Assembly: GCA_019694165.1 (NCBI GenBank)
Contig: JAIBCL010000016.1
Span: 62,001 to 126,000, forward strand
From: Verrucomicrobiaceae bacterium
Lineage (GTDB): Bacteria; Verrucomicrobiota; Verrucomicrobiia; Verrucomicrobiales; Verrucomicrobiaceae
Length of the DNA stretch: 64,000 bases
Direction: 5' to 3'
Part shown: piece after piece, positions 1 to 64,000 of the stretch
How the letters are laid out: each line of letters opens with the position of its first letter
Numbering within the stretch: the stretch's first letter is position 1
Made by a program: the position numbers and the translations under genes
The notes under the pieces: generated by a model
Seen by the model: only the letters and a program-made list of their open reading frames with translations
Told to the model about the DNA's origin: nothing
Database searches by the model: none

Positions 1-36
1 CGCCAGCAGGAAAATGATCGCGGCAAAAAGAAACAT
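1..36 (-). CDS. 5' end of an unidentified membrane protein, possibly the partner sensor kinase
   Basis: Only twelve codons lie in the window, reading MFLFAAIIFLLA from an ATG at 36. They run off the left edge on the same strand as the response regulator, whose stop is 41 bases upstream. The residues are strongly hydrophobic, as expected for a first membrane segment. In PhoB-type loci the gene after the regulator is usually a membrane histidine kinase (PhoR-like), so that is the most likely identity. The position and hydrophobicity are seen; the kinase identity is inferred from gene order only. Confidence 0.3.
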   Translation of the reverse strand, partial: MFLFAAIIFLLA

Positions 37-77
37 CGACGGGGTCCGGGGTGCGGGAGCCCACCGCGACGGCCAGT

Positions 78-773
78 TCAGGACGCGGGTGGCTCCTTCA
101 ACATGTAGCCGTAGCCTCGCGCCGTCTGCAACCACTCCGCGCATCCCCCCAGCTTCTCCCTCAACCGCTTCATGTGGGTGTCCAAGGTCCGGGTGCGGGC
201 CTGGTCGGAGTAGCCCCAGACCTCGCGCAGGATGGTTTCCCGATCGACCACGGCGCCGTTCTTCGTGGCGAGAAGGTGCAGCAGTTTGAATTCGAGAAGT
301 GTCAGCGGCATGATCTCGCCAAGAACCGAGAGCTTCACGTTGGCGAGGTCGAATTCAAACGGCCCGATCTTAAAGCCCGGCTGGGCGGGACCCGGATCAG
401 CACGCCGGAGCAGGCCCTGGACACGGAGCACCAGTTCCTTCGGGCTGAATGGCTTCGCCATGTAGTCGTCGGCTCCCTTTTGCAGTCCGGCGATGCGGTC
501 CTGCGTCTGTCCGCGGGCCGTCAGCATCAAAATAGGGATGCGGGTGGTGACGGGATCCTGCCGCAGCGCCTCGCATGTGCGGAAACCGTCACGGCCCGGC
601 ATCATCACGTCGAGCACGATGGCGGCGGGCAGGCGCTTTTTCGCCCGATCGATGGCCTCCAAGCCGGTCGCGGCCTCGGTGGTCGCGAACCCGGCCTGCT
701 CAAGGTTCAGGCAGACCAGTTCGCGCACATCTTCCTCGTCATCGGCCACGAGGATCAGGGGTTTGTCAGGCAT
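78..773 (-). CDS. OmpR/PhoB-family response regulator
   Basis: This 231-aa protein is a two-domain DNA-binding response regulator acting in the cytoplasm. The receiver domain (about residues 5-118) has the acidic pair D11/D12, the phospho-acceptor D55 in LDVMMPG, T85 and K107 in AKPF. The C-terminal part (about 132-228) is a winged-helix domain with the PhoB-type ending DTHMKRLREKLG. Length and order are normal for the PhoB/PhoP group. The ATG at 773 directly precedes the receiver, so the start is firm. A hydrophobic ORF follows on the same strand and may be its kinase. Nothing in the sequence reveals the signal or target genes, so no specific name is given. Confidence 0.93.
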   Translation of the reverse strand: MPDKPLILVADDEEDVRELVCLNLEQAGFATTEAATGLEAIDRAKKRLPAAIVLDVMMPGRDGFRTCEALRQDPVTTRIPILMLTARGQTQDRIAGLQKGADDYMAKPFSPKELVLRVQGLLRRADPGPAQPGFKIGPFEFDLANVKLSVLGEIMPLTLLEFKLLHLLATKNGAVVDRETILREVWGYSDQARTRTLDTHMKRLREKLGGCAEWLQTARGYGYMLKEPPAS

Positions 774-1331
774 GTGATGCGGGCTGGGTTCGGATGCCGG
801 GCCAGTGTAAGCGCGATGGCTGGTGGAGCGTCAATGCTGATCTGCCCGGCGTTCCGGCTTTTCGCGCAGGGCGATCCAAGCCGTGGTGGCCACACCCGAC
901 AAGACCGCAAAAGTGAACTGTTTGTCACATCGGCCAAACCTGGCGTGGGAGGCCGATCCCGGTCGGTAGTCCCGGGAGCATGAAGTCCGGAGGCCTTTCG
1001 CACCGCTTTTTGCGATGCTGAGAGGCCTCGCAAACTGGTCTCTCGGGGGTTGGATTTTCACGCCGGGAAAAATTTTTCGCGCGCCAGCCCGCATCCCAGC
1101 AAGGATTGGTCGCGATGCGCAGGGTTGGCGGCAAATTTGATCTTGGCGAGCCACAACATCTTGTGCATTATCTTTCCCGCTTTGCCAAGATGTTGTGCAT
1201 TTCTGATGGAATCGCCACGCTACATCCCTTGATTTTCCTGCCCTACAGCCTCGTCCCTCGTCCCAAACTCCCCAAAAACAATTCCCGAAAAAATCCCCCA
1301 ACCTCTCTCAATCCACTGCCCCTCCCCGACC
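774..1331. other. Intergenic region between response regulator and nrdB
   Basis: This 558-base divergent spacer shows no convincing gene. It holds a nested inverted repeat at about 989-1029 (outer arms AGGCCT, inner arms TCGCA/TGCGA), a 12-bp palindrome GAAAAATTTTTC at 1067-1078, and the tandem operator at 1151-1198 described separately. The ORFs that cross it have no family features and overlap one another on both strands. Confidence 0.6.
1151..1198 (+). promoter_or_regulatory. Tandem NrdR boxes upstream of nrdB
   Basis: Two similar imperfect palindromes lie at 1151-1166 (CCACAACATCTTGTGC) and 1183-1198 (TGCCAAGATGTTGTGC). They start 32 bases apart, about three helical turns on the same face. 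NrdR, the ATP-cone repressor of ribonucleotide reductase genes, binds pairs of 16-bp boxes of the ACACwATATATwGTGT type with this spacing. The first box matches that pattern at about 12 of 16 positions and the second at about 10. A weak promoter, TTGGCG at 1143 and CATTAT at 1166 with a 17-base spacer, would be covered by the first box. The repeats and spacing are seen; NrdR binding is inferred. Confidence 0.7.
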
Positions 1332-2414
1332 ATGGAAAAAATCGTCACCATCGGCACCCGCCAGTTCCCCCTCGACTCTGACAAGGCCGAGGCCGCCTAC
1401 GCCGCCAAGAAGGTCATCAACGGACGCAAGTCCATGACCTTCAATCTCCTCCCGCTCCGCTACAAGTGGGCCTACGACCTCTATCGCACGATGAAGGCCA
1501 ACCACTGGGAGCCAGAGGACATCCAGATGCAGAAGGACGTCGAGCAATGGCGCTCGAATGAGATCACCGAGAACGAGCGCTGGATCATCATGATGGGCGT
1601 CGGCTATTTCTCCGCCGCCGAAGGCATCGTGGGCGACAACATCCAGCACGTCATCCGCGAACTGGTGACCGCGCCGGAGCTGAAGCTGGTGCTGGGCCGT
1701 CACGCGCACGAGGAAAACATCCACGCCGACAGCCTGCTGTACATGATTTCCTCCCTCGGCATCAATCCGCACGAGTGCGAGGCCATGTTCGAGCAGATCC
1801 CGACGATCGTGAAGAAGAACGAGTTCGTCACAAAGACCTCGCACGCCCTGCGCCGCGATCTCGACCTGACGAAGCCGGAGAACAAGCAGCTCCTCGCGAA
1901 GAACATCTTCATGTTCGGCCAGTGCATGGAGGGCACGCAGTTCTACGGCCTCTTCGGCATGATCCTGAGCCTGTATCGCCAGAACAAATTCCCCGGCATC
2001 GGCCAGATGTTCCGCTACACGCTGCGCGATGAATCAAATCACATCGAGCTGCTGCGGAACCTTTTCATGGACCTCATCGAGGAGAACCAGGAAATCTGGA
2101 CGCCGGAATTTCGCGAGGAACTGGTGAACACGATGCGCGAAGCCGTGGCGCTGGAGAAGGAATTCATCCGCGACTGCCTCCCGGTGAATGCGGTGGGCCT
2201 CAGCTCCGACGAGTTTGAGCGTTACATCGATTACATCGCCGACCGCCGCCTCGTGGGCTGCGGCCTGCCGGAGTTGAATCCCGGCATCAAGAACTCCCTG
2301 CCCTGGCTCGCCGAGCTCATGGACATCCGGAAGGAGCAAAACTTCTTCGAGGGCAAGGTCACCGACTACAAGAAGTCATCCGCCCTCACGGTCGGCAGCG
2401 ACGAAGACTTCTGA
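1332..2414 (+). CDS. nrdB: Class I ribonucleotide reductase, beta subunit (no radical tyrosine)
   Basis: This 360-aa protein is the metal-containing radical-generating subunit that works with NrdA to make deoxyribonucleotides. The ferritin-like fold and close likeness to the Chlamydia R2 protein are clear (RYKWA near the N-terminus, FFEGKVTDY near the C-terminus). All six metal ligands are present: E97, E128, H131, E200, E234 and H237. E97 replaces the Asp of E. coli-type enzymes, as in Chlamydia. The position of the E. coli radical Tyr (Phe in Chlamydia) is L135, in HADSLL. The cofactor should therefore be a tyrosyl-free Mn/Fe or Mn/Mn centre (class Ic or Id type). The gene lies behind paired NrdR boxes and 160 bases before nrdA, probably as one operon. 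The ATG at 1332 gives the usual family length. No Shine-Dalgarno sequence is visible. Confidence 0.96.
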   Translation: MEKIVTIGTRQFPLDSDKAEAAYAAKKVINGRKSMTFNLLPLRYKWAYDLYRTMKANHWEPEDIQMQKDVEQWRSNEITENERWIIMMGVGYFSAAEGIVGDNIQHVIRELVTAPELKLVLGRHAHEENIHADSLLYMISSLGINPHECEAMFEQIPTIVKKNEFVTKTSHALRRDLDLTKPENKQLLAKNIFMFGQCMEGTQFYGLFGMILSLYRQNKFPGIGQMFRYTLRDESNHIELLRNLFMDLIEENQEIWTPEFREELVNTMREAVALEKEFIRDCLPVNAVGLSSDEFERYIDYIADRRLVGCGLPELNPGIKNSLPWLAELMDIRKEQNFFEGKVTDYKKSSALTVGSDEDF

Positions 2415-2574
2415 TGCGCCGGAGTGGTGGCGAGGCGGAAGATTGGAGTGCTGACATTTCAATCCGAAGCCTCGAGCCGTCTCCAAGAATCGTTTCGCCT
2501 TCCCGACATTCCGCTTTCCATCACTCCACCGTTTCAATCACTCCATCCCCTCAACCTCTCACCTGCCTCCCGTC

Positions 2575-5500
2575 ATGATCGACAAACTCCTGAACGAAGA
2601 CAAAGCGCTCAAGCGCCTGGCCAAAACCCCCAAGGACCAGAAGCCAAACTACGAATGGAGCGCGCTCGCTGCGGGCGTCTCCGACGGCCCTTCCGCCGTC
2701 AAGGTCAAGATCGGCAATGCCGAGCGTGACTTCGACCTCGGCGAAATCGCCGACACCGTGGGCAATGCGCTCACGGATCTCTTCATCGCCCGCCGTCAGG
2801 AGGAGAAAATCTTCTCGGAGGACAACCAGCAGCTCGTCCAGCTCATCTCCCGCGCCGTGGCGAAGGAACTGCAGCAGACATCCGCCACCTCCGGTGGCGA
2901 CCTCGCCACTCTGAATGCGCACGAGATCTATCAGGTCATCGAGCGCGCGCTCGTGCGCCACAATGCGCACGACGTGGCGCGAAGCATGGTCACGCGCCGG
3001 GATCGTAATGAAAAGAGCGCCGCTCATCAGCCGGCCAGCCCTCAGCCTCTCATGGTCACCACCAAAGTCATCCGCCGCAGCGGCCAGCTCGTCGCCTGGA
3101 ACCACGACAAGATCGAGGTCGCCGTCCGCAAGGCCTTCCTTTCCCTCGAACTCGACTCGTCCCCTGCCGTCACCGTCGCCGAGGCCGTCAGCCGTACCGT
3201 CGCCGATTCTGGCAGCCAGTTCATGCACATCGAGGAGGTCCAGAACCTCGTCGAAGAAGAATTGATGAAGCAGGGCTTCTTCAAGGTCGCCCGCGCCTAC
3301 ATCCAGTACCGTTCGCTGCGCAATCGCCTTCGCGAGACTGAGGCCGAAGCCGCCGAGCAGCAGGCCGTCGCCGAGAGCGAGCTGCAGCAGTCGCTCATCT
3401 TGGTAAAGACCGCCGATGGCAATTCCTTCCTCTGGGATGGCCAGGACCTCAAGAAGCGCGTCGATTTCGCCATGCTCGGCCTCGACCTCTGCCTGCCGCG
3501 CAATGAGATCGAAATGGAACTCCGCCGCTCCATCATCACCGACATCTCCATCGATGACCTGAAGCGCACCATCATCCTGAACTCCCGCACTTTGATGGAG
3601 AAGGACGCCGACTTCGCGAAGTTCGCCGCGCGCATCCTGCTCAGCTACATTTACGAAGAAGTGCTCGGCTGGGACATCGTCCGCGATGGCATCGATCAGC
3701 TCCCGCTCTTCCACCGTCGGGCGTTCAAGAAGAACCTCGCCCGTGGCATCGAGATCGAGCGCCTCGCCCCGCGCCTCCGCGAATACGACCTCGACAAGCT
3801 CGCTGAAGCTCTCGACCCCGCCGCCGACCTCGACTTTGACTTCCTCGGCATCCAGACGCTCTACGATCGCTACCTCATCGTGGACAAGAAGGTGAAGCCC
3901 TCGAAGCGCCTCGAGACGCCGCAGCTCTTCTGGATGCGCGTCGCCATGGGCCTCTGCGTGAAGGAAACCGACGCCGAGGACAAGATCATCGGCCTCTACC
4001 GAGTGTACAAAGGCCGCCGCTTCTGCTCCTCCACGCCCACGCTCTTCAACAGCGGCACGCTCCACACCCAGCTCAGCTCCTGCTACCTCTACAAGGTGGA
4101 CGACAGCATCGAGTCCATCATGATCCGTGGCATCGCGGAGAACGCCTTCCTTTCCAAATGGGCCGGCGGCCTCGGCGGCTCGTGGACCTCCGTCCGCGGC
4201 ACCGGCGGCTACATCAAAGGCACCAATGGCGAGTCACAGGGCGTCATTCCTTTCCTCAAACTGCACAACGACCAGCTCGTGGCCGTCAATCAAGGCGGCA
4301 AGCGCCGCGGCTCCGGCTGCGCGTATCTCGAAGTCTGGCACAACGACATCGAGGACTTCCTCGAGCTGCGCGTGAACACCGGTGACGAACGCCGCCGCAC
4401 GCACGACCTCAACACCGCCAACTGGATCCCCGACCTCTTCATGAAGCGTCTCGAAGAGCGCGGAAACTGGACCCTCTTCCGCGCGAACGAGGTGCCCGAT
4501 CTCCACGACCTCTACGGCTCCGCCTTCGAGAAGCGCTACCACCACTATGAGGCCATGGCCGCTGAAGGAAAAGTCTTCGGCCGCACCGTCGCCGCCCTCG
4601 ATCTCTGGAAGAAGATGCTCAAAGCCATCTTCGAGACCGGTCATCCTTGGATCACCTTCAAGGACCCATGCAACGTCCGCAGCCCGCAGGATCACGTCGG
4701 CGTCATCCACAGCTCAAATCTCTGCACCGAGATCACGCTGAACACGTCCGCCGAAGAGACCGCCGTTTGCAATCTCGGCTCCGTCCTCCTCGACAATCAC
4801 CTCGACGACTCCGGTGGCATCGACCACGCGAAGCTCCGCGAGACCATCCGCATGGCCGTCCGCGTGCTCGATAACGTCATCGACATCAACTACTACCCGA
4901 CCGACGCCGCAAAGACCGCGAACACCCGCCACCGCCCCATCGGCCTCGGCGTCATGGGCTTGCAGTACGCCCTTTATCGCAAAGGCGTCGCCTTCGCCTC
5001 GAAGGAAGCCGTCGAGTTCAACGACGAGATGATGGAAGCCATCGCCTACTACGCGTATGAAGCCTCCAGCGACCTCGCCGCCGAGCGTGGCACCTACTCC
5101 ACCTACAAAGGCAGCAAGTGGGACCGCGGCCTCCTCCCGCAGGACACCGTCGATCTCCTCGCCCAGGAGCGCGGCCTCGACATCGACGTCCCACGCGGCG
5201 GCAAGATGGACTGGTCCGGCCTTCGCGAGAAGATCAAGAAGAACGGCATGAGGAACTCCAACGTCCTCGCCATCGCCCCCACCGCCACCATCTCGAACAT
5301 CATGGGCTCCAGCCCTTGCATCGAGCCCCTCTTCACCAATCTCTACACCAAGAGCAATCTCTCCGGCGACTTCACCGTGCTGAACTGGTTCCTCATCAAG
5401 GACCTCAAGAAGCGCGGCCTCTGGACCCCCGAGATCCAGAACAAGCTCAAGTACACGGACGGCGAGCTCGAGAGCATCGAAGAGATCCCGTACGACTTGA

Positions 5501-5859
5501 AGCGCAAATACGCCACCGCCTTCAGCATCGACTGGGCCTGGGTCATCGACGCCGCCGCGCGCCGCCAGAAATGGATCGACCAAAGCCAGTCCGTGAATCT
5601 CTTCTTCGGCGGCACCGAGATGACCACCCTCAGCCAGATGTACCGCGGCGCCTGGCGGAAAGGTCTCAAGACCACCTACTACCTCCGCACGAGAAGCGCC
5701 TCGAACATCGAGAAAGCCACCTCCGAAGTGCAGAAGGAGATGCGCGGTCACGTCGGCGAAACCGCCGCCGCCGCCAAACGCGAATACACCGCCGAAGAAA
5801 CCCTGGCCTGCTCCATCGAGGCCATGCGGAACGGCGGGACGTGTGAGGCGTGTCAGTAG
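2575..5859 (+). CDS. nrdA: Class I ribonucleotide reductase, alpha subunit with ATP-cone extension
   Basis: This 1094-aa catalytic subunit reduces ribonucleotides to deoxyribonucleotides. A typical ATP-cone (allosteric dATP/ATP switch) spans about residues 161-250. The preceding 1-150 looks like a diverged further cone, because it ends in IYQVIERALVRHNAHDVA. Expected active-site residues are visible: C503 in SSCYLY, N715, C717 and E719 in SSNLCTE, C732 in AVCNLGS, the tyrosine pair Y1035/Y1036 for radical transfer, and the C-terminal re-reduction pair C1090/C1093 (CEAC). The long N-terminus resembles the multi-cone enzymes of Chlamydia. It pairs with the unusual NrdB upstream. The ATG at 2575 is used because it begins the continuous charged leader; an internal ATG at residue 160 would remove only the first cone-like segment. 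Confidence 0.96.
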   Translation: MIDKLLNEDKALKRLAKTPKDQKPNYEWSALAAGVSDGPSAVKVKIGNAERDFDLGEIADTVGNALTDLFIARRQEEKIFSEDNQQLVQLISRAVAKELQQTSATSGGDLATLNAHEIYQVIERALVRHNAHDVARSMVTRRDRNEKSAAHQPASPQPLMVTTKVIRRSGQLVAWNHDKIEVAVRKAFLSLELDSSPAVTVAEAVSRTVADSGSQFMHIEEVQNLVEEELMKQGFFKVARAYIQYRSLRNRLRETEAEAAEQQAVAESELQQSLILVKTADGNSFLWDGQDLKKRVDFAMLGLDLCLPRNEIEMELRRSIITDISIDDLKRTIILNSRTLMEKDADFAKFAARILLSYIYEEVLGWDIVRDGIDQLPLFHRRAFKKNLARGIEIERLAPRLREYDLDKLAEALDPAADLDFDFLGIQTLYDRYLIVDKKVKPSKRLETPQLFWMRVAMGLCVKETDAEDKIIGLYRVYKGRRFCSSTPTLFNSGTLHTQLSSCYLYKVDDSIESIMIRGIAENAFLSKWAGGLGGSWTSVRGTGGYIKGTNGESQGVIPFLKLHNDQLVAVNQGGKRRGSGCAYLEVWHNDIEDFLELRVNTGDERRRTHDLNTANWIPDLFMKRLEERGNWTLFRANEVPDLHDLYGSAFEKRYHHYEAMAAEGKVFGRTVAALDLWKKMLKAIFETGHPWITFKDPCNVRSPQDHVGVIHSSNLCTEITLNTSAEETAVCNLGSVLLDNHLDDSGGIDHAKLRETIRMAVRVLDNVIDINYYPTDAAKTANTRHRPIGLGVMGLQYALYRKGVAFASKEAVEFNDEMMEAIAYYAYEASSDLAAERGTYSTYKGSKWDRGLLPQDTVDLLAQERGLDIDVPRGGKMDWSGLREKIKKNGMRNSNVLAIAPTATISNIMGSSPCIEPLFTNLYTKSNLSGDFTVLNWFLIKDLKKRGLWTPEIQNKLKYTDGELESIEEIPYDLKRKYATAFSIDWAWVIDAAARRQKWIDQSQSVNLFFGGTEMTTLSQMYRGAWRKGLKTTYYLRTRSASNIEKATSEVQKEMRGHVGETAAAAKREYTAEETLACSIEAMRNGGTCEACQ

Positions 5860-5870
5860 CGCCTCACCCC

Positions 5871-5898
5871 GGACCAGTCTGACTCGTCAGACTGGTCC
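5871..5898 (+). repeat. Perfect 12-bp hairpin after nrdA
   Basis: GGACCAGTCTGA at 5871-5882 and its exact reverse complement at 5887-5898 enclose a CTCG loop, 11 bases after the nrdA stop codon. It could end nrdA transcription, but no T-run follows. It belongs to the GTCxGAC-type repeat cluster that also brackets the next gene, so a repeat-element origin is equally likely. Confidence 0.7.
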
Positions 5899-5912
5899 GA
5901 CCCGTCAGACCG
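5899..5912 (+). repeat. Left copy of 14-bp direct repeat flanking the four-helix gene
   Basis: The string GACCCGTCAGACCG occurs here and again, identical and in the same orientation, at 6716-6729. The two copies bracket the four-helix-bundle gene at 5937-6671. Each copy sits beside a small hairpin: GGACCAGTCTGA here, and GTCCGA/TCGGAC on the right. Confidence 0.75.
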
Positions 5913-5936
5913 TTCGGCCAAAAACCTCCCACCACC

Positions 5937-6671
5937 ATGCCCGCGGACCCCGACAGCCCACTGCTGCCACACGGGGGCTACGAAAAGCTGCGCAGCTACG
6001 CCGTCGCCGAGGCGGTCTATGACGCCACCGTCGTCTTCTGTGACCGCTTCATCGACAAAGAAAGCCGCACCCACGACCAAATGATCCAGGCCGCCCGCAG
6101 CGGCGTCCGAAACATCTCCGAAGGCAGCGGAGCCGCCGCCACCTCGCGGAAGATGGAGATGAAGCTCACCAACGTCGCCCGCGCCAGCCTCAACGACGAG
6201 CTGGCCAAGGACTACAAGAGCTTCCTCATCCAACGCGGCCTCCGCGTCTGGCCCAAAGAATCCCGCCAGTGCCTCGCCATGCGAGAGCGCCTCAAGCACG
6301 ACGTCTTTCCAAATCTCCCGGCAGCCCCCAAAGGCAAGATCATCCTCACCGGTTTAGCCGGACTCGCCGACTTCGTAGCCAAGGCCGATCCCGAATTCGC
6401 GGCCAACGCCATGCTCTGCGCCGTGAACCAAGCCTCGTATCTGCTCAAAAAGCAGATCGAAAGCCAGAGCCGCGACTTCAAAGAACACGGCGGCTTCACC
6501 GAACGCCTCCACGCCTCCCGCATCAAAGCCCGCGCCGCCCAAGCCGGCATACCCGAGTGTCCGCTCTGTGGGAAACCCATGCGCCGCCGCACCGCCGGAA
6601 AAACCTCCTCCGAGTTCTGGGGCTGCTCCGCCTATCCCAACTGCAAAGGCACCAAAGACATCCAGGCCTGA
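5937..6671 (+). CDS. Four-helix-bundle protein with C-terminal C4 zinc-finger suffix
   Basis: This 244-aa protein joins two parts. Residues about 10-110 match the four-helix-bundle family first known from 23S intervening sequences and related to the Avd accessory protein (MIQAARSGVRNISEG, then RKMEMKLTNVARASLNDELAKDY). Residues about 208-236 form a topoisomerase-type C4 zinc ribbon: C208 and C211, then C230 and C236 in GCSAYPNCKG. A four-helix 'suffix' domain family of this kind is known. The zinc part suggests nucleic-acid binding; the actual role is unknown. It is not inside a 23S gene and no diversity-generating reverse transcriptase is nearby. It is bracketed by identical 14-bp repeats, as a small cassette would be. 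The ATG at 5937 directly precedes the conserved helices. Confidence 0.8.
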   Translation: MPADPDSPLLPHGGYEKLRSYAVAEAVYDATVVFCDRFIDKESRTHDQMIQAARSGVRNISEGSGAAATSRKMEMKLTNVARASLNDELAKDYKSFLIQRGLRVWPKESRQCLAMRERLKHDVFPNLPAAPKGKIILTGLAGLADFVAKADPEFAANAMLCAVNQASYLLKKQIESQSRDFKEHGGFTERLHASRIKARAAQAGIPECPLCGKPMRRRTAGKTSSEFWGCSAYPNCKGTKDIQA

Positions 6672-6715
6672 GTCAATTCACTCAGTCCCACCCCTCAGAC
6701 CCGTCCGAAAAGTCG

Positions 6716-6729
6716 GACCCGTCAGACCG
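6716..6729 (+). repeat. Right copy of 14-bp direct repeat
   Basis: This copy of GACCCGTCAGACCG is identical to 5899-5912. It overlaps the stop codon (6722-6724) of the minus-strand membrane gene, so that protein's last residues are encoded by the repeat. A small hairpin, GTCCGA then TCGGAC, precedes it at about 6703-6718. Confidence 0.75.
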
Positions 6730-7699
6730 ACCGCCGCTCACACCTCTTCCGAATCACCTCCAGGATCGAGCCCTGCACCTGGGCCATTACCCACTCGCTC
6801 CACCAACCCGTGTACCAATTGAACCGCGTGGATAAACGATGGGTGCTCGAGAGATGCAAAACGCATGAGCCGTCACTCTTCGGCTCGATCTCATAGGCCC
6901 CATCCAGCACATTGTAAAAGCGACCACCCACGATCACGTGTTGATCGAAAGCTGTGTGCGGAATGAAATCTGGATCCGCCTTGATGGTGAACGACAGCTT
7001 CTTCTCCGGCTCCCAATTGGTGACCACTTCAAAAAACGAAACATCCCGCTCAAACGTGGCGTGACGTCGCCCTCCGACGCCTTGTCTGTCGATCGTCGCC
7101 GCGATCGGTCTCGGAAATCCCAAAAGATAAATCCACTGCTCCGGCAGTTCCTCCCTCTGGATGGCAGGAACCTCATAGATGTGTCTCCAAATCGTTTTGG
7201 CGTCGGCATGGATGAGCACCGAGTCGTGCATTACGCGCTGCTCGTGCGGCTCCTTCCACACCTGCTCGAGGGGAGACATCGCCAATGGCAGCAAAACGAA
7301 CAAATTCACCATCATCCGGCCTCGGTCGCTGAAATAGAGGAGAATGAAGTGCATCACCATTCCTCCGAAGATCGATGCTGGAATGACCACCGGCGCAGAA
7401 ACAACCGCGCACATCAACGCCTCCAGTTTCACCGCCACCGCACCGATCATCAGCACGAGCATCGTCAATGGCGGCGCTCCCAGCGCCCAAAAGAGCCGGG
7501 GCCGGTCAAACCTGTTTCCAAGATAGCAAATCAGCGCCCCCGAGCTGATCGGCACCGTCCAGACAAACGCGATTGAAACAATCTGAAGCCAACCCTCAAG
7601 CGGCTGCGCCGCAAACAGCAGTCGAAGCGCCAGCGCATACGCAGCAGCGACCCCGAAGATGATCGCAAAACTCCGCCACCGCCCTGGGCCGTCACTCAT
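6722..7699 (-). CDS. Membrane protein with C-terminal SRPBCC/START-like domain
   Basis: This 325-aa protein has four or five hydrophobic segments in roughly the first 145 residues (for example FAIIFGVAAAYALALRLLF and MMVNLFVLLPLAMSPL). A soluble part of about 170 residues follows. It begins VLIHADAKTIWRHI, continues with FFEVVTNWEPEKKLSFTI and ends in a long amphipathic helix. That pattern is typical of the SRPBCC (START/polyketide-cyclase-like) ligand-binding fold. The ligand and role cannot be read from the sequence. The start codon overlaps the divergent transposase start by two bases. The last residues are contributed by the repeat at 6716-6729, so the original C-terminus may have been altered. 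Confidence 0.7.
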   Translation of the reverse strand: MSDGPGRWRSFAIIFGVAAAYALALRLLFAAQPLEGWLQIVSIAFVWTVPISSGALICYLGNRFDRPRLFWALGAPPLTMLVLMIGAVAVKLEALMCAVVSAPVVIPASIFGGMVMHFILLYFSDRGRMMVNLFVLLPLAMSPLEQVWKEPHEQRVMHDSVLIHADAKTIWRHIYEVPAIQREELPEQWIYLLGFPRPIAATIDRQGVGGRRHATFERDVSFFEVVTNWEPEKKLSFTIKADPDFIPHTAFDQHVIVGGRFYNVLDGAYEIEPKSDGSCVLHLSSTHRLSTRFNWYTGWWSEWVMAQVQGSILEVIRKRCERRSV

Positions 7700-8192
7700 G
7701 ACCGCAGGACTAGAGTATATCCATCATCCGGTCCAACTGAAACCACAGCCGCTCTCCCTGGTCATTGTGCATCTCGTCTTCTCCACCAAAGACCGCGAAC
7801 CCTGGCTGACTCCCGCCATCCGTCCGCGACTCCACGCCTACCTCGCCGAGGTCGCCCGCGGACATGGTTGCATGGCCTACCGCGTGGGCGGCGTGTCCGA
7901 TCACATGCATCTCGCCCTGTCCCTGCCGCGAACCCTCACGCAAAGCGATCTCGTGAAGGAACTCAAAACGACCTCGAACCACTGGCTCGAAAAACAGGAC
8001 AAAGCCTTCACCGCCTTTGCCTGGCAACGCGGCTACGGTCTCTTCTCCATCGGCAAATCCCAGCTCCCCGCCCTCACCCGATACATCGACGATCAAGAAG
8101 ACCACCACCGCACCCGCACCTTTCAGGACGAATACCGCGCCATGCTCACCAAGTACGGCATCGCCTACGACGAAGCGCATGTGTGGGATTGA
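7698..8192 (+). CDS. Y1 (IS200/RAYT-type) tyrosine transposase
   Basis: This 164-aa protein belongs to the HUH single-strand transposase family that cuts and joins DNA hairpins. The metal-binding HUH motif is H69-M-H71 in SDHMHLAL. The likely catalytic tyrosine is Y129 in RYIDDQEDHH. The N-terminus (LVIVHLVFSTKDREPWL) is typical. An in-frame upstream ATG at 7659 would add 13 residues inside the divergent membrane gene, so 7698 is preferred. No IS605-type TnpB partner is present. Its size, solitary state and the palindromic repeats nearby (10.35-10.46 kb) suggest a REP-associated transposase (RAYT) or a lone IS200-like element. All catalytic residues are intact. Confidence 0.88.
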   Translation: MTAGLEYIHHPVQLKPQPLSLVIVHLVFSTKDREPWLTPAIRPRLHAYLAEVARGHGCMAYRVGGVSDHMHLALSLPRTLTQSDLVKELKTTSNHWLEKQDKAFTAFAWQRGYGLFSIGKSQLPALTRYIDDQEDHHRTRTFQDEYRAMLTKYGIAYDEAHVWD

Positions 8193-8340
8193 TCCGGCCC
8201 GACCCGTTCGCGCGCGAGCGCTCCTACGGGGATGCGCATTCACTCGGCTCACTGCGTACCCGACCCGCCCTAAAGCGCCAACGGCGCGCCCCGCCTCAAC
8301 GCCACCCCCATGAACCGCGCTTACAGCGCTTCCATGTTTC
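8193..8340. other. Repeat-rich spacer after the Y1 transposase
   Basis: This stretch of about 150 bases holds several short GC-rich palindromic strings (CGCGCGCGAGCGC, AAGCGCCAACGGCGCG, GCGCTTACAGCGC). It separates the transposase from the IS630 remnant and shows no coding signal. Such strings may be substrates of the neighbouring Y1 enzyme, but no full element end could be defined. Confidence 0.4.
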
Positions 8341-9225
8341 GGGCGCACCTTCGGTCCTGGGGTTGATGGGTAGAGACGTTTGAGTTTCAGGCGGGCGTCT
8401 TTGGTGCGGAAGCGCCAGTCGGTGCCGTAGTGTTGCACGTTGCGGTGGAACGCCCATCGGCCGAGTTCTCGCTCCACTTCTGCTTGCGTGGCGATGCGTC
8501 GGTCCAGGCACTGGTGCAGGGCCATGCAAGTCTCATTCTCGGCCATGTTGAGCCAGACGGCTTGCTTGGGGATGAAGTGCCATTCGCTGCGCTCCTTGAG
8601 CCGCAACGCCTCGGCTGGCGCGAAGGGCTTCATACAGCGAGGCGGGATGGTGCGTGTTCAGGTTCTCCTGCACCACCACGATCTTCCCGGCCTAGGGATA
8701 CACTTCGTCGCAGAGCGATTGGGTGGTCTGGGCCCAGTCGCACGCGGCGCGCCTTCCTGTCATGTGCGCGCCGTGCCGTTGATATTGCTCCGCTTCGCCC
8801 GCCATTCGGGCGGCCTGCGGCTGGCTATCTCCGCTCTGGTTCGTAGTCGGTGCGCGCGGGCTGGCATAGACTTCCATCGCGCAAACGAAGGCCTTGCGGT
8901 GCTCCGGCGGCAGGCACCACTGCTCGGTGCGCCAGGGTTTCAGCGCGACATTATTTGCGCCCTGCCCACGGTCTGTTCGCTGATGGATTTCCACCAGCTT
9001 CAAGCTCACCAGATGATCGCTCAGCAGCCGCAACGTGCAGCGCGCGGCTCCTCCGGGCGGCGGCGAGTTTGCACGCCGCAGCCATGCCTGCTGCGATGAG
9101 GGCTTCGAGTTCCTGACATTCTTCAACACAGAGTTTGATGCGCTGGATTTTCTAAACCTTCCACGCCCAACGCACGCCGCCCACCATTCTTGATGGTTTC
9201 GACCACTGGCTCCCAAACATGACGC
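8341..9225 (-). pseudogene. Decayed IS630-family transposase
   Basis: Fragments of an IS630 DDE transposase are spread over different minus-strand frames. From about 9050 down come LLSDHLVSLKLVEIHQ and LKPWRTEQWCLPPEH. Near 8690 comes KIVVVQENLNTHH with the conserved DDE-region Asn. From 8633 to about 8350 come the C-terminal motifs FIPKQAVWLNMAE and LDRRI, ending KLKRLYPS. A frameshift is visible between SLYEA and PFAPAEA near 8635, and in-frame stops lie between the blocks. No intact ORF or clear terminal inverted repeat remains. The limits given are approximate. Confidence 0.85.
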
Positions 9226-9260
9226 ACCGCTGGCGGTGCTGGTTCGACCGCCAGTCGAAG

Positions 9261-10310
9261 CTACTTGCCCATCACCCACGCGGGGCCTTTGCCGCACGAG
9301 TAAGTTTTCAGCGGAGTGAGCAAACCAGTCTGCGCATCGCGACGATAGACGATGAGTCTGTGCGAAGTCTCGCCTGCGGCGATGACGAAGCGATCATCCG
9401 AAACGAGCGCGAAGGAGCGAGGTGTCTTTTCCGTCGGCGCCTGGCCGAGCGAGGTGAGTTCGCCGGCTTGCTTGCTCACGCTGAAGATCGCAAGGCTGTC
9501 GTGACCGCGATTCGAGGCATAGACGAAACGGCCATCGGCGCTGATGTGGATGTCAGCGCACGAGCCCTTGGTGCGCCAGTCTTCGGGGACGGTGGGCACG
9601 CTTTGACGAGACTTCAGCGTGCCATTCGCGGCATCGTAGTCGCAGAGCGTGACGCTCTTGCCCTGCTCGTTCACGAAGTAGGCCCACTTGCCGTTCGGAT
9701 GGAAGGCAAAGTGTCGTGGACCCTCGCCTTCGCCGCCGGGGAGATGCGGTGGTGTGTTGAGCGTGAGCAGGCCGGTGGTGGCGTCGAAGCGGAGTTGATC
9801 GACTTTGTTCAGCTCGCCGACGTGCGGCACGAAGGCGAACTTGTTCGCGGCATCGGTTTGAATGCTGTGAGCTTTGAGGCCGGTCGTAATCGTGCAGACG
9901 GGCGTGCCAGTGACTCGTCCGTCTTTGATCGCCGACACACCGACGACGCCCTCGCTATAAGACGCCGCGAGGAGCCAGCGGCCGGTTTTGTCGGCGTAAA
10001 CGTAGGCCGCATTGAAGCCGGCATCGGCGAAGGTGGGGTTCGATAGCGCACCAGTTTTCGCATCGACATCAAGCGTGGCGAACTGCTTCGCGGAGCGCAC
10101 CGAGGCGTAGAGATGCTTGCGGCCCGGACTCATCGAGAGGCTACCGGGCGAGCCTGGCAGGGCGAACTCGCTCTGGCGTGTGAGTTCGCCGGACGAATCA
10201 TCGAGCGACCACACAGCGATGCGTTTCTCGCCACTTTCGGAGACATAGACGATGGTCGAACCAGCAAAGGCGGCGCTGGCGAACGTGAGGAGAGCGAGGA
10301 CGAGTTTCAT
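9261..10310 (-). CDS. Secreted lactonase-family seven-bladed beta-propeller protein
   Basis: This 349-aa protein starts with a signal peptide (MKLVLALLTFASAAFAGS) followed by a propeller of the 6-phosphogluconolactonase/lactonase type. Family landmarks include VAVWSLD-like strands, GSPGSLSMSPGRKHLY, GEGPRHFAFHPNGKWAYFVNE, TKGSCADIHISADGRFVYASNRGHDSLAIFSV and TPRSFALVSDDRFVIAA. Export makes a sugar-acid lactonase or periplasmic binding role more likely than the cytosolic pentose-phosphate step. The reading frame is open 37 codons further upstream, but the ATG at 10310 gives a clean signal peptide and avoids the palindromic repeats upstream. A hairpin (CTGGCGGT at 9230-9237, ACCGCCAG at 9247-9254) follows the stop and may end transcription. 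Confidence 0.85.
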   Translation of the reverse strand: MKLVLALLTFASAAFAGSTIVYVSESGEKRIAVWSLDDSSGELTRQSEFALPGSPGSLSMSPGRKHLYASVRSAKQFATLDVDAKTGALSNPTFADAGFNAAYVYADKTGRWLLAASYSEGVVGVSAIKDGRVTGTPVCTITTGLKAHSIQTDAANKFAFVPHVGELNKVDQLRFDATTGLLTLNTPPHLPGGEGEGPRHFAFHPNGKWAYFVNEQGKSVTLCDYDAANGTLKSRQSVPTVPEDWRTKGSCADIHISADGRFVYASNRGHDSLAIFSVSKQAGELTSLGQAPTEKTPRSFALVSDDRFVIAAGETSHRLIVYRRDAQTGLLTPLKTYSCGKGPAWVMGK

Positions 10311-10352
10311 CGCGGGAAGGAACGCGCAGTGAAGCGGATTCGTGCAAGGCGT

Positions 10353-10374
10353 AGCTTCGAATAGCAATCGAAGC
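10353..10374. repeat. REP-like palindrome (GCTTCGA / TCGAAGC)
   Basis: GCTTCGA at 10353-10359 and its complement TCGAAGC at 10368-10374 enclose an eight-base loop. The sequence belongs to the same GTAGCTTCGA family as the larger palindrome at 10401-10461. Both lie between the divergent lactonase and DUF1552 genes. Confidence 0.6.
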
Positions 10375-10400
10375 CGACCGGCTCCGTGGACCGCCGTGTT

Positions 10401-10461
10401 CGTAGCTTCGGAGCAAAACACTCGGCCTGCGACGATGCTTCGACTGCAAGTCGAAGCTACG
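10401..10461. repeat. REP-like double palindrome
   Basis: Outer arms CGTAGCTTCG (10401-10410) and CGAAGCTACG (10452-10461) surround an inner perfect hairpin, GCTTCGACT (10437-10445) and AGTCGAAGC (10449-10457). A related half-site AGTCGAAGCTAC lies at about 9253-9264. Short palindromes of this kind are typical substrates of Y1 RAYT enzymes, one of which is 2.3 kb away. Confidence 0.65.
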
Positions 10462-10520
10462 CTCTACGCGCCTGCAACAAGCTCTCGTTCGTAGCGTTGT
10501 TACCAGACCCCAAAACCCGC

Positions 10521-11792
10521 ATGAATCGTCGTCGTTTTATCCTTCGTTCCCTCGGCACCACGCTTGCGCTGCCGTGGATGCCTTCGCTCATGGCCAAGTC
10601 CGTGGGCGGCAACTCTGTCGTGCAGACCGCGAAGGGCGCGGGCCAGGGTGCGAGGCGCTTTGTGGCGATCGGTAATTTGCTCGGCTATCAAACGAAGAGT
10701 CTGTTCCCCAAGACGACCGGTGCGGAGTATGAGAAGACCACGCTGCTGGAGCCGCTGTGGGACATCCGCAAGCACATGACCGTGTATCGCGGTCTCGATC
10801 ACGGGGTGCGCGGCGGGCACTTTGCGGTGCATTCGTTTCTTTCCGGCGTGCTGAACTCGGAGGCGCAAAACCGTCCCGAGGGCAATGTGACGATAGACCA
10901 ATACATGGCGGACGAGATTGGTTTCGAGACACGCTTCCCATCGCTCACGGTTGGTTCGGAAGGCGGCATTCACGGCGGCTGCCAGATCGCATGGACGAAG
11001 TCGGGTGTGCGTGTGCCGCCAGTGACGAACCCAGCGGAGTTGTTTGAAAAGATCTTCATCGGCGACTCGCCCGAGCGTCAGGCACGTCGCGTGCAGGAGA
11101 ACAAGGTGCAGGGCTCCATCCTCGATTCCGTGCTGGAGGAGGCGAACAGCCTCTCGCGCAAGGTGAACAAGGAGGACAAGGACAAGCTCGCCGAGTATCT
11201 CAGCTCCGTGCGCGATGTGGAGAAGCGCCTGGAACTCCGCCAGCGCTGGACCACGCAGCCGAAGCCGAAGGCTCCGTTTGAAAAGCCTGCGAATCACAAC
11301 GCTGTCGAAGACCTGCCGATGCTGTATGAGCTGATCGCGCTCGCCTTGCAGACGGATAGCACGCGCATCGCCACGCTGGAGATCGGGGGCGACTTCATGC
11401 CGCAGCATCTCGGCATCAAGAAAGACTGGCACGGCCTCTCGCATCACGGCAATGACCCGGAAGCGGTCGCGAACCTCATCACGCTGGAGAAGTATCAGAT
11501 CGAACACTTCGGCAAGTTCGTCGCGCGTCTCGCGAAAATGAACGACGGCGAGCGCACGTTGCTCGACTCGACGACGGTGCTCTTCGGCAGCGGCATGGGC
11601 GATGGCAACACGCACAAGAACTCCGACCTGCCCATCCTGCTCGCCGGCGGCGGCTACAAGCACGGCGAGTTCCGTCAGGTGCCGAATGAAGGCATCAAGA
11701 AGGTGCGCCTGTGCAATCTCTTCGTGGACATCGCGCAGCGCATGGGTGTGGAGATCGATTCGTTTGGCAACAGCACCGGTCGCTTCGCGTGA
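10521..11792 (+). CDS. DUF1552 family secreted protein
   Basis: This 423-aa protein begins MNRRRFILRSLGTTLALPWMPS, a twin-arginine-like export signal. The body matches the DUF1552 family of planctomycetes and verrucomicrobia: GARRFVAIGNLLGY, TVYRGLDHGVRGGHFAVHSFLSG, SVDQYMAD-like TIDQYMADEIG, LGIKKDWHGLSHH and LFGSGMGDGNTH. The family has no proven activity. Its members are usually encoded beside DUF1592/DUF1588 proteins, as here. The ATG at 10521 is chosen over an in-frame ATG at 10386 because it gives the signal sequence and leaves the repeats outside the gene. The partner gene starts 511 bases after its stop, with an antisense gene between. Confidence 0.9.
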   Translation: MNRRRFILRSLGTTLALPWMPSLMAKSVGGNSVVQTAKGAGQGARRFVAIGNLLGYQTKSLFPKTTGAEYEKTTLLEPLWDIRKHMTVYRGLDHGVRGGHFAVHSFLSGVLNSEAQNRPEGNVTIDQYMADEIGFETRFPSLTVGSEGGIHGGCQIAWTKSGVRVPPVTNPAELFEKIFIGDSPERQARRVQENKVQGSILDSVLEEANSLSRKVNKEDKDKLAEYLSSVRDVEKRLELRQRWTTQPKPKAPFEKPANHNAVEDLPMLYELIALALQTDSTRIATLEIGGDFMPQHLGIKKDWHGLSHHGNDPEAVANLITLEKYQIEHFGKFVARLAKMNDGERTLLDSTTVLFGSGMGDGNTHKNSDLPILLAGGGYKHGEFRQVPNEGIKKVRLCNLFVDIAQRMGVEIDSFGNSTGRFA

Positions 11793-11830
11793 ACGGCGAA
11801 GGTTTCAATGCAGCGATGACGACACGGAAA

Positions 11831-12238
11831 TCAGCGCACCCAGAGCACGGGTGTGTTCGGGTTTCGCGGAATGACCTGCTGTTTCGCACAGTCCACCAGG
11901 AGATCGGTGGATTCGAGCGCCGTCTGTCCGAGCAGCACCTCGTCACCCAGCACCAGAAGTCCTTCCGTGACGCGACGATCCAGGATTTCCATGCTCACCG
12001 GTTCGGAGACCATCACGCTGTCGGTGCGGCCATCGGCGTAGCGGGCCTCGGTGTAGCTGTCAGGAAGCAGTCCGAGCTTGAGCATCAAATGATGAGGGAT
12101 GCAGGTGCGGATGGCTCCGGTGTCCACAATGGCATTGACCTCCACCGAGCGGACCTTCTTTGCCGCGAGTTTCTTGCGGCGATGCAGCGCTTCATCGGTC
12201 GCGTTGATCAATCGGATTTTGACTCTGACTTCTCCCAT
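11831..12238 (-). CDS. Retropepsin-like aspartic protease
   Basis: This 135-aa protein carries the clan AA active-site motif AIVDTGA (residues about 36-42) after two beta-rich strands. It also has the flap-region pattern ADGRTDSV and the second hydrophobic-Gly signature VLGDEVLLGQTALE. One motif per chain means it should act as a dimer, like retropepsins. No signal peptide or membrane segment is present. Cellular substrates of such small bacterial proteins are mostly unknown. It lies antisense between the DUF1552 and DUF1592 genes and diverges from the latter, with 65 bases between the two starts. The ATG at 12238 is the only plausible start. Confidence 0.8.
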   Translation of the reverse strand: MGEVRVKIRLINATDEALHRRKKLAAKKVRSVEVNAIVDTGAIRTCIPHHLMLKLGLLPDSYTEARYADGRTDSVMVSEPVSMEILDRRVTEGLLVLGDEVLLGQTALESTDLLVDCAKQQVIPRNPNTPVLWVR

Positions 12239-12303
12239 GTGTCGAGGCTACGAGTTTGGGAGCGGACTGTCAATTCCGTGAATTAGCCAGACAAGCAGTC
12301 AAA

Positions 12304-14862
12304 ATGAGCGCTGACGATTCAATCCCGATTACCTCGACGATTCCAACACGCCCCGCCTTGAACTCCACATCCATCACTCAATGCACTCTGCTGGTCAGCG
12401 CGATTCTTGCTGCTTTTCATGCCTTTGCCGAAGACAAACTACCGCCGTCGAAGCTCGTCGAGCAGTTCATCAGCAAATACTGCCTCGAGTGTCATGATGC
12501 CGATGTGCAGAAAGGTGACCGCAGCTTCGAGAAGTTCGTGCTGCCCCTGAAGACCACCGCTGATCTCATCGAGGCTCGCGACATCATCGACCAGCTCACG
12601 CTGAAAGAGATGCCGCCGAAGAAGGCGGATCAGCCAAGCGATGATGAACGTCTCGCAATGATTCGTGCGTTGCGCGATGGCAGCGCGACGGCGTTCAAGA
12701 AGATGGAGAGCACCGGCTCGCGCACCGTGCTGCGTCGTCTCTCCAGCCGCGAGTATGAGAACACGCTGGCCGTTTTGTTCGGTCGTCGGGTGGACACGCT
12801 CGGGCTCACGGCCGACTTCCCGAAGGAGAAAACCACGCAGCACATGGACACGATCGGCAAGTCGCTCGTGACCTCCGGCTTCCTCGTCGATCAATACTTC
12901 CAGGCGGCGAACCACCTCATCGAAGCACGTCTCGGTAAGCCGCAGATCGAGCCGAAGGACTGGCGCTTCAACGGCCACTTCGTGCAATATGAGGAACTGC
13001 AAGGCTCGCACAAAGACGTCTTCAACTATCGCTACCTCAACATCTACGAGCAGCCGAACACCGACACGCGACAGGGCAGCTACGGCCACATCGAGGACTT
13101 CCTCCAGGGCGTGCCGGTCGCCGGTTTGTATGATCTCGAAGTCGAGGCGCAGGCGATGCATCGCGACACGCATTACGATCCGAAGATCTTCGGCATCGAC
13201 TTCTCCGAGCCCTTCATCCTCGGCGTCGTGCCCGGTGACATCACGAAGGGCCACATCCATTACCCGCAGCCCATCGAGCCGCTGCTTGCCAGCACCGTCG
13301 TGCCCGATGACAAGCCGACGTTTCTGAAGTTCCGCGTCTGGCTCGAGGCCGGACAAACGCCGCGCTTCATCTTCCCGAACGGCCCGTATGAATCGCGTGC
13401 GTCGGTCATCACGATCAATCAGCGCTACAAGGATGAGCTGTTCGACAAAGGTGCCAAGAACGGGGACGTCAGCCGCGCCGCTCTGCTGCGAAAAGGCAAG
13501 CTGCCGCACATCCGCATCAGCGAGATCAAGATTCATGGCCCGGTCAAAGAGGCCGACGGCAGCGTGGAAGAAGTCGCCGTGTTTGGCAAAGGCGGCTTCA
13601 AGGCCGAACGCGCACTCGATCAACTCAGCGTCTTCGCCGAGCGGGCTTATCGTCGTCCACTCACCGACACGGATCGCAAACCCATCCGCTCGCTTTATGA
13701 GAAGCGCATCGCGGAAAAGATCGCGCCGCGCCAGGCAGCGCTCGACACGTTGAAGCTCATCCTTTGCTCGCCGTCCTTCCTTTATCTCAGCGAGATCACC
13801 GATGAAAAGGAGAAGACCCTGAATGCCTATGACCTCGCCTCGCGACTGTCGTATGCGCTCTGGGCCGAGCCACCGGATGAAGCGCTGCTGGCCGCCGCGA
13901 AGTCCGGCGCGCTCACGCAAGACGCCGAGCTGAAGAAGCAAGTGCTGCGCATGATCGCCGACGAACGCATTAGCGGTTTCGTGAACGGCTTTCTCGATAG
14001 CTGGCTGAACCTCCGCGATCTCGGCACCCAGCCGCCGCCACGCGAATCGAATCGCGCTTACTACGCCGAGGATCTGCCGACGGCGATGAAGAACGAGGCG
14101 CGGCTCTTCTTCCGTGACCTTCTCGCGAACAACGGCTCCGTCTCGCAGTTCATCGACTCGAACCACACCTTCGTGGATAAGAAGCTCGCGAAGCTCTACG
14201 AATTGCCCGAGTTGAATACCTTCCGCCTTGCCGATGGCTTCCGCAAAGTCACGCTCACCAGCAGCAACCATCGCGGTGGCTTGCTCGGCATGGCCGCTGT
14301 GCTCACGGTCAGCGCGAACGGCGTCGAGACCTCGCCCGTTACGCGCGGCGTGTGGGTGACCGAGAACATCCTCGGCGTGCCACCGCCACCGCCGCCCGAT
14401 GTCGTGCCCTCCATCGACACCGACGTCACCGGCACGAAGACGATCCGCGACCGCCTTGCCAAGCATCGCGCCGATCCGACCTGCGCCGAATGCCATCGCA
14501 AGATCGACCCTCTCGGCTTCAGCTTGGAGAGCTTCGATCCCGTTGGCCGCTGGCGTGACAAGTATCCGAAACCCAAGGACAACAAACAGCCCGCGCCGAA
14601 AGTCGATCCTTCCGGCGAGCTTCCTTCCGGCGAGACCTACAAGGACTTCACCAGCTTCAAGAAGCTCATCGGTGACACCCGCTCCGATCTCTTCACGCGT
14701 CATCTCATCCGTTCGGTTCTCAGCTACACCGCCGGACGGCAGATGGAGTTCGCCGATGATTTCGTAATCGATGAACTCGACACCAAGATTGAAAAACAAG
14801 GCAACGGACTGAAGACGCTGATGGTGGAGTGCTTGATGAGCAGCGTGTTCCGGTCGCGGTGA
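12304..14862 (+). CDS. Secreted DUF1587/1592/1595/1588/1585 cytochrome c-like protein
   Basis: This protein of about 852 aa has a signal peptide ending near LLVSAILAAFHAFA. A heme-type CxxCH site follows in YCLECHDADVQKGD (planctomycete cytochrome c domain). Next comes the DUF1587 segment RTVLRRLSSREYENTLAVLFG, then a carbohydrate-binding-like middle part with long insertions. DUF1592/DUF1595 (YRRPLTDTDRK, LILCSPSFLYLSE, DLASRLSYALW) and DUF1588/DUF1585 (GGLLGMAAVLTVSANGVETSPVTRGVWV, CAECHRKIDPLGFSLESFDPVGRWR) complete it. The second CxxCH is also present, so two hemes are possible. The role is thought to be extracytoplasmic, with DUF1552 proteins, but is unproven. An in-frame ATG at 12256 is possible; 12304 gives a more normal leader. 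Confidence 0.92.
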   Translation: MSADDSIPITSTIPTRPALNSTSITQCTLLVSAILAAFHAFAEDKLPPSKLVEQFISKYCLECHDADVQKGDRSFEKFVLPLKTTADLIEARDIIDQLTLKEMPPKKADQPSDDERLAMIRALRDGSATAFKKMESTGSRTVLRRLSSREYENTLAVLFGRRVDTLGLTADFPKEKTTQHMDTIGKSLVTSGFLVDQYFQAANHLIEARLGKPQIEPKDWRFNGHFVQYEELQGSHKDVFNYRYLNIYEQPNTDTRQGSYGHIEDFLQGVPVAGLYDLEVEAQAMHRDTHYDPKIFGIDFSEPFILGVVPGDITKGHIHYPQPIEPLLASTVVPDDKPTFLKFRVWLEAGQTPRFIFPNGPYESRASVITINQRYKDELFDKGAKNGDVSRAALLRKGKLPHIRISEIKIHGPVKEADGSVEEVAVFGKGGFKAERALDQLSVFAERAYRRPLTDTDRKPIRSLYEKRIAEKIAPRQAALDTLKLILCSPSFLYLSEITDEKEKTLNAYDLASRLSYALWAEPPDEALLAAAKSGALTQDAELKKQVLRMIADERISGFVNGFLDSWLNLRDLGTQPPPRESNRAYYAEDLPTAMKNEARLFFRDLLANNGSVSQFIDSNHTFVDKKLAKLYELPELNTFRLADGFRKVTLTSSNHRGGLLGMAAVLTVSANGVETSPVTRGVWVTENILGVPPPPPPDVVPSIDTDVTGTKTIRDRLAKHRADPTCAECHRKIDPLGFSLESFDPVGRWRDKYPKPKDNKQPAPKVDPSGELPSGETYKDFTSFKKLIGDTRSDLFTRHLIRSVLSYTAGRQMEFADDFVIDELDTKIEKQGNGLKTLMVECLMSSVFRSR

Positions 14863-14865
14863 GCC

Positions 14866-14919
14866 TCAAGGAAAGGCGCTTTTCAAGCGCCAGGTCGGTT
14901 TGAAACCGCCCTTCCTTGA
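14866..14919 (+). terminator. Three-way-junction inverted repeat after the DUF1592 gene
   Basis: An outer stem TCAAGGAA (14866-14873) pairs with TTCCTTGA (14912-14919). It encloses two perfect hairpins: GGCGCTT-TTC-AAGCGCC (14875-14891) and CGGTTT-G-AAACCG (14896-14908). It starts three bases after the stop codon, so it could end transcription. It lacks a T-run and its cloverleaf-like layout is unusual for an intrinsic terminator, so it may be a repetitive element instead. Confidence 0.55.
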
Positions 14920-15087
14920 TTGGCCGGGCCGACTCCCTCCTCGCTTGCATCTTCCAAGTGCGACATCCAACCCGCGTCTCGCCGCTACGGCGCCGTCGCA
15001 TCGGAGACGACATGGCATTGAAGATCATCACGGCAGAGTTCAGGCGTGACAACCGAAGGCTGTTGTGGACAATCGAAGCAACGGTTC

Positions 15088-15852
15088 ATGAAAAAGCGGT
15101 TCTTCCAGCTTCTGAAGTTCGGTCTTGCCGTCGCGTTGTTGTTCGCGGTCACGTTCTTCATTCCGATGGAAGTCACCATCGACGGCCCGAGGTTTGCCAG
15201 ACTCGAACAACGCCCTCCAGACGGTACCGACTTTGGCGTGGACGTGCAGTGGTGGAATCTGATCTTGAACAGACAGACGCGCCGCGAGCGATTCCCGATC
15301 CCGGGCGGGGGGCGCTTGGCGCTGCCTCCCTGCCGCATCTCGACGAATCTCGGGAGGCGCATTCTCGAATGGTCGCTGACAAACCTGCATCTCTGGCAAC
15401 CGTGTCGGAATTGCTACGGTCCTGCGATCCGCTGCTCGCTCTACAACGAATCAAAGTATGTCGAGCCAAAGGGGATGCGGCTTGCCCAAGGGCAGTATGA
15501 GAAGGACGGCGAGGTTGTTTTCACGGTCGCCCTGCTGCCGGATGAATCCCAATTTGAACAACGTCCTTTCGAACCAAACAATGTGGCCAGGCTGCTCGAC
15601 GAGTGCCGGTTGCTGATCGCCAAAGGAGAAAGTTCGAACATCAACCCGGCCGGCTTCGGCGATGAATTGAAGCGCCTCAATCCGGTGCGAGTCGAGTGCA
15701 TGCAGGGAGCGATCGTTCTGTGGATGGGAGGAGAAACGGGATACGCCATCGCACCGGATCAGGACGGATGTCCGGCATTCAATCTTCTGATGGTCTCGGG
15801 CACGAAGGACGAGCATATCTTCCAACTGACCCGCATTGACCGATTGCGCTGA
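15088..15852 (+). CDS. Membrane-anchored hypothetical protein
   Basis: I do not recognise this 254-aa protein. It starts MKKRFFQLLKFGLAVALLFAVTFFIPM, a signal anchor or uncleaved signal peptide. A mixed alpha/beta soluble part follows, with three Cys near residues 85-120 (CRISTNLGRR, CRNCYGPAIRCSL) that could form disulfides outside the cytoplasm. The reading frame extends 14 codons upstream, but the ATG at 15088 gives the hydrophobic leader. It stands alone between the DUF1592 gene and the convergent minus-strand pair at 15.9-16.9 kb. Confidence 0.65.
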   Translation: MKKRFFQLLKFGLAVALLFAVTFFIPMEVTIDGPRFARLEQRPPDGTDFGVDVQWWNLILNRQTRRERFPIPGGGRLALPPCRISTNLGRRILEWSLTNLHLWQPCRNCYGPAIRCSLYNESKYVEPKGMRLAQGQYEKDGEVVFTVALLPDESQFEQRPFEPNNVARLLDECRLLIAKGESSNINPAGFGDELKRLNPVRVECMQGAIVLWMGGETGYAIAPDQDGCPAFNLLMVSGTKDEHIFQLTRIDRLR

Positions 15853-15886
15853 GCGAAAAGTCCACCGTAACAACCGGTCGATCGCC

Positions 15887-16174
15887 TCATTGATGCGAGC
15901 CGAGCTTCACGCCGACGGTGGTGGCGATCTCCTGCATCGTGGTTTTGCGGCAGAGGTCTTCCTCGAGCCTGCTGATGGAATAGCGCACTTGCGCCGCGGC
16001 CTCGACCGTGCCGCCCATCATGCCGACGATGAAACCGATCTGCCGGTCGCGCTCACCGTCATCGTCCGATTGTGGTGCAGGCGCGGACGGGCTGGGTTTG
16101 AGCCAGCTCCAAACGCAGACACAGAGCCAGCCAGGGACGAACAGAGTTCCGATAATGCCGCCGATCGAATCCAT
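15887..16174 (-). CDS. Small membrane protein of unknown function
   Basis: This 95-aa protein has one clear membrane segment at its start (GIIGTLFVPGWLCVCVWSWL). A Pro/Ser/Asp-rich linker and a second mildly hydrophobic stretch (IGFIVGMMGGTVEAAAQVRY) follow. It has no known motif. It follows the DUF1080-like gene on the same strand after 35 bases and is probably co-transcribed. The ATG at 16174 places the membrane segment at the N-terminus; an upstream in-frame ATG at 16225 would overlap the neighbouring gene. Confidence 0.5.
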   Translation of the reverse strand: MDSIGGIIGTLFVPGWLCVCVWSWLKPSPSAPAPQSDDDGERDRQIGFIVGMMGGTVEAAAQVRYSISRLEEDLCRKTTMQEIATTVGVKLGSHQ

Positions 16175-16209
16175 GGTGACGACATTGATTTTGTTTTGCG
16201 CCGGGTTGG

Positions 16210-16932
16210 TTACTTCAGCTTCCACACCTTCACGTCATCCACCTGCGCCGATTTGTTCACGGCCAGGGTGATCATGCGCTTCGTGGGATGGGCGATGCCT
16301 TCGCTGCGGATGTCGACGGCGGGTTTGCCATCGATGCTGGCGCTCATCTTGTCGCCCTCGACGGTGACGAGCATCGTGTGCCAGTCGCCCGCCGCGAGAT
16401 CGAGCGGGAAGGTCTTGGTTTTCGATTTCAGCAGCGCGGCCAGCTCGGGTGACTTGTCGCCCTTCTCGCGGCGCTCCTTGATCTTGAGGTCCATGCCGCC
16501 GGTTTTCGAGTCGGTGAGCGTGGCGTATTTCAAAGTGACGCGCGTCATGCAGAGATGTCCGGCATGGACGGTTTTCAGTTCGCGATCGACGAAGTCGAGT
16601 CCCAGGTCATCACCGGCGGCGAGTTTGAACTTCATTTCCACCGCGCCGTCTTGAAATGCGACGTCGTGGAAGATCGCCACGCCGTGGTCGGCCTCGGCGT
16701 GTTTGGTCACGCTCATGTGGCCGTCGGCCACGGTCACTTGCTTGTGGCCTTTCGCGCGCCAGGCGCTGTTGCTGGTCCAGCCGCTGCCGATGTCTTCTTT
16801 TTCGGTGCCGCCGTCCGGGCGATCGAAGTGGTCTTCGAAGAGAAGCGTGCCGTTTGGCTCGGAGTGAAGGACGTGAGTGACTGAAAGGATACAAAGGATC
16901 AGGGGCAGCGTGCGGCGAAGTGGAGATTTCAT
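16210..16932 (-). CDS. Secreted DUF1080/concanavalin-like protein
   Basis: This 240-aa protein has a signal peptide ([24 protein letters not shown]) followed by a single beta-sandwich domain. Motifs are [32 protein letters not shown] near the middle, [26 protein letters not shown], and the ending VDDVKVWKL. This resembles the DUF1080 (3-keto-disaccharide hydrolase-like) and LamG-type domains that are expanded in verrucomicrobia and planctomycetes. Sugar binding or hydrolysis outside the cytoplasm is likely, but the substrate is unknown. The start at 16932 is set by the signal peptide, 31 codons inside the open frame. Confidence 0.7.
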
Positions 16933-17058
16933 GGAGGTGGAGTGTGGCGGATTTTCAAGTGAGCGAGGCAGATGTTGGCGGGATTGTTTTCCACGTCGCG
17001 CGGCCGGCTGCTTTCGGATGCACATGACCGATGCACACCTCGGGATGCATGGCGCCGC

Positions 17059-18126
17059 TCACGACATCGCGGGATAGTCGGTGTAGCCCGCCGGGCCTGG
17101 TGTGTAGAAAGCCACCGGGTTCGGAGCATTGAGCGGCGCACCGGCTTTGATGCGGGCGGGCAGGTCCGGGTTGGCGAGGAAGCTGGTGCCAAAGGCAACC
17201 GCATCAAGGCTGCCGTTCGCGACGGCTTCGGCGGCTTCATCACCTGTGTAGCCCATGTTGCTGACGAGCACGCCATCGAAGTTCTGGCGCGCAGGCGTCA
17301 GCACATCGCCCTTCTGCACATTGAAGAGGTCGGCGCGCATCACATGCAGGTAGGCGATCTCCAGCCTGCTCAGTTTCCCCGCGACATACGCGGTGAGGCC
17401 GGCGGGATCACTGTCGCTCATGGAGTTGTAGCTGTTGAGCGGGGAGATGCGAACACCCACGCGATCATTGCCCCAGACCTCGCAGACGGCAGCCGTCACT
17501 TCGAGCAGCAGACGCGCGCGGCCCTCCGGCGGGCCGCCATACGGACCGGTGCGCTTGTTCGCACCGTCGCGCAGGAATTCATCGAGCAGGTAACCGTTCG
17601 CGCCATGCACCTCCACGCCGTCGAAGCCCCCGTCCCTGGCATTCTGAGCGGCCTTCTTGAAGCCGGCGATGATGCCGGGGAGTTCGTCATCACGAAGTTC
17701 ACGCGGTGTGACATAGGGCTTCTTGCCTTCTGGCGTGTGGACTTCGTCGCCGGTGATCGCGATGGCGCTCGGCGCCACGGGTTGTGCGCCGTTGTTCAGA
17801 AGCGGATGGCAGGCGCGGCCGCCGTGCCAGAGCTGAAGGAAGATGCGTCCGCCTTTGGCGTGAACGGCACTGGTCACCGCCTTCCAACCGTGGACCTGGG
17901 CATCGGAGTAAATGCCCGGCTCCATCCAGAAGGCTGAATTGCCTTCCATCACCATTGTTGCCTCGGCGATGATAAGGCCGGCGCCCGCACGCTGGGCATA
18001 GTATTCGGCCATCAGCGGCGTGGGATTATGGGCGGCATCAGCCCTGCAACGGGTGAGCGGAGCCATGAGGATGCGGTTCGGAAGCGTGAGCGCACCGACT
18101 TGAAGCGGAGTGAAGAGGTCTGCCAT
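17059..18126 (-). CDS. nemA: Old Yellow Enzyme family alkene reductase
   Basis: This 355-aa FMN-dependent reductase of the OYE/NemA group reduces activated C=C bonds (and nitro compounds in relatives) with NAD(P)H. Typical features are LFTPLQVGALTLPNRILMAPLTR at the N-terminus, the substrate-binding motif VHGANGYLLDEFLRDGANKR, the FMN-binding GYTGDEA and VAFGTSFLANPDLP, and the C-terminal YTDYP. Length is normal for the family. It is upstream of the DUF1080 gene and downstream of pirin on the same strand, but gaps of 64 bases or more leave co-transcription open. The symbol refers to the family; the physiological substrate is not known. Confidence 0.93.
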   Translation of the reverse strand: MADLFTPLQVGALTLPNRILMAPLTRCRADAAHNPTPLMAEYYAQRAGAGLIIAEATMVMEGNSAFWMEPGIYSDAQVHGWKAVTSAVHAKGGRIFLQLWHGGRACHPLLNNGAQPVAPSAIAITGDEVHTPEGKKPYVTPRELRDDELPGIIAGFKKAAQNARDGGFDGVEVHGANGYLLDEFLRDGANKRTGPYGGPPEGRARLLLEVTAAVCEVWGNDRVGVRISPLNSYNSMSDSDPAGLTAYVAGKLSRLEIAYLHVMRADLFNVQKGDVLTPARQNFDGVLVSNMGYTGDEAAEAVANGSLDAVAFGTSFLANPDLPARIKAGAPLNAPNPVAFYTPGPAGYTDYPAMS

Positions 18127-18190
18127 GGGGATGAGAGTCTGAATGTGGTAATGCGGGGTGACAAGGAGAGGGAAACATGAAATCGGGACT

Positions 18191-18895
18191 TCAGGCGAGA
18201 TCGAAAAGCAGCGCGTCCGTTTTCCCGGCCCGGGGGGTGATCACGAGTGTGCCGGCATCTTCGGTGCAGAGTGCATCGCCAGCGCCGATGCCGGTGCCAT
18301 TCACGTCGAGCGTGCCTTCGATTATCTGCAGCCATGCACCGCGTCCTGCCGTGATCTCGTGCGTCACACTCTCACCCGCCAGCATGCGCAGGCGCCAGAC
18401 ATCCGCATCCTGATGCATCGTCGCGCTGCCTTCGCGCCCATCGCGGGAGATGATGAGCGTCTTCTCAGCGTCCGCCTTCGCGGGATCGGGCCGCCACTCT
18501 GTGTAGCTGGGCGTGAGGCCGCGGCGCTCGGGGTGAATCCAGATTTGCAGCAGATGGCAGGGTTCGGTCTGCGAGGGGTTGAACTCGCTGTGCGTCACAC
18601 CGGTGCCCGCGCACATCACCTGGATCTGGCCGGGGGCGATCTGGCGGCCATTGCCCAGGCTGTCCTTGTGCTCGAGCGTGCCCTCCACCATGACGGTGAA
18701 GATTTCCATGTCCCGGTGCGGATGTGTGCCGAAACCCTTGCCCGGAGCGATCCAGTCCTCATTGATGACGCGCAGCGAGCGGAAGCCCATGTGCCGCGGA
18801 TCGTGGTAGTCCGCGAAGGAGAAAGTGTGGAAGGAATTGAGCCAGCCGTGGTCGGCATGGCCGCGTTCCCGGGATTTGCGAAGGGTGAGTTTCAT
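18191..18895 (-). CDS. Pirin family protein (YhaK-like bicupin)
   Basis: This 234-aa pirin-type bicupin begins MKLTLRKSRERGHADHGWLNSFHTFSFADYHDP. The metal-binding site is in GFGTHPHRDMEIFTVMVEG, with H, H and E as expected, and continues in GTGVTHSEFNPS. The second half (GAWLQIIEGTLDVNGTGIGAGDA) is a cupin without the metal ligands. Some relatives have quercetinase activity; the natural role is uncertain. Although the frame is open for another 111 codons upstream, the start at 18895 coincides with the family N-terminus. It lies 64 bases before nemA, and both may answer electrophile or redox stress. Confidence 0.9.
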   Translation of the reverse strand: MKLTLRKSRERGHADHGWLNSFHTFSFADYHDPRHMGFRSLRVINEDWIAPGKGFGTHPHRDMEIFTVMVEGTLEHKDSLGNGRQIAPGQIQVMCAGTGVTHSEFNPSQTEPCHLLQIWIHPERRGLTPSYTEWRPDPAKADAEKTLIISRDGREGSATMHQDADVWRLRMLAGESVTHEITAGRGAWLQIIEGTLDVNGTGIGAGDALCTEDAGTLVITPRAGKTDALLFDLA

Positions 18896-19091
18896 GATGC
18901 GCCGATGATGCGGCATTGGTGCATACGCGGCCAGTGCCTTATTGCGATGGAACTTCAAGTTCTGCTGCACGAAACGCCGCTGATTGTCATGGAGCCGTCG
19001 AGTCTCTTTCGTCGGCGTCGCGCTTGTCCCGGGCGGCAGGAGGCGGGGTGGGAGAGCGGCGCGGGCGCGGACCGGATGCGCAGGCAGGCGA

Positions 19092-21692
19092 TCACGGCTC
19101 CAATGTGCCGTTCGTCGCGCCTTTGGCGGCTTCTTTCCATGTGGCGAGGTCGGGGGGCTCCGGCATGTTGGGCTGGAGACGGCGCAGCATGAGGTAGCTG
19201 TGCAGAGCGTGGTCGGCGATGTCCGCAACGAAGTCCTTGTTCTGCATGAGAGCCGGGTCGGTGATCAAACGGTCCCACATCTGCTGCGCGGTGCGCATGG
19301 CTTCGGGACGGCGGCTCTGACGGGTTTGATTCACGCAGAGGTTCTTCATCGCTTCGACGAGACTCTTGGTGTTGGCCTGGGCTTCGATGGTAAGGGCGAT
19401 GTGTTCCTCGAAGAGCTTTTCGGCCTTGTCCAGCTCGCCGTTGTCGCGCAGCAGCTTGCCCAGTTCCGTCAGCGCATAGCGCACATGATCGCTGTTGCCC
19501 TCCGCGCGGGCGAGGGCGAGCGCCTCGGTGGCCAGGGGCAGTGCGGCACCGGGCTGCACGGCGGCCAGCTCCACCTTCAGCGCCGCATAGACCGCATTGA
19601 ACAAATCACCGCGCTTGTCCGCATTGCCGCGCATGATCGTCACCGCCTCGGCGGCGTGCGCGCGGGCATGGTCGAACTCGCCCGCATCCCTCTCGGCGGT
19701 GGAGAGTTCCACGAGCTTTGCCGCGAACGCTGGCGACTTCGCCCCCAGCTCCGTGCGCTGGGCCGGCAGCCGCTCCCGGATCATCGCCGCGGCGCGCGCG
19801 TGATCTTTTTTGCTCCAGAGCACGTGGAGCAGCGCATCGTCAGCTTCCTTCAGCCGCTTGGTGTTTTTTGCCTTCGCGGCGTAGGCGCGGATGTCGGCGA
19901 GGATGGCCTCGGCGCGGTCGAAGTCGCCGGTCAGCTCCAGCGCCATCACGATGTTGATCTGGTGCGTGGCCAAAGTGTTCTTCGATGCGCCGCTGCGTTT
20001 GGTTTCATCGACCAGGAATTCGGCTTCGGCCAGGGCGTGGGGGCCGTCCTTGAGCTTCAGCCATGAGCGCACGACGGCGCGCTGCACTTCGAACCAGAGC
20101 TTGCTGCCGTTCATGCCGGCGGATTCGACGCGCCCACGCAGGTCCAGCACCAGGGGCGGCGCGGTGCCGCGCTCGCCGTGGTCCATGACCTGTTTGCAGT
20201 ATTCGAGTTCGGCGGTGAATGCCTCCTCGCTGGCCGGACCGCGCAGTTTGGCGATCTCGTCGGCGTAGGTTTTCAGCAGCGGGATGTGCTCGCGGTGCTC
20301 GCCGATGGTGCCGTAGATGTCGGATATTTTGCCGAGCAACTCCACACGCAGGTCGGGATCGCTGGTGAGCACGGCGATGCGTTCGCCGCTGCCATCGAGA
20401 GCGAGCTTCAACGCTTCGGGATTGCGCCCCTTGCCCACCTGATCCGTCACGCGGTCGAGCAGGTCCGTGACGAAGGCGCTGGTTTGCATGGCCCGCTTCT
20501 CTTGGTGCGTGGCGCGGTCGGTTTCGTTTTCGGCAAGATGCAAAGCGGCGCGCGCGACGTCGGCTTTATGCAGGGAAATGATCGTGGCGGCCACCATCGC
20601 GGCGACCACGGCGCAGGCAGCGGTGAAAATGACGCGGTGGCGTTTGATCCAGCGTCCCGTGACATAAGAGAAGCTGGGCGGCCGGGCGTGGATGGGCTCG
20701 TCATCGAGGAAGCGCTGCACGTCCTCGGCCAGTTCGAGCGCGGTGGCGTAGCGGCGCGCGGGGTCTTTTTCAAGCGCGCGGAGGGTGATGATGTCGAGAT
20801 CGGAGGAATGAAAGGACCGCAGGGACTCGAAGGACAAACGCGACTCGGTTGGCGGCAATCCTTTCCTTCCCTTTTGTCTCGTCCGTCCCTTCGAGGTGGG
20901 CTTGGCAGGCACGTCCTGGCGGATGCTTTGCCTGAGGGCTTCGATGCCATTGCTCGGCGCGAAGGGCGGTTCGCCGGTGAGCAGTTCGTAGAGCAGCACG
21001 CCTAGGGAGTAGATGTCGCTGCGCGTGTCGATGACGCGCGCACCCTCGATCTGCTCCGGCGACATATAGACGGGCGTGCCGATGATCTGATCCGCCTGGG
21101 TGAGCGTGCCGTGCATCATCAGCGCGGTGGCGCGGACGGCCTTGGCGATGCCGAAGTCGATGACCTTCGGCACAGGCTCGCCGTCGATGACGGTGACGAG
21201 GATGTTTGAGGGCTTGAGGTCGCGGTGGATCAGGCCCTTCTGATGCGCGTGCTGGACGGCCTGGCAGACCAGGGTGAAGAGGCGCAGGCGATCGGCGATC
21301 GAGGCGTCACGGGCCGCGCACCAGTCGGTGATGGGCTGGCCCTGCACCAGCTCCATGGCAAACCAAGGCCGCCCGTCCGCGCTCGCACCGGCGTCCAGCA
21401 TGGCGGCGATGCCGGGGTGATCCATGCTGGCCAGCGCCTGGCGCTCGTAATCGAAGCGCGCGAGCACCTGGCCGGTGTCCATGCCACGCTTGATGATCTT
21501 CAGCGCCACCTGCCGCTGCACGGGCTCCGTCTGCTCCGCGCGCCACACCATGCCAAAGCCGCCCTCGCCGATGCACTCGATGAGGCGATACGGCCCGATG
21601 TCATCGCCCTCGTCCTCGGCGTCATGGGCGGTGGTGAGCATGCGCGCGAGCACGCGCTTTTCATTGCCGAGGATGTGGGTGGCGTCGTCCAT
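19092..21692 (-). CDS. Ser/Thr protein kinase with membrane segment and TPR-rich tail
   Basis: This protein of about 866 aa has a Hanks-type kinase domain at residues 35-330. Glycine loop GEGGFG (42-47), K65, HRDLKPSN with D158, DFG at 179-181 and GTPVYMSPEQ are all present, so it should be active. A single membrane segment lies near 354-374. The rest is an extracytoplasmic helical tail of TPR-like repeats (DRAEAILADIRAYA, ALPLATEALALARAEG, GELDKAEKLFEEHIAL). An extra 30-35 residues (about 264-297, KPTSKGRTRQKGRKGLPP...) interrupt the kinase C-lobe and are encoded by a palindromic DNA stretch. The gene follows an ECF sigma factor by 51 bases, a common verrucomicrobial/planctomycete pairing. 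The start at 21692 (MDDATHILG) is preferred to 21740. Confidence 0.92.
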   Translation of the reverse strand: MDDATHILGNEKRVLARMLTTAHDAEDEGDDIGPYRLIECIGEGGFGMVWRAEQTEPVQRQVALKIIKRGMDTGQVLARFDYERQALASMDHPGIAAMLDAGASADGRPWFAMELVQGQPITDWCAARDASIADRLRLFTLVCQAVQHAHQKGLIHRDLKPSNILVTVIDGEPVPKVIDFGIAKAVRATALMMHGTLTQADQIIGTPVYMSPEQIEGARVIDTRSDIYSLGVLLYELLTGEPPFAPSNGIEALRQSIRQDVPAKPTSKGRTRQKGRKGLPPTESRLSFESLRSFHSSDLDIITLRALEKDPARRYATALELAEDVQRFLDDEPIHARPPSFSYVTGRWIKRHRVIFTAACAVVAAMVAATIISLHKADVARAALHLAENETDRATHQEKRAMQTSAFVTDLLDRVTDQVGKGRNPEALKLALDGSGERIAVLTSDPDLRVELLGKISDIYGTIGEHREHIPLLKTYADEIAKLRGPASEEAFTAELEYCKQVMDHGERGTAPPLVLDLRGRVESAGMNGSKLWFEVQRAVVRSWLKLKDGPHALAEAEFLVDETKRSGASKNTLATHQINIVMALELTGDFDRAEAILADIRAYAAKAKNTKRLKEADDALLHVLWSKKDHARAAAMIRERLPAQRTELGAKSPAFAAKLVELSTAERDAGEFDHARAHAAEAVTIMRGNADKRGDLFNAVYAALKVELAAVQPGAALPLATEALALARAEGNSDHVRYALTELGKLLRDNGELDKAEKLFEEHIALTIEAQANTKSLVEAMKNLCVNQTRQSRRPEAMRTAQQMWDRLITDPALMQNKDFVADIADHALHSYLMLRRLQPNMPEPPDLATWKEAAKGATNGTLEP

Positions 21693-21743
21693 GAGTGGTC
21701 TGGGTGTTCTGCGCCGTCCAGTCCGCGATGTGACAGGCAATCA

Positions 21744-22475
21744 TCAATCAAACGCCTGAAACAGCTCCATCACCTCGCGCTGGATCACGGCGGGATCGTT
21801 GGTGTCCAGCGTGGCGGCCAGTTCGCGTTCGATGTGCGCGCGGTACTGGCCGCGCATCCGGTGCAGCGCGGTGCGCAGCGCATCGGGTTTCATGCCGGCG
21901 CCGCGGGCGAGTTCCGCCAGCCGCGCGGCATCATCTTCCTGCATCAGCGGCCCCGCCAGCAGGGCGAAGCGCTCCGCCTGACCGCGCTCTTCATAAAAGT
22001 GGCGCAGGGCGGTGAGGCTGCGGTCCAGCACGGCGCGTGCCCACTCGCGCGCGTAGATCGTCTCCACGGAGAGGCCGGGTGCCTCGAAGTCCCTGCTGAG
22101 GCGGTGCTCGGCGTCACCGAGGTCATGCAGCGGCAGGTGCTCGGTGCCCTGGCCGCGTTTGTGCCGCTGGGTCTTGCGCCATTCGGAGTGGCGGTAGTTG
22201 TTGAAGGCCGTCAGCAGCAGGCTGCGCAGCCTGCCCTGCGCGGCGTCGGCCTTGGCGAAGGTCTCGCGGCGCAGCAGCGTGAGGAAGAAGCCCTGCACGG
22301 CGTCCTGTGCATCCTGCTCGGACATGTGCTCGAAGCGCGCCACCGCGTAGAGCGGCAGCCAGTAGGCGCCGCACAGCGTCTCCAGCGCAGAGTGCGCATC
22401 ATCGTCAGAGCCGTTGCGCAGTTTTTCAAGCAACGTCCAGCGCGTGTTTGGGAAGGGAGTAGGACTGGGAGGCAT
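21744..22475 (-). CDS. ECF-type sigma factor paired with the kinase
   Basis: This 243-aa protein belongs to the sigma-70/ECF group found beside Hanks kinases in PVC bacteria. The N-terminus TRWTLLEKLRNGSDDDAHSALETLCGAYWLPLY and SEQDAQDAVQGFFLTLLRRETF form region 2. Residues near LAELARGAGMKPDALRTALHRMRGQYRAHI form the region 4 helix-turn-helix. It is longer than a minimal ECF factor because of the middle segment. No anti-sigma factor is adjacent; the kinase directly downstream is the likely controller. It is divergent from the 3502-aa secreted protein gene, a plausible target. ATG at 22475 is preceded by CTCCTGTC without a clear ribosome binding site. Confidence 0.88.
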   Translation of the reverse strand: MPPSPTPFPNTRWTLLEKLRNGSDDDAHSALETLCGAYWLPLYAVARFEHMSEQDAQDAVQGFFLTLLRRETFAKADAAQGRLRSLLLTAFNNYRHSEWRKTQRHKRGQGTEHLPLHDLGDAEHRLSRDFEAPGLSVETIYAREWARAVLDRSLTALRHFYEERGQAERFALLAGPLMQEDDAARLAELARGAGMKPDALRTALHRMRGQYRAHIERELAATLDTNDPAVIQREVMELFQAFD

Positions 22476-22668
22476 GACAGGAGCCGCGCAAGGAACGGGA
22501 GCATCTCCGCCATCTTTCTTGTCGGTGCATCATTCACGGTGCCGGAGCAGATCCGTCCCCTCCAGCCCAGGAAATTTTCATTTTTTTTCATCGCGCCTGT
22601 CACACTGCGGCAAAAACGCAGCAGTTCACTGTGTGCAACGCTGATTTCACCACCCCCCACATCCCGAC

Positions 22669-25600
22669 ATGAACACCCTGCTCCCCCATCGCTCTCTCGT
22701 CCGGCAGTCCATACTGCTGGTGCTCGCCTGGACCTGTTCCGCAGCCCTCCTGGCTCAAACCACATCCGCCCGCCCGCCGGACACAGCCGTGGCTTCAAAA
22801 AACGCTGGCGCGCAAGCACCCGCGGCCTTCTCCGAGCTGGTGGCCAAGGCCACGGCGGGCGACCAGGGGCGGCACGTCGGCATCACCGCCACGGCGGATG
22901 GCGCGGAGCTGCGCGCGGCATTTCAAAAGCTCGCCGGCACGGTCACACGCGAGGGCTTGCGTTTGGATTCGACCGATGACGCCGGTGGCAGTTTGCGGCT
23001 CCGCTCCAGTGCCGTGGGCCGTGGTGATGGCCGAGTGCAGGCATTGCCGGCGGTCGGCCGGGTGGCTTGCTCGGACGCGCTAGTCACCTTCACGCGGCCA
23101 GGGGTGACCGAGGAGTACACCGTGAGCGTGGATGGTGTGCGGCAGGATTTTCTCATCGCGCAAAAGCCTGCGGGCGGCGGAGCGCTGCGCCTGGAGCTGG
23201 CGCTGCAAGGTGCGCATGCCTCTGCGGACGCAGCGGGCGTGAAGCTCGTGCTCGATGAGTCAGGACGCGCACTGGTTTATAACCGTCTGCATGTCACAGA
23301 CGCGCGCGGCAGCAAACTGGCCGCGCATTTTGAAGTGGCCGCCGCGGATCGCATCCTTGTGCATGTGGACGACGCTAACGCGGTGTATCCGGTGCGCATC
23401 GATCCGACGTTCAGTGATGCGGACTGGATGAGCATGAGCACCAGCGTGCCCGGCGCGCAGGGTGATGTGCGGGCGGTGGCGGCGTATGGCACGGACATCT
23501 ACATCGGCGGCAGCTTCACCTTCGTGGGCGGCGTGTCGGCGGCGTATGTGGCGAAGTGGAACGGCACCACATGGTCCGCGCTGGGCTCGGGCGTGAACGG
23601 CCCGGTGTACGCGATGCACTTCGACGGCTCGCAGCTTTACATCGGCGGAGCCTTCACACAGGCGAGCGGCGTGGCAAACACGACCTACATCGCGCAATGG
23701 AACGGCAGTGCATGGCAGGCGCTGGGCACGGGCGCGAACGGCGCGGTGAACGCGCTGGTGAAGAACGGCAGCAATCTCTATGCAGGCGGCAGCTTCACGC
23801 TTGCGGGCGGTGTGGCGGGCACGAGTCGCATCGCGAAATGGGATGGCACGGCGTGGAGCGCGCTGGGCTCGGGCATGGACGGCACCGTGAACGCGCTGGC
23901 GAAGAACGGTCCCAGCAACATTTATGCCGGTGGTGATTTCACCACGGCGGGCGGCACCCTGGCGAACCGGGTGGCGAAGTGGGACGGCACCTCCTGGAGC
24001 GCGCTGGGCACGGGCATCACGGGCGGCTCGGTGCTCGCGCTGGGTGCCTCGGATTTCGGCTCGGATATTTATGTGGGCGGCTCATTCACCAATGCGGGCG
24101 GCGGCTTTGTCAGCAATCTCGCCAAATGGAACGGCACGACGTGGAGCGCGGTGGGCACGGGCGTGGACGGCCCGGTCAACTGCATCGCGATGGAGTTCAG
24201 TGATGCGTATGTCGGTGGCCTTTTCAGCAGCGCGGGCGGCGTGGCGAACACCTCGCGTGTGGCGAGATGGAACGGCTCATCCTGGCTGGCGCTCGGCACG
24301 GGACTGACACCGGCCACGACCTCGGCGTTCCCGGTGAGTGCGATGGCGAAGTATGGATCCACGCTTGTGATCGGCGGCATCTTTACCGAGGTGGGCACGG
24401 TCGCCGCGAGCAATGTGGCGGTCTGGGATGGCTCGGCGTGGTCCGCAAAAGGCACGGGCACGGGAGCGATCAACAGCGTCGTCGCTGATGGCACGGATAT
24501 CTACGCGGGCGGCAGCTTTACGCAGATCGGCGGCGTGTCCGCCAGCCGCGTGGCAAAGTGGAATGGCAGTGATTGGACCCCGCTGGGCACGGGTATGAAT
24601 AGCGCGGTGCATGTGCTGCTGCGCTCCGGCACTTCGTTGTATGCGGGTGGCACGTTCACGACGGCGGGCGGCGCTTCCGCAAATCGCATCGCAATGTGGG
24701 ACGGCACATCATGGTCTGCGTTGGGCACGGGGATGAACGGCACCGTCACCGCGCTGACCAAGAGCGGCGCGAATGTTTTTGCAGGCGGGCTGTTCACGAC
24801 AGCGGGCGGTGTCTCCGCCAGCAACATCGCGCAATGGAACGGCACGACCTGGAGCGCGATGGGCACGGGAGCCAACGGTCAGGTGAACGCGCTCGCGCTG
24901 CTGGGCACGGACATCATCGCCGGCGGTTCCTTCAGCACGATGGGCGGCGTCTCGGCCAATTGCCTCGCGCGCTGGAACGGCTCGGCGTGGTCGGTGCTCG
25001 GCGGCAGCATCACCGGCATCGGCTCCACCGTGAATGCCCTGCTCGCCAGCGGCAGCAATCTCTACATCGGCGGCCAGTTCTCCGCCGCGAACGCGGTCTC
25101 TGTCAGCAACATCGCCAAGTGGAACGGCACGGTTTGGTCAGCGCTCGGAACGGGTGTGAACGGCCCCGTCAATGCCCTGGCGGAAAGCGCCGGGCAGATT
25201 TACGCAGGCGGGAGTTTCGTCCTGGCGGGAGGTTCGCTGTCCTTGCGCCTCGCGCGCTGGAACGGCACGGCCTGGAGCGCTGGCGGCTCCGGCATGGATG
25301 GTCCCGTGCAGGCGCTGGCGGCGGACACCGCGTCCCATCTTTATGTGGCCGGCGCATTCTCCTTTGCGGGTTCGAGCACGCTCTCGCCGCAGATTGCCCG
25401 CTCCAGCCTGGAGGGGGCGTTGTCCTTCAATGCGAATCTCAGCGCGCTCGCCGTCAGCACGGGCACGCTCAGCCCTGCGTTCGCAGCGGGCACGAAAAAT
25501 TATCTCGTCACCGTGTCGAGCGCGACGAGCAGCGTCACCGTCACGCCGACAAAATCCTTTGCCAACGCCACAATCGAAGTGCGCGTGAACGGCGGCACCT

Positions 25601-28600
25601 TTGCCTCCGCCACCTCGGGCGTGCCGACCAGTGCGCTGGCGCTGAATGTGGGCGAGAACATCATCGACGTGCGCGTCACGGCGGAAGACGGTCTGATGCG
25701 GAAGACGTACTCGCTCTACGTCATCCGCGCCGCCCCCGCGCAGACCACGGCAATCCTCGATGACTTCGACAACGGCGCGCTGGGCACGAATCCGAACGGC
25801 ACGGGCACGGGCTTCGACGACAACGGCCAGACCGCCGTGACCGAGTCAGGCGGCTTCGTGAACATGAACACCACCAGCGGCGTGAGCACGATGGTGATCG
25901 CGAGCAAGAACAACCTCAATCCCTTCACCAGCACCGCCACCACCGCCGCATTTCGTTTCGGTGCGGTCAATTACGATGCGTCCTGGCACCGCCTTTGCGT
26001 GGGCTGGCGTCTCGCCTCCTCCTCCCACAATCACTTCTATCCGTATGGCGCTTCCACCGTTTCAGCCCAGGGCCTTTACGTCATCCTCTACGCCCAAAAC
26101 AATGAGGAAACCGCCAAGGGCAATCTCTATGCGGTGGATGGTGCCGGCGTTTACACTCGCATCGCCTCGTGGAACTGGAGCAGCAACACCCAGCTCTCGA
26201 ATCTCATCGTCACGCTCACGACCACCGCCTCGACGTATCAGCTCGGTTTCAGCGGCGCGAGTGCCACGCCGACTTTCGTGACCGGCACGGCCTCGGGCCT
26301 GCTCACCGGATTGGGAACCTTGGGCGCGAACTTTGAAGTCGGTGTCCACAATCAAGTCGGCTCGTCGGCGGCGGGCGCGGTGTTCGTGGACCGTATCACG
26401 GTGACGACGGACTCGCTCACCGCGCCGGAGATCGCCGTGAAGGGCCCCACCATCGTCATCAATGATGGCGACACCACCCCCAGCACGGCAGACTCCACCG
26501 ACTTTGGCAGCACCTCCGTGAACGGCGGCACCGTGCTGAAAAATTTTGTCGTCGAAAACACCGGCAACGCCACGCTCAATCTCACCGGCACGCCGCTCGT
26601 TACCATCACGGGAGCCAACGCCGCCGACTTCACCGTGACGCAGCCTCCCGTGGCTTCGATTCCCGCCGCGCAAGTGTCGGGACTAGGCATCACCTTCGAT
26701 CCCAGCGCCGCTGGCTTGCGCACGGCCACGGTCACCATCGCCAACAACGACAGCGATGAGAACCCCTATGATTTCACCATCCAGGGCACAGGCACCATCC
26801 CCGCGCCCACCGTCACCGGCATCGTGCCATCCGGCGGCAGCACGGCGGGCGGGACCAGCGTGACGATCACGGGCACAGACTTCACCGGTGCCACGGCTGT
26901 GACCATCGGCGGCGCGGCGGCCACCAGCGTCAATGTCGTCAATGCCACCACCATCACCTGCACCACTCCCGCTCACGCGGCAGGCACGGCCAGCGTGCTG
27001 GTCACCACGCCCGGCGGCACGAATGCGGCGAACACGCTCTTCACCTACGCCCTTCCGCCCACGATCACGTCTCCCACCAGCACGTCAGTCACCGGCACCA
27101 CCGCCACGCTCGGCGGCAATGTCACGAACGATGGCGGCGGGGCCATCACGCAGCGCGGCGTGGTTTACTCGGCCACGACGACGAACGGCAATCCGCAGCT
27201 CGGCGGCTCCGGCGTGAGCAGCGCCACGGCCTCGGGCACCACAGGCATTTTCACCGTGAATGTCACCAGCCTTGCGCCAGGCACGGCTTACAGTTTTAAA
27301 GCGTATGCCACCAATGCGGCGGGCACCAGCTACACGAGCACCGGCTCCTTCACGACACCGAGCACGAACGCGGATCTCTCCAGCCTCTCGCTCAGTTCGG
27401 GCACGCTCTCGCCGGTTTTCGCATCGGGCACGACGAGCTACACCGCCGGCGTGCCAAACCCGGTAAGCAGCATCACCGTCACGCCCGTGAAGGCGGACGC
27501 CAACGCCACTGTCACCGTGAACGGTGGCAGCCCGTTCACACCCGTGTCGCTAGCTCTGGGGACGAACACGATCACCATCCTCGTCACCGCGCAGGATGGC
27601 ACGACGACGAAGACCTACACCGTCGTGGTCACACGGACACCGGGCGTGACGGTGATGGATTTTGAGTCGCTGCAAATCGTCGGCAGCTTGCTTTATTTGC
27701 GTGGCAAACACTATGAGGAGGACGGCTACCAGCTAGACACTCTCAACAACACCGACCTCGTCACGCCCGGCACACTCCATTCGGGTTATCTGGGATCGAC
27801 CTCGATTTCCAACGCCTCAGGGGGCGGAGTGACCCGGCTCACGAAGGAAGGCGGTGGCGCGTTCACGCTCAATGGCATCAGCCTCGCCGGTCGATATGGA
27901 GCAGTGTCAGGCACCGTGGTCTTCACCGGCACGCGGGCGGATGGCAGCACCGTGACACAAGGCCACACGCTAAGCGGCGCATCCTTCACCTGGCAGGCTT
28001 TCACCTTCAGCACCTTCACCAACGTGGTGAAGGTCGAATGGACGCAGCTTGCTTCTTACTTCCAGCTCGACCAGATCGTGCTCGATGGCGCGCAACCCGT
28101 CGCTCCCGAGATGGTGGTGATAGGCCAAACGAATGTCTATATCGCCGATGGCGACAGCACACCTTCGACGCAGAAGGGCACGGATTTCGGCGGCGTGAAC
28201 ATGACCAGCGGCAGCTTCACGCGTACCTTCACGATTCGCAACACCGGCCCTGTCGCACTGAACCTCACGGGCACGCCCAAGGTCGTCATCGGCGGCACGA
28301 ACCCGGCGGACTTCACCGTCACCGCCGCTCCAGTGTCACCCGTCGCCGCCACGACTGGCAGCACGAGCTTCCAGATCACCTTCGATCCCAGCGCCTCCGG
28401 CATACGCACGGCCACGGTGAGCATCGACAACAATGACGCTGAGGAGAACCCATTCAATTTCACCATCCGGGGCGTGGGCGGCACCGCGCCGACGCTGGGT
28501 GCGGCCAACGCCACCAACGTCCTCGCCACCACCGCCACCCTGAATGGCGATGTGACCAGCGACGGTGGCACGGTGATCATCGAGCGCGGGTTCGTTTATT

Positions 28601-31600
28601 CACGCACTGCGCAGAGCAGCACTCCTGCGATCAACGGTGCCGGTGTGACCAAGGTCAACAAAACCGGAACCACCGGCGCCTTCACCGCGGCGCTCACCGC
28701 GTTGCAGTCCAGCACCGGTTATTCCTTCCGCGCTTACGCGATCAATGCCGCCGGCACGACCTATTCTTCTGTGCAGACCTTCACCACCACCGCGCCCATC
28801 GCGCTGACGGTGCAGCCCGCGAATGCCACGCGGCCCTATCCCCAGCCGAATCCGGTCTTCACCGGCACGCTCACCGGCGTGGTGCCTGGCGACAACATCA
28901 CCGCGACCTACAGCACGAGCGCTACAGCCGGCAGCCCGGCGGGCACTTATCCCATCGCCGCCTCATTGAATGATCCGAACGGTGTCATCGGCAAATACAC
29001 CGTCACCATTCTCCCCGCCACGCTCACCGTCACTCCGGCTACGACGTCCGTGCCCGGGGTGAGCCGTAACGTGCAATTCTCCGCGAGCGCGCAAACCGTG
29101 CAACTCAGCGCGAACGTGTACTCCACCGTGACGATGAACACAGGCACGGTCACCTTCCAGGTGAAAAACGGCGCGACCAATGTCGGCACAGCCGTCACCA
29201 GCTCGACGGTGGCGAACAGCCTGGCGACCGTGAACTACGACCTGCCAGCCGGTCTTCCCTTCGGAAACTACACCATCCAGGTCACTTACAATGGCACGGC
29301 CAATTTCAGCACGAGCACCAGTTCCACCGGCGTGCTCACCGTCATCGCACCGCCAGGCATCGCCTCGCTCGCCGTCACGGGCGTGGCCTCGCCCGTCGAG
29401 GCTGGGACGGTATCCACCCTCGTCGTCACGGCGAAAAACGCGGGTGGCGCGATTTACACCGGCTACACGGGCACGGTGAGCTTCACCTCCACCGACGCTG
29501 CGGCGGTGCTGCCAGCCAGCTACACCTTCACGCCGGGCGATGCCGGCGTGAAGACCTTCACCGTCACGCTGCGCACCGCCGGCACGCACAGCATAACCGT
29601 CACGGACGCGGCCAATGTGGTGAGCGGCTCGCGCACCGGCATCGTGGTCACGGCGCGTGCCTCCGCCACGCCAGGGCAGTTGTTCGCGTTTGGCCGGAAT
29701 TCAGACGGCCAGCTCGGTGATGGCACGACCACGTGGAGGCTCTCGCGTGTGCCGGTGCCCGGCATGACGAACCTGATCGCGGTGGCAGCGGGCTCTAGTC
29801 ACACGCTGGCGGTTAAGGCTGACGGCAGCGTGTGGGCCTGGGGCGCAAATGGCGCCGGCCAATTAGGCACCAACACCAGCACCGGCTCCAATGTTCCCGT
29901 GCAAGTCAAGGGCGAAGGAGGCGTGGGTTTCCTCACCGGCTGCACGGCGGTGGCCGCACGCGAGCAATTCAGCCTCGCGCTGAAAAGCGATGGCACCGTC
30001 TGGGCCTGGGGATACAACTCGGGGGGCGTGCTCGGCGTGTCCTCTGCGACGCTCGACAAGCGGCTCACGCCAGCGCAGGTTCCCGGTCTGAGTGGCATCA
30101 CGGCCATTGCCGCGGGCAACTCAGTCTGCCTGGCTTTGAAAGCTGACGGCACCGTCATGGCCTGGGGAGGATCAAGCTATGGGGCGATGGGCGATGGATT
30201 CATGCTATCCTGGCATTTCACGCCCGCGCCCGTTCAGGTCGCCGGTGGCGCGCCGCTCACCGGTATCACGGCGATTGCGATGGGCGGCGAGAACATTAGT
30301 GGGGACTTCGGTGTCGCCTTGAAGAACGACGGCAATGTCTGGGTGTGGGGCAACGCAAGGACCGTCGATGATTCACGATACCCGAAAACGCAGGCCGTCC
30401 GTTTGACGACCTTTCCTTCGGACACCACCACCGCCATCGCGGTCGGCGGAAACCAGATCCTGATGAAACAAACCGACGGCAGGTTGAACTCGATGGTAGT
30501 ATCAAACGTCAATCAGTACTTCGGCACACAAGGCCTAGGCACCTCCAGTCTCGCGCCCGCTCCAACAGCAGTCCGGACGCCGGACGGCAGTCAGTTTCTC
30601 AGCGGCGTGGCGTCGTTCGCAGCGGGAGCTGAGCACAGCGTCGCGCGCATGAACGACGGCACGGTGCTCACCTGGGGCAGAGGCTGGGATGGCGCTCTGG
30701 GCACGGGAGATACCATCGAGCGGCTGCTGCCGACGAAAGCACGCGATTTCGCCGCCTGTTCTCTCGTCGCATCTGGTGCCGCGTCGCACAGCTCTTTCGC
30801 TGTGGACGCCCTGCCGGCGACCACGCAGTTCATCGTCACTGCGCCAGCCACGGTGCTGCCCGGCATGCCATTTCAGGGCACCGTGCGTGCCGTGGATGCG
30901 CAGGGCAATTCCGTCGCCCATGTGGGCACGGTGCAGATCACCACGAATGATCCGCTCGGGCCGCCGGTGCCGTACGATCTTTTCTTTGTCGCTGGCGACA
31001 ATGGCGTGAAGACCTTCCCCATGTCACTGCGAACAGCCGGAACGCTCACGATCACCGCGCGGGACAAGAGCGTGCCCAGCCTCACCGGCTCCACCACCGT
31101 GTCCGTCAGCGTGCCCACCACAACGTCAGTCACCTCCGTCAGCGTGCCCACGGCGGGAGCGCAACCGGTGATACTCTCCGCAAGCGTCGCCGCGACCGCG
31201 TCCGGAGCGGGCACCCTCAGCGGGGGCATGATGACCTTCCGCGTGAAAAACGGCGCCACACTCATTGGCTCCGAGATGAATGTACTGGGGGCGGGAGGGA
31301 TGAGATCGGTGAGCTATTACATCCCGGCCGGCACTGCCGCCGGCACTTACACCATCGAGGTTACATACAGCGGCGCGCCCGGTTTTGATGCGAGCACCGG
31401 CACAGGCTTCCTGCGCATGGCCGTCGCGGGCGGTTTTGCCGACGGCGGCAAAAGCTCCGGCTTCACCAGCGTGCAGCTCGCCGGAGCATCGGACGGCGGA
31501 AACTTCTCCGGCGGCACAACGAACGCGCTGGCCCTGCCCTCGACGCTCTACAGCCAGACCGCGCAGACCGTGCCGCTCACTGCCGTGATCGACTTCGGCT

Positions 31601-33177
31601 CCGGCACGGTCAATGAAGGCAGCGTCGTCTTCACCGTCGTCGGAGACGGCGGCGCGTTCGTCGGCTCGCCCTGCGTCGCGGATGTGGCCGGTGGTGTCGC
31701 CTCCGTGGATTACCTCCTGCCCGCCGGTCTTCCCATCGGCACCTACACCGTGCTCATCAGCTACAGCGGTGGCGCGACGTACGACGGCAGCAGTGCGGAG
31801 GATCAGCTCACGGTGAATCCCGCGTTCAGCATCATCACGGCCAGTGCCGCTGCGGCGAATCGCAGCGACTTCGCGCAGAGTGTGAGCCTGCTCGCCAATG
31901 TCATCTCATCATCGGGCGCGGTGAACGAGGGTACGGTGACCTTTCAGATCAAAGACAGCGGCGGCACGAACATCGGCAGCGCCGCCATCTCGCCAACGGT
32001 GTCCGACGGATTCGCGGCGGTGAACTACACGCTGCCAGCCGGCCAGGCCGCGGGCACCTATTTCATCCACGCCACCTACAACAGCGGCAGCGCGAACATC
32101 ACCGGCAGCCTCGACAACACGCACACGCTCGAGATCACGGGCGTCCCGGAATCCGTCAACATCGACGTGGCGGACAAGACCGCCACGACCAGCGCCTCAC
32201 CGCAAAACCTCACGCTCGATGCAACGCTTACTTCCGCGGGCGGCATCGTCGCCGCAGGCAATGTCACCTTCCAGCTCACGCTCGACGGCGTGAACGTCGG
32301 CACTGCCGTCATCGGCGCGGTGAGCAATGGCGCGGCCAGCGTCACCTATGTGCTGCCCGGTGGATCAGGCGGCGGCAATTACACCATCCTCGCCACTTAC
32401 GATGGAACGGTGTCATTCACTGCCAGCGCGGGACTCGGCTCGCTCGTCGTTTCCAACACCAGCAATGCCGATCTCTCGGCGCTCAAGCTCAGCAACGCCG
32501 CCGCGCTCACGCCTGCCTTCACCAGCAACCATCTCACCTACACCTCCTCGGTGCCGGGCGCGATCACCAGCATCAGCGTCTCCCCGCTCGCCGCCGATCC
32601 AGGCGCGGCGGTGCGCGTGAACGGCACGCTGCTCGCCAGCGGTGCATCCAGCGCGCCCATCACGCTGAACACCGGAGCCAATGTCATCGCCGTCCTTGTC
32701 ACCGCCGGGAATGGCACGACGACGAAGACCTACACGCTCACCGTCACGCGCGAGACCATTGCCTCCGCCGTCAGTGCCTATGCCGCGCTCTTCGGCCTCA
32801 CGGGCAATGACACGCTCCCCACGGCCACGCCTTTCAATGACGGCGTGCCCAACCTGCTGAAGTACGCCTTCAACATGTCGCTCTCTGGCCCCAACGTTAC
32901 CACCCTCACACCCGGTGGCGGCGTCGGCGGTCTGCCCGTCGTCTCGCTCCCCGGCTCGCCCGACACGATCCGCGTCGAGTTCATCCGCCGCCGCGACAGT
33001 GGACTCGTGTACACCCCGCTCATCTCCACCGACAACTTCGCCACTTTCATCCCCATGACCGCCACTCCCGTCGTGAATGTCATAAGCGAGACCTGGGAGC
33101 GCGTCACCATCGACCAACCCCTCGGCCCCGTGCCGCCCAATCAGGCATTCGTCCGCGTGTCCGTGACCATTCCCTGA
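22669..33177 (+). CDS. Giant secreted mosaic protein (3502 aa)
   Basis: A signal peptide (to about residue 30, ending ALLAQ) leads a multi-domain surface protein. Residues about 260-910 hold 14 propeller-like repeats of about 46 aa (YxGGxFTxAGG...VAKWNGTxWSALGTGxNG). Then follow a cadherin-like beta-sandwich (921-1020), a jelly-roll-like part, a choice-of-anchor-D domain (1254-1378), an IPT/TIG domain (1379-1461), an FN3-like domain (1462-1562), a second cadherin-like (1566-1660) and a second anchor-D domain (1813-1937). Next are FN3-like (1938-2043), MBG-like (2044-2125), Ig-like, RCC1-type repeats (2336-2712), several Ig-like domains and a third cadherin-like domain (3265-3362). A C-terminal module (3363-3502) is shared with the other giant protein. 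The role is probably adhesion or surface binding; no enzyme motif was seen. Confidence 0.88.
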
Positions 33178-33327
33178 TCCCTACAGTCCGCCTCTCCACG
33201 TCTGCCCGGTCCACCGCGCCGTCTGCCACCACCGTCCTTTCGATCCGAGGAAGGGCGGCACATGGCAGCCTTCGCGGCGAATCAAAAGCACCCACAAGAT
33301 CAGCGGCTTATCTTCGTTTTCGCCACC

Positions 33328-33783
33328 ATGAAAATGTACATGTGCCTGCTGCCCGTCATCGGCCTCCTCGCTCTCGCAACCTTTTCACCGGCCGCTGTGC
33401 CGGGCGCCGACATTCTCGGTGGCCTGGTTCTGAAGCACTTCGATTCAAACTCCGACGGCAGCATCGACACTGGCGAGTGGCAGGGCGGCATGGCCGCGAG
33501 CTTCACTGACATGGACCTTAACCGCGACGGCAGCGTCTCCGGCGACGACGTGGACGGCCTCAAGAAGGAAATGAGTGACGAACTCGGCGAAGTCGGAGCC
33601 ACTGTCGCGGTCGCCCTCATCAAGCAGATCGTGCTCACGCTCGACAAGAATGCCGACAAGGTCGTGACCGAAAAGGAATTCGCCGAAGGCGGCGAGGCGA
33701 TGTTCAAAAAGCTCGACGCGAACAACGACAGCAAGCTGACCAAGGAAGAACTGGCCGAGATGCCGGCGCGGTTGTTGAATTGA
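33328..33783 (+). CDS. Secreted EF-hand calcium-binding protein
   Basis: This 151-aa protein has a signal peptide (MKMYMCLLPVIGLLALATFSPAAV) and four EF-hand-type loops: DSNSDGSIDTGE, DLNRDGSVSGDD, DKNADKVVTEKE and DANNDSKLTKEE. The first two and the fourth keep most calcium ligands; the third has Lys at position 6 and is weaker. It probably binds Ca2+ outside the cytoplasm. It lies 150 bases after the giant gene on the same strand, which would fit a Ca-dependent surface system, but co-function is an inference. The frame is open from 33262; 33328 gives the signal peptide. Confidence 0.8.
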   Translation: MKMYMCLLPVIGLLALATFSPAAVPGADILGGLVLKHFDSNSDGSIDTGEWQGGMAASFTDMDLNRDGSVSGDDVDGLKKEMSDELGEVGATVAVALIKQIVLTLDKNADKVVTEKEFAEGGEAMFKKLDANNDSKLTKEELAEMPARLLN

Positions 33784-34178
33784 GGTGCACGATCAAGTTT
33801 GCATCATCCCTTCGGCGGTCGTTGCCCCACTTCCCGCTGGCCGATCGCTACGGTCAAAGACCGCGATATGGTCATGCACACAGCCCCACGATGAACCGGG
33901 CAGCATGGGGTTCAGGGAGATTGTAACTGCCTTGCGGACATTGACTCAATCGAGAAAAGCCACCTGCCGTTCAATGAAGCGAGTGAACCGCACGGAGCCC
34001 GGGGGCTGCGACAGACTATCAACAGGGCGTCAGCCGAAAGCACCCTTGAAAGATGCGACACCGCTGAAGCGGTTGGCAAATCCGAACGACCGAGATGGGG
34101 TGGCGAATCCACTCGCTCCTTGGCAGGCTGATGGTCCGGCCTGTTTTGAAAAAAGACTGAGAATTTAGCAAAATCGGT

Positions 34179-34206
34179 TTGACGACCCGAGGCTTTGTAC
34201 TACCAT
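34179..34206 (+). promoter_or_regulatory. Candidate rRNA operon promoter
   Basis: TTGACG at 34179-34184 and TACCAT at 34201-34206 are separated by 16 bases, within an otherwise AT-richer patch about 240 bases before the 16S gene. They match the sigma-70 consensus at 5 of 6 and 4 of 6 positions. This is the best candidate seen upstream of the operon; no start site can be confirmed from sequence alone. Confidence 0.4.
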
Positions 34207-34355
34207 GCCGGCCCGCTCGCCGAAAAAGCGAGTGCCGCACGCAAAAACAGAGCCCCAAGCGTTCTATTTTTACAAGCGTCGGCGATTGATCTTTCAGAGA
34301 ACAGCAGCAGCCCGAACGGCATAAAAAACCGCTCAGGTTGCTCGAAAAACAAAGG

Positions 34356-34375
34356 CTAAATTGTGTGCTGCGCGC
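34356..34375 (+). other. 5' arm of the 16S rRNA processing stem
   Basis: The 20 bases here, starting CTAAATTGTGTG, are complementary to 36114-36133 beyond the 16S 3' end, with two mismatches. The pair would form the long double helix that RNase III cuts to release precursor 16S rRNA. Confidence 0.75.
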
Positions 34376-34445
34376 GAAGCGCGCGCAGGCCAGTTACATA
34401 AACAACTGGACGTCAATTTAGCTGGCATTTATGCCAGCCAAATAA

Positions 34446-35995
<1,550 letters not shown>

Positions 35996-36113
35996 TGGAG
36001 AAAAGTTCGCCGGCCCTCACGCCAACAAGCGAACTTGGTCGAGTCCTGACTTTGCAAAAAGAAAGGATTGTGAAACGCGCAAGCGTCCACGAAAACACTT
36101 AGTGCGCGCGTCA

Positions 36114-36133
36114 GCACGCAGCACACTATTTAG
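36114..36133 (+). other. 3' arm of the 16S rRNA processing stem
   Basis: This segment, ending CACACTATTTAG, pairs with 34356-34375 upstream of 16S. It lies in the spacer about 120 bases after the 16S 3' end and before tRNA-Ala. Confidence 0.75.
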
Positions 36134-36165
36134 TCTTTGGTTTTTCAACTCTGTGCATTGTGCGC

Positions 36166-36241
36166 GGGGGTATAGCTCAGTTGGTAGAGCGCTAGCTTTG
36201 CAAGCTTGATGTCAGGAGTTCGAGTCTCCTTACCTCCACCA
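36166..36241 (+). tRNA. tRNA-Ala (anticodon TGC)
   Basis: A 76-base cloverleaf with acceptor GGGGGTA pairing TACCTCC, D-arm AGCTCAGTTGGTAGAGC, anticodon loop TTTGCAA (anticodon TGC), T-arm GTTCGAGTC and an encoded CCA. It is the first tRNA of the 16S-23S spacer. Confidence 0.97.
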
Positions 36242-36250
36242 ATGATCAGC

Positions 36251-36327
36251 GGGCATGTAGCTCAGTTGGTTAGAGCACCGCCTTGATAAGGCGGGGGTCA
36301 CTGGTTCGAGTCCAGTCCTGCCCACCA
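36251..36327 (+). tRNA. tRNA-Ile (anticodon GAT)
   Basis: A 77-base cloverleaf starting GGGCATGTAGCTCAG, with anticodon stem-loop CCGCCTTGATAAGGCGG (anticodon GAT), T-arm GGTTCGAGTCC and an encoded CCA. It follows tRNA-Ala by nine bases, the reverse of the E. coli spacer order. Confidence 0.97.
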
Positions 36328-36528
36328 TCCGCAATCGAGCACAGAAAACTGTTTTCAGTCTGAACCAACTCCCAAGTTCTTTGACAACTGCATACAGGGT
36401 AGAATAATACAAAATTAATTGAGCCAACTTCTGGAAGTACAAACAATACCGGAACGGCAAAAATAAGTGCCCAGAACTCAAATTTCCGGCCGCGCTTGGT
36501 GCGCGGCACGTAAAGATGACTTGGGGTA

Positions 36529-39370
<2,842 letters not shown>

Positions 39371-39486
39371 CCACCTCTCATCATCAATAGACTAAGAGAG
39401 CAAGCAACCAATTAATCTCCTGTATGCAGTAGTCAAAGAACAATAGAATCTGTCGCTAGAGACCCTTGCACAACACACAGTGCTAG

Positions 39487-39606
39487 GTTTTCTGGTGACC
39501 ATGGCACAGTGGTCCCACCCGTTCCCATTCCGAACACGGAAGTGAAACACTGTTGCGCCGATGATAGTTGGGTGACAGACCCAGCGAAAGTAGGACGTCG
39601 CCAACC
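39487..39606 (+). rRNA. rrf: 5S ribosomal RNA
   Basis: A 5S gene of about 120 bases with ACAGTGGTCCCACCC, CATTCCGAACACGGAAGTGAAAC, GCGCCGATGATAGTTGGG and AAAGTAGGACGTCGCCA, matching the standard 5S core. The terminal stem is loosely paired, so both ends are estimates. It is about 115 bases after the 23S 3' end and directly before the operon terminator. Confidence 0.95.
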
Positions 39607-39607
39607 A

Positions 39608-39646
39608 AAATCGCCCCGAAACGAATGCAACGTTTCGGGGCGATTT
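39608..39646 (+). terminator. Intrinsic terminator of the rRNA operon
   Basis: A perfect 16-bp inverted repeat (AAATCGCCCCGAAACG and its complement) with a seven-base loop AATGCAA begins immediately after 5S. The stem is GC-rich at its centre and ends in TTT, as expected for a rho-independent terminator. Confidence 0.93.
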
Positions 39647-39653
39647 CATTTGA

Positions 39654-39661
39654 ACAAATCT
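39654..39661. repeat. Left target-site duplication of the ISL3 element
   Basis: ACAAATCT here is repeated exactly at 40979-40986. The two copies abut the inverted repeats of the ISL3 element, and eight bases is the duplication length of that family. Confidence 0.9.
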
Positions 39662-40978
39662 GAGTCTTCGCTGAATTGAGTGGGCCGCGAGGGGAGGGCG
39701 GCGTAAAGCTCCGAGATGGATCAGAACACACTTTTTGCATTGGCGTTGGGCTTGGCCGCACCCTGGAAGGTCGTGCGCAGCGGCTTGGAGGATGGTGGAG
39801 TGGGGAGCAAGTTCTTGTATGTGGACATCGAAGTGGAAGCGGGGGCGCAAATGCCTTGTCCAGTCTGCGCTCGGCTCTGTCCGCTCTATGATCACGAGGT
39901 GAAGCGCTGGCGGCATCTGAACTTCTGGCAGCACCCGACGTATCTGAGCGCGCGGGTGCCACGAGTGCAGTGTCCGCAGCATCAGGTGAAGCAAGTCAGC
40001 GTGCCTCGGGCACGGCCCGAGAGCGGCTTCACGCTGATGTTTGAAGCCTTCGTCATGGCGCTGGCGCGTGAGATGCCGGTGAGCGCCGTGGCCCAACTCA
40101 TGGCCGAGCACGACACCCGCCTCTGGCGCATCGTGCGCCATTATGTGGCCCGGGCGCATGATCGGCAGGATTGGAGCACCGTGCAAGCCGTGGCCGTTGA
40201 CGACACGGCCACGCGCAAGGGGCATCGCTACGCCACCGTGGTGGTCGAGATTGATCCGCAGCAGGAGCAACCTGCGCGCCTCCTGTTCATGACTGCTGAG
40301 CGCACGGCGGCGCGTGTCGGCCAGTTCGTGGCGGCGCTGCCTGCGCACGGAGCCAAGCCCGCACAAGTGCAGCTCGCGGCCATCGACATGAGCGCCGCCT
40401 ACCAGAAGGGCATCAGAGAGCATCTGCCCAACGCCCAGATCGTGTTTGACCGCTTCCATGTCATGCAACTGGCGGGCAAAGCATTGGATGAAGTGCGCAA
40501 GCAGCTCCAGCACGAAGGCGCGCAGATGAAAGGCGCGCTCTGGGCCTTGCGTGGCAACGAGGGTCGTCTGAGCCAGGCGCCGCTGCAATTGCGCCACGAC
40601 ATCTGTGCCCGGCACAAGGAACTCGGGCGCGCCATGGCGCTGCGAGAGAATCTCCAGGACACCTGGGAATGGCCCGGAGCAGCCAGTGCCGAGCTCCATC
40701 TCAAGGCATGGTGTTCGTGGGCCGTGCGCAGCCGTCTGGCTCCCTTCAAGAAACTGGCCCAGACACTCAAAAACCATTGGGAAGGCATCCTTGCCTATTA
40801 CCCTCACCGCATCACCTCGGCCGCCATCGAATCGATCAACAGCATCATCCAAACCGCCCGTCGCCGCGCCAGAGGGTTCCGCAACTTCGAGAACCTCAAG
40901 GCCATCTGCTATTGGATGGCCGGCCGCCTCGACCTCCAAATCCCTTCTGCTTTCACCCACTCAAGCTAGCGAAGCGCC
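39662..40978 (+). mobile_element. ISL3-family insertion sequence, complete
   Basis: This 1317-bp element carries one transposase gene. Its 23-bp ends are inverted and match at 17 of 23 positions: left GAGTCTTCGCTG...TTGAGTGGG, right (reverse strand) GGCGCTTCGCTA...TTGAGTGGG. Both ends are flanked by the perfect 8-bp duplication ACAAATCT. The intact ORF, defined ends and undamaged duplication suggest a fairly recent insertion. It landed 15 bases beyond the rRNA operon terminator stem, where it harms nothing. Ends and duplication are read directly; family assignment is from the transposase. Confidence 0.93.
39716..40969 (+). CDS. ISL3-family transposase
   Basis: This 417-aa DDE transposase has a zinc-ribbon N-terminus (CPVCARLCPLYDHE, and C of VQCPQH) and the helix-turn-helix part VSAVAQLMAEHDTRLWRIVRHY. 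The catalytic core begins VAVDDTATRKGHRYATVVVEID, continues with AIDMSAAYQKGIREHLPNA and FDRFHVMQ, and ends SAAIESINSIIQTARRRARGFRNFENLKAICYW, which supplies the last Glu. All blocks are in one frame. The stop codon TAG (40967-40969) lies inside the right inverted repeat, an economical layout. The start at 39716 is 54 bases inside the left end. The enzyme should be active and may also mobilise the 189-bp element at 43.5 kb. Confidence 0.95.
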   Translation: MDQNTLFALALGLAAPWKVVRSGLEDGGVGSKFLYVDIEVEAGAQMPCPVCARLCPLYDHEVKRWRHLNFWQHPTYLSARVPRVQCPQHQVKQVSVPRARPESGFTLMFEAFVMALAREMPVSAVAQLMAEHDTRLWRIVRHYVARAHDRQDWSTVQAVAVDDTATRKGHRYATVVVEIDPQQEQPARLLFMTAERTAARVGQFVAALPAHGAKPAQVQLAAIDMSAAYQKGIREHLPNAQIVFDRFHVMQLAGKALDEVRKQLQHEGAQMKGALWALRGNEGRLSQAPLQLRHDICARHKELGRAMALRENLQDTWEWPGAASAELHLKAWCSWAVRSRLAPFKKLAQTLKNHWEGILAYYPHRITSAAIESINSIIQTARRRARGFRNFENLKAICYWMAGRLDLQIPSAFTHSS

Positions 40979-40986
40979 ACAAATCT
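40979..40986. repeat. Right target-site duplication of the ISL3 element
   Basis: ACAAATCT, identical to 39654-39661, directly follows the right inverted repeat. Confidence 0.9.
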
Positions 40987-41019
40987 TCACTTGCATCTCA
41001 AAACCTCACTGATCTCTCA

Positions 41020-41485
41020 GAGTCTATCCGCAAACTGTTTTACCCGGTGGAACCAGCTTGGCGAAAATGCAGGATGCTCAACGGGACAAAGTCGCGCGGG
41101 CCGCTCGATTAAGAATCCGATCTGAGCAATGAGGAGCGCAAACCCGATAACCCCGCTGCTACCCTACTGACAACAGGAGCGGTCACGCCATGCTGCGCGA
41201 TGCGGTCTCCCTGCGAACCTGCCCCAACACTATCGCCAAAATCCGCAAGACCGTTTGCCGCTGGCCGATGAACCCCAAGAGCCTCGCACCCCACAGCACC
41301 ACGCACGACGCTCTGAGCACCTGGACCGCGCGAGGCTTGTGGCCCACACTCAACGAAACTCTACGCACCAAGACGTGCCTGATGCCAGAAATCGTTGCCC
41401 GGCTCCGCTATCTATCGACAGCCAGACCGTCAAAGGGGGCAACTTCTGGCTCTGCCAAGCGGCTACGACGCGGCCAAAGAGATCA
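41020..41485 (+). mobile_element. Truncated IS5-family remnant (plus strand)
   Basis: The left edge GAGTCTATCCGCAAA at 41020 resembles the end of the neighbouring IS5 element (GAGTCTATCCGGCAAA) with one base missing. Inside, degraded plus-strand coding remains include a W...GLWPTLNETLR block near 41325 and IDSQTVKGGNFWL near 41412. They are followed, one frame away, by GYDAAKEIR up to 41485. The copy stops exactly where the minus-strand IS5 begins, so the second element probably cut it. No ORF is intact. Confidence 0.7.
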
Positions 41486-42360
41486 GAGTCTATCCGGCAA
41501 AAGAAATGAGAGGCGGCAAAGAGATGAGGCGCTGGGTCATGAGGCCGATGAAAGCGAGGTAAACGAAGGCCTCGTGATGGCGCTGGTTCTTCTCGTGGTG
41601 GCGTGTGAGGCGACGTTGCTTCACCAGCCAGCCGAAGCTGCGTTCGATGATCCCGCGGCGCGGCAGCACAACGAAACCCTTCTGATCTTCAAGCTTCCTG
41701 ACGATACCCACGATGAAGCTGGCTGTGTGCCCGAAAAGCCGCCCCATGCTCTGCACGAAGGCATCGAGTTTGCCAGCGTAGCCGCCGTCGGCGAAGATGA
41801 TGACCAGGCTCAAGAAGCGGAGGCACAACAGGCAGAGCAGCAGCTTCGCGCCGTCACGATGTTGCACGCTGGCGGGCGTGACCACCACGCCCAGGAGCAA
41901 GCCGTTGGTGTCGGTAAGCGCATGGCGCTTGCGGCCTCTGATCACTTCGCCCGCGGCGTAGCCGCTGCTCAGAGCTGGTGGTTGCCCGCCTTTGACCGTC
42001 TGGCTGTCGATGATAGCGGCGCTGGGCGTGGCGTTTCAATAACATGAGGCATGTCTTGGTGCGCAGGGCGTCGAGAGCCGTGCTGCGGAGCGCGAGGTTG
42101 CTGGGGATAATCGACCACAGGCAGCCGGCTTTGAGCAAGTAGCGGATGGTGTCCAGGCAGCCTCGCGCAGAATCGGGATCACGCAGTCTGCCCCGACCAC
42201 GCCTGGCGTCGGCAGAGTAGATCAGCGGCCTGATCAATTCCCATTCCGCATCGCTGAGATCGAAATCGCAACCGGCAGGTTCATAGGGCGTGGTCTTGGT
42301 GGGCGTCCTGCCTCTTCGCCATCACCGTTCACTGGCTACTACTATTTGCCGGATAGGCTC
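41486..42360 (-). mobile_element. IS5-family element, defective
   Basis: This 875-bp element has 16-bp ends that match at 15 of 16 positions: GAGTCTATCCGGCAAA at 41486-41501, and GAGCCTATCCGGCAAA read on the reverse strand at 42360-42345. It encodes IS5-type transposase parts on the minus strand. No clear target duplication is visible, and the right flank does not continue the left remnant's coding sequence, so rearrangement or deletion may have followed insertion. Confidence 0.85.
41490..42297 (-). pseudogene. IS5-family transposase, frameshifted
   Basis: The N-terminal part reads YEPAGCDFDLSDAEWELIRPLI, then CLDTIRYLLKAGCLWSIIPSNLA. About 20 residues around the usual PPWQTVYYYFRKW block are then missing. 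The C-terminal part is in another frame: AIIDSQTVKGG, VIRGRKRHALTDTNGLLLGVVV, FADGGYAGKL, VLPRRGIIERSFGWLVKQRRL. Some IS5 elements (IS427 group) use programmed frameshifting between two ORFs, so the frame change alone is not proof of decay, but the internal gap is. Confidence 0.75.
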
Positions 42361-42436
42361 TAAGCGCATCAAGCGCCACGGGTTTGGCCGGACCCCTCTT
42401 TGATCCCTTGTTTCCGCGACCATCATTCTCCGTCGG
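42361..42436. other. Short spacer between IS5 and the sulfatase pseudogene
   Basis: These 76 bases contain no recognised feature. They are the 3' flank of the dead sulfatase gene and the right flank of the IS5 element. Confidence 0.5.
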
Positions 42437-43494
42437 CTACAATGTCACCGGATTCGCTGCCTCGCCTGGCGGCCGACGCGACTTTGGATCACTGCCGCCA
42501 ATCTCCGCTCTCATCTTGTCAGCCATCGCTGCCAGCTTCGCGACGATGTCGGGAGGCTGCGCGGCGACGTTGATCACCTCACCCATTTCAGCCACGAGGT
42601 TGTAGAGGCGCGGGCTCACCTTTGCGTCGTCCTCGACCCTGCTCTTGTTCCTCGCCCAGCCTTGGGTCATCAACGCCAGCTTCTATAATCCTTGGCGAAC
42701 AGCCTGTAGCTTGTAGCTGGAGAAGTACTAGTGCGCCTCGCGTTGTGATTCCTTCGTCTGGCAAAAGAGCAGCGGCGAGATGTCGCACCCGTCAATCAGC
42801 GGCTCGCTCGGCACTTTGCCGCCAGCAATGGTCACGCACGTCGGCAGCATGTCGATCGTGCCAGCTACAGCATCGCACACGCTGCCCGGCGCGATTCTGC
42901 CTGGCCACCACGCGAGTGTCGGCTCGCGGAGGCCACCTTCCCACGTCGTGCCTTTGCCACCACGCAACGGCAACGCGCTGCCGCCGTCCGCGCCTTTGAC
43001 CAGCCACGGACCAGTGTCGCTGGTGACGGAGACGAGCGTGTCTTGATCGAGTTTCAACTCACGCAACGTGTCCAGCATACGCCCCACGCTACAGTCCACC
43101 TCCTGCACCCAGTCGCCGAAGCGGCCGTTCTGCCACTTGCCCCGGAATGCCTTGCCCGGATGGATCGGCGTATGCACCGCCGTGTGCGGGAAGTAGAGGA
43201 AGAACGGCTCGTCCTTGCACGCACGAATGAACCTCAGCGCCTCCTCGGTGTAGATCTCTTCGATTTGATCCTGATCTTCCTCCGTAAGCAGGCGCTCCAC
43301 CTTCTCATCACGCGCCAGCGGCACCACGCGTCTGCCATCGACCTTCGAGGTCTTGAGCAGGTCATTCGAATACGGAATACCGAGGTAATGATCGAAGCCC
43401 TGCTTCGTCGGCAGGAACTCCGGCTGATCACCGAGATGCCACTTGCCGATGATCTGTGTCGCATAACCTCGCTCCTTCAGACGCTCGGCAAGTG

Positions 43495-43502
43495 CAAACT
43501 CC
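43495..43502. repeat. Left target-site duplication of the MITE
   Basis: CAAACTCC here is repeated exactly at 43692-43699 on the other side of the 189-bp insertion. Confidence 0.88.
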
Positions 43503-43691
43503 GGCGCTTCGCTTGTTGTCCCCCCAGGCGGGTGGCTCCGCGCCAGAACAGCTTTCCCCTCGAAACCCCATCGGCAAGCCGTCGTTATGGGGCTTCGAGG
43601 GGAAAGCTGTTCCTCCCAAGATGCCTTCGGGTCGGACATCCTTCTCGCCGATCCGCGTCCCTGGGCGACCCACACGAAACAGCGAAGACCC
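43503..43691. mobile_element. 189-bp ISL3-type MITE inside the sulfatase gene
   Basis: The insert is bounded by 8-bp copies of CAAACTCC. Its left end starts GGCGCTTCGCT, identical over 11 bases to the right end of the ISL3 element. Its right end, read on the reverse strand, starts GGGTCTTCGCTG and matches the ISL3 left end at 18 of 23 positions. It encodes no protein. The centre is a near-perfect palindrome with 26-bp arms (43546-43571 and 43587-43612). Removing the insert and one duplication joins GLHPREF to ALAERLKERGYAT in one frame. It is therefore a non-autonomous element that could be moved by the ISL3 transposase. Confidence 0.88.
43546..43612. repeat. Long palindrome inside the MITE
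   Basis: Arms of 26 bases (GAACAGCTTTCCCCTCGAA... and its complement) differ at one position and flank a 15-base loop. Single-stranded DNA or RNA from here would form a very stable hairpin. Confidence 0.9.
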
Positions 43692-43699
43692 CAAACTCC
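43692..43699. repeat. Right target-site duplication of the MITE
   Basis: CAAACTCC, identical to 43495-43502, directly follows the right terminus of the 189-bp element. Confidence 0.88.
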
Positions 43700-44007
43700 C
43701 TTGGATGCAGCCCGTTCTTGCTCCCCGGCGGATACACGCCCGGCACCGACACGCGCGCGCCGTAGCACCCCGTCATCATCTGTGCCCGCGACACCGAGCA
43801 CACCGGTGCCGCATAGAACGACGTCAGTTTCATTCCCTCCCTCGCCATGCGATCGAGGTTCGGAGCCTTCTGCTTCGTCGCGCCAAACGGCCCGATGTCC
43901 GCGTAGCCGAGATCGTCGATGAAAATGATGACGATGTTAGGCTTCGGTTCGGCGAAGCTCGGGGAGCAGAGTGCAAAAAGGAGCAGGGCAGGCGCGAGGT
44001 GCTTCAT

Positions 44008-44717
44008 GTGACGAGGTGGACGACGCTTCCGCTAGTTTCTTCGATTTCGAGTGGATGACTTATGCAGGGCACACGGTCCCGTATAAATGAGATCGGAGTG
44101 TTGTGGTGGTGGCACCGAGTGTGGGATGGTTATCTGTAGGCTGCATGACCCGTCCCGGTCATGCAATGCTGGGGCGGCTCGCCGATGTGTTCGCGCAGGT
44201 GCCAGGTTCGCGTCAACAGCGTCAGTAGAGACACATGCCGGCAACCAGCCAAGCACTGAAGGAGTGAGCTATGCAATAGCGGGCGACGCGTTCGAGGTGC
44301 CGCCATGCGACATGATTTTGCCGGCGCATTCCAACACGCCGCGCCAACCTGCCGTCGCCGTCGCGCGGGCTGAAGCTGCGTTCCATTGCCGTCATCCGAA
44401 ATCTCGATTGGTAGGTAGAGGGTGCACACGACAGCGGAAGAAGTGCGCGTATCGTGACGAGTCAGCCCCTGTTTGCGGGAGATCCGCCAAGCTTTCGAAT
44501 GATTCGACAGTTCATGGTGGAATTCATCTTTCGACCTTACAGCACACGCTTTGGTGACGCCTGGCACCGAAGGGAAGATCGACTGGTGACTTCAGACGCC
44601 GAGCCGCAGAATGCGGTATCCTCCGACGGCTTGATCGGAGACCGCCCGCCGCATTGTCCTTCCGCGCACGCATCAGGAAAGCATGGCGAGTAGTAGAGGA
44701 TACTGGCGCTCCGGTTT
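44008..44717. other. Region without a recognisable gene
   Basis: These 710 bases contain overlapping ORFs on both strands (up to about 156 codons), but none shows a domain, signal peptide or family motif, and the composition looks more random than in neighbouring genes. It may hold old element debris or the degraded upstream region of the dead sulfatase. No tRNA, array or strong hairpin was noticed. Confidence 0.5.
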
Positions 44718-46208
44718 TCAATCATCCGCCTCCGCCGCGTCTTTGATGACGAAGCGGGCTTTCAGTTTGCAGACCTGCTGGGCGAGGCCGGCGGCTTCGA
44801 CGCTTTGGAGGACTTCCTTGAAGTCTTTGTAGGCGTTGGGGGCTTCGTCGATGGGGTATTGGCGGGCGTTGTAGAGGATGTCGTGGGTTTCGAAGTCGGC
44901 GTTGACCTCCTGCTGGTTGAGAGTGCGGGCGGCGGCTTTGCGGCCCATGCAGCGACCGGCACCGTGATTCACGCTGTAGCAGCTTTTCACGGCATCGGGC
45001 TTGGCGACCATGACGACGGAGCCGTCGCGCGGATTTCCGGGCAGCAGGATGGGGTGGCCGGTTTCGGCGAAGGGCGTGTCTTTGAGCGCGTGGTGGCCGC
45101 CGGGGAAGGCACGCGTGGCACCTTTGCGGTGGACCCACGCGAGCTGGTTATCGACGACTTCCTGACGGGCGATGTTGTGGCTGATGAAGTACACGAGCTG
45201 GCCTTTCGTGCCGGGGAGCACTTCCTGGAAGGCCCCCAGCACGAGCGCGTTGATGAGCAGGTGGTTCACGGTGGCGAAGTTCGCCCCGAGCGCCATGTCA
45301 TCGAGATACGCGTCCGCCTCGGGCGTTCCGAGCGGGGCATAGACGAGCTGTTTGTCATCGGCAGGAAACGGCAGGCCCCAGGTGCGGAAGAAGCCTTCTA
45401 GCGACTTGAACTGACGCTGCGCGAGGATGTTCCCAAAGCCGCGCGATCCGCAGTGGCTGAGGAAGGCGACGTGATTGTCCCGCAGGCCGAAAACCTCGGC
45501 GGTGCGGCGCATCGCGGGGTCATCGGCGAGCTGCACGACCTCGCACTCACCGAAGTGGTTTCCCCCACCGTAGGAGCCGAGCTGGGTCATCTTGTTTTCA
45601 AAGCCGGGGAAGGCGTTGAAGGCACGCATCTTGTCGAGGCGCTCGTGGAGTGTGGAGACGTTTCCATCGTGACCGAGGTGGGCGCTGTCTTCGCAACGCT
45701 GCGCCCACTCGGGCGGGATGCCGAGGGCGTCGCACACGCTGCGGCTCGCGCCTTCGGTGCAAACCTGCACGCCGAGATCGGCGGACACGCGGCGGGATTT
45801 TTTCGCCTCGCGCTGACCACGACCCGCGCCAGTCGGCGTGCGGGCCACGATGGCGTCGATGAGCCGACGGCGGATGGTTTTATCGATGATTTCATCCGCG
45901 GGGATGTCCATCTGGAGCAGGGACATGGAGCACTTGATGTCCACGCCGACCGGCCCTGGATAAATGTGCGTCGGCGAGACCATCACGCAGCCCACCGGCG
46001 CTCCGTAACCGCTGTGCGCGTCGGGATTGAGCACGAGATCGGTCACGCCCGGCGCAGAGCGCGAGTTGAGTGCCTGCTCGATGCAGGACGGATCAAAGCC
46101 CGCCCGGATCGCCTCCGTGCCGATGACGGTGATTGGCTTTCCGGCGTTGTTACACGCTGGGAGAATGGCTTCGGCTTCGCCGGTGATGTGGAAAGGGGAG
46201 GGGGACAT
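44718..46208 (-). CDS. rtcB: RtcB family RNA ligase
   Basis: This 496-aa protein joins RNA 2',3'-cyclic phosphate (or 3'-phosphate) to 5'-OH ends using GTP and Mn2+. Visible landmarks are NPDAHSGYGAPVGCV, the metal site GPVGVDIKCSM (D90 and C93; most RtcBs have GVDIGCGM), GSYGGGNHFGECEVV, LSHCGSRGFGN, VNHLLINALV, and the guanylylation region SVNHGAGRCMGRKAA with its His. Length is slightly above average. No archease, RtcA or RtcR gene is adjacent, so it acts alone or with distant partners in RNA repair. The ATG at 46208 gives a normal N-terminus. Confidence 0.93.
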   Translation of the reverse strand: MSPSPFHITGEAEAILPACNNAGKPITVIGTEAIRAGFDPSCIEQALNSRSAPGVTDLVLNPDAHSGYGAPVGCVMVSPTHIYPGPVGVDIKCSMSLLQMDIPADEIIDKTIRRRLIDAIVARTPTGAGRGQREAKKSRRVSADLGVQVCTEGASRSVCDALGIPPEWAQRCEDSAHLGHDGNVSTLHERLDKMRAFNAFPGFENKMTQLGSYGGGNHFGECEVVQLADDPAMRRTAEVFGLRDNHVAFLSHCGSRGFGNILAQRQFKSLEGFFRTWGLPFPADDKQLVYAPLGTPEADAYLDDMALGANFATVNHLLINALVLGAFQEVLPGTKGQLVYFISHNIARQEVVDNQLAWVHRKGATRAFPGGHHALKDTPFAETGHPILLPGNPRDGSVVMVAKPDAVKSCYSVNHGAGRCMGRKAAARTLNQQEVNADFETHDILYNARQYPIDEAPNAYKDFKEVLQSVEAAGLAQQVCKLKARFVIKDAAEADD

Positions 46209-46423
46209 AAATTGATGGAGAAGTGAAGACAGGGCATGTGGCCATCAAGGGGAGGCGGGATCTCGAACGCACCGAAAATCGGCATGTGATGCCGCTCTTC
46301 GCCGGGTTGAAGCAATGCTCAGAGTCGAAGTTGAACGATGCGGACCGGGTGGAGAACCGCCTCAGGCGCTTCGATCCGGCTTGGAAAGACGTTCTGGCAT
46401 GATGGCCGACCACCGCCGCGCGT

Positions 46424-47212
46424 TCACCGCTGTGGCAGCGGCTCGTTGAGCGGGATCGGTTGCGCCGGATCGGGCTGGCGGGGTTGCGGTTGCGGTTGTG
46501 ATATGGCTGGCGGAGGCGGCTGGCCTTCGAGAGGGATCTGGGTTGTGACCGGGCCTTGCGGCAGGGGACCGTCGTCCGTCGGCGGCGCGGGTTTCCTCCT
46601 GCCGAACAGACCGCTGAAGAATCCCCCCTTGCCTTTCTCCCCCGGGGCTGCGCCTTGAGCCTTCTTTTTCTTTTCCGCCTCGATGCGCCGCATTTCGTCG
46701 CGTTTTTCCTTCTTCGTCGTCGCGGTCATCTCGATGCCGTTGCCGGCTGAACGCGACTGGTTGATGTGCGGGTGCTCTTTCTCCAGGGCCTGGATCACCT
46801 CGCCTGGCACGCCGCTCCAGATGGTGAAAATGCCGTCCGTCACGGGCCGGTCGATGGTAACCAAGTCCACGGACTTGCCATTCACCTTCGAGAGCAGCAC
46901 TTGGCCCACTTTCATGCGGGTGGCCAGCTCCAATGCGTTCGCCCCGCGGAAATCGAGTTTGAGCGTGACTCCGTAACCGTTGCCATCGGCTGCGGGAAAC
47001 GGATGGAAGGCCGCGATGTTCGCGTGGCTGAACTCGGGCACCAGTTTGAAGATCATCCGCTGGCCGCCCACGGTCTCGGGAAAGACCATCCGCGGATTGT
47101 CCTCCTGTGATCCCTCGCCATGCACTGAAATGGTAAACGCGGGTTTCTTGCTCATCCCCGTGCAAAGGATGATGCAGCAGAGGGCGAGACTGGACGCGGC
47201 GGCTCTTTTCAT
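46424..47212 (-). CDS. Secreted protein with Pro-rich tail
   Basis: I do not recognise this 262-aa protein. It has a signal peptide (MKRAAASSLALCCIILCTGMSKK), possibly a lipoprotein signal although the lipobox is poor. The folded part of about 140 residues contains MVFPETVGGQRMIFKLVPEFSHANIAAFHPF and LDFRGANALELATRMKVGQVLLSKVNGKSVDLVTIDRPVTDGIFTIWSGV. A basic coiled stretch (KKEKRDEMRRIEAEKKKKAQG), a Gly/Phe patch and a Pro/Gln-rich tail follow. The tail may span peptidoglycan. It precedes the unrelated RtcB gene and follows the sulfatase gene on the same strand with about 100 bases between. Confidence 0.65.
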   Translation of the reverse strand: MKRAAASSLALCCIILCTGMSKKPAFTISVHGEGSQEDNPRMVFPETVGGQRMIFKLVPEFSHANIAAFHPFPAADGNGYGVTLKLDFRGANALELATRMKVGQVLLSKVNGKSVDLVTIDRPVTDGIFTIWSGVPGEVIQALEKEHPHINQSRSAGNGIEMTATTKKEKRDEMRRIEAEKKKKAQGAAPGEKGKGGFFSGLFGRRKPAPPTDDGPLPQGPVTTQIPLEGQPPPPAISQPQPQPRQPDPAQPIPLNEPLPQR

Positions 47213-47309
47213 GCGCGCATCAAATCAGAGCGCGCCGCAAAATGCAAGAGCGCAGGCGTTCAGGCGCTCGAAGACGAAGAAGATCGCGCTTGAGTCCCCG
47301 GTACGATTT

Positions 47310-48803
47310 TCAGTTGTCCTTCTTCTTCACCGCTGGCGGCGGCTCCTCGTACGTCTGCACGGGAAAGCGCTCGCGCATCCGCTGGCCGAGGACTTCCAAG
47401 ACCTTTGCGTGCTCGGGTTTGTCCGCGACGTTGAGGTTGTTCTGCGGATCGACCGCCTGGTTGTAAAGCTCGATCTCCGTCTTCGCTCCCGGCTTCGTCC
47501 ACTCGACATAGCGCCACTTGTCCGTGCGCATGGCCACGCCGAGATAGCCCGGGCCCTTCGGATACCAACTGAAGGCGGCGTCATTCACCTTCGCCTCCGG
47601 ATCATCGAGCACTGGCTTCAGGCTCCGGCCTTGAAACCCATCGTTCGGGGGCAGGCCGCACAGCTCGGTGAGCGTGGGCGCGATGTCCACCGCCTGCACG
47701 ATGGACTCCGTCGCGCGGCCCGCGTTCTTCATGCCCGGTACCGAGATGATGAACGTGTTCCTGGTGGCGCCTTCGTAGTTGTTGTGCTTCGCGCCCCACC
47801 ATGTGTGCTCTCCCATGTAATAGCCGTGGTCGCTCCAGAACACGATGATCGTGTTCTTTGCCAGTCCGGTCTCCTTCAGAGCCGCCACCAGCCGGCCGAC
47901 CTGCGCATCCACATAGCTGATGGCGGCCAGGTAGCCGTGCAGGCACTCGCGGGCAAACGACTCCGGCAGGTCCCCCTCCGGAACGCCCGCGTACCAGTGG
48001 AAATCCATGCCGGACGTGGCGGCAAAGGCAGGCGCTCCGCGTGGCAGGAAATTGTTCGCGGCCATCGGTATCTTCTCCCGCTCGTAGATGTCCCAGTACT
48101 TTTTCGGCGACACCCACGGCACATGCGGATTGGCAAAACCGACCGCGAGAAAAAACGGCTTCTCCGGCGTCTTCGCGTGCTCGCGCAATTGTGCGATGGC
48201 GTTCACGGCGCAGTCCCCGTCGAGCAGGTCGTCATCACCGCATGCCACGGCATCAAAGGCGGGCACCGCGTAGTTCACGGCGCCCTTCCCCTTTGCCGGG
48301 GCTGTGATGCCTTTCTCCGCGATCTCCTTTTTGCGCGCGGCCACGGCAGCCGTGCCGACGGGGCCGTTGCGCGGCTTGCGGCTGTGCCACGCCGGTACGG
48401 TCCAGGATGCATCGTCATCAATGCCGACGTGGTAGATTTTGCCCAGGCTGCGGCAGTGGTAGCCGTTGTTCTTGAAATGCTGGGGCATCGTCGTGATGTC
48501 GGGCATCGTCGTCCGCAGCGTGCGGCCGATTTCGAAAATGCCCGTCGTCGCCGGGTAGCGGCCGGTCAGCATGGAAATGCGCGAAGGCGAGCACAGCGCC
48601 TGCTGTACGTAGCTGCGCAGGAAGACCATTCCGTGGCGGGCAAGGGCGTCGAGATTCGGGGACTTCACCGTTTTGTCGCCGTAGCAGCCGAGCTGCGGCC
48701 GCATGTCATCCGAGGCGATGAAGAGGACATTCGGACGCTCCGCCGCCCGTGCGGACAACAACACTACGGCCAAGAACAAGGACACGAGCAGTTTGGTGGA
48801 CAT
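47310..48803 (-). CDS. Secreted sulfatase (iduronate-2-sulfatase type)
   Basis: This 497-aa enzyme has a signal peptide (MSTKLLVSLFLAVVLLSARA) followed by the metal site RPNVLFIASDDMRPQLGCYGD. The formylglycine motif CSPSRISMLTGRYP (CxPSR) is intact, so it can be activated by a formylglycine-generating enzyme. FFLAVGFANPHVPWVSPKKYWDIYE, FWSDHGYYMGEHTWWGAKHNNYEGATR and ELYNQAVDPQNNLNVAD are typical of the iduronate-2-sulfatase-like subgroup. Likely targets are sulfated polysaccharides outside the cytoplasm. The frame is open 27 codons upstream; the ATG at 48803 gives the signal peptide. Confidence 0.93.
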   Translation of the reverse strand: MSTKLLVSLFLAVVLLSARAAERPNVLFIASDDMRPQLGCYGDKTVKSPNLDALARHGMVFLRSYVQQALCSPSRISMLTGRYPATTGIFEIGRTLRTTMPDITTMPQHFKNNGYHCRSLGKIYHVGIDDDASWTVPAWHSRKPRNGPVGTAAVAARKKEIAEKGITAPAKGKGAVNYAVPAFDAVACGDDDLLDGDCAVNAIAQLREHAKTPEKPFFLAVGFANPHVPWVSPKKYWDIYEREKIPMAANNFLPRGAPAFAATSGMDFHWYAGVPEGDLPESFARECLHGYLAAISYVDAQVGRLVAALKETGLAKNTIIVFWSDHGYYMGEHTWWGAKHNNYEGATRNTFIISVPGMKNAGRATESIVQAVDIAPTLTELCGLPPNDGFQGRSLKPVLDDPEAKVNDAAFSWYPKGPGYLGVAMRTDKWRYVEWTKPGAKTEIELYNQAVDPQNNLNVADKPEHAKVLEVLGQRMRERFPVQTYEEPPPAVKKKDN

Positions 48804-48974
48804 GCTGGTGCAACGAAGCGGCAGACGCGAAGTTGCAACACGTCCCCGGTGCGCCAGATCGGGCGGCGGCGTCTGGAGCCTCACGCGCTCTCACCGGAGC
48901 GCAGTGCGCGCCCAGCCCGGGTGCGCTCGTTTCCCCTTTCCCCTGCCACCGGACCGGCTACATCTCCCTCCCGC

Positions 48975-50291
48975 ATGTCTCACAAAACCATCTCGCTGCC
49001 CTCCGCTGTGTCGCTCGTCATCACGAGCATGATCGGCGTCGGCGTCTTCACTTCGGTCGGGTTTCAATTGCTCGGGCTGCCGTCTGGATTTCCGATTCTG
49101 ATGCTGTGGGTCGTCGGCGGTGTCGCTTCGCTGTGCGGCGCGCTGTGCTACGCGGAACTGGTGGCGATGATGCCGAAGTCCGGCGGCGAGTATCACATTC
49201 TGCGCGAGGCGTATCATCCGATGGCCGGCTTTCTTGCGGGTTGGATTTCCATCACGGCGGGCTTCGCGGCGCCCATCGCGGCGGTGGCAATGGCGTTCAG
49301 CAAATACGCTCAGAATCTCGGCCTCAACGTGCTGCCGCAAAATGTGACTGCAGCCACGCTCATCATCGTGATCGCGGCGGTTCACTTCGGCAGCCTGCGA
49401 TTTATCGGCGGCTTTCTCACGGCGACGACGGGACTGAAAGTCGGGCTGATCCTCGCGTTTCTCGTCGGCGCGTTGTTCGTCGGCAAAGGCCAGAGTCCGT
49501 CGCTCGCGCCGAAGGCTGGCGACATGGCGCTGATGATGAGCCCCGACTTCGCCACGTCGCTCGTATATGTGATGTTCGCGTATCTCGGCTGGAACGGCGC
49601 GGCGTATGTCGCCAGTGAAGTGAAGGATCCGCAGCGCAATGTGCCGCTCGCCTTCTGCCTCGGCATTCTCGCCGTGATGGTGCTCTACATCACGCTGAAC
49701 GCCGTCTTCCTCTGGTGTACGCCTTGGGACTCGATGAAGGGCCAGCTCGAGGCGGGCATCATCGCGGCGAAGTCCGTCTTCGGCGAAAATGGCGGCCGGC
49801 TGATGGGCGGTCTGATTTCCTTCGGCATCATCTCGACCGTCGCAGGCTTTACATGGGCCGGCTCGCGGGTGAACCAGCGCATCGGCCAGGATTTCGCCAG
49901 CCTCGGCTTCCTCGCGAGCATCAATCGCAACGGCGCGCCAGCGATCGCGCTCGTGCTCCAGACGGTGCTCTCGCTCGTGATGCTTTTCTCCGGCAAGTTC
50001 GACGAAGTGATCAACTACCTCATGTGCCAGCTCACGGTGTGCTCGATGCTCGCCGTGCTCGCGGTCGTGATCATGCGCTGGCGCGCGCCGCAGGATGAGC
50101 GTCCGTTCAAGGTGCCGCTGTATCCGCTGCCGGTGATCATTTTCCTCGGCGTGTCGCTCTGGATGCTCGTGTTTCAAATCCGCGCGCGTCCCGCCGAGAC
50201 GGCCTGGGGCCTCCTGACACTCGTCGTCGGCGGTGCGATCTACTTCTCCGTTCAGATGCATCAGCGCAAAACCGGCAAGACCAATGGCTGA
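48975..50291 (+). CDS. APC-family amino acid permease
   Basis: This 438-aa inner-membrane protein has about twelve hydrophobic segments and the APC-family start SLPSAVSLVITSMIGVGVFTSVGFQLLG, with the GVGVF unwound-helix motif. Other signs are GALCYAELVAMMPKSGGEYHILREAY, FAYLGWNGAAYVASEVKDPQRNVPLA, and VGALFVG between helices. It probably exchanges or imports amino acids; the substrate cannot be told. A very long open frame extends upstream to 46980, antisense to two real genes, and is rejected. The ATG at 48975 begins the family-conserved sequence. It is followed after 53 bases by the GlcD-like gene on the same strand. Confidence 0.92.
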   Translation: MSHKTISLPSAVSLVITSMIGVGVFTSVGFQLLGLPSGFPILMLWVVGGVASLCGALCYAELVAMMPKSGGEYHILREAYHPMAGFLAGWISITAGFAAPIAAVAMAFSKYAQNLGLNVLPQNVTAATLIIVIAAVHFGSLRFIGGFLTATTGLKVGLILAFLVGALFVGKGQSPSLAPKAGDMALMMSPDFATSLVYVMFAYLGWNGAAYVASEVKDPQRNVPLAFCLGILAVMVLYITLNAVFLWCTPWDSMKGQLEAGIIAAKSVFGENGGRLMGGLISFGIISTVAGFTWAGSRVNQRIGQDFASLGFLASINRNGAPAIALVLQTVLSLVMLFSGKFDEVINYLMCQLTVCSMLAVLAVVIMRWRAPQDERPFKVPLYPLPVIIFLGVSLWMLVFQIRARPAETAWGLLTLVVGGAIYFSVQMHQRKTGKTNG

Positions 50292-50344
50292 ATCCGGCGG
50301 ATGGCCGCAGTTGAAGTCATCCGGGTGCTCACCAATTTGCCGCC

Positions 50345-51718
50345 ATGCAAAAACTCGCCGCTGATCTCATCGCCCTGCTCGGAGACAAGGTCGTCTCCAC
50401 CACCGCCGAGGATGTGGCCGCGCACAGCGGTGACAAATGGTTCGCTTCCAGCCCGCCGGATGTTGTCGTGCTGCCGGAGACGACGGAGCAGGTGTCGAAG
50501 CTGCTGCGCTACGCGAACGAAAACAAGATTCCCATCACGCCGCGCGGCGCGGGCGTCGGCTACGTCGGCGGCTGCGTGCCGTTGAAAGGCGGCATCGCGC
50601 TGTCGCTGATGCGGATGAACCGCATCAAGGAGATCAACACGCAAGACGGCGTGGCCGTCGTCGAGCCGGGTGTGATCACCGGCGATCTCCAGCGTGCGGC
50701 GCGCGAACTCGGCTGGTTCTATCCGCCCGATCCCGCGAGTCTCAACGAGTGCAGCCTCGGCGGAAACATTGCCACGAACGCTGGCGGTCCGCGCTGCCTC
50801 AAATACGGTGTCACGAAGCAGTATGTGCTCGGTCTCGAAGTCGTGATGGCCGACGGCTCCATCGTGCGCGCGGGCAGCCGCTGTCACAAAAACAAGACCG
50901 GTTTCGATCTCGTCGCGCTCATGGTCGGCTCGGAAGGCATGCTCGGCGTGGTGACAGAGGCCACTCTGCGCATTATCCCGCATCCGCCGGTGCGCGCGAT
51001 GATCTCCGCCGGCTTCTCTTCCTTCGCCGCAGCGGCGAATGCGGTGCAGCAGATTCTCGGCAACGGCTTCCTGCCATCCGCGCTCGAGATCGCCGACAAG
51101 TTCACGCTGCGCGCCGCGCGCGAGTATCTTGGCGAGAGCGTCACGCCGGATGGCGATGCGCACTTGCTCGTCGAGATCGATGGCCAGCCAGACTCCGTGG
51201 ATGGCGAGATCGCGCAAATCTCCGATCTCGTGGACAAGCTCGGCTGCGTCTGCCTGGAGCGCGCCATCGGCGATGAAGCGTGTGATCGCTTCTGGAAGCT
51301 GCGTCGCGAGTTCAGCTACAGCCTGCGAAACACCGGCCTCATCAAGCTGAACGAAGACATCGTCGTGCCGCGGAGCCGGCTCGTTGATCTCGTCGATTTC
51401 GCAGAGGGCTTGCAGGCCGAGTTCGGCTTCCCCGTGGCCTGTTTCGGTCACGCCGGCGATGGGAACATTCATGTGAACATCATGGTGCCAAACATGGACG
51501 AGCCCGAGATCCGCGAACGCGCCGAGGCCGCACTCGACCGTCTTTTCCATCAAGTGCTCGACTGGAACGGTGTCGTCACCGGCGAACACGGCATCGGCAT
51601 CGCGAAGCAGCGTTGGTGGAGCGATGCCGTCTCCGAGACCGCGCGCTCCGCCCACCTCGCCATCAAGCGCGCTCTCGATCCGAATGGGATTTTGAATCCG
51701 GGGAAGTTTTTAGCGTGA
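50345..51718 (+). CDS. glcD: FAD-linked oxidase, glycolate/D-lactate type (GlcD-like)
   Basis: This 457-aa flavoprotein oxidises a 2-hydroxy acid. The FAD-binding PCMH domain shows PDVVVLPETTEQVSKLLRYANENKIPITPRGAGVGYVGGCVP, YPPDPAS, GGNIATNAGGPRCLKYGVTKQYVLGLEVVMADG and GSEGMLGVVTEATLRI. The C-terminal FAD-oxidase domain has CFGHAGDGNIHVNIMVP and NGVVTGEHGIGIAKQRW, ending LDPNGILNPGKFL. GlcE and GlcF subunits are not encoded next to it, so it may be a stand-alone D-lactate or glycolate dehydrogenase. It follows the permease closely and may share its transcript. Confidence 0.92.
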   Translation: MQKLAADLIALLGDKVVSTTAEDVAAHSGDKWFASSPPDVVVLPETTEQVSKLLRYANENKIPITPRGAGVGYVGGCVPLKGGIALSLMRMNRIKEINTQDGVAVVEPGVITGDLQRAARELGWFYPPDPASLNECSLGGNIATNAGGPRCLKYGVTKQYVLGLEVVMADGSIVRAGSRCHKNKTGFDLVALMVGSEGMLGVVTEATLRIIPHPPVRAMISAGFSSFAAAANAVQQILGNGFLPSALEIADKFTLRAAREYLGESVTPDGDAHLLVEIDGQPDSVDGEIAQISDLVDKLGCVCLERAIGDEACDRFWKLRREFSYSLRNTGLIKLNEDIVVPRSRLVDLVDFAEGLQAEFGFPVACFGHAGDGNIHVNIMVPNMDEPEIRERAEAALDRLFHQVLDWNGVVTGEHGIGIAKQRWWSDAVSETARSAHLAIKRALDPNGILNPGKFLA

Positions 51719-51804
51719 TTCGATTGGCATTTGGCCCTATGAACTGGGGCGATCTTCGCGTGAAGCTTAAATGGAGGATTGTCTTGAAGCGGCGAACCGC
51801 TAGA

Positions 51805-54800
51805 ATGGAGGGCGATCCCCCTCGTTTTATGCATGGGTGTCACTTTGTTTTTCTAATCTTCCTGTTGGCCGCCGTGACCATTTCACCAGGCGGATCTACA
51901 GCTGCGGGGAACGAGTCGATTCAAATAAGCAGCCACCTCCCATCAGACAGCGACACCAAGGAGGAGGGTGCAGCGGCGAACCCCAACGCACCTGCATACT
52001 TTGCGTGGAGCGGCTTGCCGACAAGCGTCACCCAAGACACGCTCTTCAGCGTGACCGCCACGGCGAAGGACAACGTTGGCGGCACTCTGACGGGCTATAC
52101 GGATCCGACGACGGTGGAAGTGGTCATGCCATTTTTTGACCGCACCATCGGATCGAGTTCATCGAACACCTCTACGACGAAGATATACAACACGGCTTTT
52201 CACGACTCGCGCGCGCAGGTGATCTATACCGCTGCGGAACTGGGTTCCTCGTCCCAGTGGATCGGGGCGATGGCATTTAGCTCGTCTGCTTCTGGCGGTC
52301 AGCCCATGCTGAATTTCACGATCCGTATGAAGCACACGGACAAGACGAGTTTCGATGGCGAGACGTGGGAGGCTGGCGACTGGACTACAGTGCTGGTGAC
52401 GCCCAGCAGCGCGTCCACTACCACTTTCCACATCTTTAACACGCCGTTCTTTTTCAATGGAACACAGAACCTGATGATCGATGTAAGTTTCAACAACACG
52501 ACCGCGACGACGGCGGGGCAGTTGCGCTACGTTGCATCGGCTGCCAATCGGGTTTTGTCCGGCACGAGCAACAGTGCGCTGGGCGATCCGCTGACATGGA
52601 CGGGCGCCACCGGGCCGACGCCTGTTGTTTCAAACGAACTGCCCACGTTAAGTTTTTACAACGCGCGTTCCTTGGGAGCGATTCCGTCCTCTCCGGTTCC
52701 GTTTACCAGCGGTGCATGGAGCGGCCCGGCATTTGTGCCCACCAACTCCAACAGCACCGCGTGGCTGCTGGCCACCGCTCCCTCGGGCGGTTTGGGATTC
52801 AGCAACAAGTTCACGGTCATTAGCACGACGGTGGTGACGACCGGCACAGCCACCGTTTTCTCCGACGGTTTTGAAACGGGCGCTCTCGGCCCGGCATGGA
52901 ACACGACAGACGGCAGCAGAGGAACGGCACGCACGCAGGTGACCTTAGCGAACACGCCGCGCGCTGGGGTCTACCATCTCACCATGGACACCACGAGCCT
53001 GACGACCGGCACTTTTGCCCGGAACGCTCCGACGTTGACCATCGACCTCGCCGGGCGCAAAAACGTATCGCTTGAGTGGTACGCGAAAGGCTTTTCGGAG
53101 GAAGGCCATGCCCCTGCAACTGTCGGCCCCTTCGGCACGATGAGTGGCTACTCAAATTCCGACAGCGTCGCTATCAGCCCCGATGGCGTAACATGGGTGG
53201 AGGTGGCCGCCCTGCGCGGACTGCCGTCATCGTATGGAAGCCTCAGCCGCGTAATTCTAGATCCGGTGCTTCAGCGCCTGGGTTGGAGCTTCAACTCCAC
53301 CTTCCGGCTCCGCTTCTCCCAATACGATGATCAGGCGATTCCGAGCGACGGCATCGCCATTGACGATGTTGCGGTGAGGGCGAATCCCTTCACCGCCATC
53401 AATGTCGCGCTGCCATCGACGATCACTGAAGGGACGCTGGCATTGCCGGTCACGATCACGCTCCCAAGTGCCCCAGCGACGAGCACGAGCGTGTCCCTCA
53501 CGTCCAGCGCGGGTGCCCGGCTGTCCATCGTATCTCCGGTGACAGTGCCCGCCGGTCAGACATCAGCGACCACTACCGTGAGCGCGCCGGATGACTCCTT
53601 CGCGGACGTCGGAAAGAGTGTCTATGTCACCGCCACCGCCTCGGGCTTCACGACGAGCTACACGCATACACGTGTGATCGACAATGAGACGCCGGTCCTC
53701 ACCGTGACTCTGCCGCCATCCGTCGCCGAGGGTGGACTCAGCGTAACCGGCACCGTAACGCTGTCCCGCGCCCTGTCGGCGGCTTCGGCTGCGACCGTTT
53801 ATCTCTCCTCCAGCGATACGGCGGAGGCCGTGGTGTCAGGCAGCGTTAATTTCGCAGCGGGAAGCCTGACTGCCGGTTTCACGGTATCGGCCGTGAATGA
53901 TTCGCGCTTCGATGGAACGCGATCAGTCTCCATCACCGCCAGCAGCATCGGGATGATCGGGGGATCGGCCAGCATCGACGTCCTGGACAACGAGAGCACT
54001 CAACTGGTGCTTGCCTTGCCGGCGGAAGTGCGCGAGGCCGGATCGGCGGGCGTGGGAACCGTGACCATTTCCGGAATGCTGGAGAGCGATCTTTCCATTA
54101 GCCTGACGTCTGCTGATCCTGCGATGGCAACGGTGCCATCCAGCGTGATTATCCCGGCAGGATCAACCACAGCTGGCTTTTCCATTACAGCCGTTGACGA
54201 CGCCATTGCCGATGGGGCGCAGACGACAGGCATCACAGCGAGCGCCGCCGGCTATGCATCCGACACCAAGTCCGTCACCGTGCTGGACAATGACGCAAGT
54301 TCTTTCGCCATCTCTGCGGTGCCGGATCCGCAACCGCGGAATCTGCCCTTTGCCATCACCATAACGGCGAAGGACGGCGCAGGTGACACGCAATCCTATT
54401 TTAACAGCGGTGTGACGCTACGCGCCTTTTCGAACGGGATGCAGATCGGATGCACGCCCTCATTAATTCCGGGAGCGAGTTTTCAGGGCGGTGCATGGAC
54501 TGGCAATGTGACGATCACGACGGCCGCCTCTGGGGTGGTGATCGAGGCAAGCACGACAGGCGGAGCCTTGGGTCTGTCCAACAGCTTCGACGTCGTAGCG
54601 GGATCGCCCGTCAGACTGGCGTTCTCACTAGTTGCCTCGCCGCATCCAAGTGACACGCCGCTGAACGCGCAGGTATTCGCGGCGGACTCCAACGGTGCGC
54701 TGGTCAACGAAGTAAACGGACCGGTCGTGGTGGAGGCAGTTGGAACCTTCGCGATGAGGCCCAGCGGAGAGGGGGTAAATGCAGATGGCACGCTCTTCCC

Positions 54801-57800
54801 GTCCGCGTCCAACTCCAGGTCGCAGATGCTTTACACCTCGGCGGAGTTGAGCGGCGGGCCGCGTGTGCTGCGCTGGCTGGCTTTCAACGTGGCCTCCGTC
54901 GGCGCGGGGTCACAGACCTACAGCAATCTCATTCTGCGCCTCAAGCATGCGTCCGGAACGTCGATGACCGACGGTTGGGATGCGTCTGGCTGGACCACGG
55001 TTTACCAGGGCACTCTCGCGCTCGCCGTCGGCCAGCAACGCATCCTGTTTCAGTCACCGTTCTCCTACAATGGCTCCGACCCTTTAATGCTGGACGTTTC
55101 GTTCGACGGTGCGGCCGCGCCTGGTGGTGTCAGCGTGACTGCCACCCCTGTCAGCGGTGCTGACACACGGCGCTTCTCGTTCGCGGGCGGACCTTCCCCT
55201 CCTCACGCTTGGTCAGGGGGCTCTCCAACGCCGACACCCGGAACTCTGCTGCCAAACATGACCTTCGGATACGAAGGAGCAGTCCTCGGCTCGGCGAACC
55301 TTGTGCTCGTCAACGGAACGGCGGCTGTGCCGCTGGCTCCGCCAGGCTCGCTGCCTGCGGTCTTTTTGCGAGGCGCTTCATCATCACCAGCGCCTGTTCT
55401 GGCCGGCGAGGGCAATCTCTTCTCCATGGCGCAGCCTCCTGTGCTGGCTGCCGATCCGCCGGTTGTTTTTTTCAGCGACGGTTTTGAGGCCGGAGCCTTC
55501 GGCCCGCAGTGGACAATTACGGGAACGGCAAACCATCGCACCATCGTGACGAACGCGAACGGACCGCGGCAGAATTATCACCTGCTGATGGACGCACACA
55601 CGATCGCCAACTCGCGCAACGAAGCCACGCTCACGCTAGATCTCTCCGGGAAGACGGGAGTAACGCTGAGCTTCTGGATGAAGGAGAACAGCGACGAGGA
55701 CCATGCACCGCCGTCGAATCCGTTCTCGGACGGGGCAGACTTCGACGGCGTCGCCATCAGCCCCGATGGAGTGACCTGGCTGGAGGTACAGCCCTTGCGC
55801 GGCGCAGTGGTCAGCAACACCTACAAGCAGTTTTCCATCAGCCTGGACTCTTTCCTGAACTCCCAGGGCTGGACTTATGGCCCGGCGTTCAAAATCCGGT
55901 TCAACCACTTTGACAACTCACCCTGGGCTTCCAATGACGGCTTTGCCTTCGATGACGTGAGCGTGAGCGGTTACCTGACACAATCCTCCCTCTCATTGGT
56001 ACTGCCGACAACTTTGAGTGAAGGAACCTCGGCAACGGCTCAGGTGAGCATCTCCTCAGCGAGTACAAATGACACGGTTGTGACTTTGGATTCGAACCTT
56101 CCCGGCCGTGTGATCCTGCCGGGAACCGTAACCATTCCCGGTGGCAGTCCTGGAGCTTCCTTCACCATCGCCTGCATCGAGGATGGGCATCTTACCGGAC
56201 CGGTGGTCGCGTCCATTAGAGCCATGGCTTCGGGGGTTCACGGAACCGTCGGGAACCTGACCATTGCTGACAACGAGACGCTTGCAGGAATGTCGCTGAC
56301 ATTGCCATCGTCTATTAATGAGGGCGAGACCAAGAACGCCAGGCTGGACTTTACCTCGCCTGCGCTGGGTGATGTGCAGGTGGCCGTCTCTGCTGATTTG
56401 CCCTCCCTGCTCGTGGTCCCGTCTTCTGTCACGATGCCGGGCGGTTCCGTGACGATGCCCTTTCCGCTCAACAGGCCAAACAACTTCGTGGTCTTGGATG
56501 ACGGGTCTGTCGTAGTGACCGCTTCGGCGGTCGGAGGCCAGGCATCTGGTGCCATCGCCGTTCTGGACAATGAGCCTCGCACTTTCTCCCTCGAGATGCC
56601 CGCGTCCTTCGTCGAGTCCGGCGCGCCCCAAAATGCGACCATCAAACTGCCATCCGTCCTCTACACCTTGGGCCGATCGGTGGATGTGACTCTAACCTCA
56701 TCATCCGATCTACAGGTGCCGCCGACGATATCCATGCCGCAGGGGGCCAACTCAGCCGTGTTTCCCGTCACACCGGTGGACAACAATCTTCTCGATGGAA
56801 CCCGCACCGCCCAAGTCACCGCCAGCGCGCCGACTTTTTCTGCCTCGAATGGAATGACCACCGTCAGCGACGACGATGCGCACCACTTCACCATTGATGA
56901 GATCACTACCCAGGAGATCAGAAACAGGCCCTTCAACATCACGATCCGGGCGATCACGATTGATAACAAACCCGCCACCGCGTTCCAGTCCACGGCGGCT
57001 CTGACTGCCTCGCTTAGCGGGGCAGCCGTCCCTGTGTCTCCGGTAGAGACAGCGCCTTTTGTCTCCGGTGTGTGGACGGGACCAGTTGCCCTCGGAGCAT
57101 TTGGCAATGCCATCGTCGTTACAGCCACTTCGCAGGGAATCACGGGATCCAGCGGACCCATCTATATAACCACAGGTTGGGCGTCGCGGCTCGTGTGGGA
57201 CCAGTTCCCGACCACCGCTGTTGTGGGACAGCCATTCAATGCGAGCATCCATGTCGATGATGGATATGGCAACACCGTCAGTGGTGTCAACGCGCCCGTC
57301 GTCTTCGCTTCAGGCAACACTGAGTATGTCGGGGACGACGACACTTACGATGATTTTCTGCTCGACAACATTAGCACTGAAAGGCGCTCTACCTGCATCT
57401 ACAGGGCATCGGAGTTGGGCGGCGCCGGTAAGCTTCGTGCGCTGGGGATCAGTTATCATGGCTCTTTGCCTTCGATCCCCGAAAATGGTTGGAACCGGTG
57501 GACCATCCGGGTGAAGCACACTCAGCGGAACGATTTTTCGGCCGGCAACCCGTGGGAAACTGCGGGGTGGACCACGGTGTTCCAAGGTTCATTCAAGATT
57601 GCGTGGGAGGGTTGGCTCATGTTCCCCTTTCTCACATCCTTCGACTTCAATGGCACGGACAATCTCCTGGTCGATTTCAGTTTCGACAACGACGGCTCGA
57701 TCTCTGGTGGGTATGTGAACAGCTGGATGTACAGCGACTATCCTGCGCACCGGTCTGCGTGGGGTTCTTCGTCGAGCGATGCAAACGGCGATCCGCTGGC

Positions 57801-60078
57801 TTGGTCGGGATCCATCCCCACACCTACCTACGAGACCTTGATTCCCTCATTGCGGCTGATCTGGGAAGATCGTCCGGCCTGGAGCTTGGCTTCCAGTCCT
57901 GCAAACATCGTGAACAGTGTGTGGCAGGGCACTATCAACGTTACGGGACCGTCTTCGTCAACAAGCCTTCAGGCGAGGGCGCTTGGACTGTGGAATTACA
58001 ACTCGCTTCAAGGGCGTAGCGGTGCGATTCAGATCGCCCTTCCGCCGCCCGTCCTCGGTCCGGAGCCGCCTTTCACAGGTGGCGGCGGCAACACGATCGG
58101 ATGGACGGCTGGTTCGAACTGGCCTGACTCCTTTTTAGCACAGAGGTCTGTCGATCCGACTTTCACGCCTGCTTCATCGACCGCATGGGACGCTGGCACA
58201 CAGGCCTTGTTCCCTGACTTGCCTGACGGCCAGACACAGCACTACCGCGTCAAATCGAGAACTTCTCTCGACGACGAATGCCACTGGTGGACGCAGACCA
58301 TCACGACAGGCTTTGTGGGTAGCGTGACAAGCGGCGTGGTGGAAAGCAATGGCAAGATGATACTCGCCACTGCGGGTCCGACTGAATTTCACGAGGACTT
58401 CGAGCAGCCTGGGGCATTTTTGAATCAAAGCATTTTTTCCGAGGGCCATCTGTATGGTTCGGCCACAAGTTCGCGAAGCTCCCTATCGGGAATTGCGGGA
58501 GTGCCTTCCACCACTCCGCCTCTGCCCATTAATCAGGGAGGGGACCTCGAGGCGCGCATGACGGCATCATCCACCAACCCGGTTGTTTACTTCATTTACG
58601 GCGCGTGGAACTTGATTCAGTTTTCCATGGCTGACTGCACCATTGAAGGGTACCTCCACATGGTCAATCCTGTGGCCTCCACAGCGAGTGAATCTCTCGT
58701 CCTCCGTTCCAATAGAGATTACCTGCACGGCTATGCGGGCACGATTCAGCAGGTGGACGCGAGCACTTGGTCGCTGAAGTTGCAGGAAATGGAATACGGT
58801 TACCTCGCCAGCCTGGCGTCCGCATCCTTTCCTGCCCCACCGCCAAATGCCGTGCTGAAACTTCGATTCAGCGTCACCGGAGCCACTACGCCAGTGCTGC
58901 GAGCCTCGTTGTGGGTCGTGACGACAAATGGCAGTGCACAGATTGAGACTCCCGTCGTGTTTCCAGGTGGTGTCACCCAGCTTGAAGTCACAGACACCGC
59001 GTACTGGCCAGCGGATTCGGGTTATCCTGCGATTCATGGAACGATGAACCAAGGCGGCGATTTGTTCTTCGACGACATCACAATCACAAGTTCCGAACCA
59101 CTTTACCAACCCGAGGGGTTCCTCGTGTCCCCGTTGCTTGGTGGTCAGGAGGTGAGTCGCTGGGGAGTGGTTGACTGGAATGCCACCACCTACACGAACA
59201 CCAGCGTTACCGTCGATGTCCTGAACGCCTCGGGCGTTGTGCTCGCGACCGACGTGCCAAAGGGTTCTGATTTGGGTCGAATTCCTGCGTTGTCTGGAGT
59301 TAAACAGGTCAAATTGCGCGCCAAGCTTGCCACTACCGACCAAGGGATAACCCCATCCCTAAACAGTTGGGAAGTGTCTTATTACACACGCTCGGGATCA
59401 TTTTGCGAGAGCCTATGGTCCAACGTCGTCTTCTCAACCCAGGACGCCACAGCACCAGCACTGGCCTTCACGCCATTGAGCGGCATTCATACGACGCAAT
59501 CATCCTTCAACCTCGTTGGCACGGGCGCTGATTCAACGAGCGGGCTGGCATTTATCAACGTGAATGGAGTCACTGCCACGACCTCGAATGGATTCGCCAA
59601 CTGGAACTACACATTGCCAGGTCTTTCCGATGGCGCGAACTTTTTCACCGTGACGGCTGGAGACAATGCGGTGCCTCCAAACATCGCTACATACGCCTAC
59701 CTCGTGTATCGCATAGCGCTGCCTGGTGCCGATCCGAATGGAGATGGTGTGCCAAATCTGGTGCATTCAGGCTTCAACCTCGACGCGCTCGCGAACCCAC
59801 GCGACGGCCTGCCACAGGCACAGGTGCTGAGTAGCCCTGAAGACGGCCAGTCTTACCTTAGTCTGAAGTACCGCCGCCGAGTCCCTGCCGGCGGTTTTGT
59901 CTATCGTGTCGAGACTAGCACTGACTTCGCAACTTGGGACGACACAAATGCTGATGTGCAAGAGATCAGCGCGACACCCAACGGGGATGGCGCGACAGAA
60001 ACCGTGACGGTGAGAGTGACTCCGGGGGCGAGTGTCACGCCACGCAAATTCGTCCGATTGCGCGTGACCTTGCCGTAA
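51805..60078 (+). CDS. Giant secreted mosaic protein (about 2757 aa)
   Basis: A hydrophobic leader (FVFLIFLLAAVTISPGG) indicates export. Three copies of a block typified by RSQVIYTAAELG lie at about residues 136, 1007 and 1860. Two copies of a jelly-roll-like block start SDGFETG-ALGPAW (about 353-545 and 1223-1390) and contain VAISPDGVTW. Two tandem groups of Calx-beta-like domains (about 531-832 and 1393-1695) use the pattern LPxxxxEG...ISxxDNE. Later parts are FN3-like. The last 115 residues (DPNGDGVPNL...RRR...STDFATW...FVRLRVTLP) match the end of the 3502-aa protein. In-frame ATGs at 51739 and 51829 are alternative starts. Likely an adhesin or surface-layer protein; no catalytic motif was seen. 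Confidence 0.85.
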   Translation: MEGDPPRFMHGCHFVFLIFLLAAVTISPGGSTAAGNESIQISSHLPSDSDTKEEGAAANPNAPAYFAWSGLPTSVTQDTLFSVTATAKDNVGGTLTGYTDPTTVEVVMPFFDRTIGSSSSNTSTTKIYNTAFHDSRAQVIYTAAELGSSSQWIGAMAFSSSASGGQPMLNFTIRMKHTDKTSFDGETWEAGDWTTVLVTPSSASTTTFHIFNTPFFFNGTQNLMIDVSFNNTTATTAGQLRYVASAANRVLSGTSNSALGDPLTWTGATGPTPVVSNELPTLSFYNARSLGAIPSSPVPFTSGAWSGPAFVPTNSNSTAWLLATAPSGGLGFSNKFTVISTTVVTTGTATVFSDGFETGALGPAWNTTDGSRGTARTQVTLANTPRAGVYHLTMDTTSLTTGTFARNAPTLTIDLAGRKNVSLEWYAKGFSEEGHAPATVGPFGTMSGYSNSDSVAISPDGVTWVEVAALRGLPSSYGSLSRVILDPVLQRLGWSFNSTFRLRFSQYDDQAIPSDGIAIDDVAVRANPFTAINVALPSTITEGTLALPVTITLPSAPATSTSVSLTSSAGARLSIVSPVTVPAGQTSATTTVSAPDDSFADVGKSVYVTATASGFTTSYTHTRVIDNETPVLTVTLPPSVAEGGLSVTGTVTLSRALSAASAATVYLSSSDTAEAVVSGSVNFAAGSLTAGFTVSAVNDSRFDGTRSVSITASSIGMIGGSASIDVLDNESTQLVLALPAEVREAGSAGVGTVTISGMLESDLSISLTSADPAMATVPSSVIIPAGSTTAGFSITAVDDAIADGAQTTGITASAAGYASDTKSVTVLDNDASSFAISAVPDPQPRNLPFAITITAKDGAGDTQSYFNSGVTLRAFSNGMQIGCTPSLIPGASFQGGAWTGNVTITTAASGVVIEASTTGGALGLSNSFDVVAGSPVRLAFSLVASPHPSDTPLNAQVFAADSNGALVNEVNGPVVVEAVGTFAMRPSGEGVNADGTLFPSASNSRSQMLYTSAELSGGPRVLRWLAFNVASVGAGSQTYSNLILRLKHASGTSMTDGWDASGWTTVYQGTLALAVGQQRILFQSPFSYNGSDPLMLDVSFDGAAAPGGVSVTATPVSGADTRRFSFAGGPSPPHAWSGGSPTPTPGTLLPNMTFGYEGAVLGSANLVLVNGTAAVPLAPPGSLPAVFLRGASSSPAPVLAGEGNLFSMAQPPVLAADPPVVFFSDGFEAGAFGPQWTITGTANHRTIVTNANGPRQNYHLLMDAHTIANSRNEATLTLDLSGKTGVTLSFWMKENSDEDHAPPSNPFSDGADFDGVAISPDGVTWLEVQPLRGAVVSNTYKQFSISLDSFLNSQGWTYGPAFKIRFNHFDNSPWASNDGFAFDDVSVSGYLTQSSLSLVLPTTLSEGTSATAQVSISSASTNDTVVTLDSNLPGRVILPGTVTIPGGSPGASFTIACIEDGHLTGPVVASIRAMASGVHGTVGNLTIADNETLAGMSLTLPSSINEGETKNARLDFTSPALGDVQVAVSADLPSLLVVPSSVTMPGGSVTMPFPLNRPNNFVVLDDGSVVVTASAVGGQASGAIAVLDNEPRTFSLEMPASFVESGAPQNATIKLPSVLYTLGRSVDVTLTSSSDLQVPPTISMPQGANSAVFPVTPVDNNLLDGTRTAQVTASAPTFSASNGMTTVSDDDAHHFTIDEITTQEIRNRPFNITIRAITIDNKPATAFQSTAALTASLSGAAVPVSPVETAPFVSGVWTGPVALGAFGNAIVVTATSQGITGSSGPIYITTGWASRLVWDQFPTTAVVGQPFNASIHVDDGYGNTVSGVNAPVVFASGNTEYVGDDDTYDDFLLDNISTERRSTCIYRASELGGAGKLRALGISYHGSLPSIPENGWNRWTIRVKHTQRNDFSAGNPWETAGWTTVFQGSFKIAWEGWLMFPFLTSFDFNGTDNLLVDFSFDNDGSISGGYVNSWMYSDYPAHRSAWGSSSSDANGDPLAWSGSIPTPTYETLIPSLRLIWEDRPAWSLASSPANIVNSVWQGTINVTGPSSSTSLQARALGLWNYNSLQGRSGAIQIALPPPVLGPEPPFTGGGGNTIGWTAGSNWPDSFLAQRSVDPTFTPASSTAWDAGTQALFPDLPDGQTQHYRVKSRTSLDDECHWWTQTITTGFVGSVTSGVVESNGKMILATAGPTEFHEDFEQPGAFLNQSIFSEGHLYGSATSSRSSLSGIAGVPSTTPPLPINQGGDLEARMTASSTNPVVYFIYGAWNLIQFSMADCTIEGYLHMVNPVASTASESLVLRSNRDYLHGYAGTIQQVDASTWSLKLQEMEYGYLASLASASFPAPPPNAVLKLRFSVTGATTPVLRASLWVVTTNGSAQIETPVVFPGGVTQLEVTDTAYWPADSGYPAIHGTMNQGGDLFFDDITITSSEPLYQPEGFLVSPLLGGQEVSRWGVVDWNATTYTNTSVTVDVLNASGVVLATDVPKGSDLGRIPALSGVKQVKLRAKLATTDQGITPSLNSWEVSYYTRSGSFCESLWSNVVFSTQDATAPALAFTPLSGIHTTQSSFNLVGTGADSTSGLAFINVNGVTATTSNGFANWNYTLPGLSDGANFFTVTAGDNAVPPNIATYAYLVYRIALPGADPNGDGVPNLVHSGFNLDALANPRDGLPQAQVLSSPEDGQSYLSLKYRRRVPAGGFVYRVETSTDFATWDDTNADVQEISATPNGDGATETVTVRVTPGASVTPRKFVRLRVTLP

Positions 60079-60153
60079 CGCCACTGGGAGGATGTGCGGA
60101 TTATCGGTTCGGCGGTTGAAGCATCCAGCTAGAATGCTAATCTCCGCCCGCCA

Positions 60154-61056
60154 ATGGACTGCCGCCAGGAAGAGATCGTTCAGAACCTCATGACTTCGTA
60201 TCGCGAAGTCGGCGGGATCAATCATGTGGACTGCGGGAATCTGCCGTCGAAGCGCGCGATCGCATCGCTGTGCGAGGATCTGTTGCAGCTCATGTTTCCG
60301 GGCTTTTTCTCGGACGAGGCCGTTTCGTCGGATGAGATCGAGCTGCTGACGAACGAACTCGTCGCCAGCATCCGCGAGCGGCTTACCGGCGAGGTGCGGC
60401 GCAGTCTGCGACTGAAGAGTGGCAAGAGCGACAACCGCGAGGCGGCCAATTCGCTCGTATGCCGTTTTCTCAGCAAGCTGCCAGGCGTCCGGGCGGTGCT
60501 GCGCACCGATTTGGAAGCCGCATTCGAAGGCGATCCGGCGGCGCAAAGTTTTGAGGAAGTGATCCTGGCGTATCCGGGACTCGAAGCGATCGCGACCCAG
60601 CGCATCGCCCACATTTTGTATGCGGAGGGCGTTCCATTGATACCGCGCATGATGACCGAGTGGGCGCATGGCCGCACGGGCATCGACATCCATCCGGGTG
60701 CGAAGATCGGGCCGTATTTCTTCATCGACCACGGCACCGGGGTGGTGATCGGCGAGACGTGCGAGATCGGCGAGCGCGTGAAACTTTACCAGGGCGTGGG
60801 TCTCGTCGCGCGCTCGCTCGCCGCCGGCCAGCAGCTCAAGGGCACGAAGCGGCATCCGACCATCGAGGACAATGTGACGATCTACGCCGGCGCCACCATC
60901 GTCGGCGGCGACACGGTCATCGGCCGGAACAGCACAATCGGCGCGAACGTCTTCATCATGGAAAGCGTGCCGCCGGACAAGCTCTACGCGCTGGGCGACC
61001 AGGAGCATCTGATCCGCGACAAGAAGAGCAGGTCGAAGGTGAAATCAGCCGGTTGA
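60154..61056 (+). CDS. cysE: Serine O-acetyltransferase
   Basis: This 300-aa enzyme transfers acetyl from acetyl-CoA to serine, the first step of cysteine synthesis. After a helical N-terminal domain come AYPGLEAIATQRIAHILYAEGVPLIPRMMTEWAHGRTGIDIHPGAKIGPYFFIDHGTGVVIGET, with the catalytic His/Asp region, and left-handed beta-helix hexapeptides (KRHPTIEDNVTIYAGATIVGGDTVIGRNSTIGANVFIMESVP). It is of the longer EpsC/plant-like type. It overlaps nothing and ends three bases before the SprT-like gene, so the two are probably co-transcribed. Confidence 0.94.
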   Translation: MDCRQEEIVQNLMTSYREVGGINHVDCGNLPSKRAIASLCEDLLQLMFPGFFSDEAVSSDEIELLTNELVASIRERLTGEVRRSLRLKSGKSDNREAANSLVCRFLSKLPGVRAVLRTDLEAAFEGDPAAQSFEEVILAYPGLEAIATQRIAHILYAEGVPLIPRMMTEWAHGRTGIDIHPGAKIGPYFFIDHGTGVVIGETCEIGERVKLYQGVGLVARSLAAGQQLKGTKRHPTIEDNVTIYAGATIVGGDTVIGRNSTIGANVFIMESVPPDKLYALGDQEHLIRDKKSRSKVKSAG

Positions 61057-61059
61057 GCG

Positions 61060-61755
61060 ATGTTGGACGAACTCAAGCAGCTCATGTTTGATTTCGCCAG
61101 AGGCCGGGCGGGTCGGCCGTTCCGCCGCATCGCGCAACTGGCGACGGAGGGCGAAGCGCCCGTCGAAGCGCCGTCGGACAAACCGCACCAGGGTGACAGG
61201 TCAGGCCGCCGCGACGCCGCGCTGGAGCTGGAATGCCACCGTATTCTCGTCTCGCTCGGGATGACGGCGATGGCGCAGAGGCTGCATGTGGTGTGGAATC
61301 CACGGCTGCGGAGCAGCGCGGGCTTCGCCTCGTATCCGGCGTGGCGCATCGAACTAAATCCGAAGCTGCGCGACTTCGACGGCCAGGTGGAACGCACGTT
61401 GAAGCATGAGCTGGCGCACCTCGTGGCCTTCCAGCGCGCGGGTCACACGCGCATCGAGCCGCACGGCGCGGAGTGGCGCCGCGCGTGCCGCGACATCGGC
61501 ATCCCCGGCGAGCGCGCCCACCATCATCTGCCGCTGCCGCGCAACGAGGTGAAGCGCAATTTCACCTACGTGTGCGTGTCATGCGGGCTCGTGGTGCGGC
61601 GCGTAAAAAAATTTCGCCGCTGCTCGGCCTGCCGCACCTGCTGCGCACGGCATGGCGACGGCAGCTACGACGAGCGTTTTCGCTTCGAGCAGGTCACCGA
61701 GCGCAATGCAGCGCGCTACGCGGCACTCCTGGGTGCGGCGGAACAACCGCGCTGA
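61060..61755 (+). CDS. SprT-like zinc metalloprotease-fold protein
   Basis: This 231-aa protein has the SprT zinc site HELAHLVAFQRAGH (HExxH with downstream H), then EPHGAEWRRACRDIG. The C-terminal zinc ribbon has CVSCG and CSACRTCC about 25 residues apart. The family is related to the Spartan protease that removes DNA-protein crosslinks, but bacterial functions are unproven. The first 45 residues are less conserved and charged. The ATG at 61060 is three bases after the cysE stop. Confidence 0.88.
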   Translation: MLDELKQLMFDFARGRAGRPFRRIAQLATEGEAPVEAPSDKPHQGDRSGRRDAALELECHRILVSLGMTAMAQRLHVVWNPRLRSSAGFASYPAWRIELNPKLRDFDGQVERTLKHELAHLVAFQRAGHTRIEPHGAEWRRACRDIGIPGERAHHHLPLPRNEVKRNFTYVCVSCGLVVRRVKKFRRCSACRTCCARHGDGSYDERFRFEQVTERNAARYAALLGAAEQPR

Positions 61756-61779
61756 CGTGCCTGCTTCCGGCGGCCGGAA

Positions 61780-62106
61780 TCACTGGATCACCGGCAGTTG
61801 CACCGGCTCATCGAGTGCGAAGAACTCGTCGATCTCGTCGTGCGGCATCGCGCTGTTTCGGATGCCTTCGAGGCGCTTGCGGCTGCCGCGGCGGCTGCCC
61901 GGGCGGTTTGCCGTCTTGTGGATGAGATCGGCGATCACGGGTGCCGCGATGGCCGCGCCGGCGGCCAGCATGGCGAGCGCGGCGATGTTCGATCCGCGCC
62001 GTCCCATGCCGCGGCCAAACAGAAGACCGAGCGCGCAGCCCGCCGTGGCGGGCGCGATGATGGAGGCGTAGGTTTCGTAGCGGCTCTCGGCGGATGACTC
62101 TTGCAT
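61780..62106 (-). CDS. Small membrane protein
   Basis: This 108-aa protein has one or two hydrophobic helices (IIAPATAGCALGLLFGRGM and NIAALAMLAAGAAIAAPVIADLI), a short basic stretch (GSRRGSRKRLEG) and an acidic tail. No family is recognised. It is convergent with the SprT-like gene and divergent from manC. The frame is open to 62292, but the ATG at 62106 gives a sensible N-terminus and leaves room for the divergent promoter. Confidence 0.6.
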   Translation of the reverse strand: MQESSAESRYETYASIIAPATAGCALGLLFGRGMGRRGSNIAALAMLAAGAAIAAPVIADLIHKTANRPGSRRGSRKRLEGIRNSAMPHDEIDEFFALDEPVQLPVIQ

Positions 62107-62204
62107 GACGGCGGCACTATAGGCGCGCAACAGAATGTCCAAAGTGGAAATTGCGGCGCGCCGCCATCCGGATAAGCGTGGCCGCGCCTTCGCGGCACCG
62201 AAAC

Positions 62205-63287
62205 ATGAAGAGTGAAGCGTCCCATCCCCGATATGCCCTGATCCTAGCCGGTGGCAGCGGCCAGCGCTTCTGGCCCGTGAGCCGCGATGCACTGCCGAAG
62301 CAGTTGCTGAAGCTCTTTGGGGAGAAAACGCTGCTGGAACTGACCGTGGAGCGGCTCGACGGCCTCGTGGCGAAGGAGAACATCCTCGTGCTCACCAATA
62401 CGCAGCAGGAGGCCGCCGTGCGCGCCATCCTGCCGGGGCTGCCGAAGGAAAACATCATCGCTGAGCCGGAGAAGCGGGACACGGCGCCGGCCATCGCGCT
62501 CGGCGTGGGATGGGTCGCGGCCCGCGCACCTTCGGCCACGATGATGGTGCTGCCGGCGGATCACCTCATCCAGGACAGGAAGGAATTCCAGCGCGTGCTG
62601 TCGAACTCGATGAAAGCCGCGGAGAGCGGCGGCGCACTCGTGACCGTGGGCATCAAACCCACATGGCCGTGCCCGAGCTACGGCTACGTCGAACGCGGAA
62701 AGAAAATCCCCATCAGCAGCATCAAGGACGCGCAAGTCTATGAAGTGGCGCGCTTCCGTGAGAAGCCGAATCCCGACCTGGCGGAGCACTTCATCGCGCA
62801 GGGAAACTTCGCGTGGAATGCCGGCATGTTCATCTGGACGCTGCCCGCCATCTTCAGCGAGCTGACACGCCACTGCCCGGCGCTGGCGGATTTTGTCTCC
62901 GAAGTGCGCACTTCGAAGGACTTCGCCGCCACGGTGAAGAAGCAGTTCGGAAAGCTGCCGAAGCTCTCGATCGACTACGCGCTCATGGAGCGCGCATCAC
63001 GCGTGCTGAACATTGAAGCCACTTTTGACTGGGATGACGTCGGCAACTGGACCTCGGTCGGGCGCTATCTCCAGGAAGACAAGGCGGGCAATCGGCACAA
63101 CTGCGCCCTGTCGCAATACGAGGCATCCAACAACATCGTCTTCAGCCAGACTGGCCAGCATGTCGCCTTGCTCGGCGTGCAGGACCTCATCGTCGTCGCG
63201 GCAAAGGATGGTCTTCTCGTGGCCAGCCGCGCCGAAGCCGAGAGCATCAAGAAGCTGGTGGACGGACTGCCGAAAGAACTGCGGTGA
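62205..63287 (+). CDS. manC: Mannose-1-phosphate guanylyltransferase
   Basis: This 360-aa enzyme makes GDP-mannose from mannose-1-phosphate and GTP, for glycans or capsule. The nucleotidyltransferase signature LILAGGSGQRFWPVSRDALPKQLL is at residues 11-34, followed by ENIIAEPEKRDTAPAIALG, MMVLPADHLI, SYGYVERG, FREKPNPDLAEHFIAQGNFAWNAGMFIW, and KLSIDYALMERA with FDWDDVGNW. No fused isomerase cupin domain is present, so it is the short, monofunctional type. The frame is open 18 codons upstream; the ATG at 62205 starts seven residues before the conserved block. Confidence 0.93.
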   Translation: MKSEASHPRYALILAGGSGQRFWPVSRDALPKQLLKLFGEKTLLELTVERLDGLVAKENILVLTNTQQEAAVRAILPGLPKENIIAEPEKRDTAPAIALGVGWVAARAPSATMMVLPADHLIQDRKEFQRVLSNSMKAAESGGALVTVGIKPTWPCPSYGYVERGKKIPISSIKDAQVYEVARFREKPNPDLAEHFIAQGNFAWNAGMFIWTLPAIFSELTRHCPALADFVSEVRTSKDFAATVKKQFGKLPKLSIDYALMERASRVLNIEATFDWDDVGNWTSVGRYLQEDKAGNRHNCALSQYEASNNIVFSQTGQHVALLGVQDLIVVAAKDGLLVASRAEAESIKKLVDGLPKELR

Positions 63288-63427
63288 GCGCCCGCCTTGT
63301 GCCTTGGATTCAGCGCGGTGGGTTTCGATGAACTTTCTCGTCTCCGCGCACGGATCAGCATGAGCGCTCCGTGATTCAATCCAGCGTCCCGAAGAATCGA
63401 AGTCAGAATCCGAACTCTCTCTCAACC

Positions 63428-64000
63428 ATGCCCATCTCACCCGCATCGAAGCTCGCCCTTCTTGACATCCTGAACACGCCCAGCCCCACCGGCTTTGAAA
63501 TCAACGGCCAGCGCCGGTGGGCCGCGCATGTGGGGAGATTCGCCGACAGCGTGCAGAATGATGCGTATGGCAACACCTGGGCCACCCTTGCCGGCGGTGC
63601 GAAGAGCGGCCCCGTCATCATGCTCGAAGCGCACGCGGACGAGATCGGCTACATGGTAAAGCACATCACCAAGGACGGCTTCATTTTCGTCGATCGCGTC
63701 GGCGGCTCCGACGTGGCCACCGCGCGCGGCAGGCGCGTCGATATTCTCGGTGACAAAGGCACGGTGCGCGGCGTCATCGGCAATGTCGCCATCCACATCC
63801 GCGACAAAGAAGACGAGAAAGTCCCGAAGCCGCACGAAATCTGGATCGACATCGGTGCCAAGGACGCCAAGGAAGTGGCGAAGGCCGGCATCCGTGTGGG
63901 TCATCCGGCGGTGTACTCGGATGCCGTCGAAGAGTTCGGTAACAACAAGCTCATTGGCCGGGCGCTCGACAATCGCATCGGCGGATTCATCATCGCCGAG
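63428..64000 (+). CDS. M42 family metallopeptidase, 3' end outside the window
   Basis: The first 191 residues of a cytoplasmic dinuclear-metal aminopeptidase (M42, FrvX/YsdC/endoglucanase-M-like) are present. PSPTGFE lies near the N-terminus. EAHADEIGYMV carries the first metal-binding His and Asp. A PDZ-like insert begins VGGSDVATARGRRVDILG, and GRALDNRIGGFIIAE carries the second metal-binding Asp. The frame is open to the end of the window. The ATG at 63428 gives a normal family start. It is 140 bases after manC. Confidence 0.92.
   Translation, partial: MPISPASKLALLDILNTPSPTGFEINGQRRWAAHVGRFADSVQNDAYGNTWATLAGGAKSGPVIMLEAHADEIGYMVKHITKDGFIFVDRVGGSDVATARGRRVDILGDKGTVRGVIGNVAIHIRDKEDEKVPKPHEIWIDIGAKDAKEVAKAGIRVGHPAVYSDAVEEFGNNKLIGRALDNRIGGFIIAE

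What the first reader, a model, noticed from the sequence alone, without database searches (positions are those of the whole stretch)
1740..1743. NrdB lacks the radical tyrosine: Leu at residue 135
All six carboxylate/His ligands are conserved (E97, E128, H131, E200, E234, H237). The residue that is Tyr in class Ia/Ib and Phe in Chlamydia class Ic is Leu. With E97 replacing Asp, this predicts a Mn/Fe or Mn/Mn cofactor without tyrosyl radical, in a verrucomicrobial branch of the Chlamydia-like group. Class Ie is excluded because its ligand set is altered.
Basis: partly seen in the sequence, partly recalled or inferred. Interest (0 to 1): 0.7.

Follow-up and report, generated by a model that had tools for sequence, protein, structure and literature searches.

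The report
Ribonucleotide reductase lacking its radical tyrosine
The only DNA-building-block enzyme in this Verrucomicrobia genome lacks the tyrosine that usually carries its radical, so it most likely stores the radical on a manganese-iron centre as the Chlamydia enzyme does; that kind is already known, but this leucine version forms a large, separate and untested branch.

Summary
NrdB is window 1332-2414. All six ligands are present, and the radical-tyrosine position is Leu135, encoded by CTG at 1734-1736. The reported 1740-1743 covers Tyr137.

This NrdB/NrdA pair is the only ribonucleotide reductase found in the genome, so the Leu enzyme should work in vivo. The same holds in 11 of 15 relatives checked. 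Leu is invariant in about 140 relatives. Glu as first ligand goes with Leu/Phe and Asp with Tyr, without exception, in 273 distinct sequences.

The class Ic signature is complete: E,E,H,E,E,H plus second-sphere Glu and Asp, and intact radical-transfer residues. I therefore predict a Mn(IV)/Fe(III) oxidant without a tyrosyl radical. A Mn/Mn class Id cofactor is less likely.

This is not a branch of the Chlamydia group. Chlamydia-type Phe enzymes group with Tyr enzymes instead (98/93; AU p = 0.018), and the Leu clade has its own gene order (nrdB-nrdA) and fixed second-shell residues such as Thr230. The clade also occurs in Armatimonadota and Rhodothermota.

RNRdb practice already accepts Leu as class Ic. 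Verdict: a new member of a known kind, in an uncharacterised lineage. The metal is untested.

The parts
1332..2414 (+). nrdB: radical-generating R2 subunit, 360 aa, Leu at the radical-tyrosine position
   Evidence: Pfam PF00268 E 1e-68; NCBIfam NF005550 325.6 bits, over its 309 cut-off; best PDB relative C. trachomatis R2, E 2.7e-75
1734..1736 (+). codon of Leu135, the position of the radical Tyr in class Ia/Ib and of Phe127 in C. trachomatis
1740..1742 (+). codon of Tyr137, the reported coordinates; aligns with C. trachomatis Tyr129 and is replaced by His in some relatives
1620..1622 (+). metal ligand E97 (Glu in place of the class Ia/Ib Asp)
1713..1715 (+). metal ligand E128 (E127 before it is the class Ic second-sphere Glu)
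1722..1724 (+). metal ligand H131
1929..1931 (+). metal ligand E200
2031..2033 (+). metal ligand E234
2040..2042 (+). metal ligand H237
1506..1508 (+). Trp59 (C. trachomatis Trp51, E. coli Trp48), radical-transfer residue
   Evidence: invariant
2016..2018 (+). Tyr229 (C. trachomatis Tyr222)
   Evidence: 100% in the Leu clade sample
2019..2021 (+). Thr230, fixed in the Leu clade where class Ic and Tyr-bearing relatives have Ile/Val
   Evidence: 141 of 142 E/L sequences, the exception being L172
2028..2030 (+). Asp233, second-sphere and radical-transfer Asp (E. coli Asp237)
   Evidence: invariant
2367..2369 (+). Tyr346 (C. trachomatis Tyr338, E. coli Tyr356), C-terminal radical-transfer Tyr
   Evidence: invariant
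2575..5859 (+). nrdA: catalytic R1 subunit, 1094 aa, with ATP cone (residues 164-250), NLCTE (C717), tandem Tyr 1035-1036 (TTYYLR) and C-terminal CEAC
   Evidence: Pfam PF02867 E 2e-188, PF00317, PF03477; motifs
1152..1165 (.). NrdR-box-like dyad 1, CACAACATCTTGTG
1184..1197 (.). NrdR-box-like dyad 2, GCCAAGATGTTGTG, 32 bp downstream of dyad 1
   Evidence: NrdR gene present elsewhere in the genome

Best explanation
The gene pair is a working class I ribonucleotide reductase of the class Ic mechanistic type. NrdB binds two metals with E97, E128, H131, E200, E234 and H237. Reaction with oxygen (or peroxide) should leave a high-valent Mn(IV)/Fe(III) pair that itself holds the one-electron hole, since Leu135 cannot be oxidised. 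For each turnover the hole moves over Trp59/Asp233 and Tyr346 to the tandem Tyr of NrdA and on to its catalytic Cys717, and then returns. Shown here: the residues, their conservation, the sole-enzyme status, and the fold. Inferred from characterised relatives: the Mn/Fe identity, the oxidation states, and the order of transfer.
For: Ligand and second-sphere pattern E,E,H,E,E,H + E,D equals the published class Ic (NrdBzc) pattern. Radical-transfer residues are intact in NrdB and NrdA. The nearest solved structures are all C. trachomatis Mn/Fe NrdB, by sequence (E 2.7e-75) and by fold (model pLDDT 86.3, Z 42, 38% identity). Glu1 with Leu/Phe and Asp1 with Tyr in 273 of 273 distinct sequences with both residues at intact sites. 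Only RNR found in the genome: one PF00268, one PF02867, no PF13597; 11 of 15 relatives likewise have one R1 and no class III. RNRdb assigns Phe, Leu or Val at this site to class Ic (PMC6370689).
Against: No metal or EPR data exist for any member of this clade in the papers I could read. The Leu clade lies outside the Chlamydia-type clade, and about 40 positions fixed in it differ from class Ic, several next to ligands (Y92, H126, N129, T202, Q203, T230). The cofactor may therefore differ. No coordinates were available to measure distances.
Confidence: 0.68

Rival explanations
1. Class Id-like: a dimanganese Mn(IV)/Mn(III) cofactor made with superoxide stores the hole.
For: First ligand Glu, as in class Id. 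Thr230 lies four residues before the fifth ligand, the same offset as F. johnsoniae Thr191 before E195 (PMC8463856; ligand numbers in PMC6370689). Class Ic and the Tyr-bearing relatives have Ile or Val there.
Against: Class Id keeps a Tyr at the radical site and needs it for activity; here it is Leu. Class Id has Cys/Ser before the second ligand; here Glu127. Its Lys (E67+4) is Gly101 here, and the NrdBi Trp seven residues after the first ligand (PMC6754362) is Ile104 here. Class Id structures match the model less well (Z 33, 14-20% identity) than Chlamydia NrdB (Z 42, 38%).
Confidence: 0.14
2. Iron-only: a high-valent Fe(III)/Fe(IV) pair or a protein radical formed at another residue in a diiron enzyme initiates catalysis.
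For: Ligand sets of diiron and Mn/Fe proteins are the same, so sequence cannot tell the metals apart (PMC4118035). Diiron C. trachomatis R2 forms a stable Fe(III)Fe(IV) state (reference titles).
Against: In the characterised tyrosine-less enzyme Mn/Fe gives the maximal activity (PMC8463856). The Glu first ligand goes with the Mn-using subclasses.
Confidence: 0.1
3. A neighbouring Tyr, such as Tyr137 at the reported coordinates, carries the radical.
For: Tyr137 is conserved in most of the clade and lies two residues from Leu135.
Against: It aligns with C. trachomatis Tyr129, present in an enzyme without a stable Tyr radical. It is also present beside the true radical Tyr in D/Y/Y enzymes. It is His in the Akkermansiaceae-type R2s (L063, L155-L158), which keep every ligand and Tyr346. 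Two residues along a helix place it on another face (inference).
Confidence: 0.05
4. The gene is inactive or an auxiliary R2, so the missing Tyr has no catalytic meaning.
For: Degenerate R2 paralogues do exist in relatives (L152, L145).
Against: This copy has every ligand and transfer residue, and no other RNR was found in a genome 96% complete. It sits beside intact nrdA behind NrdR-like boxes.
Confidence: 0.02

Closest known systems
Class Ic R2 of Chlamydia trachomatis (NrdBzc; PDB 1syy, 4d8f, 4m1i)
   Same: Six ligands with Glu first, second-sphere Glu and Asp, redox-inert residue for the radical Tyr, Trp51/Tyr222/Tyr338 equivalents, same fold (Z 42)
   Different: Leu instead of Phe; about 38% identity; nrdB-nrdA instead of nrdA-nrdB; Thr230 for Ile223, His126 for Phe118, Asn129 for Ala121, Gln203 for Phe196; separate clade
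RNRdb NrdBz group, subgroups NrdBza (Tyr, class Ia) and NrdBzc (Phe, Leu or Val, class Ic)
   Same: The published rule puts Leu at this site in NrdBzc
   Different: The Leu clade branches outside the Phe and Tyr enzymes sampled here; whether RNRdb places these sequences in NrdBz was not checked
Class Id R2 (F. johnsoniae, L. blandensis, F. ignava; NrdBi)
   Same: Glu first ligand; Thr four residues before the fifth ligand
   Different: No Tyr at the radical site, no Lys after the first ligand, no NrdBi Trp, Glu instead of Cys/Ser before the second ligand
Cyano SP phage R2 (proposed class If)
   Same: No radical Tyr; E,E,H,E,E,H ligands
   Different: Second-sphere Asp instead of Glu (PMC6370689)

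Membership tests
Class I RNR radical-generating subunit (R2) | R2 fold and family profile | tested here: met
   PF00268 E 1e-68; fold Z 42 to NrdB structures
Class I RNR radical-generating subunit (R2) | Partner NrdA with tandem Tyr, catalytic Cys and C-terminal Cys pair; C-terminal Tyr in R2 | tested here: met
   NLCTE, TTYYLR and CEAC in the adjacent gene; Tyr346 invariant
Class Ic | Phe, Leu or Val at the radical-Tyr site | tested here: met
   Leu135; rule quoted in PMC6370689
Class Ic | Ligands E,E,H,E,E,H with second-sphere E and D | tested here: met
   E97, E128, H131, E200, E234, H237, E127, D233 (table)
Class Ic | Common descent with the C. trachomatis enzyme to the exclusion of Tyr-bearing R2s | tested here: not met
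   Chlamydia type groups with Tyr enzymes 98/93; AU p 0.018, 0.046 on NrdB alone. Common descent is not part of the residue-based RNRdb rule, and an earlier study found R2c polyphyletic (cited in PMC3824934)
Class Ic | Active Mn(IV)/Fe(III) cofactor | not testable with these tools
   Needs purified protein, metal analysis and EPR or Moessbauer
Class Ia/Ib | Radical Tyr with Asp first ligand | tested here: not met
   Leu135 and Glu97
Class Id | Tyr/Glu pairing, Lys after the first ligand, Cys/Ser before the second ligand | tested here: not met
   Leu135, Gly101, Glu127 (features)
Class Ie | Metal carboxylates replaced | tested here: not met
   All four Glu ligands present (class Ie pattern)
Class Ib | NrdI partner | tested here: inconclusive
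   One match below Pfam's cut-off inside a 587-aa frame elsewhere in the genome; none near nrdB

The most novel reading that the evidence does not exclude
The Leu clade is a separate origin of a tyrosine-less, metal-oxidant R2, with its own second shell (Thr230, His126, Asn129, Gln203) and a cofactor or activation chemistry different from both class Ic and class Id, deserving its own subclass.
Probability: 0.2. Interest if true: 0.7.

Novelty: new member of a known kind. Interest (0 to 1): 0.36.

Why it matters
Metal-oxidant RNR chemistry rests largely on one characterised protein, from C. trachomatis. This clade offers about 140 tyrosine-less R2s with an aliphatic residue at the site, many in free-living bacteria where it is the sole RNR. 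It gives a separate test of what sets Mn/Fe use: the Glu first ligand, the lost Tyr, or the second shell. If confirmed, tyrosine loss happened more than once and class Ic is a mechanistic type, not one lineage.

Tried and rejected
1) Nesting in the Chlamydia group: not supported. With NrdB alone, holding the Leu clade with all Phe enzymes or with the haloarchaeal type is not rejected (p 0.116 and 0.176), so the exact sister group is open. 2) Another Tyr at the radical site: the only Tyr close by in sequence is Tyr137, in the Tyr129 column of Chlamydia. 3) Sequencing error or one-off variant: invariant across the clade. 4) A second RNR making this copy dispensable: none found. 6) Phage or plasmid origin of the Leu clade: no record above 60% identity; best phage and plasmid hits are 34-39% identical, and those read are Tyr or Phe types. 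7) Hogbom 2010, the source for Leu/Ile/Val in R2c, is not held, so it is cited through PMC3824934. 8) A first call on this report failed for missing fields.

Full report
What is there. Window 1332-2414 (+) encodes a 360-aa ribonucleotide reductase small subunit (NrdB, R2), followed at 2575-5859 by the large subunit NrdA (1094 aa; ATP cone, N-terminal and barrel domains). Translating the codons gives E97, E128, H131, E200, E234 and H237 as ligands and Leu at 135, codon CTG 1734-1736. The reported coordinates 1740-1743 cover codon 137, a Tyr. In local alignment with C. trachomatis R2, L135 sits in the column of F127 and Y137 in that of Y129; the F127Y mutant structure 2ani confirms the register.

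More than chance. In a draw of 288 genomes of the phylum, the family of close relatives (70-87% identical) shows HEENIHADSLLYM or a near variant, always with Leu. Named relatives include Prosthecobacter, Verrucomicrobium, Geminisphaera, Pelagicoccus, Haloferula, Cerasicoccus and Persicirhabdus, but also Fimbriimonadaceae and the complete genome of Roseithermus sacchariphilus. Surveys of those other phyla found further members, so the clade has spread beyond Verrucomicrobia. Some MAG labels (Patulibacter, Bacteroidia, Chlamydiae) may be misbinned and are not relied on. Over all distinct sequences collected, the first ligand and the radical site pair perfectly: Glu with Leu 142, Glu with Phe 65, Asp with Tyr 66, no crossover among intact sites. 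The sample was gathered by similarity to this protein and contains no class Id enzyme, which is the known Glu/Tyr case.

Is it a working enzyme? The genome (96% complete) has one PF00268 match, one PF02867 match and no anaerobic NrdD, so no other class I, II or III RNR was found. Of 15 relatives checked, 11 also have a single R1 and no NrdD, including two genomes of about 0.9 Mb. NrdA keeps NLCTE, TTYYLR and the C-terminal CEAC. NrdB keeps Trp59, Asp233, Tyr229 and Tyr346. Two dyads of the form CACAA-N4-TTGTG lie 32 bp apart at 1152-1165 and 1184-1197; 69 of 89 relatives have at least one such dyad upstream of nrdB and 18 have a pair at 28-35 bp, against 0.05 pairs expected after shuffling. 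They resemble the tandem boxes of NrdR (from my own knowledge), and the genome has NrdR. Together this says the Leu enzyme supplies the cell's deoxynucleotides.

Mechanism. The published class Ic pattern, E,E,H,E,E,H with second-sphere Glu and Asp (PMC6370689), is matched exactly. The predicted structure (mean pLDDT 86.3) matches C. trachomatis NrdB best (Z 42, 38% identity), class Id structures less (Z about 33). By analogy with C. trachomatis, where a Mn(IV)/Fe(III) cofactor replaces the Tyr radical (PMC8463856; PMC11883743), the hole most likely resides on Mn. The metal is inferred: diiron, dimanganese and Mn/Fe proteins share ligand sets, so sequence cannot decide (PMC4118035).

Where it belongs. 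The NrdB tree gives a Leu clade with full support (100/100) on a long stem. NrdA agrees (100/100). The concatenated tree puts Chlamydia-type Phe enzymes with Tyr-bearing enzymes, apart from the Leu clade and the haloarchaeal type (98/93). Holding the Leu clade with the Chlamydia type costs 10.6 log units (AU p 0.018). The raw columns agree: consensus residues shared by the Chlamydia type and the Tyr type against the Leu clade number 52, those shared by the Leu clade and the Chlamydia type 8, and those shared by the Leu clade and the Tyr type 4. Gene order is nrdB-nrdA in all 82 intact Leu-clade loci where it could be read and nrdA-nrdB in all 28 Phe loci. The root and the exact sister group remain unsettled. 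A second, independent Leu occurs inside the Chlamydia type: a Thermomicrobiales R2 (L172), sister to a Rubrobacter Phe enzyme with 100/100 support and nrdA-nrdB order. Phe and Leu therefore look interchangeable at this site, which fits a site that only has to be redox-inert.

Second shell. About 40 positions are fixed in the Leu clade and fixed differently in class Ic. Thr230, four residues before the fifth ligand, is found in 141 of 142 Glu/Leu sequences and in no Phe or Tyr enzyme of the sample; the exception is L172. F. johnsoniae class Id has Thr191 at the same offset, where it holds the Tyr away from the metals (PMC8463856). This shared residue is the best reason to keep a Mn/Mn rival open, but the class Id Tyr, Lys, Trp and Cys/Ser marks are missing.

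Novelty. Leu at this site is already documented for R2c: PMC3824934 citing Hogbom 2010, and the RNRdb rule Phe, Leu or Val equals Ic (PMC6370689). The finding is therefore a new member of a known kind. What I did not find described, in the papers searched, is the size, separate descent, reversed gene order and own second shell of this clade. Most subscription papers were not searchable.

Noticed in passing
L152 3720-4934 (Persicirhabdus sediminis, NZ_JAENIM010000008.1): A second R2-like protein directly upstream of the intact Leu R2 has lost its metal site (E97Q, H131R, E234V, H237R) and Tyr346 but still matches PF00268 (E 7e-51). It resembles the yeast Rnr4 situation, a metal-free partner subunit.
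   Followed up: partly
L145 487-2916 (Verrucomicrobiaceae MAG CANJVS010000115.1): Two R2 domains in one frame of 810 codons; the second lacks E97, E128, H131, E200 and H237. The same MAG has a separate normal R2.
   Followed up: partly
L057 7205-8290 and L060 (+ strand 4998-6245): Tandem second R2 beside the normal one: all six ligands and Leu kept, but Tyr137 is His and Tyr229 is Asn, so the radical path may differ.
   Followed up: partly
L172 4857-5993: Independent Leu at the radical site inside the Chlamydia-type class Ic clade (Thermomicrobiales MAG), with Ile at the Thr230 position.
   Followed up: yes
L247, L248, L250, L253, L255: R2s from genomes of the Rhodothermota/Bacteroidota survey with a Glu/Phe pairing but Met before the second ligand, far from class Ic on the tree; a possible further independent loss of the radical Tyr.
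   Followed up: no
L274, L296-L299: Glu/Phe R2s from the Armatimonadota and Actinomycetota surveys with Trp in place of the activation Tyr (Tyr222 in C. trachomatis), on a separate long branch.
   Followed up: no
L213 and L210: Viral R2 genes with long insertions at the EExxH and radical-Tyr motif that look like inteins.
   Followed up: no
window 5937-6671 (+): ORF downstream of nrdA: a 23S rRNA-intervening-sequence-like four-helix part (weak, below the Pfam cut-off) ending in a topoisomerase C4 zinc ribbon (PF01396).
   Followed up: partly
window 81-773 (-): OmpR-type response regulator (PF00072 + PF00486), divergently transcribed upstream of nrdB.
   Followed up: partly
window 7659-8192 (+): IS200-type transposase (Y1_Tnp, PF01797).
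   Followed up: partly
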